Of a DNA stretch of 43,935 nucleotides, positions 1 through 43,935 are shown one piece after another. Location: NCBI GenBank assembly GCA_026988015.1, contig JALSMA010000050.1, positions 1 through 43,935 on the forward strand. Reading direction: 5' to 3'. A program made the translations under genes and the position numbers. The first letter of the stretch is position 1. Each line of letters begins with the position of its first letter. Source of the stretch: Desulfobulbaceae bacterium (GTDB lineage Bacteria > Desulfobacterota > Desulfobulbia > Desulfobulbales > Desulfocapsaceae). A model generated the notes under the pieces. The model was given only the letters and a program-made list of their open reading frames with translations. It did no database searches and had not been told where the DNA came from.

Positions 1-127
1 AGGTGACAATGTTCACGTAAATGCCGAACTGATCACTCCGATTGCCATGGATGTTGGTCTTCGTTTTGCTATCCGTGAGGGTGGAAGAACAGTTGGTGCC
101 GGCGTTATTAGTGAAATCATCGAATAA
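1..127 (+). CDS. tuf: Elongation factor Tu, C-terminal fragment
   Basis: The window opens inside this gene. The frame starting at base 2 gives the last 41 residues, ending GVISEIIE before TAA, which is the typical end of EF-Tu domain 3 (motif [14 protein letters not shown]). EF-Tu delivers aminoacyl-tRNA to the ribosome. Its stop lies 8 bases before rpsJ, the usual str-S10 junction, so the two are probably co-transcribed. The start and GTPase domain lie outside the window. Confidence 0.95.
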
Positions 128-135
128 GGAAGATC

Positions 136-450
136 ATGATACCTACAGATAAAATTCGTATTCGCCTTAAAGCGTATGATCATAAACTTCTTGATCTGTC
201 AACCCATGAGATAGTTGAGACAGCACGTCGTACCGGAGCAGCTGTTGCCGGTCCGATTCCTCTGCCGACTTCGATCAACAAATTTTGTGTGCTCAGGTCA
301 CCCCATGTTGACAAGAAGTCTCGGGAGCAGTTTGAGATGAGAACTCACCGTCGTCTGATTGATATACTTGAGCCGACTCAGCAGACCATTGATCTGTTGA
401 TGAAACTTGAGTTATCTGCAGGTGTTGATGTTGAGATTAAACTGCCATAA
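136..450 (+). CDS. rpsJ: 30S ribosomal protein S10
   Basis: At 104 residues it has the normal family length. The conserved stretch [14 protein letters not shown] (about residues 32-45) and the [18 protein letters not shown] loop identify S10. S10 sits in the 30S head and, as NusE, also works in transcription antitermination. A GGAAG ribosome binding site precedes the ATG. It is the first gene of the S10 block and follows tuf closely. Confidence 0.97.
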
Positions 451-489
451 CGATATTATCGTTTAATTTGAAGATGTATAGGTAAGATT

Positions 490-1119
490 ATGCCGAAGAC
501 AATGGGCTTATTAGGAAAAAAAATTGGTATGACCCGCGTGTATAACGAGATGGGTGCAGTTATTCCCGTAACCGTTATTGAAGCTGGCCCCTGCAAAGTA
601 CTTCAGGTCAAATCAGTAACCACCGATGGCTATGGTGCTATCCAAGTTGGTTTTGGTGCTAAAAAAGCACACAGGGTTTCTAAACCCCTTGCTGGCCATT
701 TTAAGATGTCTGATTCTGAAGGGTTTTACAATGTTAGGGAATTTAGAGTTCAGAATCCGGAAGATTATCAGGCCGGGCAAGATATCTCCCTTAATGATGT
801 ATTTAAAACAGGTGATATCATAGATATACAAGGCGTGTCAAAAGGAAAGGGATTCCAGGGTGTTATGAAACGTCACGGATTCCGTGGTGGTCCAGGTGGT
901 CATGGCTCCAAATTTCATCGTGCTCCAGGCTCCATTGGTTGTAGTGCCTGGCCTGCCAGAGTAGTCAAGGGTAAAAAAATGCCAGGGCGAATGGGTAACG
1001 ATACTATTCTGAAAAAAAATGTACTTGTGGTTGATGTTCGTGATGATGAAAGCCTCATCATTGTGAAGGGACCGGTACCAGGTGCCAAGCAGGGCCTTCT
1101 TAAACTTTTCGCCAAGTAA
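490..1119 (+). CDS. rplC: 50S ribosomal protein L3
   Basis: The 209 residues equal the usual length. The N-terminus MGLLGKKIGMTRVY and the central HGSKFHRAPGSIG segment, which reaches toward the peptidyl transferase centre, are standard. L3 is an early assembly protein of the 50S subunit. An AGGTAAG motif lies just before the ATG. It lies between rpsJ and rplD in the canonical order. Confidence 0.97.
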   Translation: MPKTMGLLGKKIGMTRVYNEMGAVIPVTVIEAGPCKVLQVKSVTTDGYGAIQVGFGAKKAHRVSKPLAGHFKMSDSEGFYNVREFRVQNPEDYQAGQDISLNDVFKTGDIIDIQGVSKGKGFQGVMKRHGFRGGPGGHGSKFHRAPGSIGCSAWPARVVKGKKMPGRMGNDTILKKNVLVVDVRDDESLIIVKGPVPGAKQGLLKLFAK

Positions 1120-1156
1120 TCAGCCGAAAATGATTTATCGGTTCAAGGAGTAAATA

Positions 1157-1780
1157 ATGTCTACCGTAGATTTATTAAATACCAGCAATGAAAAAGTCGG
1201 CCAAATCGAGCTGAATGCTGATGTATTCGATGTCAAGGTCAAGGAGCACCTGCTCCATGATGTTGTTCGTATGCAGCGTGCCGCAAAAAGGTCGGGAAAT
1301 TCCTGTACCAAAACCAGAACAGAAGTTCGTGGTGGTGGTGCTAAACCATGGCGTCAGAAAGGAACTGGACGTGCTCGTGCAGGTACCAGAAACTCTCCAT
1401 TATGGAGAGGTGGCGGAGTAACTTTCGGACCTAAGCCTCGCGATTACAGTTTTAAACTTAATCGTAAAGTCAAAAAACAGGCTCTTGCTATGGCTATGAG
1501 TGCTAGGCTACAGGAAGGTAACCTTGTGGTGGTCGATGACTTTGTCATGGACGCTATCAAAACCAAGGATTTCGTTGGTATTATGAAAGGTTTTGATTTC
1601 GAAAACTGCCTTATTATCACCGAGCAAAGCAACGAAAATGTAAACAAATCATCCAGAAATGCCAATGGATTCAAAGTCTTGACCGTCGATGGTGTGAATG
1701 TTTATGATATTTTGCTGCACAAGAAATTGATGTTGGTTAAACCGGCAGTCGAGAGTCTTGAAAAGAGGTTAACAGCATGA
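1157..1780 (+). CDS. rplD: 50S ribosomal protein L4
   Basis: The protein has 207 residues. The conserved exit-tunnel loop GGGAKPWRQKGTGRAR lies around residues 60-75. L4 binds 23S rRNA and in enterobacteria represses the S10 operon; whether it does so here is unknown, and I saw no obvious copy of that leader upstream of rpsJ. AAGGAG precedes the ATG. The stop overlaps the rplW start by four bases (ATGA). Confidence 0.97.
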   Translation: MSTVDLLNTSNEKVGQIELNADVFDVKVKEHLLHDVVRMQRAAKRSGNSCTKTRTEVRGGGAKPWRQKGTGRARAGTRNSPLWRGGGVTFGPKPRDYSFKLNRKVKKQALAMAMSARLQEGNLVVVDDFVMDAIKTKDFVGIMKGFDFENCLIITEQSNENVNKSSRNANGFKVLTVDGVNVYDILLHKKLMLVKPAVESLEKRLTA

Positions 1781-2064
1781 AAAGTGATCATAGAATTCTA
1801 AGGGGTCCCTGTCTCACTGAAAAGGCCAATCTTCAGCTTGAAGTTGATGGAAAAGTTGTATTTAAAGTTGACCCCAGTGCGAATAAGATTGAAATTAAGA
1901 ACGCGGTAGAGAAGATGTTTGATGTAAAAGTCAAAAATGTTCATACCACTAATATGCATGGCAAACAGAAACGCGTAGGACGCTTCACTGGCTTTACCAA
2001 TGATTGGAAAAAAGCATACGTGACTTTGTCTGAAGGTGAGATCAATTTTGCAGATCAGCTGTAA
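1777..2064 (+). CDS. rplW: 50S ribosomal protein L23
   Basis: This 95-residue protein starts in the stop codon of rplD, implying translational coupling. The sequence KANLQLEVDGKVVFKVDPSANKIEIKNAVEKMF, read in parts (VVFKVDPSANK, IEIKNAVEKMF), is diagnostic. L23 forms the rim of the exit tunnel and docks trigger factor and SRP. The following 88-base spacer before rplB is the longest in this part of the operon and shows no clear structure. Confidence 0.96.
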   Translation: MKSDHRILRGPCLTEKANLQLEVDGKVVFKVDPSANKIEIKNAVEKMFDVKVKNVHTTNMHGKQKRVGRFTGFTNDWKKAYVTLSEGEINFADQL

Positions 2065-2152
2065 AATTAACTACAAAATTAGGGACCTCAGCTAAGCGAC
2101 TTTAGTATAGCTATCAATCCAACATAGCCTTTGATGGAGCGATTAGATAATT

Positions 2153-2974
2153 ATGACAATTAAGACATACAAACCCACATCACCAGGTAAACGACATCAT
2201 GTGTCGATACAGAACCCAGAACTGTCTAAAAACGGTCCTGAAAAGAGTCTGCTCACAACCCTGTCTAAAACTGGTGGACGAAACAATTACGGAAGAATAA
2301 CCTCACGCCACATTGGTGGAGGGCACAAACGAAAATATCGTATTATTGATTTCAAACGTAACAAGGTCGATATAAGTGCCAAGGTTGTTTCCATTGAATA
2401 TGATCCCAATAGATCTGCTAACATAGCTCTGTTATCATATCTTGACGGTCAGAAAACCTACATATTAGCCCCATCTGGAATAGCAGTTGGGGACCAGGTT
2501 ATAGCTGGCGAATCAGTTGATATAAAACCTGGCAATTGTCTTCCCATGATGAACATTCCTCTTGGTACCATCATTCATAATATTGAAATGAAGATAGGAA
2601 AAGGTGGTCAGCTTGTAAGAAGTGCCGGTGTTTCCGCACAACTTATGGCTAAGGAAGGGACCTATGTACTTGTAAGGTTGCCATCTGGTGAAGTACGCAA
2701 GTTCCACAAACTATGCCGGGCCTGTATCGGTAAAGTTGGGAACCACGAGCATGAAAGTCAGAAACTTGGTAAGGCTGGTCGTACCAGATGGATGGGAAAA
2801 CGTCCTCATGTACGAGGAGTTGCCATGAATCCTGTTGACCATCCGATGGGTGGCGGCGAAGGTAAAAGTTCCGGTGGTCGTCATCCATGTACTCCATGGG
2901 GTTACCCGACTAAGGGTTACAAGACCAGAAGGAATACCGAGTCTGACAAATATATTGTCAAGAAGAGACGTTAA
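2153..2974 (+). CDS. rplB: 50S ribosomal protein L2
   Basis: Its 273 residues match the family. The C-terminal [18 protein letters not shown] segment, containing the conserved histidine near the peptidyl transferase centre, is intact. L2 is needed for subunit association and peptidyl transfer. The ribosome binding site is weak: a GGAG lies 14 bases before the ATG. Confidence 0.97.
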
Positions 2975-2990
2975 TTAAGAGGAAATAACT

Positions 2991-3263
2991 ATGGCTCGTT
3001 CAGTCAAAAAAGGTCCCTTTATAGATGATCACCTTCAGAAAAAGGTAGATGCTGCCATCGAGAGTGGTTCCCGAAAGGTAATCAAAACATGGTCCAGACG
3101 ATCAGATATCTCACCAGAAATGGTAGGTTTGACCTTTGCAGTACATAACGGAAGAAAATTTATCCCTGTCTTTGTTTCGGAGAACATGGTTGGTCATAAG
3201 TTAGGTGAGTTTTCGCCCACCAGGACTTTTTATGGACATGCCTCCGATAGAAAAAGCAGATAA
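2991..3263 (+). CDS. rpsS: 30S ribosomal protein S19
   Basis: The 90-residue product begins [15 protein letters not shown] and contains the [16 protein letters not shown] motif, both diagnostic. S19 lies in the 30S head beside S13 and contacts the A-site finger. AGAGG is placed well before the ATG, 16 bases downstream of rplB. Confidence 0.97.
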
Positions 3264-3312
3264 TAAGTAAAGCTAATCGTATTTCAATTAAGATTTGCTA
3301 GGAGTATACACT

Positions 3313-3645
3313 ATGGAAGCTCGCGCCGTAGGGAGACGTATTAGAATCTCTCCTCAGAAAGCTAGACTCGTTGCTGACGTGGTTCGGGGGATGGGCGTTG
3401 ATAAGGCGATCACCACTCTCAGGTTCATGCCAAAGAAAGGTGCATCGATTTTAAGAAAGGTCATTGAGTCTGCAGTTGCAAACGCAACTCAGGATGACCA
3501 GATTGATGTTGATAATCTTTATGTGAAAACAGTTTTTATTGACGGAGGACCTTCTTTTAAAAGGATCCGTCCCCGTGCAATGGGACGTGCAACATCAATT
3601 ATTAAACGTACAAGTCATATTACAGTAGTGCTTGATGAAAATTAA
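3313..3645 (+). CDS. rplV: 50S ribosomal protein L22
   Basis: I start the gene at the ATG at 3313 (MEARAVGRRIRISPQK, 110 residues) because AGGAG at 3300-3304 is ideally spaced for it. An in-frame TTG at 3295 would add six residues but would overlap this site. L22 lines the exit tunnel with L4 and contacts all six 23S domains. The beta-hairpin segment PSFKRIRPRAMGRA is present near the C-terminus. Confidence 0.96.
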   Translation: MEARAVGRRIRISPQKARLVADVVRGMGVDKAITTLRFMPKKGASILRKVIESAVANATQDDQIDVDNLYVKTVFIDGGPSFKRIRPRAMGRATSIIKRTSHITVVLDEN

Positions 3646-3726
3646 TTCTTTACTTTATCAGCTATAATGGGTATGACTCACAATTTTTTATTTTATACAG
3701 ATTAAGCATATTGCTGGAGGACTATT

Positions 3727-4377
3727 TTGGGGCAGAAAGTTAACCCGTTAGGGCTCAGACTTAATATAACTCGGACATGGGATTCGATTTGGTATGCCAA
3801 TAAGGACTACTCAAAAAATCTCATTGAAGATCAGAAAATCAGAAAGTTTCTTAAGAAACGTCTTCAACACGCCGCTCTTTCCAAAATTATCCTAGAGCGC
3901 ACTGGAGAGAAGGTTCGCGTTAAACTCTTCACCGCTCGTCCTGGCATAATTATTGGGAAGAAAGGTTCTGAGATTGAGCTTCTTAAAAAAGAGCTTGAAA
4001 CACTGATAAACCGGAAAGCGGTGATTGATATTCAGGAAGTTCGTCGTCCTGAAGCTGATGCCCAACTGGTTGCAGAAAATATCGCTCAACAGCTTGTTAG
4101 AAGGGTTGCTTTTAGAAGGGCGATGAAAAAATCTGTTAATTCGGCTCTCAGGTTTGGCGTTAAGGGGATTAAAATCTCCTGTTCTGGCCGTCTCGGTGGT
4201 GCTGAAATGTCCCGTTGTGAATGGGTGCGTGAAGGACGTGTTCCGCTTCATACTCTTCGTGCTGACATTGATTACGCTTTAGCAGAGGCTAAGACCACTT
4301 ACGGTATTATTGGTATCAAAGTATGGATTTTTAAAGGTGAAGTCCTTAGTGCAAAGGATGCTCCGGCAGAAGCATAG
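3727..4377 (+). CDS. rpsC: 30S ribosomal protein S3 (TTG start)
   Basis: The protein has 216 residues and starts [12 protein letters not shown], the family signature, at a TTG codon. GGAGG at 3716-3720 fixes this start. The KH domain has [10 protein letters not shown] around residues 70-80, and the C-terminal domain contains [12 protein letters not shown]3 forms the mRNA entry site with S4 and S5. The TTG start is unusual for such an abundant protein and is shared with rpsN, rpsE and rpsM here. Confidence 0.97.
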
Positions 4378-4425
4378 TCTGAGTTCGTTTTCACGAAGAT
4401 CCATAACTAATATTGGAGTTTACCC

Positions 4426-4842
4426 ATGTTAAGTCCTAAAAAGGTCAAACATAGAAAAGTTTTTAAAGGGAAGAATCGTGGTAAGGCTCAGCGCGGTTCC
4501 ACAATTTCCTTTGGTGACTACGCTCTGAAAGCTGTTGAGAGTGGTAAGTTAACCGCTCAACAGATAGAAGCTGCACGTATTGCCATAAATAGAAAAATTA
4601 AGCGTGGGGGACAGGTTTGGATTCGTGTCTTCCCGGACAAACCAGTCACCAAAAAACCTGCAGAAACTCGTATGGGTAAAGGTAAGGGTAGTCCGGAGTA
4701 TTGGGTGGCAGTTACTAAGCCTGGTAAAATTATTTATGAATTGGCAGGTGTTGACGAGAAATTAGCAATTAGAGCGCTGACCCTTGCCGGTGCAAAATTA
4801 CCATTTAAAACAAAGGTTATCACAAAGAGGAGCACATTATGA
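4426..4842 (+). CDS. rplP: 50S ribosomal protein L16
   Basis: At 138 residues it has the normal length. [19 protein letters not shown] and [20 protein letters not shown] are L16 hallmarks. L16 organises the A-site tRNA elbow region of the 50S. Its end overlaps the rpmC start by four bases (ATGA). Confidence 0.97.
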
Positions 4843-5021
4843 AAATGTCAGAACTGCGCTCAATGTCTACTGATGACCTTCAAAAGAAGTTGGTCGAGTT
4901 GCAAGATGAGATTGCTAACCTATCTTTTCAGCATAAGATCAGACCTCTTGAGAATACTTCAACTCTGAATCAACTTCGGAAGGATATTGCACGAATTAAA
5001 ACTCTTTTCAATGAAAATTAA
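4839..5021 (+). CDS. rpmC: 50S ribosomal protein L29
   Basis: This 60-residue protein is helical and carries the short family pattern [12 protein letters not shown] and [11 protein letters not shown]29 lies next to L23 at the tunnel exit. It is translationally coupled to rplP through an ATGA overlap. Confidence 0.94.
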
Positions 5022-5087
5022 AGAGTTTATGTGGAATTAGTTCTTTAACAGAAGTAAAAAATTATTATAACTCAAATTGTGTCAATC

Positions 5088-5351
5088 ATGAGTGAGACAA
5101 AAAAAATTAAGAAGACCAGAACTGGTACTGTTGTCAGTAACAGAATGGAAAAAAGTATAGTTGTTGTCGTTGAGAGAAAAGTACGTCACAAGCTTTATGG
5201 AAAGTATATTAAAAAGAGTGTGAAGTATCTTGCTGATGATCCTGATAACAACTGTAACATTGGCGATATTGTCAAGATAGAAGAATGTCGGCCCCTGAGT
5301 AAGAAAAAACGGTGGCGGTTAAGAGATATCATTCGGGAAGCAGTTGTTTAA
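5088..5351 (+). CDS. rpsQ: 30S ribosomal protein S17
   Basis: I choose the ATG at 5088 ([20 protein letters not shown], 87 residues). A GTG at 5079 would add three residues, and neither start has a clear Shine-Dalgarno sequence. The segment [21 protein letters not shown] is typical when read in parts ([21 protein letters not shown]). S17 is a primary 16S-binding protein with an OB fold. Confidence 0.94.
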
Positions 5352-5409
5352 TCTTCTCTCTTTGGCTCCATTTTTTTGAAATGCAACTGATTAATAATCA
5401 GGTGAAACT

Positions 5410-5778
5410 ATGATACAAAGTGAAACAGTCCTGAATGTAGCAGATAATTCAGGAGCAAAAAAAGTACTCTGCATTCGAGTTCTAGGTGGTACCAGAAGAA
5501 GATACGCCTCCATCGGAGATGTTATCGTAGCCACTGTTAAAGAGGCTCTTCCAAATGCAAAAGTTAAAAAGGGTGATGTCGTTAAGGCAGTTATCGTGCG
5601 TACTGCGAAACAAATGAAACGTATGGACGATACATGGGTTAAATTTGATGAAAATGCTGCGGTAATTCTCTCAGGAACTGGTGACCCTGTTGGAACACGA
5701 ATTTTCGGACCGGTTGCAAGAGAATTGCGTAACCAGGGATTTATGAAAATTATTTCTCTCGCGCCCGAAGTATTATAA
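5410..5778 (+). CDS. rplN: 50S ribosomal protein L14
   Basis: The 122 residues match the family exactly. [19 protein letters not shown] and the C-terminal [13 protein letters not shown] are diagnostic. L14 forms inter-subunit bridges and is the docking site of the silencing factor RsfS. It opens the spc-type part of the block. Confidence 0.97.
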
Positions 5779-5830
5779 AACGTGTATGCAATCCAACTCA
5801 CTTGTTGAGATTGAATAAAAGGTGCTGAAA

Positions 5831-6163
5831 ATGGCAAAGGGATTAACATACCTGAAAAAAGATGATCAGGTTGAAGTAATTGCAGGTAAGGATAAAGGTA
5901 GAGTTGGTAAAATTCTGAGAATCTTCCCTGACAAAGATAAGGCTCTTGTTGAACGCATTAATATGATTAAGCGACACACTAAGGGTAATGAAATGAATCA
6001 GCAGGGACAGATTGTGAATCGCGAGGCTCCGATTCATATCTCAAACCTGCAGTTGATATGTCCGGAGTGTACCAAGACCGGGCGTATTGGCAAAAAAGTA
6101 TTAGAAGATGGAACCAAGGTCCGCTTTTGTAAAAGCTGTGGCGAGTCCATTGAAAGCAAATAG
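5831..6163 (+). CDS. rplX: 50S ribosomal protein L24 with C-terminal CxxC pair
   Basis: I start at the ATG at 5831 ([12 protein letters not shown], 110 residues), preceded by AAAGGTG; a GTG at 5822 is also in frame. The KOW motif [14 protein letters not shown] is present. The C-terminal half carries CPEC (Cys77, Cys80) and CKSC (Cys100, Cys103), a likely zinc ribbon absent from the enterobacterial protein. L24 initiates 50S assembly. Confidence 0.96.
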
Positions 6164-6196
6164 TAAAAGGTAAAAGGCAATTGCCAGGAGTATCAA

Positions 6197-6736
6197 ATGG
6201 GTTCGCTGAAAGACCACTATATAAATGAATGTAAACCAGCTTTGCAAGAAGAGTTCGGTTATAGAAATGTAATGCAGATTCCCAAGGTTGAAAAAATAGT
6301 GTTGAACATGGGACTTGGTGAGGCTGTACAGAATCCTAAAATTATTGATGGAGCTGTAGAGGAACTTACTCGTATTGCCGGACGGAAGGCTGTTATTACC
6401 AGAGCAAAAAAATCTATTGCCGGGTTTAAGCTGCGTGAAGGGATGCCCATTGGTTGTCGTGTGACACTGCGATCCGATGTAATGTATGATTTCTTCAGTA
6501 AGCTTGTTAATATCGCCTTACCACGAGTCCGAGATTTTCGCGGGATTTCTCCCAAGTCTTTTGATGGCAGGGGGAATTTTTCCATGGGTGTTAAAGAACA
6601 AATTATTTTTCCTGAAATTGATTACGACAAGATAGACAAAATTAAAGGTCTGAACATCAGTATTGTTACATCAGCCCCCACTGACCAGGAGGCATTTAGC
6701 CTCTTGAAGCACATGGGAATGCCTTTTAAAGGATAA
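6197..6736 (+). CDS. rplE: 50S ribosomal protein L5
   Basis: At 179 residues it has the standard length. [13 protein letters not shown] and the [20 protein letters not shown] loop are diagnostic. L5 binds 5S rRNA in the central protuberance and contacts P-site tRNA. AGGAG precedes the ATG. Confidence 0.97.
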
Positions 6737-6837
6737 TTTTTTTTAACCAGAACGCTTTATTGTTCAACGCGTTGCTGTCTGAATAATGTAATTGCTTAAT
6801 TAAAAGCACGATAGAATTAATAGAATCGGAGGTCGGT

Positions 6838-7023
6838 TTGGCTAAGAAATCTCTCATTGCGAAGGCAAAAAGAACGCCAAAATTTGCGGTAAGAAAATAT
6901 AACAGATGCCCACTCTGTGGCCGTCCAAAAGCGTTCATTCGTAAATTCGGCATGTGCCGTATCTGTTTTCGTAAGTTAGCATCCAGTGGTCAGGTTACAG
7001 GTGTAACTAAATCATCCTGGTAA
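6838..7023 (+). CDS. rpsN: 30S ribosomal protein S14, short zinc type (TTG start)
   Basis: This is the 61-residue zinc-binding form (type Z), not the roughly 100-residue enterobacterial form. Two CxxC pairs are visible at Cys24/27 and Cys40/43. It starts at TTG, fixed by the GGAGG at about 6828-6832. S14 completes the 30S head. A 101-base spacer with no clear structure precedes it. Confidence 0.96.
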
Positions 7024-7070
7024 AATTTAAACACTGGATCAAAATATAATTTTGATAAGGAGAGTTCGCG

Positions 7071-7469
7071 ATGTCTATGAGCGATCCCCTGGCAGATATG
7101 CTGACCAGGATAAGAAATGGAGTTATGGCGAAGTTTGAATCAGTTGAGATGCCTACTTCCAAAACTAAAGTAAATATTGCCAAAGTCCTGCAAGATGAAG
7201 GATATGTAGCCGGCTATCAGATAAATGAGTCAGGTTCCCAAGGGACCTTAACCATTAATCTGAAATATGATTCTGATGATACTCCGGTAATTACCGGTAT
7301 CAAGAGGATCAGTAAACCTGGTTTACGTAAATATGCAAGAGCCGGAGAAATACCAACTGTTCTCAATGGTCTTGGAATTGCCATCCTTTCGAGTTCGAGG
7401 GGCGTTATTACTGATAAAACCGCAAGGGCCAGTAATGTAGGCGGTGAGATTCTTTGCGAGGTCTGGTAA
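7071..7469 (+). CDS. rpsH: 30S ribosomal protein S8
   Basis: The protein has 132 residues. MSDPLADMLTRIRNG at the N-terminus and SSSRGVITDKTAR near the end are S8 signatures. The ATG at 7071 is preferred over the ATG two codons later because AAGGAG at about 7057 is spaced for it. S8 binds the central domain of 16S rRNA and in E. coli represses the spc operon. Confidence 0.97.
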   Translation: MSMSDPLADMLTRIRNGVMAKFESVEMPTSKTKVNIAKVLQDEGYVAGYQINESGSQGTLTINLKYDSDDTPVITGIKRISKPGLRKYARAGEIPTVLNGLGIAILSSSRGVITDKTARASNVGGEILCEVW

Positions 7470-7493
7470 GACCAGCAAATAACGGAGGTAATC

Positions 7494-8033
7494 ATGTCTC
7501 GTATTGGAAAAGAGCCTATTCCTGTCCCTGCTGATGTCAAGATTGATATCAAAGGACAGAAGATTTCAGTTTCCGGAAGTAAGGGAAAGTTGGAACGTGA
7601 AGTGTTACCGGAGCTTCAGATATCTATGAAAGAACAGGATATCATTGTTGAGAACCGTGATAACAGTAAAAGAACCAACGCCTTTCGTGGAATGACCAGG
7701 AGTCTTATTAATAATATGGTTATTGGTGTACATGAAGGGTTTAAGAAAGTTCTGATTGTAGAAGGTGTTGGTTATAAGGTAAATATGTCCGGAAAAATGC
7801 TGACTCTGAATGTTGGTTTTTCTAACCCTGTCGAATTCCCTGTACCCGAGGGAGTTGATATCAATGTTGATGGTACTAACAAAATCGTTGTGGAGTCCAT
7901 TGACAAAGATCTGCTTGGACTTACCGCTGCAAAAATTCGTCAAATAAGAAAGCCAGAACCTTATAAAGGGAAAGGTATTCGTTACGAAGACGAGCATATT
8001 GTGCGCAAGGTTGGTAAAGCCGGAGCAGCTTAA
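7494..8033 (+). CDS. rplF: 50S ribosomal protein L6
   Basis: The 179 residues are of normal length. MSRIGKEPIPVP and the C-terminal IRQIRKPEPYKGKGIRYEDE motif identify L6. L6 lies near the factor-binding centre. CGGAGG precedes the ATG. Confidence 0.97.
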   Translation: MSRIGKEPIPVPADVKIDIKGQKISVSGSKGKLEREVLPELQISMKEQDIIVENRDNSKRTNAFRGMTRSLINNMVIGVHEGFKKVLIVEGVGYKVNMSGKMLTLNVGFSNPVEFPVPEGVDINVDGTNKIVVESIDKDLLGLTAAKIRQIRKPEPYKGKGIRYEDEHIVRKVGKAGAA

Positions 8034-8084
8034 GTAAATTAACAGTCACATGATGTGATTGGTAGAAAATAATGGTAAGGAATA

Positions 8085-8450
8085 ATGGCTAAGACACATC
8101 CAAAAACTACAGCCAGGGCCAAGCGTATAAGGCGCATTCGAAAAAAGATTACTGGTAACAGTGATCAGCCGCGTCTTAGAGTCTTTAAAAGCAACAAGCA
8201 TATCTATGCTCAGATCATTGATGATTCTGCTGGGAAAACTCTTGTTTCCATGTCAACGGTTGACAAGGGATTTAAGAAGGTTGATGAGATCAATAAAACA
8301 GATAATGCGAAAAAGGTTGGTCTGATGCTTGCTGAGGCTGCAAAAACTGCTGGTGTAAGTAAAGTCGTCTTCGATCGTGGTGGATATATATACCATGGTC
8401 GGGTGAAAGCACTTTCTGAAGGAGCCCGTGAAGGTGGGCTTCAATTCTAA
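8085..8450 (+). CDS. rplR: 50S ribosomal protein L18
   Basis: The 121-residue product shows RARRIRRKI-like basic N-terminus ([12 protein letters not shown]) and the end [17 protein letters not shown], both typical. L18 binds 5S rRNA with L5. The 51-base spacer before it contains the small palindrome TCACATGATGTGA, for which I assign no function. An AAGGA precedes the ATG. Confidence 0.96.
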
Positions 8451-8477
8451 AGATATAAATTAAGGGGGGGATTTCCC

Positions 8478-8990
8478 TTGGCAGATTTCAAACGTTCAAG
8501 GAACGAAAGTTCTGATGAATTCATCGAAAAAATAGTATTCATTAATCGTGTTGCCAAAGTTGTTAAAGGTGGACGTCGGTTTAGCTTCAGTGCCATTGTA
8601 GTTGTTGGCGATGGTAAAGGTAAGATTGGATACGGACTTGGGAAAGCAAATATGGTTCCTGAGGCAATTCGAAAAGGTGTGGAAAAGGCGAGAAAAGATA
8701 TGTCATCAGTATCTCTCACTGATATTTCAATTCCTCATCAGGTTATCGGCTGTTATGGTGCTGGCAAGGTATTGCTGAAACCTGCTTCTGCTGGTACGGG
8801 TGTTATTGCCGGTGGCCCTGTCCGCGCGGTTCTTGAAGCCGTAGGTGTTCATAATATACTCACCAAATGTTTAGGGTCACATAACCCTCATAATATGGTG
8901 AAAGCCACCCTCAATGGGTTGAAATCTCTTCGTTCAGCACAGAAAATTGCTGGAATGCGCGGAAAAAGCGTAGAAGAAATTCAGGCTTGA
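8478..8990 (+). CDS. rpsE: 30S ribosomal protein S5 (TTG start)
   Basis: The protein has 170 residues and starts at TTG after a purine-rich AAGGGGGGG. The S5 double-stranded RNA-binding-like domain contains [21 protein letters not shown]5 contributes to decoding accuracy and the mRNA entry helicase. The next gene, rpmD, lies 91 bases away across a terminator-like hairpin. Confidence 0.97.
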
Positions 8991-9001
8991 TACGAAACAA
9001 T

Positions 9002-9053
9002 AAGCATGGTGAAGTCATGGAAATGATCTCTATGATGACCCCATGCTTTTTTC
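9002..9053 (+). terminator. Terminator-like hairpin between rpsE and rpmD
   Basis: AAGCATGG (9002-9009) pairs exactly with CCATGCTT (9041-9048). Inside it, GTCAT (9014-9018) pairs with ATGAC (9035-9039). A run of six T follows (9047-9052). It resembles an intrinsic terminator, yet it lies in the middle of the spc-type genes, so it would act as an attenuator or processing site rather than an operon end. Confidence 0.6.
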
Positions 9054-9081
9054 TATTTAAAATTGAGTAAAAGGTAGTCTA

Positions 9082-9264
9082 ATGTCCGATACAATTACAT
9101 TTACTTTAGTCAAGAGCGGGATAGGCAGTACTCAAAAGATTCGTGCCACTCTTACAGGTCTTGGACTTACAAAAATGCATAAGAAGGTAACTCGTAAAGC
9201 CACACCTGAAATTAAAGGTATGCTGAATAAAGTTGCTCATCTTGTTAGTGTCGAGGAGTCATGA
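9082..9264 (+). CDS. rpmD: 50S ribosomal protein L30
   Basis: This 60-residue protein has the L30 pattern VKSGIGSTQKIRATLTGLGL and LNKVAHLVSVEE. L30 is a non-essential protein of the 50S in many bacteria. It is the first gene after the terminator-like hairpin and ends one base before the rplO start. Confidence 0.95.
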   Translation: MSDTITFTLVKSGIGSTQKIRATLTGLGLTKMHKKVTRKATPEIKGMLNKVAHLVSVEES

Positions 9265-9265
9265 A

Positions 9266-9715
9266 ATGATTAATTTAGGAAATCTCTCCCCGAACAAGGG
9301 AGCTAACAGGCAGCGTAAACGTTTAGGACGTGGGCCTGGAACTGGTCACGGAAAAACCGCTGGTCGTGGGCATAAGGGTTTTAAATCTCGCTCAGGTTCT
9401 GGTATTAAACCAGGTTTTGAGGGTGGTCAGATGCCTTTACAGAGACGTTTGCCAAAGCGTGGTTTTACTAATATTAATACAGTGAAATTCTCCATTGTGA
9501 CCCTCAGTCATCTTGATTCACTTGAGGAAGGAGCAGAAGTAAGTTCTGCATCTCTTGTAGAGATGGGACTTGCACGTAAAGGATTCCCCGTGAAGATTCT
9601 TGCTAACGGTGAGATCTCCAAGGCTGTTACTGTTACCGTAGACAAGGTATCAGCAGGCGCCAAGGCTAAAATTGAAGCAGCAGGTGGCAAGGTTGTAGAG
9701 CCAGAAAGCAAATAA
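9266..9715 (+). CDS. rplO: 50S ribosomal protein L15
   Basis: I start at the ATG at 9266 (MINLGNLSPNKGANRQRKR, 149 residues); AGGAG at 9253-9257 inside rpmD fits it. The long glycine-rich basic N-terminus (GRGPGTGHGKTAGRGHKG) is characteristic. L15 is a late 50S assembly protein. Confidence 0.96.
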   Translation: MINLGNLSPNKGANRQRKRLGRGPGTGHGKTAGRGHKGFKSRSGSGIKPGFEGGQMPLQRRLPKRGFTNINTVKFSIVTLSHLDSLEEGAEVSSASLVEMGLARKGFPVKILANGEISKAVTVTVDKVSAGAKAKIEAAGGKVVEPESK

Positions 9716-9772
9716 CTAAGCTCCAAAAAACAATTGAAGCTTAGGGAAACCGCTTCTGTACGGTAATAGATT

Positions 9773-11068
9773 ATGAGTGGACTGCAGAATGTTGCAAAAT
9801 CATCAGAGTTAAGAAAACGTATCTTTTTTACACTGGCAATGCTTGCTGTATACAGGATGGGTGTTCAGGTTCCAACTCCTGGTATCAATGGTGAGGCACT
9901 GGCCGCATTTTTTGCCAAGAATGCTGGGACACTCTTTGGGATGTTTAATATGTTTTCCGGTGGTGCTTTGGAGAATTTCTCCATTTTTGCCCTTGGAATT
10001 ATGCCATATATTTCAGCGTCTATTATTATTCAGTTGCTGACAGTGGTTATTCCACAGCTTGAGACCTTAAAAAAAGAAGGGGCTGCCGGACAAAGAAAAA
10101 TTACTCAATATACCCGTTACGGTACCATTGGGCTGAGTATTATCCAAGGTACCTTTATTGCAACTGGGCTGCAAAGTATGGTGGGTCCAGGTGGAGAACC
10201 AATTGTTCTTAATCCCGGAACACCATTTATTCTTATGACCATGCTTACCCTTACAGCGGGTACTTCGTTTATCATGTGGCTCGGTGAGCAGATGACAGAG
10301 CGTGGTATTGGTAATGGAATCTCTCTAATAATTTTCGCTGGTATCGTGGCAAGGGGACCCGCAGCACTGGTGAACTCATTTCAATTAATAAAGGCCGGTG
10401 AAATTGCACTTTTTTTTGTGCCTGTTATTCTAGGATTTATGGTTTTTGTTGTTGGAGTTATAGTCTTTTTCGAAACTGCTCAGCGTCGCATTCCTATTCA
10501 GTATGCTAAGCGTGTTGTTGGACGAAAAGTCTATGGCGGACAGAGTTCTCATTTACCGCTTAAAATTAATATTGCAGGTGTTATTCCTCCGATTTTTGCT
10601 TCATCAATTATGATGTTTCCTGCAACTATTGGTGGATTTATTCAGGTTGAGTGGGTGCAGAAGGTATCTGCTGCTATGGCACCAGGGGGGTTTTACTACT
10701 ATCTCCTCTATGTCGTCATGATAGTCTTTTTCTGTTTCTTTTACACCGCAGTCACCTTTAAGCCTGATGATGTCGCAGAGAACTTGAAGAAAAACGGCGG
10801 TTTTGTACCAGGGATTCGTCCGGGTAGGAAAACTGCTGATTTCATAGATAAAGTGCTTACTCGTCTCACAGTCGTCGGTGCCATTTATCTCAGCGTAGTT
10901 TGTGTATTACCTACCATACTGATTTCCAAATTTAACTTGCCTTTTTATTTTGGTGGAACTGCTCTTTTGATTATTGTTGGTGTGGCTATAGATACTGTAT
11001 CTCAGGTACAGTCCCAAATGGTGATGACCAACTACGAGGGATTCATGAAATCAAAGGGTAAAAAATAA
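9773..11068 (+). CDS. secY: Protein translocase channel subunit SecY
   Basis: At 431 residues with about ten hydrophobic segments this is a standard SecY. The plug/TM2 region FSGGALENFSIFALGIMPYI and the cytosolic loop QRRIPIQYAKRVVGRK are diagnostic in parts. SecY forms the channel for Sec-dependent export and membrane insertion with SecE and SecG. No adk follows; map is next, 7 bases later. Confidence 0.97.
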   Translation: MSGLQNVAKSSELRKRIFFTLAMLAVYRMGVQVPTPGINGEALAAFFAKNAGTLFGMFNMFSGGALENFSIFALGIMPYISASIIIQLLTVVIPQLETLKKEGAAGQRKITQYTRYGTIGLSIIQGTFIATGLQSMVGPGGEPIVLNPGTPFILMTMLTLTAGTSFIMWLGEQMTERGIGNGISLIIFAGIVARGPAALVNSFQLIKAGEIALFFVPVILGFMVFVVGVIVFFETAQRRIPIQYAKRVVGRKVYGGQSSHLPLKINIAGVIPPIFASSIMMFPATIGGFIQVEWVQKVSAAMAPGGFYYYLLYVVMIVFFCFFYTAVTFKPDDVAENLKKNGGFVPGIRPGRKTADFIDKVLTRLTVVGAIYLSVVCVLPTILISKFNLPFYFGGTALLIIVGVAIDTVSQVQSQMVMTNYEGFMKSKGKK

Positions 11069-11075
11069 CTGAATC

Positions 11076-11879
11076 ATGTGCAGCTGTGCTGGTGGACAAC
11101 AGGCGTCCAAGCCTATACTTGTTAAGAGTTCTGATGAAATTCTGATTATGCGGGAGGCTAATCAGATCGTGGCCGAGGTTCTTAGCATGGTTTATGAAGC
11201 TGTTGAACCAGGCATCAGCACATTTGAACTTGATAAAATGGCCGAGACTTTATGCATTGAAAGGAAATGTATTCCAGCCTTCAAAGGATACCACGGATTT
11301 CCTGCAAGCCTCTGTACCTCAATTAACGAGGAAGTTGTTCACGGCATACCTTCCAGAAAGAGAAAATTAAAAAAAGGCGATATTCTTTCTGTAGATTTTG
11401 GTGTCAATTTCAAAGGTTTTTTTGGAGATTCTGCTCTAACCATACCTGTTGGAAAGGTGGCGCATAAAGTTCATCAGCTTATGATTGCAACCCAACAGTC
11501 CTTGGAACTTGCCATTGAGCAGGTTGTCATCGGAAATAGAATTTCAGATATTTCAAAAGCTATCCAGGGATACGTTGAGAATAAAGGTTACTCAATAGTA
11601 AGACAGTTTGTGGGCCATGGTATCGGTTGTTCCCTTCACGAGGGTCCTGAAATACCAAACTATGTTCAGGGAGGTCAGTCACCACGCCTTATTGAAGGTA
11701 TGGTTATTGCCATAGAACCTATGGTAAACCTCGGAACACATAAGGTAAAGGTCCTCGGTGATGGTTGGACCGTCATTACCGCAGATAAAAAACCATCTGC
11801 ACATTTTGAACACTCTGTTGCTGTGACGACGGATGGTCCTCTAGTTCTCAGTGCGCGAGACAAATTTATGGGCATATAG
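11076..11879 (+). CDS. map: Methionine aminopeptidase, type I
   Basis: The protein removes initiator methionine from new proteins. All five metal ligands are visible (Asp107, Asp118, His181, Glu214, Glu245) together with the active-site His89. The 267 residues include an N-terminal extension starting MCSCAGG, ahead of the usual beginning at about residue 14. No other start codon lies nearby in frame, so the extension is likely real. No Shine-Dalgarno is seen; coupling to secY is probable. Confidence 0.95.
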   Translation: MCSCAGGQQASKPILVKSSDEILIMREANQIVAEVLSMVYEAVEPGISTFELDKMAETLCIERKCIPAFKGYHGFPASLCTSINEEVVHGIPSRKRKLKKGDILSVDFGVNFKGFFGDSALTIPVGKVAHKVHQLMIATQQSLELAIEQVVIGNRISDISKAIQGYVENKGYSIVRQFVGHGIGCSLHEGPEIPNYVQGGQSPRLIEGMVIAIEPMVNLGTHKVKVLGDGWTVITADKKPSAHFEHSVAVTTDGPLVLSARDKFMGI

Positions 11880-11963
11880 TAAAATAATGCTTCTCTTTTT
11901 TGAGTAGATAGTTTATTATTGTCCCTTTTTCGATCAGATTGTGTTCGTATTAGGAGATGATTT

Positions 11964-12200
11964 ATGGCCAAAGAAGAAGCCATTGAAGTTGAAGGTACCA
12001 TAGTAGAGCCACTGCCCAACGCAATGTTTCGTGTTGAATTGGATAATGGTCACAAAGTTCTAGCTCATATCTCCGGTAAGATGCGAATGCATTTTATTAA
12101 GATACTGCCTGGAGATCGTGTTACCATTGAGCTTTCCCCATATGATCTCACGAGGGGAAGAGTTACATTTCGGGCAAAGAATAATAAGAAGAAAAAATAA
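11964..12200 (+). CDS. infA: Translation initiation factor IF-1
   Basis: The 78-residue protein has the OB-fold signature [20 protein letters not shown], in parts, and [13 protein letters not shown]. It is six residues longer than the E. coli factor because of a lysine-rich tail (NNKKKK). IF-1 blocks the A site during initiation. A TTAGGAG precedes the ATG. It lies between map and rpmJ. Confidence 0.96.
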
Positions 12201-12211
12201 GAGAGTTTCAC

Positions 12212-12325
12212 ATGAAAGTCAGATCATCTGTCAAGAAAATGTGTAGTGATTGTAAGATTTTTAAACGTAAAGGCGTAGTCCGGGTTAGCTGTAAGGTAAA
12301 AAAACATAAACAGCGTCAGGGATAA
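12212..12325 (+). CDS. rpmJ: 50S ribosomal protein L36, zinc-binding form
   Basis: This 37-residue protein ([15 protein letters not shown] to KHKQRQG) carries the zinc ligands Cys11, Cys14, Cys27 and His32. It is the C-plus type of L36. It begins 11 bases after infA and is followed by a terminator-like hairpin before rpsM. Confidence 0.95.
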
Positions 12326-12342
12326 ACTCTCATTTTGAGACA

Positions 12343-12370
12343 GACAATATTTATCTATTGTCACTTTTTT
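12343..12370 (+). terminator. Terminator-like hairpin between rpmJ and rpsM
   Basis: GACAATA (12343-12349) pairs with TATTGTC (12356-12362) across a six-base loop, followed by AC and a run of eight to nine T. The stem is A/T-rich, so termination may be partial. It separates infA-rpmJ from the alpha-type genes; the T run ends immediately before the rpsM ribosome binding site TAAGGAG. Confidence 0.6.
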
Positions 12371-12386
12371 TTAAGGAGTACGTATT

Positions 12387-12752
12387 TTGGCACGTATAGC
12401 GGGAGTTGATCTTCCAAAAAACAAACACATGGATCGTGCACTTACATATATCCATGGCATAGGGCTGACATCAGCTAGGGCAATACTGGATAAAGCGGAT
12501 CTTCCACACACCATGAGCAGTGATGATCTTGGTGGTGATGATGTAACTCGTATTCGTAAAATTATTGAGTCCGAATATACCGTTGAGGGAGACAGGCGTC
12601 GTGAGGTATCCATGGATATCAAACGTCTCACTGACCTTGGCTGTTACCGAGGTCGTCGTCATCGCATGGGGTTACCGTGCAGGGGACAAAAGACAAAAAC
12701 GAATGCCAGAACTAAAAAAGGCCCACGTCGTGGTGCTGGCAGCCGTAAATAA
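12387..12752 (+). CDS. rpsM: 30S ribosomal protein S13 (TTG start)
   Basis: The protein has 121 residues and begins [14 protein letters not shown] at a TTG codon set by TAAGGAG. The C-terminus [20 protein letters not shown] is the conserved basic tail when read in parts. S13 forms bridges from the 30S head to the 50S and contacts P-site tRNA. Confidence 0.97.
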
Positions 12753-12775
12753 TATATTGATACAGGTGTAAAAAA

Positions 12776-13171
12776 ATGGCTGGAGCAAAACGTGCCGGAT
12801 CAAATAAGAAAAGAGTAAAAAAGAATATTCCAGAAGGAATTGTTTTCATTTATTCTACTTTTAATAATACCATTGTGACCATTTCTGATAAACAGGGTAA
12901 TGTTATATCCTGGTGCTCAGCTGGTGTTCTTGGCTTCAAGGGGTCTCGTAAATCTACCCCCTTTGCAGCCCAGAAAGCAATGGCAGAAGCCGCGGAAAAA
13001 GCTGTTGAGCATGGACTGAGAAAGATTGAGGTTCGTGTTAAGGGGCCAGGACCTGGTCGCGAAGCTGCACTCAGGGCACTTATTAATACAAGATTTGAAG
13101 TTAGCAAAATTGTTGATGTAACGCCTGTTCCTCACAATGGTTGCAAACCACCTAAACGTCGTCGGGTCTAA
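12776..13171 (+). CDS. rpsK: 30S ribosomal protein S11
   Basis: The 131-residue product has [16 protein letters not shown] and the end [17 protein letters not shown], both diagnostic. S11 lies on the 30S platform beside the Shine-Dalgarno helix. AGGTG precedes the ATG by about eight bases. Confidence 0.97.
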
Positions 13172-13227
13172 TTGATCTTGTCGAAATAGAATTATTTCAC
13201 GTTACATTACATTTATCGGAGAAAAAA

Positions 13228-13857
13228 GTGGCTAGATATACAGGAGCTGCCTGTCGTCGTTGCAGACGAGAAAATCTGAAATTATACCTTAAAGGTGATC
13301 GTTGTTATTCTGACAAGTGCTCATTCGAAAGAAGGGCTGTACCTCCGGGTCAGCATGGTCAGGCACGTTTTAGAAAGGTATCAGACTATTGTGTTCAGTT
13401 AAGAGAAAAACAGAAAGTTAAAAATATATACGGAATGCTTGAAGGACAGTTCCGTAATTATTTTCATAAGGCTGATCTGCAGAAAGGTATTACCGGTGAA
13501 AATCTACTTATTATGCTCGAGCGCCGTCTTGATAATACTATCTTTCGTCTAGGATTTGCTTCTTCTCGAAAACAGGCTAGACAGCTTGTGCGACATAATC
13601 ATGTCATTGTGAACGGTAAAAAGGTTAACATTCCATCATTCCTGGTATCTGTTGGTGATGTTATTACCATCAAGGAAAAGAGCAGAACGAACTCATATTT
13701 AGTTGAGAGCATGGAAGCTGTTGCCAGACGTGGAATCCCTACATGGCTTGAGCTTGAGAAAGATGCATTCAAAGCTACGGTTAAGGCGCTGCCTAATCGC
13801 GATGAAATCACCATGCCTATTCAGGAACAGTTGATTGTAGAATTGTACTCTAAGTAA
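13228..13857 (+). CDS. rpsD: 30S ribosomal protein S4, four-cysteine form (GTG start)
   Basis: The 209-residue protein starts at GTG after CGGAG. Near the N-terminus Cys9, Cys12, Cys26 and Cys31 form the zinc-binding set known from Thermus and Bacillus relatives. The S4 RNA-binding domain follows ([18 protein letters not shown]). S4 nucleates 30S assembly and in E. coli represses the alpha operon. Confidence 0.97.
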
Positions 13858-13870
13858 TCACACTGAATTG

Positions 13871-13891
13871 GCAATATGGTGACCATATTGC
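13871..13891 (+). promoter_or_regulatory. Near-perfect palindrome between rpsD and rpoA
   Basis: GCAATATGGT (13871-13880) is mirrored by ACCATATTGC (13882-13891) with one base between. As RNA it would form a stem of about eight pairs with a five-base loop just upstream of the rpoA ribosome binding site AAGGTAGG. There is no T run, so a processing or translational-control role is more likely than termination. Confidence 0.5.
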
Positions 13892-13912
13892 AAATCAGAA
13901 GGTAGGAAACTC

Positions 13913-14959
13913 ATGACCCAAACTGCTGAAGAAACACTCCCTATTTACCGGAATTGGCACGAACTTATTCATTCGGAGCCACTTGAGGTAGATAAGGCCA
14001 AGCATACCAGTACTTATGGAAAATTTGTTTGCCAACCACTCGAAAGGGGGTTTGCTGCAACCATCGGTAACTCCTTGAGGCGTATATTGTTATCTTCCAT
14101 CCAGGGAGCTGCAATAACCACCGTCAAAATTGAGGGGGCGCTTCATGAATTCACATCAATGGAGGATGTGAAAGAAGATGTTAGCGAAATTATCATTAAT
14201 CTCAAACAGGTAAGGCTTCAACTAAACTCTGTTGATACTCAGATTGTTACCATTGAGAAAAAGGGCCCTGGTGAAGTTACTGCTGCTGATATATCAGGAA
14301 ATTCTGCCGTTGAAGTGATGAATAGTGATCAGCTTATATGTACTCTTACCGGGGATACTGAATTTCGTGCTGAATTGACTGTTGAATGGGGCAAAGGATA
14401 CCAGCCTGCTGAAAAACAGGTTAAAGATGATCTTGCAATTGGACAGATTCCGATAGATGCTATCTTTACTCCAATACGACAGATTCAGTATTCAGTTTCC
14501 AATGCACGCGTAGGGCAGCAGACAGACTATGATAAGCTGACAATGGAAGTTGAAACTGACGGAAGTGTTAAACCTGAAAATGCTCTTGCATTTGCTGCCA
14601 AGATACTGAAGGAACAACTGACTCCCTTTATCAATTTTGACGAGGCAGAGGTTGAGCCTGAAAAGACCGAAGAGGATAAGGGAGATATTGAACCCGAAAA
14701 TCCAAATCTTAATAAACCCGTTGAGGATCTTGAACTTTCTGTTCGTTCTGCAAATTGTTTGAAAAATGCTGATATTAATTTTATCGGTGAGTTGTGCCAG
14801 AAATCAGATCAAGAGATGCTGAAAACCAAAAACTTTGGTCGAAAGTCTCTTAATGAAATAAAAGCTCTTCTCACTGAAATGGACCTTACCCTTGGTATGA
14901 AGATCGACAACTGGACGCCACCTGAAATTACAGATACTAATGACGACGCCGAGTTGTAA
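13913..14959 (+). CDS. rpoA: DNA-directed RNA polymerase alpha subunit
   Basis: At 348 residues it is slightly longer than the E. coli subunit (329). The assembly domain has [19 protein letters not shown] and [12 protein letters not shown]. An acidic linker (about 245-270, rich in Glu and Pro) leads to the C-terminal domain with [16 protein letters not shown] and [12 protein letters not shown], which contacts activators and UP elements. It lies between rpsD and rplQ, the usual place. Confidence 0.97.
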
Positions 14960-15012
14960 AGAAGATATCAATACTGAACAATCCATCGAGTGATTGTGTT
15001 GAGGATAGAATT

Positions 15013-15399
15013 ATGAGACATAGAAAAGCAGGAAGAAGACTTGGACGTACTACTTCACATAGAGAAGCCATGGTACGTAATATGGTCACCTCTGTATTTG
15101 AACATGAACGAATCGTAACAACCACTCCCAAGGCCAAGGAGGTGCGTAAGGTCGTTGATAAAATGATAACACTTGCAAAACGTGGTGACCTCCATGCAAA
15201 ACGTCAAGCGTTGAGCTTCATACGTTCTCGTGATATCGTTGCCAAGCTTTTTGATGAAATATCAGAACAATTTGCTGACAGAAACGGTGGCTACACAAGA
15301 ATCATCCAGACCGGTCAGCGACGTGGTGATGCCGCTCCCATGGCTATACTTGAACTTGTTACCTATAATGAGAGTGTTGTTGACGAGACTGACAGTTAG
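15013..15399 (+). CDS. rplQ: 50S ribosomal protein L17
   Basis: The 128-residue protein begins [20 protein letters not shown], the family signature, and includes [21 protein letters not shown] in parts. L17 lies near the tunnel exit. It is the last gene of the ribosomal block and is followed by a strong terminator. Confidence 0.97.
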
Positions 15400-15428
15400 T
15401 GACTGATCATTATTACACAACAAGGTAT

Positions 15429-15466
15429 AAAGCTGATATGATTCAATTCATATCAGCTTTTTTTTT
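15429..15466 (+). terminator. Intrinsic terminator after rplQ
   Basis: AAAGCTGATATG (15429-15440) and CATATCAGCTTT (15449-15460) form a perfect 12-pair stem with an eight-base loop, running into nine T. This marks the end of the ribosomal protein block. Confidence 0.93.
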
Positions 15467-15564
15467 AATTTTTTTACCTGGTATTTGTCCATAAGAGGCC
15501 TTTTTCCTGATATATTTTAACATGTGTATGCGGTTAAAATTCTCTGTGCCTCGATTTAGATATA

Positions 15565-15581
15565 CCATACCCCAGGTATGG
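15565..15581. promoter_or_regulatory. Inverted repeat upstream of the YkgJ-type gene
   Basis: CCATACC and GGTATGG form a seven-base inverted repeat around CCA, 52 bases before the start at 15633. It could be an operator or a hairpin in the leader. No other evidence supports either role. Confidence 0.3.
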
Positions 15582-15632
15582 ATGAATACTTGTTAACACT
15601 CAAATTTGTGCCTCATAACCATAGTGAACAAT

Positions 15633-16400
15633 ATGACTCAAGGTAAAGAATTACCGGATGGCATGGAACCCATCGGCAAAAAAAAATTCAGTTTTCATTG
15701 TCATCCTGAAGTCGGGTGTTTTATGGACTGCTGCCGAAATGTTGATATGTTTCTGTATCCGTATGATGTGCTCAGGTTAAAGGATGCACTCAATATTTCT
15801 TCCCAGGAATTCATGGAAAAATATACCAAAGTGGTCAAGGGAATTAATCATCCTTATTTTCCATCTATTATGCTACGTCTTAATGACGATGAAGTGAAAT
15901 CCTGTCCTTTTCTCATTGATAACGGTTGTGGGGTTTACCATGACAGGCCTTCCAGCTGTCGGACCTACCCACTTGAGCGTGGGGTAGATCGTTCGCCCAA
16001 AAAAGGATCTGGAGCTGATTTTTACCTTATGACCCAACATGACTATTGCCTTGGACATAAGGAGGATAAATCCTTTACTGTTAAGAAATGGATACGAAAC
16101 CAGAGGCTTGATGAGTTTAATCTTATGAATGATCTCTGGGCTGAAGTTGATACGGTTTTTGCTTCAAATCCATGGGCAGGAGAGGGTAGTGGTGGACCTA
16201 AGCAGCAGATGGCGTTCACCGCTTGTTTTGACATTGATAACTTTAGAGTTCTGGTTGCCAAGCATTCTTTGCTTGATCGATTTACCTTATCAAAGGATCA
16301 GAAGCGCAGGATTCGGGAATCTGATTCCGAACTTCTTAAATTCGCCTTTGAGTGGGTTAAGAATTTTCTGGGATCTCCTTCTTCACTATTAAACAGGTAG
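15633..16400 (+). CDS. YkgJ-family cysteine-cluster protein
   Basis: The 255-residue product (from the ATG at 15633) carries the N-terminal pattern Cys23-x5-Cys29-x3-Cys33-Cys34, then CPFLIDNGCGVYHDRPSSCR around residues 88-107. This matches the YkgJ/UPF0153 family of putative zinc- or iron-chelating proteins of unknown biochemical role. An in-frame TTG at 15606 and a GTG at 15624 are alternative starts; no start has a clear ribosome binding site. It stands alone between two terminated blocks. Confidence 0.85.
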   Translation: MTQGKELPDGMEPIGKKKFSFHCHPEVGCFMDCCRNVDMFLYPYDVLRLKDALNISSQEFMEKYTKVVKGINHPYFPSIMLRLNDDEVKSCPFLIDNGCGVYHDRPSSCRTYPLERGVDRSPKKGSGADFYLMTQHDYCLGHKEDKSFTVKKWIRNQRLDEFNLMNDLWAEVDTVFASNPWAGEGSGGPKQQMAFTACFDIDNFRVLVAKHSLLDRFTLSKDQKRRIRESDSELLKFAFEWVKNFLGSPSSLLNR

Positions 16401-16452
16401 ATTCTACTATTGGCCGTTTTCCAAAAATATAACCGTAGTGAAGTTCAAAAAC

Positions 16453-16481
16453 TTGCGTGGTTTGATTGGGTATGGTATAAA
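16453..16481 (+). promoter_or_regulatory. Possible sigma-70 promoter for rpsB-tsf
   Basis: TTGCGT (16453-16458) and TATAAA (16476-16481) are separated by 17 bases in the 228-base spacer before rpsB. The -10 element is good and the -35 weak. The leader would be about 140 bases long, leaving room for S2-type autoregulation, although I could not recognise a specific leader structure. Confidence 0.4.
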
Positions 16482-16628
16482 AAACAGTTTGTAGTTTATA
16501 TATGCAGTCATTTTTATTACATTGGGTGATAAAAATACAATACACACATCTCACCGTATTCCGGTGTCAATGCATTTGTATAGCATTGATGAAGGCGGGA
16601 TGGACGTTTAACCGGATAGGAGAATAGA

Positions 16629-17438
16629 ATGGCAAAAATTACAGTTAAAGAAATGCTTCAAGCTGGCCTTCATTTTGGCCATCAGACCCGTCGCTGGAAC
16701 CCAAAGATGAAACCATATATCTATGGGCCCCGTAACGGTATTTATATTATCAACCTTGACAAAAGTAAGAAACTTTTTGATATAGCCAGTGATTTTGTTA
16801 CTCAGGAAATTGCCAAAGGTGGTAATCTCCTTTTTGTTGGTACTAAACGTCAGGCTCGTAATATTATAAAGGAAGAGGCAGTTCGCAGTGGTATGCCATA
16901 TGTTGATCATCGTTGGCTTGGCGGGATGCTTACAAACTTTCAGACTATTAAGAACTCCATTGAAAGATTAAAATCCATTGAATCCATGCAGGAAGATGGC
17001 TCCATCAATCGCTTTCCAAAGAAAGAGATTCTTCTTATGGGTAAAGAGCGGATAAAGCTTGAGCGTAATGTCGGTGGAATTAAAAATATGCGCAATGTCC
17101 CATCGGCCATCCTTGTTATTGACCCCCGTAATGAGGCTATTGCTATCAACGAAGCCAAAAAGCTTAATATTCCGGTGATAGCTCTTGCAGATACCAATTG
17201 TGATCCTGACGGTATTGATTATATCATTCCCGGAAATGATGACGCAATTCGTTCAATCCGTCTTATCTGTAGCCAGCTTGCAGAAAGTGTCCTTACCGGC
17301 CAGGCTTCTCGTGATGGAGAGGACGCATCTGATGAGGCCATGCTTGCTGCAATGGGTGATGCCGGAGTTGAACAGGCTACCGTTGCTGAAGAGACAGTAG
17401 CCACAGAAACAGGTGATGGTACTCAAACTGTAAATTAA
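16629..17438 (+). CDS. rpsB: 30S ribosomal protein S2
   Basis: The 269-residue protein starts [20 protein letters not shown] and contains [15 protein letters not shown], both diagnostic. The C-terminal 35 residues are acidic and alanine-rich and probably disordered. S2 binds the 30S late and interacts with S1. ATAGGAG precedes the ATG. It leads the rpsB-tsf-pyrH-frr cluster. Confidence 0.97.
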
Positions 17439-17473
17439 TTTACGGATTCTGCACTGCCGGAAATATTGTGAAA

Positions 17474-17502
17474 AACAAAGGGGCTGTATCGGCCCCTTTG
17501 TT
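17474..17502 (+). terminator. Strong hairpin between rpsB and tsf
   Basis: AACAAAGGGGC (17474-17484) pairs perfectly with GCCCCTTTGTT (17492-17502) across a seven-base loop. Only two T belong to its end and no T run follows, so it may reduce read-through or protect the rpsB transcript end. The rpsB-tsf spacer is 209 bases. Confidence 0.6.
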
Positions 17503-17647
17503 ATGTCTGCTGCAGTTGTCGTGCTTATGACATTGGTCACAACTTACCTGAATTGTTAAATTATATAAAGATTATTGTAACAACTATAGCTTAACTGCTT
17601 CTGTCAAAGATAGAATTGTACCGAAGTCGTAAAAATGGAGAAATATT

Positions 17648-18241
17648 GTGAAAATTACAAGTCAAATGGTAAAAGACCTGCGTGATAAAACTGCAGCAGG
17701 TATGATGGACTGCAAGAAGGCGCTTGGAGAAACAGATGGTGATATGGAAAAAGCTGTTGATCTTCTTCGTCAGAAGGGACTTGCCGTTGCTGCCAAAAGA
17801 GCCGGACGTGATACCAGTGAGGGAACCATCGAATGTTATATTCATGCAGGTGGGAAGATTGCTGCCATGGTTGAGCTTTCCTGTGAGAGTGATTTTGTAG
17901 CTAAAACCGATGGATTCATTGAGTTTGCTCGTGACCTTGCCCTTCATGTTGCAGCTGTAAACCCTGTGGCCATTACCCGTGATGAGGTTCCTGAGGAAAT
18001 CATTACCCGTGAGAAAGAAATATATGTTCAGCAGGCACTTGATTCAGGTAAACCCGAAAACATAGTTGATAAAATGGTGACAGGGAAAATGGAAAAATTT
18101 CTCAAAGAAATTTGTCTTCTTGACCAGCCGTTTGTTAAGAATCCCGATTTCACCATTCAGGAACTTATCACTGATCTTATTGGAAAGATGGGAGAGTCTA
18201 TCTCTATTAAACGTTTCTCCCGCTTTCAGGTTGGTGCCTGA
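17648..18241 (+). CDS. tsf: Elongation factor Ts, short form (GTG start)
   Basis: The protein catalyses GDP release from EF-Tu. It has the N-terminal UBA-like domain (VKDLRDKTAAGMMDCKKAL) and the core SCESDFVAKTDGF. At 197 residues it lacks about 85 residues compared with the E. coli factor (283) and resembles the short Thermus form, which works as a dimer. GGAG is spaced seven bases before the GTG. Confidence 0.95.
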   Translation: MKITSQMVKDLRDKTAAGMMDCKKALGETDGDMEKAVDLLRQKGLAVAAKRAGRDTSEGTIECYIHAGGKIAAMVELSCESDFVAKTDGFIEFARDLALHVAAVNPVAITRDEVPEEIITREKEIYVQQALDSGKPENIVDKMVTGKMEKFLKEICLLDQPFVKNPDFTIQELITDLIGKMGESISIKRFSRFQVGA

Positions 18242-18259
18242 TCACTGTTCTATCACATT

Positions 18260-18286
18260 ACGCCGTTGGTATAAAACCAGCGGTGT
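18260..18286 (+). other. Hairpin between tsf and pyrH
   Basis: ACGCCGTTGGT (18260-18270) can pair with ACCAGCGGTGT (18276-18286) over all eleven positions, two of them G-U, around the loop ATAAA. No T run follows. It lies in the 78-base tsf-pyrH spacer and could be a processing or weak termination signal. Confidence 0.45.
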
Positions 18287-18319
18287 AAATTATGTGTCTT
18301 TTATAAAGAGGGAGTCATC

Positions 18320-19033
18320 ATGGAATTGAGGTATAAGAGGATACTGCTTAAGCTAAGCGGTGAAGCCCTTATGGGTGATGATTCTTTTGGTATCAACACC
18401 GATGTCCTTGGTGAAATCTCAGTAGAGATAAAAGATATTGTTGATCTTGGAGTTGAGGTTGGTATTGTCATTGGGGCTGGTAATATATTTCGAGGGGTAA
18501 AGGGTGCCAGTCAGGGAATGGATCGTACTGCCGCTGACAATATGGGGATGCTTGCCACAGTTATTAATTCCCTTGCTCTACAGGATGCACTGGAACGTAG
18601 CGGGATTGTAACCCGTGTGATGTCAGCTATCCCTATGCGGCAGGTTTGTGAGCCCTACATTCGACGTAGGGCTACCCGTCATCTTGAAAAAGGACGTGCT
18701 GTTATATTTGCAGCAGGTACCGGTAACCCCTATTTCACCACCGATTCTGCCGGGGTTCTACGTGCCCTTGAAATAGATGCGGACGTGATTATCAAGGCAA
18801 CAAAAGTAGATGGTGTCTATGATAAGGATCCTGTGCTTCATTCTGATGCGGTAAAATTTGAGACTCTTTCCTATGATGATGTCCTCACCAAGAATCTGAG
18901 GGTTATGGATGCGGCAGGTATTGCCCTTGCAAAAGAGGATGGTAAGCCGATTATGGTTTTAAATATGACTAAATCCGGCAGTATACGCAGAGCGGTCTGT
19001 GGAGAGGTTATCGGAAGTATTATTAAGGCTTGA
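18320..19033 (+). CDS. pyrH: Uridylate kinase
   Basis: This 237-residue enzyme phosphorylates UMP to UDP in pyrimidine biosynthesis. [14 protein letters not shown] at the N-terminus, GAGNIFRG for substrate binding and [11 protein letters not shown] are the family motifs. Bacterial PyrH is a hexamer of the amino-acid kinase fold. GAGGGAG precedes the ATG. A 266-base spacer with repeats separates it from frr. Confidence 0.97.
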
Positions 19034-19040
19034 TCCTTAT

Positions 19041-19252
19041 CTGAATCCGTCAGCATTCGATGATGACGCAGCTTGCTTTTTTTTGAACACGTTGATTGTA
19101 GCCAACTATAGTTTCATGTTCAATGACCGAAATATGTATCGTTAGCCCCCCCTGAATGGAGGCGAGTGATTTTGCGACACATACCTGATTTCAAATTATA
19201 TGACTGGATTTCAGGATGTTAAAAACAGTCATCAAGCCATAACCGATTCAGG
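19041..19252 (+). repeat. Dispersed repeat, copy A (composite)
   Basis: This spacer element starts CTGAATCCGT and ends ACCGATTCAGG, which are inverted copies of each other. A T8 run lies 35 bases in (19077-19084). It is longer than the other copies: the part from about 19150, including GGAGGCGAGTGATTT and TTTCAGGATGTTAAAA, aligns along its length to copy C, so the first 110 bases seem to be an additional partial copy plus filler. Confidence 0.65.
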
Positions 19253-19299
19253 AATCTATAATTTCCACAAAAAATCAGTATGGATCAGGAGAACTAACC

Positions 19300-19854
19300 A
19301 TGAATGAAGTGATTGTTGAAATGGCTGATAAAATGGCTAAAAGTGTAGAAACTTTTAAAAATGAGCTTTCCAAGGTACGAACAGGCAGAGCCTCCATTTC
19401 TCTTCTCGATGGAATTTCAGTTGATGCGTACGGTAGTCCTATGCCCATGAACCAGGTTGCAACGCTGACCATTCCAGAGAACAGGATGATCGCCATTCAA
19501 CCTTGGGATCCTCAGATGGTTCCCGCCATTGAAAAAGCTATCATGAAGTCTAATCTTGGCCTAGCACCCGCTAACGACGGTAAGGTTATTCGTCTTACCA
19601 TTCCTCAGCTTACAGAGGAGCGACGCAAAGAACTCGTTAAGCAGGTACGTAAAGTTGCTGAAGAGTTTCGTGTCGCCATAAGAAATGTTCGTCGAGAAGC
19701 CATTGATACTCTGAAGCAGCAAAAGAAGGATAAAGATATTTCTGAGGATGATCTTTTCAAACTGCAGGATGAGGCTCAGAAAGAAACGGACCTTTATGTG
19801 AAGCAGATTGATGAAGTGACCGAGCACAAAGAAAAAGAAATGATGGAAATCTGA
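19300..19854 (+). CDS. frr: Ribosome recycling factor
   Basis: The 184-residue protein splits post-termination ribosomes together with EF-G. ELSKVRTGRASISLLDGI and IRNVRREAIDTLKQQKKDK are diagnostic when read in parts. The C-terminal half is a long helical hairpin. AGGAG precedes the ATG. It is separated from pyrH by the repeat element, so it may not depend on the pyrH transcript alone. Confidence 0.97.
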   Translation: MNEVIVEMADKMAKSVETFKNELSKVRTGRASISLLDGISVDAYGSPMPMNQVATLTIPENRMIAIQPWDPQMVPAIEKAIMKSNLGLAPANDGKVIRLTIPQLTEERRKELVKQVRKVAEEFRVAIRNVRREAIDTLKQQKKDKDISEDDLFKLQDEAQKETDLYVKQIDEVTEHKEKEMMEI

Positions 19855-19981
19855 TCTTTTTTTTCTTTCGAATGGGCAGGTATACCATTATTTGCTCATA
19901 ATTGGCTGGAGTGTCACTGTTGCTATTTTTTTTTGCTGTGCTTGGCTCTTTTCCTTCTCTGTACAAACTGCACCTTATATT

Positions 19982-20728
19982 ATGCCTGTACCAGATACCC
20001 TTGACCAGTTATTCATTCCGCGCCATGTTGCCATCATCATGGATGGTAACGGGAGATGGGCTAAACGTCAGCATAAACCACGTTTGTATGGGCATAAAGT
20101 AGGTGTTGATTCTGTCCAGGAAATTGTAGAATGTGCCACTGAATGGGGGATCGAAGTCCTGACACTCTATGCTTTTTCTACAGAGAACTGGAAACGTCCA
20201 GCTGATGAAGTTGGCGGTCTTATGGGACTTTTGAAGAACTATCTTCAGAAAGAACTCAGCAGGATGGTGAAAAATGATATTCGCCTCACCTGTATTGGTG
20301 ATATTGAGAATCTCCCGACCGATGTACTGGAAGTTCTTCGGAACACCATGCAGGAGACAAGGGACAACAGGAAACTGACCCTCAACCTTGCTCTTAGCTA
20401 TGGTGGCCGTGCCGAACTTATCCGAGCTGTTAAAAATATTATTAACAAGGTGGATTCAGGTCGGTTGCAGATTGATGAGATAGATGAAAGACTCATTGAT
20501 TCTCAGCTCTATACAGCTGGCCTTCCTGATCCGGACCTATTGATCCGCACCGGTGGAGAGGCCAGACTTTCCAATTTTCTTCTGTGGCAGGCATCGTATG
20601 CTGAAATTTATTTTACAGATATAATGTGGCCTGAATTTCGGCAAGCTGCCTTTACTAGGGCAATAATTGAATATCAAGGTCGCGAACGACGTTTTGGCAA
20701 GACCAGCGCACAGATAAAGAGTGGGTGA
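19982..20728 (+). CDS. uppS: Undecaprenyl diphosphate synthase
   Basis: From the ATG at 19982 the enzyme has 248 residues, close to the usual 250. It makes the C55 lipid carrier for peptidoglycan and O-antigen. HVAIIMDGNGRWAKR carries the catalytic Asp21, and RTGGEARLSNFLLWQ lies at the C-terminus. The frame is open upstream to a TTG at 19892 and would encode a hydrophobic segment. No start has a clear ribosome binding site. cdsA follows three bases later. Confidence 0.95.
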   Translation: MPVPDTLDQLFIPRHVAIIMDGNGRWAKRQHKPRLYGHKVGVDSVQEIVECATEWGIEVLTLYAFSTENWKRPADEVGGLMGLLKNYLQKELSRMVKNDIRLTCIGDIENLPTDVLEVLRNTMQETRDNRKLTLNLALSYGGRAELIRAVKNIINKVDSGRLQIDEIDERLIDSQLYTAGLPDPDLLIRTGGEARLSNFLLWQASYAEIYFTDIMWPEFRQAAFTRAIIEYQGRERRFGKTSAQIKSG

Positions 20729-20731
20729 CAC

Positions 20732-21526
20732 ATGAATCGACTGCTTCCAGGTATTGCTCTTGCTTTTTGTTGGCTGCTACTCCTGTTGAAAGGGTCGATT
20801 GCTCTTTTCGCCATGGTTTTACTTGTAGGACTTTCCATTGGAGCTTACGAGTATGCAAAAATGGCACTTTTCTCTGAGTGCCTGCTGCAGCCGTTCTTCT
20901 TTGCCATTCTCGTACTCCTTCCACTCCTCTCAGTTTTTTTTGTACCTCAACTTGGGATTGGTGGTGGGATTTTCTGCGCCTTTCTTCTCTTTGCTTTCTG
21001 GACCCTAGCAACATACAGGGAAGGCTTTGACAGCTACGCCTTTTTCTGTCGTTGTGGTCTTGGATTACTCTGGGTTGGTTTCTTAGGTACTCACCTTATG
21101 CTACTGCGCGAATTACCTCAGGGAAATGCCTGGTTGCTCATTCTTACCGGGATTACAGCAGGATCAGATTCCGGTGCTTATTACTGCGGCCGTGCTTTTG
21201 GTCGTCACAAACTGAGCCCCCTTATTAGCCCGAACAAGACCGTTGAAGGTGCCATGGGAGGAGTTGTTACTGGAATTATTGTCGCTGCCATTCTTGCTAC
21301 GCTGCTTTTACCCGTTGTTCCCTGGGGGTTTCTTGTGGTTGTAGCTTTTGTTCTTACTGTAGTCGGGATTTGTGGTGATCTTGTTGAGTCTGTGATAAAG
21401 CGTGCAACTGGTACAAAAGACTCTGGTGCCATTCTTGGTGGCCATGGCGGCATACTTGATCGTGCCGATTCAATACTTTTTGCTGCACCAATCATTTACT
21501 ACTCACTGCTTCTTCTTCCAGGTTGA
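20732..21526 (+). CDS. cdsA: Phosphatidate cytidylyltransferase
   Basis: This 264-residue membrane protein makes CDP-diacylglycerol from CTP and phosphatidic acid. About seven hydrophobic segments are visible. The signature near the C-terminus includes [31 protein letters not shown] and [11 protein letters not shown]. It is tightly packed between uppS and dxr, with one base to the next start. Confidence 0.95.
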
Positions 21527-21527
21527 T

Positions 21528-22682
21528 ATGAAAACGCTTTCCATTCTCGGGTCCACAGGATCAATCGGCTGTAATGTTCTTGAAGTGGTTCGCAGTTTTC
21601 CAGATCGCTACACCGTTACCGCTCTCTCTGCAGGCCGCAATATCAGAAGACTGCATCGACAGATTCTGGAGTTTGATCCGGAGCTCGTCTCTGTAGTGGA
21701 CAAAGAGTCTGCTGCACAACTGCAGGGCATGCTTCCTGGAAAGTATAAAGATCGTGTCAGGTACGGTGTTTCCGGAAGTGAAGAAGTGGCATCTCTTGAA
21801 TCATCCGATATGACAATGTCAGCAATAGTCGGTGCGGCAGGCCTGTTACCAACTCTTGCAGCAATTGAAGCTGGCAAAGATATTGGACTTGCCAACAAAG
21901 AGACGCTGGTTATGGCTGGAAAACTGGTCATGGACTCCTGCCGTAAAAACAATGTTAAGCTCCTTCCCGTAGACTCTGAACATAGCGCCATTTTTCAGGC
22001 TCTCGATGCTGGTCATCGTGATGATGTAGCGAAGATAATTCTCACTGCATCCGGTGGCCCTTTTCGTGAGAAAACATTTCAACAGCTTGAATCTGTTACT
22101 CCTGAGCAGGCCCTTGCCCATCCAAATTGGGAAATGGGGCGTAAAATATCCATTGATTCTGCAACGCTCATGAATAAAGGGCTTGAAGTTATTGAAGCGA
22201 AATGGCTCTTTGATGTCACTGTGGATGAAATTCAGGTGGTGGTTCATCCACAGTCCATTGTCCATTCTCTGGTTGAGTTCCAGGATGGCTCAGTTATTGC
22301 TCAGCTTGGTCTTCCAGATATGCGTATTCCCATAGCCTATGCCCTGTCATACCCTCGACGCCTCGCCATGTCCCTGCCAGGATTGAATCTTGCTGAATGC
22401 TCCAACCTGGAATTCCATGATCCAGACTTTATACGATTCCCAGCCCTTGGTCTTGCTTTTACTGCAATCAAGAAAGGGGGAGTAGGCCCTGCTGTATTGA
22501 ATGCCGCAAATGAAGTCGCAGTTGATGCTTTTCTTGGTGGAAAAATTCCTTTCCTTGAAATTGCGCGAACAGTGGCTACAGTAATGGAGCTGGTACAGGA
22601 TGGCAGTGAAGAATGTGTCGATGATATCCTGGCTGCTGATAGGCAGGCTCGTAACGCTGCAACTATGTTGATTGAGGCGTAA
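21528..22682 (+). CDS. dxr: 1-deoxy-D-xylulose 5-phosphate reductoisomerase
   Basis: The ATG at 21528 gives 384 residues; the frame upstream only shadows cdsA. It converts DXP to MEP, the committed step of the MEP isoprenoid pathway. The NADPH-binding GSTGSIG (7-13), [19 protein letters not shown] and [20 protein letters not shown] are all present. With uppS and ispG it supplies isoprenoids in this block. Confidence 0.97.
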
Positions 22683-22715
22683 ATTATATACTATTAAAAA
22701 TTTATCAGGTCTTTT

Positions 22716-23792
22716 ATGAATACTGTTTTTTCTTTTATTGTCTGTCTTGGTATCCTAATCTTTGTGCATGAACTGGGACATTTTCTTTTTGCAAAACTGT
22801 TTAAGGTGAGAGTGCTCAAATTTTCACTTGGGTTCGGCCCCAAAATTCTAAGCAAAACTGTTGGCGATACGGAGTATCAGCTCAGTGCTCTGCCCTTGGG
22901 CGGATATGTGAAGATGTTTGGAGAAAATCCAGACGAACAGAAGGGTGCTGAAGAAGACAGGGCTGCCTCATTTGCTCACAAGACGGTATGGCAACGTTTT
23001 TTGATTGTCCTTGCCGGGCCGGTCTTTAATCTTCTTTTCTGTGTGGTCCTTTTCTTTTTTGTCTTTCTTGTTATGGGGCTGCCAGATAGTCGTGATACTA
23101 CAAAGATTGGTGATGTTACCGCCGACTCGCCTGCGGCCATTGCAGGAATCCAGGCAGATGATACCATTCTGACCATTAATGGTCAAGCCACTGAGCAGTG
23201 GCTTGATGTTCTCAATCTAGTGAAGGATTCAAAGGGAAGAGAACTTACTTTTCTTGTGGCCCGTGGTGATGAAGAGGTCAGCCTCGTGGTTACTCCTGCA
23301 ATTCTTCCTGTGAAAAATATTTTTGGGGAAGAGGTGGAAAAGCGTTACATGATAGGAATTGTCAAAGCTGAAGAACTCTATTATGTGCCCACCGGAGTGG
23401 TGGGCGCCATGGAGGCTGCAATGGCACAGACCTGGATGTATATAAGCCTCACGGTTCTCGGATTTGTCAAACTTATTCAGCAGGTTGTACCCGTTTCAGA
23501 GCTTGGTGGCCCCATACTTATTGCCCAGATTGCCGGAAAGCAGATGCAGGCAGGTTGGGTTAATTTTGTTTTTTTTATGGGTTTACTCAGTGTAAATCTG
23601 GGAGTGTTGAACCTCCTTCCCATTCCCGTCCTGGATGGTGGCCATCTGATGTTTTTGAGTTTTGAGGCTGTTCGGCGTAAGCCCATGAGTGAAAAAATGC
23701 AGATATTTGCACAGCAACTTGGTATGGCCTTTCTCGGGGTTGCAATGATATTTGTCTTTTACAACGATCTTGCTCGGATATTTGGATCGTGA
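22716..23792 (+). CDS. rseP: Site-2 protease RseP
   Basis: This 358-residue inner-membrane zinc protease has HELGH at 18-22 in the first membrane segment and the third ligand in PIPVLDGGHL near residue 305. A single PDZ domain is visible (about 120-200), against two in E. coli RseP. The family performs regulated intramembrane cleavage of anti-sigma factors and signal peptides. Its stop overlaps the GTG of tsaB. Confidence 0.95.
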   Translation: MNTVFSFIVCLGILIFVHELGHFLFAKLFKVRVLKFSLGFGPKILSKTVGDTEYQLSALPLGGYVKMFGENPDEQKGAEEDRAASFAHKTVWQRFLIVLAGPVFNLLFCVVLFFFVFLVMGLPDSRDTTKIGDVTADSPAAIAGIQADDTILTINGQATEQWLDVLNLVKDSKGRELTFLVARGDEEVSLVVTPAILPVKNIFGEEVEKRYMIGIVKAEELYYVPTGVVGAMEAAMAQTWMYISLTVLGFVKLIQQVVPVSELGGPILIAQIAGKQMQAGWVNFVFFMGLLSVNLGVLNLLPIPVLDGGHLMFLSFEAVRRKPMSEKMQIFAQQLGMAFLGVAMIFVFYNDLARIFGS

Positions 23793-24526
23793 GTTCTAAG
23801 CAGTCACTGATTCTTGCAATGGATACTGCGACCTCCTGCAGTTCCATTTCGCTCACCCGTGGTGTAGGAGCGGAAGGAGAATTGGTGGCAGAACTCACCT
23901 TAAACAGCAAGGTGACTCATTCCAGACGTTTGCTCAGTGGTATCGAGTGGCTGCTTACTGAAAATCATATATCCTTTGACGAGATTGATGCACTGGCTGT
24001 CGGTCTCGGTCCTGGATCGTTTACTGGGTTACGTATTGCCATGGCTACGGTTAAGGGTCTGGCAAGTGCGATGGAAAAGCCCTTGCTCGGAGTCTCAACA
24101 CTTGATGCGCTGGCATTTACCTGTTCCGGGGAAAGGCCTCTTTGTGTTCTGATTGATGCCAGAAAAAAAGAGATTTACAGACGCTGGTATACTCCAGATA
24201 TAAGAGGACGCTATAATGCCAATGGGTGCATAGAGGCCTTGCAACCTGCAGCTCTTCTTGCCGAGATTAACCATCCTGTACTGATGGTGGGTGACGGAGT
24301 TCTGGGGTATGGCGGCTTTTTAAGTAAACATCTGGAGGGGTTGTTGATGTTTGCTCCTCATCCTCTCCATTATCCTTCTGCTGCAGCCGTTGGCTTTCTC
24401 GGATGTGAAGAGCTTCAGGCCGGAAACATCATGGAGATTGAGAGCGCGACCCCTCTCTATATCCGGGCATCAGATGCTGAACTGAGCCTCATAAATAAAG
24501 AGCAGCAAGATCGAGCAAAAAAGTGA
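23789..24526 (+). CDS. tsaB: tRNA threonylcarbamoyladenosine biosynthesis protein TsaB
   Basis: The 245-residue protein begins SLILAMDTATSCSSISL and contains GLGPGSFTGLRIAMATVKGL, the TsaB hallmark. TsaB is an inactive paralogue that scaffolds TsaD in making t6A37 of ANN-decoding tRNAs. It starts at a GTG overlapping the rseP stop, so the two are coupled. ispG starts eight bases after it. Confidence 0.94.
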   Translation: MSSKQSLILAMDTATSCSSISLTRGVGAEGELVAELTLNSKVTHSRRLLSGIEWLLTENHISFDEIDALAVGLGPGSFTGLRIAMATVKGLASAMEKPLLGVSTLDALAFTCSGERPLCVLIDARKKEIYRRWYTPDIRGRYNANGCIEALQPAALLAEINHPVLMVGDGVLGYGGFLSKHLEGLLMFAPHPLHYPSAAAVGFLGCEELQAGNIMEIESATPLYIRASDAELSLINKEQQDRAKK

Positions 24527-24534
24527 TATAGGCA

Positions 24535-25608
24535 ATGATTTTACGAAGACGAACAAAAATGATTCATGTAGGGCGTGTTCCGGTGGGCGGGAACAGTCCT
24601 ATTGCTGTACAGTCCATGACTAATACGGATACCCGTGACGTTGAGACGACTGTTGCCCAGATTATGGCTCTGGAGGATGCCGGTTGTGAAATTATTCGGG
24701 TTGCTGTACTTGATACGGAGGCAGCACAGGCAATCAGTTCCATACGCGAGCAGATTACAATTCCACTCATAGCCGATATCCACTTTGATTCAAGGCTTGC
24801 TGTATCAGCTATGGAAAATGGTGCCCAGGGTATCAGGATAAATCCTGGGAACCTGGGGGGAGCAGATAAACTTGCCAGGGTGGTTGATGCAGCTAGAGCC
24901 TATCGTGTCCCCATCCGAGTCGGAGTAAACAGCGGATCCATTGAAAAGGATCTTTTAAAAGAACATGGTTATCCGACGTCTGAGAATCCCACTGCTCTCA
25001 TTGAGAGCGCCATGAGAAATGTACGTCTTCTGGAGGCACTGGATTTTGAAGAGATCAAGATCTCCATTAAGTCGTCAGATACACTCACGGCAATCAGTGG
25101 TTATCAGCAGCTTTCAAAGCTTACCGATTATCCCCTTCATCTTGGGGTCACCGAGGCTGGTGGCCTGATTGCAGGAACCGTGAAATCCAGTGTTGCTCTT
25201 GGTATCCTGCTCCATCAGGGAATCGGTGATACCTTTCGTATCTCACTCACCCGCGATCCAGTGGAGGAGATCCGAGTTTGCTTCGAGCTGTTGCGTTCCC
25301 TGAAAATCAGGGAACGGGGCCCGGAACTTATCTCCTGCCCTACCTGTGGCCGTACCCAGATAGATCTTTTTTCCATTGCTGAAGAGGTTGAGCGTTATGT
25401 ACAGAAGATGGAAAAACCGATAAAAGTTGCTGTTATGGGCTGTGTAGTCAATGGTCCCGGGGAGGCCAAAGAAGCTGATATCGGCCTAGCAGGTGGTAAT
25501 GGAGTCGGAATTATATTCAAGAAGGGAAAGTTGTATAAAAAAGTAAAAGAAGAGGAGCTGCTTGCTGCTTTTCTGGATGAGTTAAAGAAAATAGAGCAGA
25601 ACCAATAA
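24535..25608 (+). CDS. ispG: 4-hydroxy-3-methylbut-2-en-1-yl diphosphate synthase
   Basis: The 357-residue enzyme catalyses the penultimate MEP-pathway step. GGNSPIAVQSMTNTDTRD and GIRINPGNLG are family motifs, and the [4Fe-4S] ligands lie in CPTCGR and MGCVVNGPGE near the C-terminus. The start ATG lies in the typical position, with ATAGGC upstream. The cluster makes it oxygen-sensitive. Confidence 0.96.
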   Translation: MILRRRTKMIHVGRVPVGGNSPIAVQSMTNTDTRDVETTVAQIMALEDAGCEIIRVAVLDTEAAQAISSIREQITIPLIADIHFDSRLAVSAMENGAQGIRINPGNLGGADKLARVVDAARAYRVPIRVGVNSGSIEKDLLKEHGYPTSENPTALIESAMRNVRLLEALDFEEIKISIKSSDTLTAISGYQQLSKLTDYPLHLGVTEAGGLIAGTVKSSVALGILLHQGIGDTFRISLTRDPVEEIRVCFELLRSLKIRERGPELISCPTCGRTQIDLFSIAEEVERYVQKMEKPIKVAVMGCVVNGPGEAKEADIGLAGGNGVGIIFKKGKLYKKVKEEELLAAFLDELKKIEQNQ

Positions 25609-25613
25609 TGGTG

Positions 25614-25804
25614 GCGTCGTAAAAACTTTTCACCTGCCTTGTTGCTTCATTTTTCGTTTAATTGCTAACGTACCCTGGTACGCAGTAATTAAACAAAAAA
25701 TACGCGCTTCGCGCCTGCAGGAAGTGTTCAAAGAGTGCATCTGAATTTTTTCAGAGTTACTGCTTCCCTACTTAACCATCGGTTATTTTAGGTTTTTACG
25801 TAGC
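25614..25804. repeat. 191-bp palindromic element between ispG and proS
   Basis: The ends GCGTCGTAAAAAC (25614-25626) and GTTTTTACGTAGC (25792-25804) are inverted copies with two mismatches. Inside, GTTTAATTGCTAACGTACC (25656-25674) faces GGTACGCAGTAATTAAAC (25677-25694), a long nearly perfect hairpin. Smaller hairpins follow: CGCGCTTCGCG, and TCTGAA/TTCAGA at 25740-25755 around a T tract. It fills almost the whole spacer and looks like a non-autonomous mobile or REP-type element, different from the A-E family. Confidence 0.6.
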
Positions 25805-25826
25805 TATTAATAATAGGCATAGAAAA

Positions 25827-27539
25827 ATGAGATATTCACAATCACTGATTCCAACACTTAAAGAAACTCCGGCCGAGGCCGAAGTGGCCAGTCATCGTCT
25901 CCTGCTCCGTGCCGGATATATCAGGAAACTCACCGCTGGTATCTATACGTATCTTCCCCTTGGTCTTGCCGCCGTTCGAAAGGTCGAAGGAATTGTGCGT
26001 GAGGAGATGGCCCGGGCTGGCGCTCAGGAACTCCTGATGCCTATGGTTCAGCCAGCAGACCTCTGGCATGAAACCGGACGTTATGAAAAATATGGTCCGG
26101 AGTTGCTCAGATTTGTTGATCGTCATGATCGGGAATCCTGCCTGGGTCCAACCCATGAAGAAGTCATCACCGATCTGGTTCGACGTGAGATACGATCCTA
26201 CCGTGATCTGCCGAGAAATCTGTTTCAGATTCAGACAAAATTCCGCGATGAAATCAGGCCCCGTTTCGGTTTAATGCGTGGTCGTGAATTTATTATGAAG
26301 GATGGCTACTCTTTTGATGTGGATGATGTAGCGGCGGGTGAATCGTATCGGAAAATGTATGATGCCTATAAACGGATATTCAGTCGTTGTGGGTTGGATT
26401 ACCGGCCGGTTGAGGCCGATTCTGGAACCATCGGCGGCAGTTTCTCTCATGAGTTTATGGTGCTTGCAGATACCGGGGAAGATACCTTGGTGATTTGTAG
26501 CAACTGTGACTATGCGGCAAATAGTGAGAAGGCAGCAGTAACCGCTCCTCCTGCAGATGAAAGCCCCATGCTTGAACTGGTAAAAGTTGAAACTCCTGGT
26601 AAGCGAAAAGTTCAGGTGGTCTGCGACTTTATGGATATTGAGCCGCAACAGCTTGTTAAAACCATGGTGTATCAGGCGGGGGAGGAAGTGGTTGCAGTTC
26701 TTGTCCGTGGAGATCGTGAGGTACAGGAGGTCAAGCTGAAAAATTTGCTGGGTGCTGTTGAAGTTACAATACTTGATGACAAAGGAGTTTTCGACGCAAC
26801 TGGTGTTCCCACTGGGTATCTTGGTCCTGTCGGGATCAAAGTCAAACTGGTGGTTGACAATGAAGTAGCTGCCATGCGCAACTTTGTAACTGGAGCCAAT
26901 GAAAAGAACTATCACTTTAGAAATGTGAATATGGGACGTGATTTTGATGCCTTTGCTGTGGCTGATTTGCGACAAATCAACTCTGAAGATCCCTGTCCCG
27001 AATGTGGCAGTGACCTTGTCATGAAAGAGGGGATTGAGGTTGGTCATGTTTTCAAACTGGGAACCGGCTATTCAAAAGCCATGAACGCAGTTTTTCAGGA
27101 CAGTGACGGACAGGATAAACCCATGGTGATGGGATGTTACGGTATCGGAGTGAGTCGTATTGTGGCTGCGGCCGTTGAACAGAACCATGATGAAAACGGA
27201 ATGATTTTTCCCATGCCCCTGGCGCCCCTGCAAGTAATTTTACTTAATCTTGGCATTCATGATGAAAGTATCACTACAGTGGCCGAGAGTCTCTACCATG
27301 AGTTGCAGGAGAGGGGAGTTGAGGTGCTGCTTGACGATCGTGACGAGCGGCCCGGTTCAAAATTCAAAGATGCCGATTTGCTTGGTATTCCGCTACGGAT
27401 AACCGTTGGTAAACGTTTCACGAAGGATGGTGTGGTCGAGCTTCGCAAACGTGCCGGTGGAGAGGTTGAGGAGTTGAAACCTGAGCAGATAGGCGATAGG
27501 ATTGTGACTTTGATTAGCGACGGCATGCTTGCAGGATAA
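25827..27539 (+). CDS. proS: Prolyl-tRNA synthetase, bacterial type
   Basis: The 570 residues match the bacterial class with the editing insertion. The class II motifs include LLMPMVQPADLWHETGRY and GPTHEEVITDLVRREI; the YbaK-like editing domain spans about 235-390. The C-terminal anticodon domain carries DDRDERPGSKFKDADLLG. The enzyme charges tRNA-Pro and hydrolyses Ala-tRNA-Pro. It probably has its own promoter because a palindromic element separates it from ispG. Confidence 0.97.
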   Translation: MRYSQSLIPTLKETPAEAEVASHRLLLRAGYIRKLTAGIYTYLPLGLAAVRKVEGIVREEMARAGAQELLMPMVQPADLWHETGRYEKYGPELLRFVDRHDRESCLGPTHEEVITDLVRREIRSYRDLPRNLFQIQTKFRDEIRPRFGLMRGREFIMKDGYSFDVDDVAAGESYRKMYDAYKRIFSRCGLDYRPVEADSGTIGGSFSHEFMVLADTGEDTLVICSNCDYAANSEKAAVTAPPADESPMLELVKVETPGKRKVQVVCDFMDIEPQQLVKTMVYQAGEEVVAVLVRGDREVQEVKLKNLLGAVEVTILDDKGVFDATGVPTGYLGPVGIKVKLVVDNEVAAMRNFVTGANEKNYHFRNVNMGRDFDAFAVADLRQINSEDPCPECGSDLVMKEGIEVGHVFKLGTGYSKAMNAVFQDSDGQDKPMVMGCYGIGVSRIVAAAVEQNHDENGMIFPMPLAPLQVILLNLGIHDESITTVAESLYHELQERGVEVLLDDRDERPGSKFKDADLLGIPLRITVGKRFTKDGVVELRKRAGGEVEELKPEQIGDRIVTLISDGMLAG

Positions 27540-27599
27540 TTGAGACTCAGATAACGGTGTTTGGACAGCATCAGTTGTTTCAGGCCTGAGCGAGGGATA

Positions 27600-29789
27600 A
27601 TGGAAAGAGAACTCACCACTATGGTGAATCAGGACGGTTTGAAAATTCTGACCAGGAGTTATCTTCATGGGATTGATCTGTCTGCCATAGATAAGGCCTG
27701 GGAGCTTGCTGTCTCTGTTCATACCGATAAAAAACATTTTTCCGGTAGCCCATATCTCGACCATACCCTGCATGTTGCCTCTACTCTGGCATCCATGCAC
27801 CTTGATCTTGATACCGTTGTGGCGGGTCTGCTCCATGGTGTCTTGAAAGAGGGGGTAAAACTCGACGATCTTCGTAACAAGTTCGGGGAGGGTGTTGCTA
27901 GAATTGTTGATGGTTGTACCCGTATTGCCAATGTACATTACAATTCTAAGCTGACTCATCAGGCGGATAATGTCAGAAAGATGCTTCTGGCGATTGCCTC
28001 TGATGTGAGGGTTTTACTTGTTAAACTTGCTGACAGGCTCCAGGACATGTGTCTACTCGATGCTGTTCCTGCGGAGAAACAGCGTGAAATCGCCAGTGAA
28101 ACCAGGGATCTTTATGCACCACTGGCGTCCCGTCTGGGAATCGACTGGATGAAGCGTGAGCTTGAAGATCTTTCCTTCCAGTATCTCCATCCTGATGAAT
28201 ACCTTGATCTTGTCACAAGGCTTGAGAGTTCGCTTGAGGAGAGGCAGAGGTATGTTGATGAGGTTATCTCCATATTTCATGACAAGCTTGCCGAAAGTAA
28301 TGTAAGACCCACCAGGATTATTGGCAGGCCAAAACATCTCTATTCCATTTATAAAAAACTTATTGCTCAGAAAATCCCCCTGGAAAGAGTGTATGACAAG
28401 GTGGCTTTTCGTATTATTGTCAACACCGTAAAAGAGTGTTATGAGGCCTTGGGAGTGATCCATGCCAACTGGTCTCCTGTACCCGGCAGAATCAAAGACT
28501 TTATCTCCACCCCTAAGGCCAACAATTATCAGTCCATGCATACAACCGTGGTTGGTCCAAGAGATCATTTCATCGAGATCCAGATTCGTACTGAAGAGAT
28601 GGATCGTGTTGCGCTTGAAGGTGTCGCTGCCCACTGGGCATACAAGGAAGGGCAGAATGCCTCTGATAATGATGCCAAGCTTTTCAAAGAGCTGAAACGT
28701 CTGGTTAAAACCCTGCAGGAGGTTGAGGATCCCAGGGAGTTTCTTGAGTCTGTTCACGGTGAACTGTATGCGCCTGAGGTGTACGCTCTTACGCCGGCGG
28801 GTGAGGTGAAAGAGTTTCCCATCAACTCAAGTCCCATCGATTTTGCATATTCCATCCATACGGAGGTAGGTGATCATTGTGTGGGGGCAAAGGTCAATGG
28901 TAAGCTTGTCCCTCTTAAGTATGCGATTCAAAACGGTGATATCATAGAGATCGTCACTTCCAAGAATCAGCGACCGCGTCGTGGCTGGCTGGAACTTGTT
29001 AAAACTAGTCGGGCAAGATCACGTATTCGGTCCTGGCTGCGTAGAGAAGAACGTGAAAAAGCGTTGAATCTTGGGCGTGAGATCTGCGAAAAAGAGATCA
29101 GGAATTACGATACCACGTTGAAAAAACTTGTTAAAAGTGGTCATGTAAAACTTCTTTTAAAAGACCTGCACTGCAATTCCCTTGAAGACATGCTTGCTAA
29201 AGTGGGAAGTGGGACGATAACCATCCCTCACTTGGTCAGGACTCTTCAGCCACCCGAGATACGAAAAGAGATTGAGGAGCAGAAATCCGTTGAAGATGGA
29301 ATCGTTGTTGAAAAACAGTTGGCTTCCCATGCTGCACGAAAAAACGGGAGTACAGGTCCGGCCATTCATATTGACGGTGTGGATGATGTGATGGTTAAAA
29401 TAAGTCGCTGCTGCAACCCGGTTCCCGGTGACCCCATCATGGGCTTTATTACCAATGGCCGTGGGGTTTCTGTGCATAAGACGAAGTGTAGTAACCTGCT
29501 GGCCACGGATCCGCAGCGTTGGATTGATGTTGAGTGGTCTACAAATCAGGAGAGCAGTCATCGAGTTGAAATACAGGTCAGTGCCGAGAATGGTAAAGGA
29601 GTCTTTGCTGCAATCAGTACTGCCATAAGTAGTGATGATGCGGATATTGTAGAGATATCAGCCCGCACGACACCAGCTGACACAGCTGATTTTTATATAG
29701 TTGTTGAGGTTGGGGGCCTGGAACATCTGCAGAGAGTATTACAGCATCTGCGTCAAATGGAGCAGGTTATCACGGCGCGCAGGATATAG
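27600..29789 (+). CDS. RelA/SpoT homologue with degenerate hydrolase site
   Basis: I start at the ATG at 27600 (729 residues), preceded by GAGCGAGGG; a TTG at 27561 is also possible. The order is HD-type domain (1-195), synthetase (about 230-350), TGS (395-455), Cys-containing region and ACT (655-729). In the HD motif His55, His79 and Asp145 remain, but the expected HDxxED reads HGVLKEG, giving Gly80, Lys83 and Glu84, and the late Asn is Asp149. The synthetase keeps Asp266 (ERVYDKVAFRI) and Glu326 (EIQIRT). It is therefore probably a (p)ppGpp synthetase without hydrolase. Confidence 0.9.
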   Translation: MERELTTMVNQDGLKILTRSYLHGIDLSAIDKAWELAVSVHTDKKHFSGSPYLDHTLHVASTLASMHLDLDTVVAGLLHGVLKEGVKLDDLRNKFGEGVARIVDGCTRIANVHYNSKLTHQADNVRKMLLAIASDVRVLLVKLADRLQDMCLLDAVPAEKQREIASETRDLYAPLASRLGIDWMKRELEDLSFQYLHPDEYLDLVTRLESSLEERQRYVDEVISIFHDKLAESNVRPTRIIGRPKHLYSIYKKLIAQKIPLERVYDKVAFRIIVNTVKECYEALGVIHANWSPVPGRIKDFISTPKANNYQSMHTTVVGPRDHFIEIQIRTEEMDRVALEGVAAHWAYKEGQNASDNDAKLFKELKRLVKTLQEVEDPREFLESVHGELYAPEVYALTPAGEVKEFPINSSPIDFAYSIHTEVGDHCVGAKVNGKLVPLKYAIQNGDIIEIVTSKNQRPRRGWLELVKTSRARSRIRSWLRREEREKALNLGREICEKEIRNYDTTLKKLVKSGHVKLLLKDLHCNSLEDMLAKVGSGTITIPHLVRTLQPPEIRKEIEEQKSVEDGIVVEKQLASHAARKNGSTGPAIHIDGVDDVMVKISRCCNPVPGDPIMGFITNGRGVSVHKTKCSNLLATDPQRWIDVEWSTNQESSHRVEIQVSAENGKGVFAAISTAISSDDADIVEISARTTPADTADFYIVVEVGGLEHLQRVLQHLRQMEQVITARRI

Positions 29790-29797
29790 ATAAATAT

Positions 29798-29925
29798 ACC
29801 TCGAATCTGTGAATGTCCGATGGTGATGTCGCCAGTTTTTTTTCATTACATACCAGATAGTGAAAAGCATGTAAGGATTTAGGCTGTTATAGAAAGCAAT
29901 CGCGAGGCCGTCACGGAATTCAGGT
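29798..29925 (+). repeat. Dispersed repeat, copy B
   Basis: The element begins ACCTCGAATCTGTGA and ends GCCGTCACGGAATTCAGGT, which are imperfect inverted copies of each other. The T8 run lies at 29836-29843 and is followed by ATTACATACCAG as in other copies. It starts nine bases after the rsh stop and could also act as its transcription end. Confidence 0.65.
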
Positions 29926-30009
29926 GTACGGACAAAATATATTATCGAGGGTGAGTTTGGCGGATTCGTTTCCGGATCATAGGTTAATTATTGCTCAAGG
30001 GGGAAGAAT

Positions 30010-30285
30010 GTGAGGGAAAATATAACTGCAATGTATGCCAGGAAGAATTTTGGTCGTTTATTGGATAAGACAGCTCTTCTTGGGGAATCGTACATCATTG
30101 AGCGTGCAGGGCGTCCTATGGCTGCCCTTGTTTCCATTGATCAACTTGCCAGTAGTAAGGCTGATGCGGGAGCGATGGAAGACGCTCTTGAGAAGCTTAT
30201 AAAAAAAATAAAGGGCCCCAAATCCAAAAAACTTGAGAAAGCCATTGCTGAGGCCAGGGAAGCAGCGGCCGGGCTTACCAGATAG
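30010..30285 (+). CDS. Phd/YefM-type antitoxin-like protein
   Basis: The 91-residue protein has the Phd/YefM N-terminal pattern (MYARKNFGRLLDKTALLGESYIIERAG in parts, then RPMAALVSIDQL), a DNA-binding fold. The C-terminal half is lysine-rich and helical (KKIKGPKSKKLEKAIAEA). The GTG at 30010 is supported by AAGGGGGAAG; an ATG at 30031 is an alternative. No RelE-, Doc- or PIN-like toxin follows; the next gene, 11 bases on, encodes an Smr protein. Confidence 0.75.
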   Translation: MRENITAMYARKNFGRLLDKTALLGESYIIERAGRPMAALVSIDQLASSKADAGAMEDALEKLIKKIKGPKSKKLEKAIAEAREAAAGLTR

Positions 30286-30296
30286 CCAGGATTTCC

Positions 30297-30749
30297 ATGC
30301 AATTCTGCCAGGTGTGCGGTAATGACATTGATTCCCTGACAGTTCTCTGTCCTTTTTGCGGTAGCCGCCAGGAGCATGAGCCGAGTCAGACTGTCGGAAC
30401 TGAGTTTCGTCAGAAAACGATCAATCTGGAACAGGGACTTCCAACAGTAGACCAGGCACTGAACCGCCTTCAGCAAGAGGTCAGTGCCGCCCGGCTGGAG
30501 CAGATTCGTCTCCTTACCCTGATTCATGGTTATGGATCGAGTGGCAAGGGGGGGAGCATTCGCCAAGAGTGCAGGAAACTCCTTGATTATCTTTTGAACA
30601 GTGGTGACATCTGTGCTGTCATTTATGGTGAAAATTTCAACCGCCGCCACGGATTTGTCAAGCAACTTTTGAGACGTTTTCCACGCTTAGCAACGCATCC
30701 GCATCTCAATAACAGGAACAGGGGGATTACTCTTGTTCAACTCTTTTAG
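30297..30749 (+). CDS. Zinc-ribbon and Smr-domain protein
   Basis: The 150-residue protein starts with a probable zinc ribbon (Cys4, Cys7, Cys18, Cys21). Residues 42-150 fit an Smr domain: HGYGSSGKGGSIR at 77-89 matches the HGxGxGxLR core. The usual first motif LDLHG is replaced by INLEQG, so one catalytic-type histidine is missing. Smr domains are often nicking endonucleases or RNA-binding. CCAGG precedes the ATG. It probably shares a transcript with the antitoxin-like gene. Confidence 0.75.
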   Translation: MQFCQVCGNDIDSLTVLCPFCGSRQEHEPSQTVGTEFRQKTINLEQGLPTVDQALNRLQQEVSAARLEQIRLLTLIHGYGSSGKGGSIRQECRKLLDYLLNSGDICAVIYGENFNRRHGFVKQLLRRFPRLATHPHLNNRNRGITLVQLF

Positions 30750-30854
30750 GATTCCTCCATGCACTATCCTTGCAGGATACGAAAGAGTGCTTATTTATTA
30801 ACTTGGGAAGATAAAAATGATATCCTGTTACTTATTATTTAAAGGAGTTTGTAG

Positions 30855-31574
30855 ATGAAACGTATTGCTGGTTTAGTCCTTACAGTCTGTCTGGTTGTTC
30901 CTACCTCTGGTATTGCCTCAGGTTCTGAAAATGACAATACTGAACTGAAAACATTTAAAGAAAAGCTCAGTTACAGTATGGGGATTGATATGGGTACTTA
31001 TCTTAATGGAATCAATGAGGAGCTTGATTTTGAAACGTTACAGCTTGGTCTGAAAGATGGTTTTGAGGCCGGTCAGCCACGCTTGACTCCAGAGGAGATG
31101 CAGGCTGTGCAGCAGGAGTTTGCAGAGCAGATGAGAGCAAATCAGGCAGAGCAGGTGAAGGTTCTGCAGGAAAAAAACAAAAAAGAAGGCGATGCATACC
31201 TCGCTAAAAATAAGAGCAGAAAGGGTGTTATTGTCACAGCCAGTGGGTTGCAGTATGAAGTTATTACAGAAGGTACCGGTGCTCGACCAACTGCTGATGA
31301 TACAGTGAAGGTACACTATAAAGGCACCATGATTGACGGAACCGTTTTTGATGACTCCAATAAACGTGGAGAGCCTGCAGTGTTTGGGGTGACTCAGGTT
31401 ATTCCAGGATGGAGTGAGGTCCTCCAGTTGATGAAAGAGGGTGCAGAGTATCACGTGGCCATTCCACCTTCTCTTGCCTATGGAGAACAGGGAGCGCCGC
31501 CGATGATTGAACCAAACTCAGTGCTGGTGTTTGACGTTGAGTTGATTTCCATTGAGAAAGGGGCAAAAGAGTAA
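30855..31574 (+). CDS. FKBP-type peptidyl-prolyl isomerase, Mip/FkpA-like, exported
   Basis: The 239-residue protein has a cleavable signal peptide (MKRIAGLVLTVCLVVPTSGIA, about 21-23 residues). The FKBP N-terminal dimerisation domain follows (KLSYSMGIDMG, helical to about 125). The C-terminal FKBP domain has VHYKGTMIDGTVFDDS, VIPGWSEVLQLMKEG and IPPSLAYGEQGAP. It is a periplasmic folding chaperone. AAAGGAG precedes the ATG. Confidence 0.93.
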   Translation: MKRIAGLVLTVCLVVPTSGIASGSENDNTELKTFKEKLSYSMGIDMGTYLNGINEELDFETLQLGLKDGFEAGQPRLTPEEMQAVQQEFAEQMRANQAEQVKVLQEKNKKEGDAYLAKNKSRKGVIVTASGLQYEVITEGTGARPTADDTVKVHYKGTMIDGTVFDDSNKRGEPAVFGVTQVIPGWSEVLQLMKEGAEYHVAIPPSLAYGEQGAPPMIEPNSVLVFDVELISIEKGAKE

Positions 31575-31602
31575 TCCAGTTGTATCTCAACAGAGACTCA
31601 AA

Positions 31603-31737
31603 ATGGCAAAAAAGAAGTGTTGCAGAAAGATTGAAAAAAAAGGCTATTGCTGTAAAAGCTGCCCCCTTTTTGAAGTGTCGAAAAAGAAAAACAAAAAAGA
31701 TAAAAGAAAGGCCAGAAAAAAGGTCAGAAAGAAGTGA
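31603..31737 (+). CDS. Small Cys/Lys-rich protein
   Basis: This 44-residue product has MAKKKCCRKIEKKGYCCKSCP, in two parts a CC, a CCxxC and then a strongly basic tail (KKKNKKDKRKARKKVRKK). The cysteines could bind a metal and the tail nucleic acid. It begins 28 bases after the isomerase gene and is followed by a good terminator, which supports a real operon end. I do not recognise a characterised family. Confidence 0.6.
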   Translation: MAKKKCCRKIEKKGYCCKSCPLFEVSKKKNKKDKRKARKKVRKK

Positions 31738-31752
31738 AATATACAGTACGGG

Positions 31753-31787
31753 AAAGCCCTGAGAGCATTTGCTCCAGGGCTTTTTTT
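31753..31787 (+). terminator. Intrinsic terminator after the small Cys/Lys-rich gene
   Basis: AAGCCCTG (31754-31761) pairs with CAGGGCTT (31775-31782), and GAGC pairs with GCTC inside after one bulged A. The seven-T tract ends at 31787. This ends the isomerase-small protein transcript. Confidence 0.92.
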
Positions 31788-32076
31788 ATGTTTGTAACAG
31801 TATGGTATAGTGAGAGAAGCAGGGAGCATGTTCTTTTTTTATAGTGGTAAATTTTCAAGGCGGGAGCTGAAAATATTTGCTATGGTGTCTAAGATGTAGT
31901 CAGTTTACCAAGCACTCATATTTAAAAGATTACCTGAGTCTGTGAGCGTGTGATGGGAGGCAAATGATTTTTTTTTAAACATATCTGGATGTAGATTTTA
32001 TATTTGTATTTCAGAATGTTGTTTAAAATAATAACCATAAAGCCGTCACGGATTAAGGAATTATTCTGGAGTTTGT
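31788..32076. other. Spacer between terminator and nitroreductase gene
   Basis: Together with the terminator this gene-free stretch spans 339 bases from 31738. Bases 31788-31932 show no open frame or clear signal beyond a weak TATAGT at about 31806. Bases 31933-32058 are repeat copy C. The ribosome binding site TGGAG of the next gene lies at 32065-32069. Confidence 0.5.
31933..32058 (+). repeat. Dispersed repeat, copy C
   Basis: CCTGAGTCTGTGA (31933-31945) and TCACGGATTAAGG (32046-32058) are the inverted ends, with three mismatches in thirteen. A T9 run lies at 31968-31976, followed by AAACATATCTGGAT. The second half, TTTCAGAATGTTGTTTAAAA to GCCGTCACGG, matches copy A. It is the cleanest full-length copy, 126 bp. 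Confidence 0.7.
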
Positions 32077-32877
32077 ATGAAGATCAGTCTCAGTGTGGAT
32101 CAGGAGCTCTGTAAAAAATGTTACGCATGTATTGCGGAATGTCCTTTTGATCTGATAAATAAAGATAAGGAAGAATTTCCGCAGTTGCGGAAAGCAGCGG
32201 TTAAGAAATGTATCAGATGTGGGCACTGTATGGCGGTTTGTATGTCCGGCGCCCTTGATATAAGCATCTCTCCCCTGACTACAAGCCCTTCTGTTGATAA
32301 GAGTTTGTTGCCAGATCCTGAATCTGTGAGTCATTTTCTAAGCAGCCGTCGTTCCATCCGTACATACCGGAAGAAGGTTGCTGACCATTTAGTCCTCAGA
32401 CAGATACTCGAGGTGAGTCGTTATGCGCCCAGTGCCCATAATTGTCAGCCCGTTCACTGGATAATGGTGGAGAACCCTGCCGAGGTGAGGCGCCTTGCAG
32501 GATTTGTGGTTGAATACATGCAGAGTTTGAAGCTGTTTCCTGGGTTGACCCGGGCATGGGGCCAGGGGGTTGATAAGGTTCTTCGCGATGCCCCGCATCT
32601 GGCCATTGCCCATGCCGATCCCGCTGCCAGTCAACATCCCATTGAGGACTGTTCTTTGGCGACTGCGTATCTTGATCTTGCGGCGCATAGCCGTGGGCTT
32701 GGCAGTTGCTGGGCTGGATTTCTGGTGCAGGCTATTCATTTCAAGTATCAGCCGCTTCTTGATGCCCTGGATCTCCCGGAAAACCATGAGGTCTATACTG
32801 CTCTCATGCTTGGGTATCCCAAGTATCGTTATAGTCACATCCCTCAGCGTGACGATTTGAAAGTTACCTGGAAATAA
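32077..32877 (+). CDS. Ferredoxin-nitroreductase fusion protein
   Basis: The first 60 residues carry two [4Fe-4S] motifs (Cys12/15/18/22 and Cys45/48/51/55). Residues 85-266 form a nitroreductase-family FMN domain beginning SSRRSIRTYRKKVAD and containing RYAPSAHNCQPVHW. Such fusions accept electrons from ferredoxin-type donors and are common in anaerobes; the substrate is unknown. TGGAG is spaced well. The gene is flanked by repeat copies C and D in the same orientation. Confidence 0.9.
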   Translation: MKISLSVDQELCKKCYACIAECPFDLINKDKEEFPQLRKAAVKKCIRCGHCMAVCMSGALDISISPLTTSPSVDKSLLPDPESVSHFLSSRRSIRTYRKKVADHLVLRQILEVSRYAPSAHNCQPVHWIMVENPAEVRRLAGFVVEYMQSLKLFPGLTRAWGQGVDKVLRDAPHLAIAHADPAASQHPIEDCSLATAYLDLAAHSRGLGSCWAGFLVQAIHFKYQPLLDALDLPENHEVYTALMLGYPKYRYSHIPQRDDLKVTWK

Positions 32878-32894
32878 GTCTGCTCTGCTTTGCT

Positions 32895-32938
32895 CCCGAA
32901 TCCGTGAGCATTTGATGGTGATGACATGATTTTTTTTT
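32895..32938 (+). repeat. Dispersed repeat, copy D (left half only)
   Basis: CCCGAATCCGTGAGCATTTG followed by GATGGTGATGACATGA and a T9 run (32930-32938) matches the first 44 bases of the family. I find no convincing right end before the converging gene at 33047. The T run could terminate the nitroreductase transcript. Confidence 0.6.
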
Positions 32939-33046
32939 GGATGGTTTCTTCCGGCAATGGGTCTGGGCTGAGTGTTCAAAGGGGACATTGCCGATTCTCC
33001 ATAAAAAGCACAGGATCTTGTTCTTCCTGGTAGAACTGGTGGAAGG

Positions 33047-33703
33047 TTATTTTGTCAGCAGGTCATAGGAAGCCGCCTGTAGTCCCTCGAGTAGCACAAA
33101 GCGGCCGAGGGACTCCACGGGGCATGGAAATGATGCCAGAAATAGAGGGTTGTCGCAGAGGCCGCCGGAGAGGTAAAGTTTGTCAGGACGTTTGGCAAAA
33201 TTGTAGGCATTCACAGCGATACCTTTCACAAATTTTGCAACGGCACTCTCTTCACTTTCACCACTCACTACAGCATCAAAAATGTGGCTCATACCCAGCA
33301 CCCCACAGGTTACTGAAAAAGATGTTTCAGGTACCGGGATTTGGGAAAAATCCAGAGTGTAGTATTTTTCAAGTAGTTCGATGGTAAATCCCATGGAGGC
33401 GCCACATTCGGCGTTCCATCCCATGTCTTTTATTTTGGCCCCGCTGTATTTAACATATTTTATGTCACGGCTGCCACAGTCAAGCAGGGTGAAAGATTCC
33501 TCGTTAATGAGCGTAAGCCCTCCCCTTGCCAGTGCTGTGAGTTCATTTACATAGTGGTTGGCATAGCGTTTACCGTTATGGCCGGTTGCAATGGCGACCC
33601 TCATGCTGCGATCAATTGATTTTGTGGCGATAAGACGGGGGGAAGCATCTGATTCTGTGTCCAGAAGTTTGCAGTATGATGTTCCAAAGTCGGCTAGCAG
33701 CAT
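33047..33703 (-). CDS. BcrA/HgdC-type activase (ATP-dependent reductase component)
   Basis: The 218-residue protein has the ASKHA ATPase motifs: DFGTSYCKLL (5-14), LLDCGSRDIKYV (73-84) and LYLSGGLCDNPLF (176-188). Cys100 in NAECGASMGF and Cys133 in VTCGVLGMSHIFD match the two positions that hold a bridging [4Fe-4S] cluster in the dimeric activator of 2-hydroxyacyl-CoA dehydratase. It is about 40 residues shorter than HgdC. It ends the minus-strand operon, 14 bases after its Cys-rich neighbour, its probable partner. Confidence 0.88.
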   Translation of the reverse strand: MLLADFGTSYCKLLDTESDASPRLIATKSIDRSMRVAIATGHNGKRYANHYVNELTALARGGLTLINEESFTLLDCGSRDIKYVKYSGAKIKDMGWNAECGASMGFTIELLEKYYTLDFSQIPVPETSFSVTCGVLGMSHIFDAVVSGESEESAVAKFVKGIAVNAYNFAKRPDKLYLSGGLCDNPLFLASFPCPVESLGRFVLLEGLQAASYDLLTK

Positions 33704-33717
33704 GGGCAGTCCGGGGT

Positions 33718-34467
33718 TCAGATTCTGGAAAGTTCAAGAAATGCTTGAATCTTTGCTTTGACACTGTTTCCTGCTGTGACATCACAGTCAAGGTAGAGAG
33801 CATAGGGGTGTTTTCCTGCGAGATGGCGTGCCAGTGCAGTTTTGGCACAAAAAGACTGGGCAAAAAATACTGTGGGAACACTGGGGTTGAAATGAAGTTC
33901 GAGTTCCATGTTGTCAGGGGTCTTGTTTTCCATACATCGAGCCCAGCCATAGACGTGGGTGGTGTCTGGGAAGAGTTCAAGCAGGGAAAAATCCCTGGGA
34001 GGGACTCCCCAGAATCCGGCCGTTACCTTACAGGGGGGGATCTTCCTGTAAGGATCGGGGGTTTGAACAGAAGCTGTGATGGCCGCCATCTTCTGTATCA
34101 GCCCCATCTTGGATTTACACAGAGGACTTCCGAAGTTATGGGAGTCGCAGTTCTTTGTTCTGATAACCTTACAGTCTGGCAGGATATCGCTAAGGACTGT
34201 CGCCGTATGAACAGCGCAGTCACATTTTCCGGCTCCCGTATCGATATAAATGATCTCCGGGGTAACGGCCAGGCTGTTGGATATGACGGTGCGGAGAATA
34301 CCACAGTAGACCCTGGGCAGAAAAGGGGATGCTGTTTCAATATCGATTTGTCCCTGGGGTTCATCAAGGTCAAATATTTCATATCTAGGTTCTGCCAGTT
34401 TTTTTATAACCTCAAGGGGGGGGACTCCAACGATACCGACACGTATTTTCTTCGTTGTGGCACGCAT
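33718..34467 (-). CDS. Small Cys-rich protein with HgdB-like C-terminus
   Basis: The ATG at 34467 gives 249 residues with ten cysteines (55, 82, 84, 99, 107, 117, 146, 178, 207, 228). The C-terminus, FFAQSFCAK then LYLDCDVTAGNSVKAKIQAF, resembles the end of 2-hydroxyacyl-CoA dehydratase D-components (FC, LE-D, RxQAFLE pattern). Those proteins are over 370 residues, so this would be a reduced form. GKCDCAVHT is an unusual CxC. The start overlaps the lptG-like stop (ATGA). The link to that family is by eye and moderate. Confidence 0.65.
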   Translation of the reverse strand: MRATTKKIRVGIVGVPPLEVIKKLAEPRYEIFDLDEPQGQIDIETASPFLPRVYCGILRTVISNSLAVTPEIIYIDTGAGKCDCAVHTATVLSDILPDCKVIRTKNCDSHNFGSPLCKSKMGLIQKMAAITASVQTPDPYRKIPPCKVTAGFWGVPPRDFSLLELFPDTTHVYGWARCMENKTPDNMELELHFNPSVPTVFFAQSFCAKTALARHLAGKHPYALYLDCDVTAGNSVKAKIQAFLELSRI

Positions 34468-35549
34468 CAGGTTCCCTGTTTGTGCAGAAGCGTAAAGCCA
34501 CTGATACCAAAGATGACATGAATGAGTATTGCTGCAAGCAGGGGCGAGATATAGTCCACCCGGGCCAATGACTGAAGGGCTCCCCATATTCCCCAGGCAA
34601 AAAAGGCGATACCACAACTTACCGGAATGGCAACAGAGAGATCTTTTCCCCATTTTTTGTAGGAGATCAGGAGTACTGGAAGTCCAAGGAAAAGTAATGG
34701 AATACCAAGCAGAGTGTAGGAGATTCTGCTATAAAAATTGGTTTCTGCAACGATTGTTTTGTTCCGGGTATCCTGATTGTGCATGGCTTGAAAAAGTTCT
34801 GTCAGGGAGAGCTCGGCTGCTTGATATTTTGGGACAAAGAAAAAGAGCGGGCTTTCAGGAAAGGGAAATTTCTTGTAGGAGAAAAGGGTGGTACTATAAT
34901 CATCAGGAGTGGTTTTTTCATGAATCTGTCCATCGATTAGATGCCATCCCCTGTCGTCATACATTGCTTTGTTGGCAGCAATGAGAGTCTCCAGTTTGTG
35001 ATCTTTGTTCCACTTGGAATAGGAAAAATCAAAAAACACATTTCGGTTGGGATAGGGTCTGGTGAACGAGTAAAACCCCTCTTTACCCTTATAATAATAG
35101 CGGCCGTTTCGGTAAATCCCAAGGGGCACCATGCCCTTGACATTTTCATACCAGATGGTGTTAGTTGCTTCAATGGTACGTGGCAACAGCCATTGGGCCA
35201 TGGCTAGAAAAAGCATGGTGAAAATTACCGCACCGATGAGGATGGGGTTTACTATGGTTCGAAGGTGGATGCCTCCTGCCATCATCGCTGTGAGTTCTCT
35301 ATTATGGTTAAGCATTCCAAGGGTGATTACCCCCGAGAGCAGGATAAGTATCGGGCCAAGCATATCGACGATAAAGGGAATGCTCAGCAGGAAAAACTTA
35401 AAGACCAGGGTGATGGATTTGCCTGCCTCCATGAAGTTATCGATTTTTTCAAAAAAGTCGATGAGGACATAGATTGCGACAAATGCAGCGGCCACAATGA
35501 AAAAAGTTCTGGCAAATTGAGCAAGAATATAGCGATTTAGAAGGGTCAC
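34467..35549 (-). CDS. LptF/LptG-family LPS export permease
   Basis: The 360-residue protein has three N-terminal membrane segments, a periplasmic domain of about 170 residues and three C-terminal segments, the YjgP/YjgQ layout. RELTAMMAGGIHLRTI and YSRISYTLLGIPLLFLGLP are typical. LptFG with LptB pulls lipopolysaccharide from the inner membrane. The start is GTG, five bases after crcB. It is probably the LptG copy, as no second homologue is adjacent. Confidence 0.88.
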   Translation of the reverse strand: MTLLNRYILAQFARTFFIVAAAFVAIYVLIDFFEKIDNFMEAGKSITLVFKFFLLSIPFIVDMLGPILILLSGVITLGMLNHNRELTAMMAGGIHLRTIVNPILIGAVIFTMLFLAMAQWLLPRTIEATNTIWYENVKGMVPLGIYRNGRYYYKGKEGFYSFTRPYPNRNVFFDFSYSKWNKDHKLETLIAANKAMYDDRGWHLIDGQIHEKTTPDDYSTTLFSYKKFPFPESPLFFFVPKYQAAELSLTELFQAMHNQDTRNKTIVAETNFYSRISYTLLGIPLLFLGLPVLLISYKKWGKDLSVAIPVSCGIAFFAWGIWGALQSLARVDYISPLLAAILIHVIFGISGFTLLHKQGT

Positions 35550-35554
35550 AACTA

Positions 35555-35935
35555 TTACCAGCGGATGAAACGATGGGCCAGCAGAAAACCTGCAGCCACC
35601 ATCCCAAGCCCGAATATATTTGAGATAGCAAGATATGAAAATGCCTGGATATGTTCACCCATTTTGAAAAGCTGTACAGTTTCCCGTGCAAAGGTTGAAA
35701 AAGTTGTAAAACCTCCGAGGAAACCGGTAAAGAGGAACAGCCTGAATTCATTGCTGATGGTAACCCTGTCAAACAGTGACCAGAGGATACCGATGAGCAG
35801 GCAGCCAAGCAAATTTGCAAGGAAGGTTCCTGTTGGAAAGCTATGGGTGTGGTAATCCCCTGCAACCAGGGCAATTAAATACCGTCCAACTGATCCGAAC
35901 GCTCCACCAAGAGCCACTGCAAATATTTTTTCCAT
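35555..35935 (-). CDS. crcB: Fluoride channel CrcB/FluC
   Basis: The 126-residue protein has four membrane segments. GGAFGSVGRYL, NLLGCLLIG and GGFTTFSTFARE are the Fluc motifs that form the fluoride pore. It exports fluoride as a dual-topology dimer. It leads the minus-strand operon. The upstream 125 bases do not contain a convincing fluoride riboswitch. Confidence 0.93.
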   Translation of the reverse strand: MEKIFAVALGGAFGSVGRYLIALVAGDYHTHSFPTGTFLANLLGCLLIGILWSLFDRVTISNEFRLFLFTGFLGGFTTFSTFARETVQLFKMGEHIQAFSYLAISNIFGLGMVAAGFLLAHRFIRW

Positions 35936-36061
35936 CCCGTTTGAGATTTCGTTTAAATAGGGTATGTTTCTGTAATTGAAGCTGGCTTGCAGTAGGTAAC
36001 ATCATCGCCGATGAACGTCAAGTAGAAGGCGTAGTTCAGGAGAGAAGAGGTATTGTACAAT

Positions 36062-37684
36062 ATGAAGCCCCTGGTATGTTTAATACAGGTTGAAGCGCAG
36101 CCTCCGGCGCTGCATGATAATACCGCGGATCTGGATCGTCTCCAGCTGGCACTGCAGAATGCTCTTGCCGATGGTCGCTCTGTTTCTATCCCCTATAGAG
36201 CTATGGTCTATGTCAGTCGCGGCTTTCGTGGTGCAGGGTTTTGCGGTTGGGCCCTGCTGAACAATCTGGAGCAGGGATGGGAGGTGGTGGGTTTTTTTAA
36301 CGAGAAACCGTTGAATATTCCCGCCATGGCTCTTGATCTCGGAACAACTCACCTTGAGGCTTCACTGCTGAATCTTCAGACTGGTGAGCTGATGTCAGAG
36401 GGAGACTGTGAAAATACCCAGATTGCCTTTGGCGCAGATATCCTCAGCCGCATTCATCACGGCACCACTTTACGGCGACAGCAGAAGCCCCTTCCTGACG
36501 ACTTCCTGGATCCAGGACTTGCTGAGCTTCAAAAAACAATTATAACTGCAGTCAATGAGCTTGCAGAAGTACTTGTTCGGCGGGCAGGACTTGAAGTGTG
36601 GGAGATTCGCGCTCTGGCAGTATCAGGTAATACTACCATGGCTCACCTGTTTTTGGGGATGGATCCCTATCATCTCTGTCGGGAACCTTATATCCCTCTC
36701 TTCAACAGAGCGCCAGTGATATCCGGCAGGGACATAGGGCTGACCATTCATGCAATGGCTCCTGTGTGGATCATGCCGTCTGTGGGGAGCTATTTTGGCG
36801 GGGATCTGATTTCAGGAATACTGGCCTCTGGAATGGCAGAATCTGATAAAACCAGGATGCTTATAGATGTTGGAACCAATGCTGAAGTGGTTCTTGGAAA
36901 CAGTGAGTGGCTGATAGCCTGCGCCGGTGCTGCCGGCCCGGCCCTTGAAGGTGGGGTGGCCAGAATGGGAATGCGGGCAGGACCCGGTGCCATTGAGTAT
37001 GTCTCCATTGACCCCGTAAGCTATGAGGTGAGTTACCGTACCATTGGCGAAGTAGCTCCGAAGGGCATCTGCGGCTCGGGCCTGATTGATCTTGTGGCTG
37101 CGCTCTATCTCACGCGGATGATAGATATCCGTGGTAAGTACAGGGATCCTGACACTGAAAAAGATCCATTACGGGCAGATTTTATGAAAAAGCATCTTGT
37201 CGCTGTTGATGATGGGTTTGTGTTTGTGCTGACAGGGAATGTAGAGTCAGGGATTACGGATCAGGTGGTTCTTGAGCAGGTAGACCTGGATGCTATGATT
37301 CGTTCCAAGGCTGCAATGTATGCAATCCTGACTACCTTGATCAACCAGGTGGGACTGGAGTTTGATGAACTTGAAGAAATAACGGTCGCCGGGGCCTTTG
37401 GACGTCATATTAAACCGCAGAGTGCCATGACTCTTGGTATGCTCCCGGATCTGCCGCTTTCCACCTATCGTGCCATCGGGAATAGTTCTCTTCGCGGTGC
37501 AGAAAAGGTGCTTCTTGATCGTGACGCCCGTCTGGCCTGTGAACAAATCGTTTCCTCCATCACCTATCTTGAGCTCAATGTGAATCAGGAATTTATGATT
37601 CGTTTTTCAGGGGCTCATTTTATTCCGCATACTGATCCTTCTTTTTTTCCTTCAGTTCCATCGTTTAGAGAGACGGACAAGTAA
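36062..37684 (+). CDS. RACo-like ASKHA ATPase without iron-sulfur domain
   Basis: From the ATG at 36062 the protein has 540 residues. It carries the DUF4445/RACo-type ATPase: ALDLGTTHLEASLL (90-103), SGNTTMAHLFLGMDPY, LIDVGTNAEVVLGN, GICGSGLIDLVAALY and VAGAFGRHIKPQSAM. RACo-type proteins use ATP to reduce inactive Co(II) corrinoid proteins, normally through an N-terminal [2Fe-2S] domain. Here the first 88 residues lack that cysteine pattern. AGAGG at 36046-36050 lies upstream; a TTG at 36053 is an alternative start. It diverges from crcB. Confidence 0.85.
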   Translation: MKPLVCLIQVEAQPPALHDNTADLDRLQLALQNALADGRSVSIPYRAMVYVSRGFRGAGFCGWALLNNLEQGWEVVGFFNEKPLNIPAMALDLGTTHLEASLLNLQTGELMSEGDCENTQIAFGADILSRIHHGTTLRRQQKPLPDDFLDPGLAELQKTIITAVNELAEVLVRRAGLEVWEIRALAVSGNTTMAHLFLGMDPYHLCREPYIPLFNRAPVISGRDIGLTIHAMAPVWIMPSVGSYFGGDLISGILASGMAESDKTRMLIDVGTNAEVVLGNSEWLIACAGAAGPALEGGVARMGMRAGPGAIEYVSIDPVSYEVSYRTIGEVAPKGICGSGLIDLVAALYLTRMIDIRGKYRDPDTEKDPLRADFMKKHLVAVDDGFVFVLTGNVESGITDQVVLEQVDLDAMIRSKAAMYAILTTLINQVGLEFDELEEITVAGAFGRHIKPQSAMTLGMLPDLPLSTYRAIGNSSLRGAEKVLLDRDARLACEQIVSSITYLELNVNQEFMIRFSGAHFIPHTDPSFFPSVPSFRETDK

Positions 37685-37706
37685 GTTATGCTACTGTTCT
37701 GCAGAC

Positions 37707-37736
37707 TTGCATTCTTGTGAAATACTGTGCTATACT
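37707..37736 (+). promoter_or_regulatory. Possible sigma-70 promoter for the DHH gene
   Basis: TTGCAT (37707-37712) and TATACT (37731-37736) are 18 bases apart within the 253-base spacer. The -10 is a five-of-six match and the -35 weak. The leader would be about 200 bases and could also serve the two glgC genes. Confidence 0.35.
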
Positions 37737-37937
37737 TCCAGATGTCATTTTAGACATTTGACTGGAACTACCTTGAGAACGGGTGGTGCTTATATGGATT
37801 GTATTTAATTTGTGGCGGAGTTTCCGAGAGACTAGAGTTCTTTTCTGAAAACATCTGCCCGGATACAAATAATGAAAGGAACTGCAGAGCAGCCTGGTTC
37901 AGTAAGGTTATGAGAGCTGACTGTTGCAGTGCTTTAC

Positions 37938-38948
37938 ATGGCAAAAAAAACTGTTAAGAATTGTCACATAGGGGCACGGAAAAGTGCCCGGGATCGCCTC
38001 CAGGGGTTTTGGGAGGTTTTCAGTAGGGAAGATGAAGTTCTTGTCTGTATTAATGCTGATCCGGATGCACTGGCCTGTGCACTTGCCATCAAACGCCTGT
38101 TGCGCTATCGTGTGAAATCGGTGGTGGTGGCTCATCCCAATGAGATTCGCCGGCTGAATAACGTGGCCATGGTAGAGCGACTGAAGATTCGCCTGGAGCG
38201 CCTTGGGAATGTCAGGCTACAGGAATTCAGTAAGAAAGTTCTGGTTGATTCGCAACCGGGGCACCTTCCTGTATTTGAAAAAATTAAGTTTGATGCCATC
38301 ATTGATCATCATCCACTCACCAGTGGATATGAGACCACATTTGTTGATATTCGCCCCCAGTACGGTGCCTGCTCCACAATGCTGGTGGAATATCTGCGAG
38401 CCGCAGGTCTGAAGCCTTCAGTTGCTCTGGCAACGGCTCTTTTTTATGCAATAAAGGTGGACACCCAGGATTTTTCAAAACAGTCGGTACTGGCAGACGG
38501 CATCTCATTTCGCTATCTCTTTAATATTGCCAACCGAAATCTGGTGAAGAAGTTTGAGCTGACCGATCTACGTCGTTCGGAACTCAAATATTTTAACGTC
38601 GCCCTTAATAATCTGATTTACACCAAGGGACGTTACTACACCCATCTCGGTAAGGTGAGAAGTCCGGATATTCTTGTTAATATTGCTGATTTCCTTAATC
38701 ATGTTGATGAGATTGACTGGGTTCTTGTATCAGGTATTCACGGGGAAAAACTGGTGGTGATTTTTCGCTGTGACGGCTATCGAAAAAGTGCCGGAAAACT
38801 CGCAGAACGGATTTTTGCCGACGTGGGTTCAGCCGGAGGTCATAAAGAGGCAGCAAGGGCCGAAGTGCCCTTGAAGAATCTTTCACTTGGTGATAAGGAA
38901 TTCTCCACCAAGACGTTAAAACGTTTGGCAACCAGGTATATGAAGTAG
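37938..38948 (+). CDS. DHH/DHHA1 phosphoesterase
   Basis: The 336-residue protein has the DHH motifs: NADPDALACALA (39-50), VDSQPGH and IIDHHPL. The C-terminal DHHA1 domain shows AGGHKEAARAE. Relatives include NrnA-type oligoribonuclease/pAp phosphatase and cyclic-dinucleotide phosphodiesterases; the exact substrate cannot be read from the sequence. A GTG at 37929 is an alternative start and no clear ribosome binding site is visible. glgC follows after 44 bases. Confidence 0.88.
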   Translation: MAKKTVKNCHIGARKSARDRLQGFWEVFSREDEVLVCINADPDALACALAIKRLLRYRVKSVVVAHPNEIRRLNNVAMVERLKIRLERLGNVRLQEFSKKVLVDSQPGHLPVFEKIKFDAIIDHHPLTSGYETTFVDIRPQYGACSTMLVEYLRAAGLKPSVALATALFYAIKVDTQDFSKQSVLADGISFRYLFNIANRNLVKKFELTDLRRSELKYFNVALNNLIYTKGRYYTHLGKVRSPDILVNIADFLNHVDEIDWVLVSGIHGEKLVVIFRCDGYRKSAGKLAERIFADVGSAGGHKEAARAEVPLKNLSLGDKEFSTKTLKRLATRYMK

Positions 38949-38992
38949 CAGATAGTGTCATAAAAAATACTCAATGTATCCAATGGTGAATA

Positions 38993-40264
38993 ATGCTAAA
39001 GCCTTCCACACTTGCAATGATTCTTGCTGGTAGTCGTGTCGATAAACTGAATGTCTTGACATATTATCGTCCAAAGTCGGCTATTCCCTTCGGTGGTTTT
39101 GCAAGGGTCATCGATTTTCCCCTGAGTAATCTTCTCCATTCTGGAATTGAGCAGGTTGCCATTCTTTCCCAGTATCGCAGTTATTCTCTCATAAATCATA
39201 TCGGCACAGGAGCTGCTTGGGATATGATAGGCCGCAACCGTGGCGTGTCCATTCTTCCCCCGTTTAAAGACAACAGTGACAGCAAAGATCATGCTGACTG
39301 GTATCGTGGCTCGGCCGATGCTGTTTATAAAAATCTCGATTTTGTAAAATATCACGATCCCGAGGAAATCCTGATCCTTTCCGGTGATCATATTTATAAG
39401 ATGGATTATCGGGATATGATAGCGTATCATCATAAGAAAGATGCAGACCTGACTATTGCCTTTGTGCAGGTTGATAAGGCCAGGGCGCATCGTTTCGGTG
39501 TTGCTGTTATCGATTATGAGGACGGTGAAACCGGGGGACGGATAACAGATTACCGGGAAAAGCCCGAGCAGCCAGAAACGGACTGGGCTTCACTTACCGT
39601 TCTCGTTTTTAAACCTGAAGTTCTTTATCAGGCTCTGGAAGAAAATCAGCAATCCGCATCGTTTGAGTTTGGAAGAGATATAATTCCCGAGCTCATGGCT
39701 GCAGGAAAGAAGATCTATGGGTACAAATATCGTGGGTACTGGGGGTATACCGGTACTGTCAGTGAATACTGGCAGGCAAATATGGACCTGCTGGGGGAAA
39801 ATCCCTCCATTGATATGGAGGCATGGGGCCTGCGTACCAATATGGAGCACAGGGGGATCCGGGATGCCCAGCCGGCACTGGTGTTTGACGGAGCAGAAAT
39901 AGAGAATAGTCTGGTATATAATGGTTGTGTGATTGAAGGGCGAGTGAAAAATTCTATCCTGTTTCCCGGAGTTGAGGTGGGGCCTGGAGCCGTGGTTGAA
40001 AATTCTGTACTGTTTTTCAATAACCGTGTCGGGGCCGATTGCCGTTTGGATAAAGTGATCACAGATGTAAATTGTGTGTTTGGAAAAGATGTCTGTGTTG
40101 GTTCCGGTACTGGAAGTGAGGCAGGGCAGGTAACCGTTGTCGGCTGGAACAATCATATACCTGACAGCACAGTTATCGGGGAAGGGGCGACGGTTTATCC
40201 CAATATAACTGTTGAGCAGTGGTCGGAAGCGAAAGGCGTGGGTGTTGGAGAGGTGCTGAAATGA
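38993..40264 (+). CDS. GlgC paralogue with altered pyrophosphorylase loop
   Basis: The 423-residue protein aligns along its length with ADP-glucose pyrophosphorylase: RPKSAIPFGGFARVIDFPLS, WYRGSADAVYKN, SGDHIYKMDY and DYREKPE, then a left-handed helix domain. The usual nucleotide loop GGxGxRL reads GSRVDKL (13-19), so Gly and Arg residues are changed. It may be a regulatory subunit or use another substrate. It is coupled by ATGA to the next gene, a canonical GlgC. Confidence 0.88.
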   Translation: MLKPSTLAMILAGSRVDKLNVLTYYRPKSAIPFGGFARVIDFPLSNLLHSGIEQVAILSQYRSYSLINHIGTGAAWDMIGRNRGVSILPPFKDNSDSKDHADWYRGSADAVYKNLDFVKYHDPEEILILSGDHIYKMDYRDMIAYHHKKDADLTIAFVQVDKARAHRFGVAVIDYEDGETGGRITDYREKPEQPETDWASLTVLVFKPEVLYQALEENQQSASFEFGRDIIPELMAAGKKIYGYKYRGYWGYTGTVSEYWQANMDLLGENPSIDMEAWGLRTNMEHRGIRDAQPALVFDGAEIENSLVYNGCVIEGRVKNSILFPGVEVGPGAVVENSVLFFNNRVGADCRLDKVITDVNCVFGKDVCVGSGTGSEAGQVTVVGWNNHIPDSTVIGEGATVYPNITVEQWSEAKGVGVGEVLK

Positions 40265-41526
40265 TTCTCAAAAAAGAGGCTCTGGTCCTTCTCCTGGCAG
40301 GAGGTGTTGGCAGCAGACTCAATATTCTGGTGCAGAGTCGGGCAAAACCAGCTGTTCCTTTTGCAGGGCACTATCGTATTATCGACTTCAGTCTAAGCAA
40401 TGTGATGAATTCAGGCCTCACAAAGGTTGGAGTGCTCACTCAGTACAAGCCGCTGTCTCTTATGAGACACCTTGGGATGGGAGAGGCCTGGGATTTTACC
40501 GGGCGCAGCCGTGGGGTAAAAATATTGCCCCCTCACACAGGGTTTAAAGACTCTGACTGGTATCGTGGCACAGCTGATGCAGTGCGGCAGAATATCGATT
40601 TTCTGGAAAAGAACCCATCTGATGAGGTTGTTTTGCTGTCAGGAGATCACATATACAATATGGATTTTCATGCCATGCTGGAATATCATCGTTTCAAGAA
40701 GGCTGATGTGACAGTGGGGATGATGGTGGTTCCCATGAGTGAGATTTACCAGTTTGGGGCAGGGATCATTGATGAGCAGAATCGGATCATTGACTGGGAG
40801 GAAAAACCTGAGCATCCTAGGACGAACCTGGCCTCCATGGGAATCTATGTATTTGATTATAAATACTTGCTTGACTCATTGTATCGGGATCGTGAAGAAG
40901 TGGACTTTGGCATGCACATACTGCCTCGTGCCATTGATAACGATGATGTGTTCGCCTATCCTTTTTATGGTTACTGGCGTGATGTGGGAACCATTCAGTC
41001 CTATTGGGAAGCGAATATGGATGTGATCAGGCGTGACAGTGACATCTCCCCTGCTGAGTGGGGCATTCGGACCAATATTGAGGCAGATGGTCGTTCAGCA
41101 GATCGGCCATCTGCCCGTTTTGGAAGTGAGGCTCGAGTCAGCAACTCCATGATTTCAGCAGGTTGTATTATAAAGGGGACTGTGGAAAATTCTGTTCTGG
41201 CACCTGGCGTTGTGGTGGCGGAGGGTGCTGTGGTGAGGGATTCAATACTTTTTGCGGATTGTCATGTGGAAAAAAACAGTGTTGTGGATCTGACCATCTG
41301 TGATAAACGGGTCAGGATAGCAGGGGATGCGGTGGTTGGTTCGGGCAGCAACCATGATATCCCCAATATCAAAGAACCCAAACATCTCTACACCGGAATA
41401 TCACTCATTGGCAAGGAAGCTGTTATTCCATCGGGGCTGAGTATCGGCCGTAACTGTATTGTTAATTCTCAGACTGAAGAGGCCGCTTTTTCCTCAAAAG
41501 AGATTGGTGACGGAGAAACGGTCTGA
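40261..41526 (+). CDS. glgC: ADP-glucose pyrophosphorylase
   Basis: The ATG at 40261 overlaps the upstream stop. The 421 residues keep the complete loop LAGGVGSRL (12-20), RAKPAVPFAGHYRIIDFSLS in parts, DWYRGTADAVRQN, SGDHIYNMDF and DWEEKPEHP. The enzyme makes ADP-glucose from glucose 1-phosphate and ATP, the first step of glycogen synthesis. No glgA or glgB lies nearby. It is likely the catalytic partner of the preceding paralogue. Confidence 0.94.
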   Translation: MILKKEALVLLLAGGVGSRLNILVQSRAKPAVPFAGHYRIIDFSLSNVMNSGLTKVGVLTQYKPLSLMRHLGMGEAWDFTGRSRGVKILPPHTGFKDSDWYRGTADAVRQNIDFLEKNPSDEVVLLSGDHIYNMDFHAMLEYHRFKKADVTVGMMVVPMSEIYQFGAGIIDEQNRIIDWEEKPEHPRTNLASMGIYVFDYKYLLDSLYRDREEVDFGMHILPRAIDNDDVFAYPFYGYWRDVGTIQSYWEANMDVIRRDSDISPAEWGIRTNIEADGRSADRPSARFGSEARVSNSMISAGCIIKGTVENSVLAPGVVVAEGAVVRDSILFADCHVEKNSVVDLTICDKRVRIAGDAVVGSGSNHDIPNIKEPKHLYTGISLIGKEAVIPSGLSIGRNCIVNSQTEEAAFSSKEIGDGETV

Positions 41527-41552
41527 TCTAAAAGATATTGCGTTTTCATCCT

Positions 41553-41572
41553 GCTCAGGTATAGTCCTGAGC
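41553..41572 (+). other. Hairpin between glgC and tRNA-Arg
   Basis: GCTCAGG (41553-41559) pairs with CCTGAGC (41566-41572) around a six-base loop, ending seven bases before the tRNA. There is no T run. It may help 5' processing of the tRNA or weak termination. Confidence 0.4.
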
Positions 41573-41579
41573 CCTACCC

Positions 41580-41655
41580 GCCCGCGTAGCTCAGGGGATA
41601 GAGCACAGGATTCCTAATCCTGGTGTCGCAAGTTCGATTCTTGCCGCGGGCACCA
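41580..41655 (+). tRNA. tRNA-Arg, anticodon CCT
   Basis: The acceptor stem GCCCGCG (41580-41586) pairs with CGCGGGC (41645-41651). The anticodon arm CAGGA-TTCCTAA-TCCTG gives anticodon CCT, reading AGG. The T arm is GCAAG-TTCGATT-CTTGC. CCA is encoded. It is followed by its own terminator. Confidence 0.96.
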
Positions 41656-41661
41656 GTTTTT

Positions 41662-41709
41662 GAAAGGGGCAGACAGGCAGAAGGCGCTTGTCTGCCCCTT
41701 TTCTTTTTT
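41662..41709 (+). terminator. Intrinsic terminator after tRNA-Arg
   Basis: AAAGGGGCAGACA (41663-41675) pairs perfectly with TGTCTGCCCCTTT (41689-41701) across a 13-base loop, then TC and six T. Confidence 0.93.
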
Positions 41710-41768
41710 GTTGCCCCCACTTGTTTTTGATTGATACGGCAACATAGCATCAGGTGTTTGTTAAAACC

Positions 41769-43247
41769 ATGATACCAAAGATACCATCATCACCGTCCCT
41801 TTACGGCGCCCAGGCAACATCTACCGGGGTGGGGGGACTTATTCCCGGTCAGCTACAGTTTATCCCGGGGAAAATTTTCTCAGCCACCGTGATGGAAAGC
41901 CATGGTCAGAATTCTTTTACCTTAAAGGCCGGAGACCTGCAGTTTTCGGTACAATCCAGTCTCTCTCTTGCAAAAGGGGAGCAGTTTCAGGTTCAGATCT
42001 TGAGGTCAGACCCGGTTCTTGAGTTGCAGAAGGTTGACAGCGGCCTATCTGCACAGATTCGAAACAGTCTCTCGCTTGTGGCAGAGGCCATCAACGTTAA
42101 ACCTCTCTTCCAGAGTCTGCAGAGTAGCTTATTCCCGTCTCCAGAGTTACAGGGTAGTGGCTCGTCTCTTCCGGTAACTCTAGCTCTTCTTTCCCTTTCA
42201 GCGACGGTGCAACAACAACCAGCAGCGCAGCAACAAAATCAGCATGCAGCCTTGCAGAAACTGGATTCTATCGTGCTTGCAGAAATGGTCCGTCAGGGAG
42301 ATTACCGGGTCCAGGCAATAGTTGTAGAAAAAGTGGGTACAGATAGCACATTGTTCCGGATAAATGGTGAATCCCTTGTTCTAGAAGGGCGCATTGGAGC
42401 TGATGCCGGGCAGACAAAAGTACTGCATCTCCAGTCTCTGCAACCGGTGGTAACATTTCTTCCTGTGAACACCGAGGGCAATGTTAATAAAAATCAACCT
42501 CTGGTTCTGGCTAAAGAAGGACAATCGTTACCCGCCCTTGTAAAAGCACTGCAACTGCCACTTTTTACCGGATTAGACAGGCTGCAGGCCACCCAGCAGC
42601 AGTTACTGCATAATTTGCAGAGTTTCAAACCTGAAGAACTGCAGAAGCCGGGTTCTGGGGAGATATTGAAGTCAAATCTTGAACACCTGGGGCTGCGCTC
42701 CGAGGCTCTGGTGGCTGCGGGCAGGAGCCAGGAGGCTGCGGGTCATCTCAAGACGGTTCTTGCTGAAGTGATGAAGGTTTTCCAGGGTCAGGAAGATATC
42801 AGTGGTGCCGCAGGACGACTACTGTCGATACTGGAAAATAGTCAGTTGTTGCAGTTAAACCTTCAGAATCCCAATAACCTGCTTTTCCCACTACCCTTTT
42901 CATTCCTGGAAAAGGGCTTTCTGATGATTGAGCCGCAGGAGGAAAAACAGAGTAGCCAGGAACAGGAATATGATACTTACACCTGCACTCTGCATCTTTC
43001 CCTCGAAGGGCTCGGCAATGTTTGTGTCAGGTGTGCGCAGAGCAAAGAATCTGTCCGGATTGCTTTTTTTCTTGATTCAGAAGAAAAGGCTGGTTTTGTC
43101 TCCGGATTTGGTGAAGAACTGGAGCAGAGGATCAGCTCTGTTCCCCTTCTGGCCCTCAGTTTTAGCAGCGGGGCGGAATCGCCTGGAAATGCCCTGCTTC
43201 AGAACATTCTTAAGAAAGATCAGTCCGCTTTTAGTACCTATGTATAA
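41769..43247 (+). CDS. FliK-like protein (flagellar hook-length control family)
   Basis: From the ATG at 41769 the protein has 492 residues; a GTG at 41754 is possible. The middle is Gln-rich and of low complexity (QQQPAAQQQNQH at about 155-166). The C-terminal 100 residues (YTCTLHLSLEGLGNVCVRC, then VRIAFFLDSEEK) fit the Flg_hook domain of FliK-type secretion switch proteins. No other flagellar gene is in the window. It starts 60 bases after the tRNA terminator, so it is a separate transcript. Confidence 0.7.
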   Translation: MIPKIPSSPSLYGAQATSTGVGGLIPGQLQFIPGKIFSATVMESHGQNSFTLKAGDLQFSVQSSLSLAKGEQFQVQILRSDPVLELQKVDSGLSAQIRNSLSLVAEAINVKPLFQSLQSSLFPSPELQGSGSSLPVTLALLSLSATVQQQPAAQQQNQHAALQKLDSIVLAEMVRQGDYRVQAIVVEKVGTDSTLFRINGESLVLEGRIGADAGQTKVLHLQSLQPVVTFLPVNTEGNVNKNQPLVLAKEGQSLPALVKALQLPLFTGLDRLQATQQQLLHNLQSFKPEELQKPGSGEILKSNLEHLGLRSEALVAAGRSQEAAGHLKTVLAEVMKVFQGQEDISGAAGRLLSILENSQLLQLNLQNPNNLLFPLPFSFLEKGFLMIEPQEEKQSSQEQEYDTYTCTLHLSLEGLGNVCVRCAQSKESVRIAFFLDSEEKAGFVSGFGEELEQRISSVPLLALSFSSGAESPGNALLQNILKKDQSAFSTYV

Positions 43248-43316
43248 TATCCGTCCCGAGTTGCCTGGCTTTTTAGTTGTTTATGCCAGACTGCGTTGAT
43301 ATTTTTGTAATGTAAC

Positions 43317-43438
43317 ATGAATTTGTGACGGCTTTGTCATTGTCTGTTTGCTGACATAGCGAAATTGAATCGTAAAATACCTGAGATGGTATGTTAAAAA
43401 AACAGGCTCCATCGCCATCGCCCCCTCACGGGTTCAGG
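43317..43438 (-). repeat. Dispersed repeat, copy E (reverse orientation)
   Basis: Read on the minus strand, it starts CCTGAACCCGTGA (43438-43426), has GCGATGGCGATGG, a T7 run (43402-43396), AACATACC, and ends AAAGCCGTCACAAATTCATG. These are the same landmarks in the same order as copies B and C. The length is 122 bp. It lies between the FliK-like and the broken PilZ gene. Confidence 0.65.
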
Positions 43439-43485
43439 TGCAAGTAGACACTATCGCGTAAGGTGGCAATTCAGGGTGTTTGGTG

Positions 43486-43812
43486 GTGACTGAAAAAGGA
43501 ATGTCTTTAGTAACAAACAGAATATAATTATAAACGTAAAACACACCGGGTAGATCTTCCTCTGGTGGTGGAGATTAGCGGGAAAGAGTATAGGGTACTG
43601 GACTGGTCCCTGGGTGGGGTGGGGATTGAGAATTTTTCCGTAGATACTGTTGAGGATAGGGGAAAGATCGGTGCTCACGTCATTCTTCCCATGCCAGATG
43701 CAGTGGTTTCACTACTGGTATATCTCGGATCTGTCAGTCAGCATGGCAAAAAACGGGGCTTAAGGTTGTAGGCCTAACGCATAAGCATCGTCGGTGCTGT
43801 GACACTATATAG
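43486..43812 (+). pseudogene. PilZ-domain gene, apparently frameshifted twice
   Basis: One frame from about 43514 to 43771 encodes the PilZ c-di-GMP motif: RKTHR (RxxxR) then about 20 residues later DWSLGG (DxSxxG). No ATG, GTG or TTG precedes RKTHR in that frame after the stop at 43511-43513. A start with MSLVTNRI lies in another frame (GTG 43486 or ATG 43501). At the end RGLRL stops, while the neighbouring frame continues VGLTHKHRR, as PilZ domains usually do, to a stop at 43810-43812. Two indels, or sequencing errors, would explain this. Confidence 0.55.
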
Positions 43813-43935
43813 AGCTTCCTCAATAAGTCATCCAGCTACAAGCTGAATGGATTTTACTGGCATGAGCCAGTCCGTAAATTTAGCCAATATTTTTACCAAA
43901 AGGGCCAATTGTACAAATCCAAGAGTCTTTTTGAG
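43813..43935. other. Window end, no supported gene
   Basis: An ATG at 43847 opens a frame to the window edge (29 codons), but it has no ribosome binding site and no recognisable motif. I see no terminator or repeat here. Confidence 0.4.

Follow-up and report, generated by a model that had tools for sequence, protein, structure and literature searches.

What might an ATP-driven activase serve when the gene beside it encodes a cysteine-rich protein of only 249 residues, and no ordinary dehydratase subunit accompanies the two? A gene pair of this kind lies in the stretch of 43,935 nucleotides analysed here (the window), on contig JALSMA010000050.1 of a Desulfobulbaceae bacterium. The likeliest answer, and one that we regard as probable, is that the products P1 and P2 together form a miniature electron-transfer system, driven by ATP, of the BCR-I/HAD/DCCP kind (benzoyl-CoA reductase, 2-hydroxyacyl-CoA dehydratase, double-cubane cluster protein).

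The gene row and the activase P2

The minus-strand genes run in the order CrcB, LptG, P1 and P2 (Table 1). CrcB and LptG lie 5 nt apart, the LptG stop overlaps the P1 start by a single nucleotide, and 14 nt separate P1 from P2. Beyond CrcB, a gene for a short RACo (sRACo) is divergently transcribed. On the other side of the pair, window positions 32077-32877 encode a nitroreductase-fold protein with an N-terminal 2[4Fe-4S] ferredoxin; its gene is convergent to P2 and was seen in 13 of 81 loci.

Table 1. Positions of the genes and cysteine codons discussed (window coordinates unless another locus is named)
Feature	Position	Strand	Description	Basis or remark
P1	33718..34467	minus	249 aa, predicted compact HgdB/DCCP-type protein	ORF and translation
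P2	33047..33703	minus	218 aa, predicted HgdC/BcrA/DCCP-R type ASKHA ATPase (activase)	
LptG-type permease	34467..35549	minus		PF03739, 1.5e-61
CrcB/Fluc fluoride channel	35555..35935	minus		PF02537, 4.7e-29
Short RACo (sRACo)	36053..37684	plus	RACo/AcsV-like ATPase	PF14574, 3.3e-92
P1 Cys55 codon	34303..34305	minus	DCCP-type 'NIC' cysteine, BzdN Cys73 position	3 of 3 MAFFT modes
P1 Cys82 codon	34222..34224	minus	DCCP-type 'TTCD' cysteine, BzdN Cys100 position	3 of 3 MAFFT modes
P1 Cys178 codon	33934..33936	minus	DCCP-type 'ESC' cysteine, BzdN Cys263 position	2 of 3 MAFFT modes
P1 Cys207 codon	33847..33849	minus	DCCP-type 'QFC' cysteine, BzdN Cys327 position	2 of 3 MAFFT modes
P2 Cys100 codon	33404..33406	minus	first bridging-cluster cysteine	120/120
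P2 Cys133 codon	33305..33307	minus	second bridging-cluster cysteine	120/120
DUF362 gene downstream of P2	L091 2137-2955			
DUF362 gene downstream of P2	L067 11638-12438			

By its modelled ASKHA fold, its ATP-motif residues and its two bridging-cluster cysteines, P2 is an activase, as the earlier note had read it. P2 matched TIGR00241 (E 2.7e-9, 36.9 bits) and PF01869 (E 9.3e-4, 19.2 bits) without reaching their curated cut-offs of 125.4 and 31.5 bits. A P2 profile built from 32 homologues matched the solved activases HgdC (1hux, 2e-10), DCCP reductase (7yyl, 5.5e-10) and HadI (4eht, 3e-9), and more weakly MbdQ (5.6e-5) and MbdP (0.0014). The AF2 model of P2 (pLDDT 91.9, pTM 0.88) gave the same picture when ranked against the folds of the PDB, with four different activases filling the first six entries at Z 19.5-21.4 and pantothenate kinase coming next at 16.6. 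Residue conservation was counted over matches that span 85% or more of the query, including loci L246-L261, which entered these counts only; this gave 122 distinct sequences for P1 and 120 for P2. Both cluster cysteines of P2 were kept without exception, and D5, G7, K12, D75, G77, D80 and S179-G180-G181, which we take to be the ATP motifs, were conserved at 99% or more. The protein thus appears to belong to the type of activase that serves CoA enzymes, with ATP-dependent reduction of a partner as its putative activity.

Fold and cysteines of P1

Sequence comparison alone places P1 poorly. The family search proposed in the earlier note came back empty, since a Pfam scan up to E 1 gave no match of any kind, DUF523 included, and the NCBIfam scan gave a chance-level match only (E 0.21). 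The single PDB sequence-profile match was a weak one to HadC (3o3m_B, E 0.47), which brings C55, C82 and the C-terminal motif into line, and profile-profile comparison with DCCP-type proteins was likewise weak (probability 1.4%, E 0.036). One P1 gene elsewhere (G082) did match PF06050 (E 9e-4, 19.4 bits against a cut-off of 28.4), no more strongly than seemingly unrelated zinc-ribbon proteins (G072, G099). Small Cys-rich, zinc-ribbon-looking proteins (L224 5642-6295 and L225 4960-5610) gave weak PF06050 matches of 22-23 bits, which are probably due to chance.

Structure prediction is more informative. The AF2 model of P1 (pLDDT 87.3, pTM 0.82) had 3o3m_B as its best Foldseek match (8e-6), and in a comparison with the PDB (VIA) its top ten entries were all BCR, HAD or DCCP subunits, aligned over 227-234 residues at Z 11.6-13.6; the entry that follows them has only 5.7. 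P1 is therefore predicted to adopt the full-length HgdB/BCR/DCCP fold of two Rossmann domains, in agreement with the HgdB-like character first suspected from its C-terminal signature.

In BzdNO, according to PMC11971306, the N-terminal helix joins the three helices of the intermediate domain in a bundle that helps to build the CoA channel. The first strand of the P1 model lies near residue 8, and 96 residues separate Cys82 from Cys178, as against 163 between BzdN Cys100 and Cys263 in the numbering of PMC11971306; the difference is about the size of the 72-residue intermediate domain of BzdN. Considering this start and this spacing, the N-terminal helix and the intermediate helical domain appear to be missing; between residues 105 and 149 the model shows no helices other than 114-117 and 123-131. 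P1 thus seems to have no counterpart of the helical middle domain that shapes the CoA channel in BzdNO. For this reason the model lends indirect support to the earlier suggestion that the pair may act on something other than a hydroxyacyl-CoA.

Ten cysteines are indeed present in P1, at 55, 82, 84, 99, 107, 117, 146, 178, 207 and 228, just as the earlier note had counted, but only Cys55, Cys82, Cys178 and Cys207 are invariant among the 122 distinct homologues; Cys117 is kept in 116, Cys146 in 105, Cys84 in 92 and Cys228 in 79. In-frame stops were seen in a few copies of the gene. At L110 10001-10717 a TAA falls on the otherwise invariant Lys81, beside Cys82, and may reflect sequencing error or decay; single in-frame stops also occur in the P1 genes of G090 (TAA) and G144 (TAG).

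The four invariant cysteines were placed by aligning P1, in three MAFFT modes, with a set of 28 full-length HGD-D proteins drawn from the order. The register of Cys82 was repeated in the weak HadC (PDB) and DCCP profile-profile matches. In one of the modes C207 fell on the 'ESC' position instead. One of the 28 proteins (L168) matched DCCP (6eno and 7yyl) at e-151 against the PDB and also aligns with BzdN, thereby linking the P1 positions to BzdN numbering. PMC11971306 gives the [8Fe-9S] ligands of BzdN as Cys36, 73, 100, 263, 293 and 327, and those of the [4Fe-4S] cluster that takes the place of the proximal subcluster in BzdO as Cys95, 128 and 380. On this numbering P1 keeps the equivalents of BzdN 73, 100, 327 and 263 and lacks those of 36 and 293. 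Three of the kept residues, two in the N-domain and one in the C-domain, would then be the proximal ligands (73, 100, 327), and the fourth (263) a distal one. With four invariant cysteines, P1 does not have the six [8Fe-9S] cysteine ligands of a double-cubane cluster protein, and this retained set points to just one cluster, whose fourth ligand would be special.

The two predicted folds and the conserved residues suggest how the pair might work, both in cluster type and in electron transfer. P2 would form a dimer around one [4Fe-4S] cluster held by Cys100 and Cys133 of each chain, and binding and hydrolysis of ATP would push a very-low-potential electron into P1. P1 would be the two-Rossmann-domain core of an HgdB/DCCP subunit, stripped of the helical bundle that helps to form the CoA channel, and would probably carry one [4Fe-4S] cluster between its halves on the proximal-subcluster ligands Cys55, Cys82 and Cys207. 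Cys178, which takes the position of a distal-subcluster ligand, could close the fourth iron site or act as a reactive thiol. The electron would then leave P1 for a small molecule or another protein, as should be expected of a protein that appears to have no CoA channel.

A quite different reading is that P1 is a non-redox structural or scaffold relative that shares only the Rossmann pair with these enzymes. The non-significant sequence similarity to characterised enzymes is what would be expected of such a protein. Invariance of the four cysteines in 122 of 122 homologues would be hard to reconcile with a scaffold, as would near-strict co-occurrence with an activase, and we consider this reading quite improbable.

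Distribution, neighbours and possible clients

The co-occurrence check proposed at the outset shows that P1 and P2 are kept together across most of the order. P1 was found in 158 of 193 genomes and P2 in 160, with the two concordant in 191; every genome with P1 has P2, and the two with P2 only (G027, G075) are 84% and 72% complete. A scan for two exact-motif patterns confirmed 193 loci, and in 78 of the best 80 of these both genes lie on one strand, 77 of them no more than 310 nt apart. The sole wider case among those 80 is L067, with a separation of 2,985 nt, and the two of the 80 without P2 (L075, L085) are cut short by the end of the contig. The interval between P1 and P2 in L067 (8038-10914) holds three envelope-type genes, read from sequence as a glycosyltransferase, a small lipid-A-type protein and an ArnT-like protein.

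Within the host genome, which is 99.82% complete, no protein matched PF06050, the P2 profile found one match, and the only other PF01869 match was a protein read as hydantoinase-like. As neither a PF06050 protein nor another activase was found, P1 is the only visible family partner of P2. The earlier remark that no second dehydratase subunit lies near the pair therefore holds for the genome as a whole at the level of PF06050, and a second HGD-D subunit, as in HgdAB, HadBC or BzdNO, was not found there. Among the 158 pair-positive genomes, PF06050 was over its cut-off in 79 and in none of the other 79, three of which gave weak matches only, one of these being P1 itself.

Carriers outside the order are few. 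In a survey of the phylum, P1 was found in 25 of 394 genomes, namely 18 of the order, four of family f28 and three of family f50, although the profile was built from 15 sequences, all from the order, and may have overlooked distant relatives in other parts of the phylum. P2 adjoins P1 in the f28 and f50 loci wherever the contig continues. All eight examined genomes of the class to which f50 belongs carry P1, and the two complete f50 copies are 37-38% identical to that of the window. In two f28 loci the pair lies upstream of lysS-lolC-lolD-bamA, as read from protein starts only. The related loci include many named Desulfobulbaceae, Desulfocapsa, Desulfofustis, Desulfoprunum, Desulfobulbus and Ca. 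Electronema, and a few Desulfobacteraceae or Desulfoarculaceae, and on these names the order is taken to be Desulfobulbales; a cable bacterium, Ca. Electronema aureum (L093), is among the carriers. The viral contigs searched held no relative of the pair.

Loci of pair-negative genomes were used to separate the pair from its neighbours. In the 11 that were read, the pair and the RACo gene were both gone in every case, while LptG (11), a DHH gene (11), GlgC (10), FKBP (9), RelA-ProS (7) and CrcB (6) were in place. No remnants of P1 or P2 were found in these loci; the best match had E 0.038 (P2, L219) and the rest were above 2. Where FKBP follows LptG, no replacement gene was seen at the empty site (the two are about 90 nt apart in L217), and the empty sites of L213 and L215 carry other genes, among them a DUF362 gene in L213. 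The operon described in the earlier note, in which the pair is joined by a fluoride channel and an LPS permease, is real in the window but tells little about function, as LptG is kept in all 11 pair-negative loci and the pair sits away from LptG in other lineages; LptG was accordingly set aside as a functional partner. CrcB occurs in 29 of 81 loci. A DUF362 gene downstream of P2, found in 18 of 81 loci, is kept in four pair-negative loci and so is not tied to the pair.

Neighbouring genes also bear on whether the client is a small metabolite that the pair reduces or dehydrates, possibly even a CoA thioester with another mode of binding. CoA thioesters are the substrates of benzoyl-CoA reductases and 2-hydroxyacyl-CoA dehydratases, but P1 appears to be without the N-terminal helix and the helical domain that help to build a CoA channel, and no CoA ligase or transferase was seen among the genes scanned beside the pair. 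In one f50 genome (L145) the pair lies between metallo-beta-lactamase-fold genes, about 4 kb from a methylmalonyl-CoA mutase, and that proximity keeps a CoA substrate in play. On these grounds a small-metabolite client is rather unlikely.

If the client is a protein, the genetic evidence points first to the RACo gene next door. Against the AcsV profile of 632 positions, the match of its product begins at position 128, which leaves the window RACo without the ferredoxin domain, and it is conceivable that the pair feeds electrons to this ferredoxin-less protein or to its corrinoid client in place of the missing [2Fe-2S] domain. In 56 of 81 loci, sRACo and the pair are divergent neighbours. When sRACo is scored by strong similarity (E 1e-120 or lower, plus G098, where two fragments lie at contig edges), it was found in 132 of the 193 genomes of the order, and in 125 of the 158 pair-positive ones. 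None of the 23 pair-negative genomes that are at least 90% complete has it, although LptG was found in only 19 of these, so that the assemblies of the remaining four may simply lack this region, and these counts ignore shared ancestry. It does occur in seven of 12 less complete pair-negative genomes, two of which have P2.

Two further arrangements favour sRACo as the client. LptG, which lies between the pair and sRACo, is the gene that stays in all 11 loci from which both have gone, with CrcB staying in six. In four g53 genomes sRACo remains beside LptG and the pair is on another contig, so that the two persist together even when unlinked. Together these patterns are hints that sRACo depends on the pair. 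The reverse dependence does not hold, since 33 pair-positive genomes have no sRACo (again a count that ignores shared ancestry), some of them without any RACo; one genus (g24) has the pair in 16 of 16 genomes and sRACo in none, so sRACo cannot be the only client. We therefore put sRACo forward as a tentative client only, and lean towards thinking the idea unlikely. Single in-frame stops in sRACo raised the thought of selenocysteine or other recoding, which was dropped, as the stop marks the gene end in the three cases resolved (L226, L227 and L237).

The same neighbourhood would also suit a wider role in which the pair matures or reductively activates the Wood-Ljungdahl enzymes (ACS, CODH or the corrinoid iron-sulfur protein). 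Beyond the adjoining sRACo, 152 of the order's 193 genomes have ACS (PF03598), and so do most pair-positive genomes. Occurrence at the level of genera speaks clearly against this role, for genus g24, with the pair throughout, has no ACS and only two genomes with RACo (PF14574), and genus g5 has the pair in none of 11 genomes and both ACS and RACo in all 11. The restriction of P1 to the few genomes of the phylum survey points the same way. The link was rejected on the g24 and g5 pattern, and as an explanation it is extremely improbable.

Taken with the probable reading of P1 and P2 as a miniature electron-transfer pair, these observations sharpen the earlier interpretation, which they support, to an HgdB/DCCP core without the CoA domain and with four essential-looking cysteines instead of ten. 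Neither of the two outcomes that the earlier note named as refuting occurred, since the modelled P1 does resemble HgdB-type subunits and the two genes do co-occur in related genomes. A more specific version is possible, though we would stop short of calling it probable: a minimal archerase, in which a small four-cysteine electron-injecting protein with its own ATPase, and without a CoA site, powers either a protein client, such as a ferredoxin-less RACo with its corrinoid protein, or the reduction of a small molecule.

Such a pair would show how little ATP-coupled electron injection may need. According to PMC11971306, the BCR-I/HAD/DCCP family performs very-low-potential reductions, and new functions have been proposed to arise when the double-cubane cluster loses a subcluster. 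P1 would be a natural case, having lost two distal ligands, the CoA site and roughly two fifths of its length, with the ATP-driven activase kept. Its function, whatever the client, appears to be conserved across most Desulfobulbales, sulfur-metabolising bacteria that include the cable bacterium mentioned above, and the small size of the pair makes it well suited to spectroscopy and structure determination.

Comparison with known systems

The published literature that was searched holds no description of this pair, although an earlier mention in papers on double-cubane proteins is possible. The MCR-activation complex of methanogens was considered as an analogue and set aside: PMC12176620 does not contain 'dehydratase', 'BcrA' or 'ASKHA', and has 'double-cubane' only among its references.

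Among systems with a related chemistry, the RACo/AcsV corrinoid activators likewise couple ATP, through an ASKHA protein, to reductive activation, and a short form is encoded next door. They belong to a different ASKHA branch and are not known to have an HgdB-type partner. For the TudS/RudS desulfidases (DUF523), the Pfam scan of P1 gave no match up to E 1. TudS is not known to need an activase.

The characterised members of the dehydratase and reductase family are closer. The (R)-2-hydroxyisocaproyl-CoA dehydratase HadBC with HadI (3o3m, 4eht) and HgdC (1hux) share the fold with P1 on one side and match P2 on the other, but P1 differs from HadBC in size, in being a single subunit, in its apparent lack of a CoA channel and in its fourth invariant cysteine. 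The highest fold matches of all came from the class I benzoyl-CoA reductases BzdNO/MbdON with BzdPQ/MbdPQ (8s02, 9gai, 9gba), at Z 13.6 for P1 (9gai_B) and Z 21.4 for P2 (9gba_D). Those enzymes are built from two HGD-D subunits and possess a CoA channel, whereas here there is one compact subunit in a host without a PF06050 match.

Another close arrangement is that of DCCP with DCCP-R (6eno, 7yyl, 7yzm), where an activase likewise serves one type of HGD-D subunit. Full-length HGD-D proteins, one of which (L168) proved on testing to be a DCCP, are encoded in 79 of the 158 pair-positive genomes, and these are genes separate from P1. DCCP has 421-422 residues against the 249 of P1, which appears to be without the helical domain and the equivalents of BzdN Cys36 and Cys293. 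The predicted folds match at Z 12.2-12.9 for P1 and 21.1 for P2, and four of the six cluster cysteines are in register.
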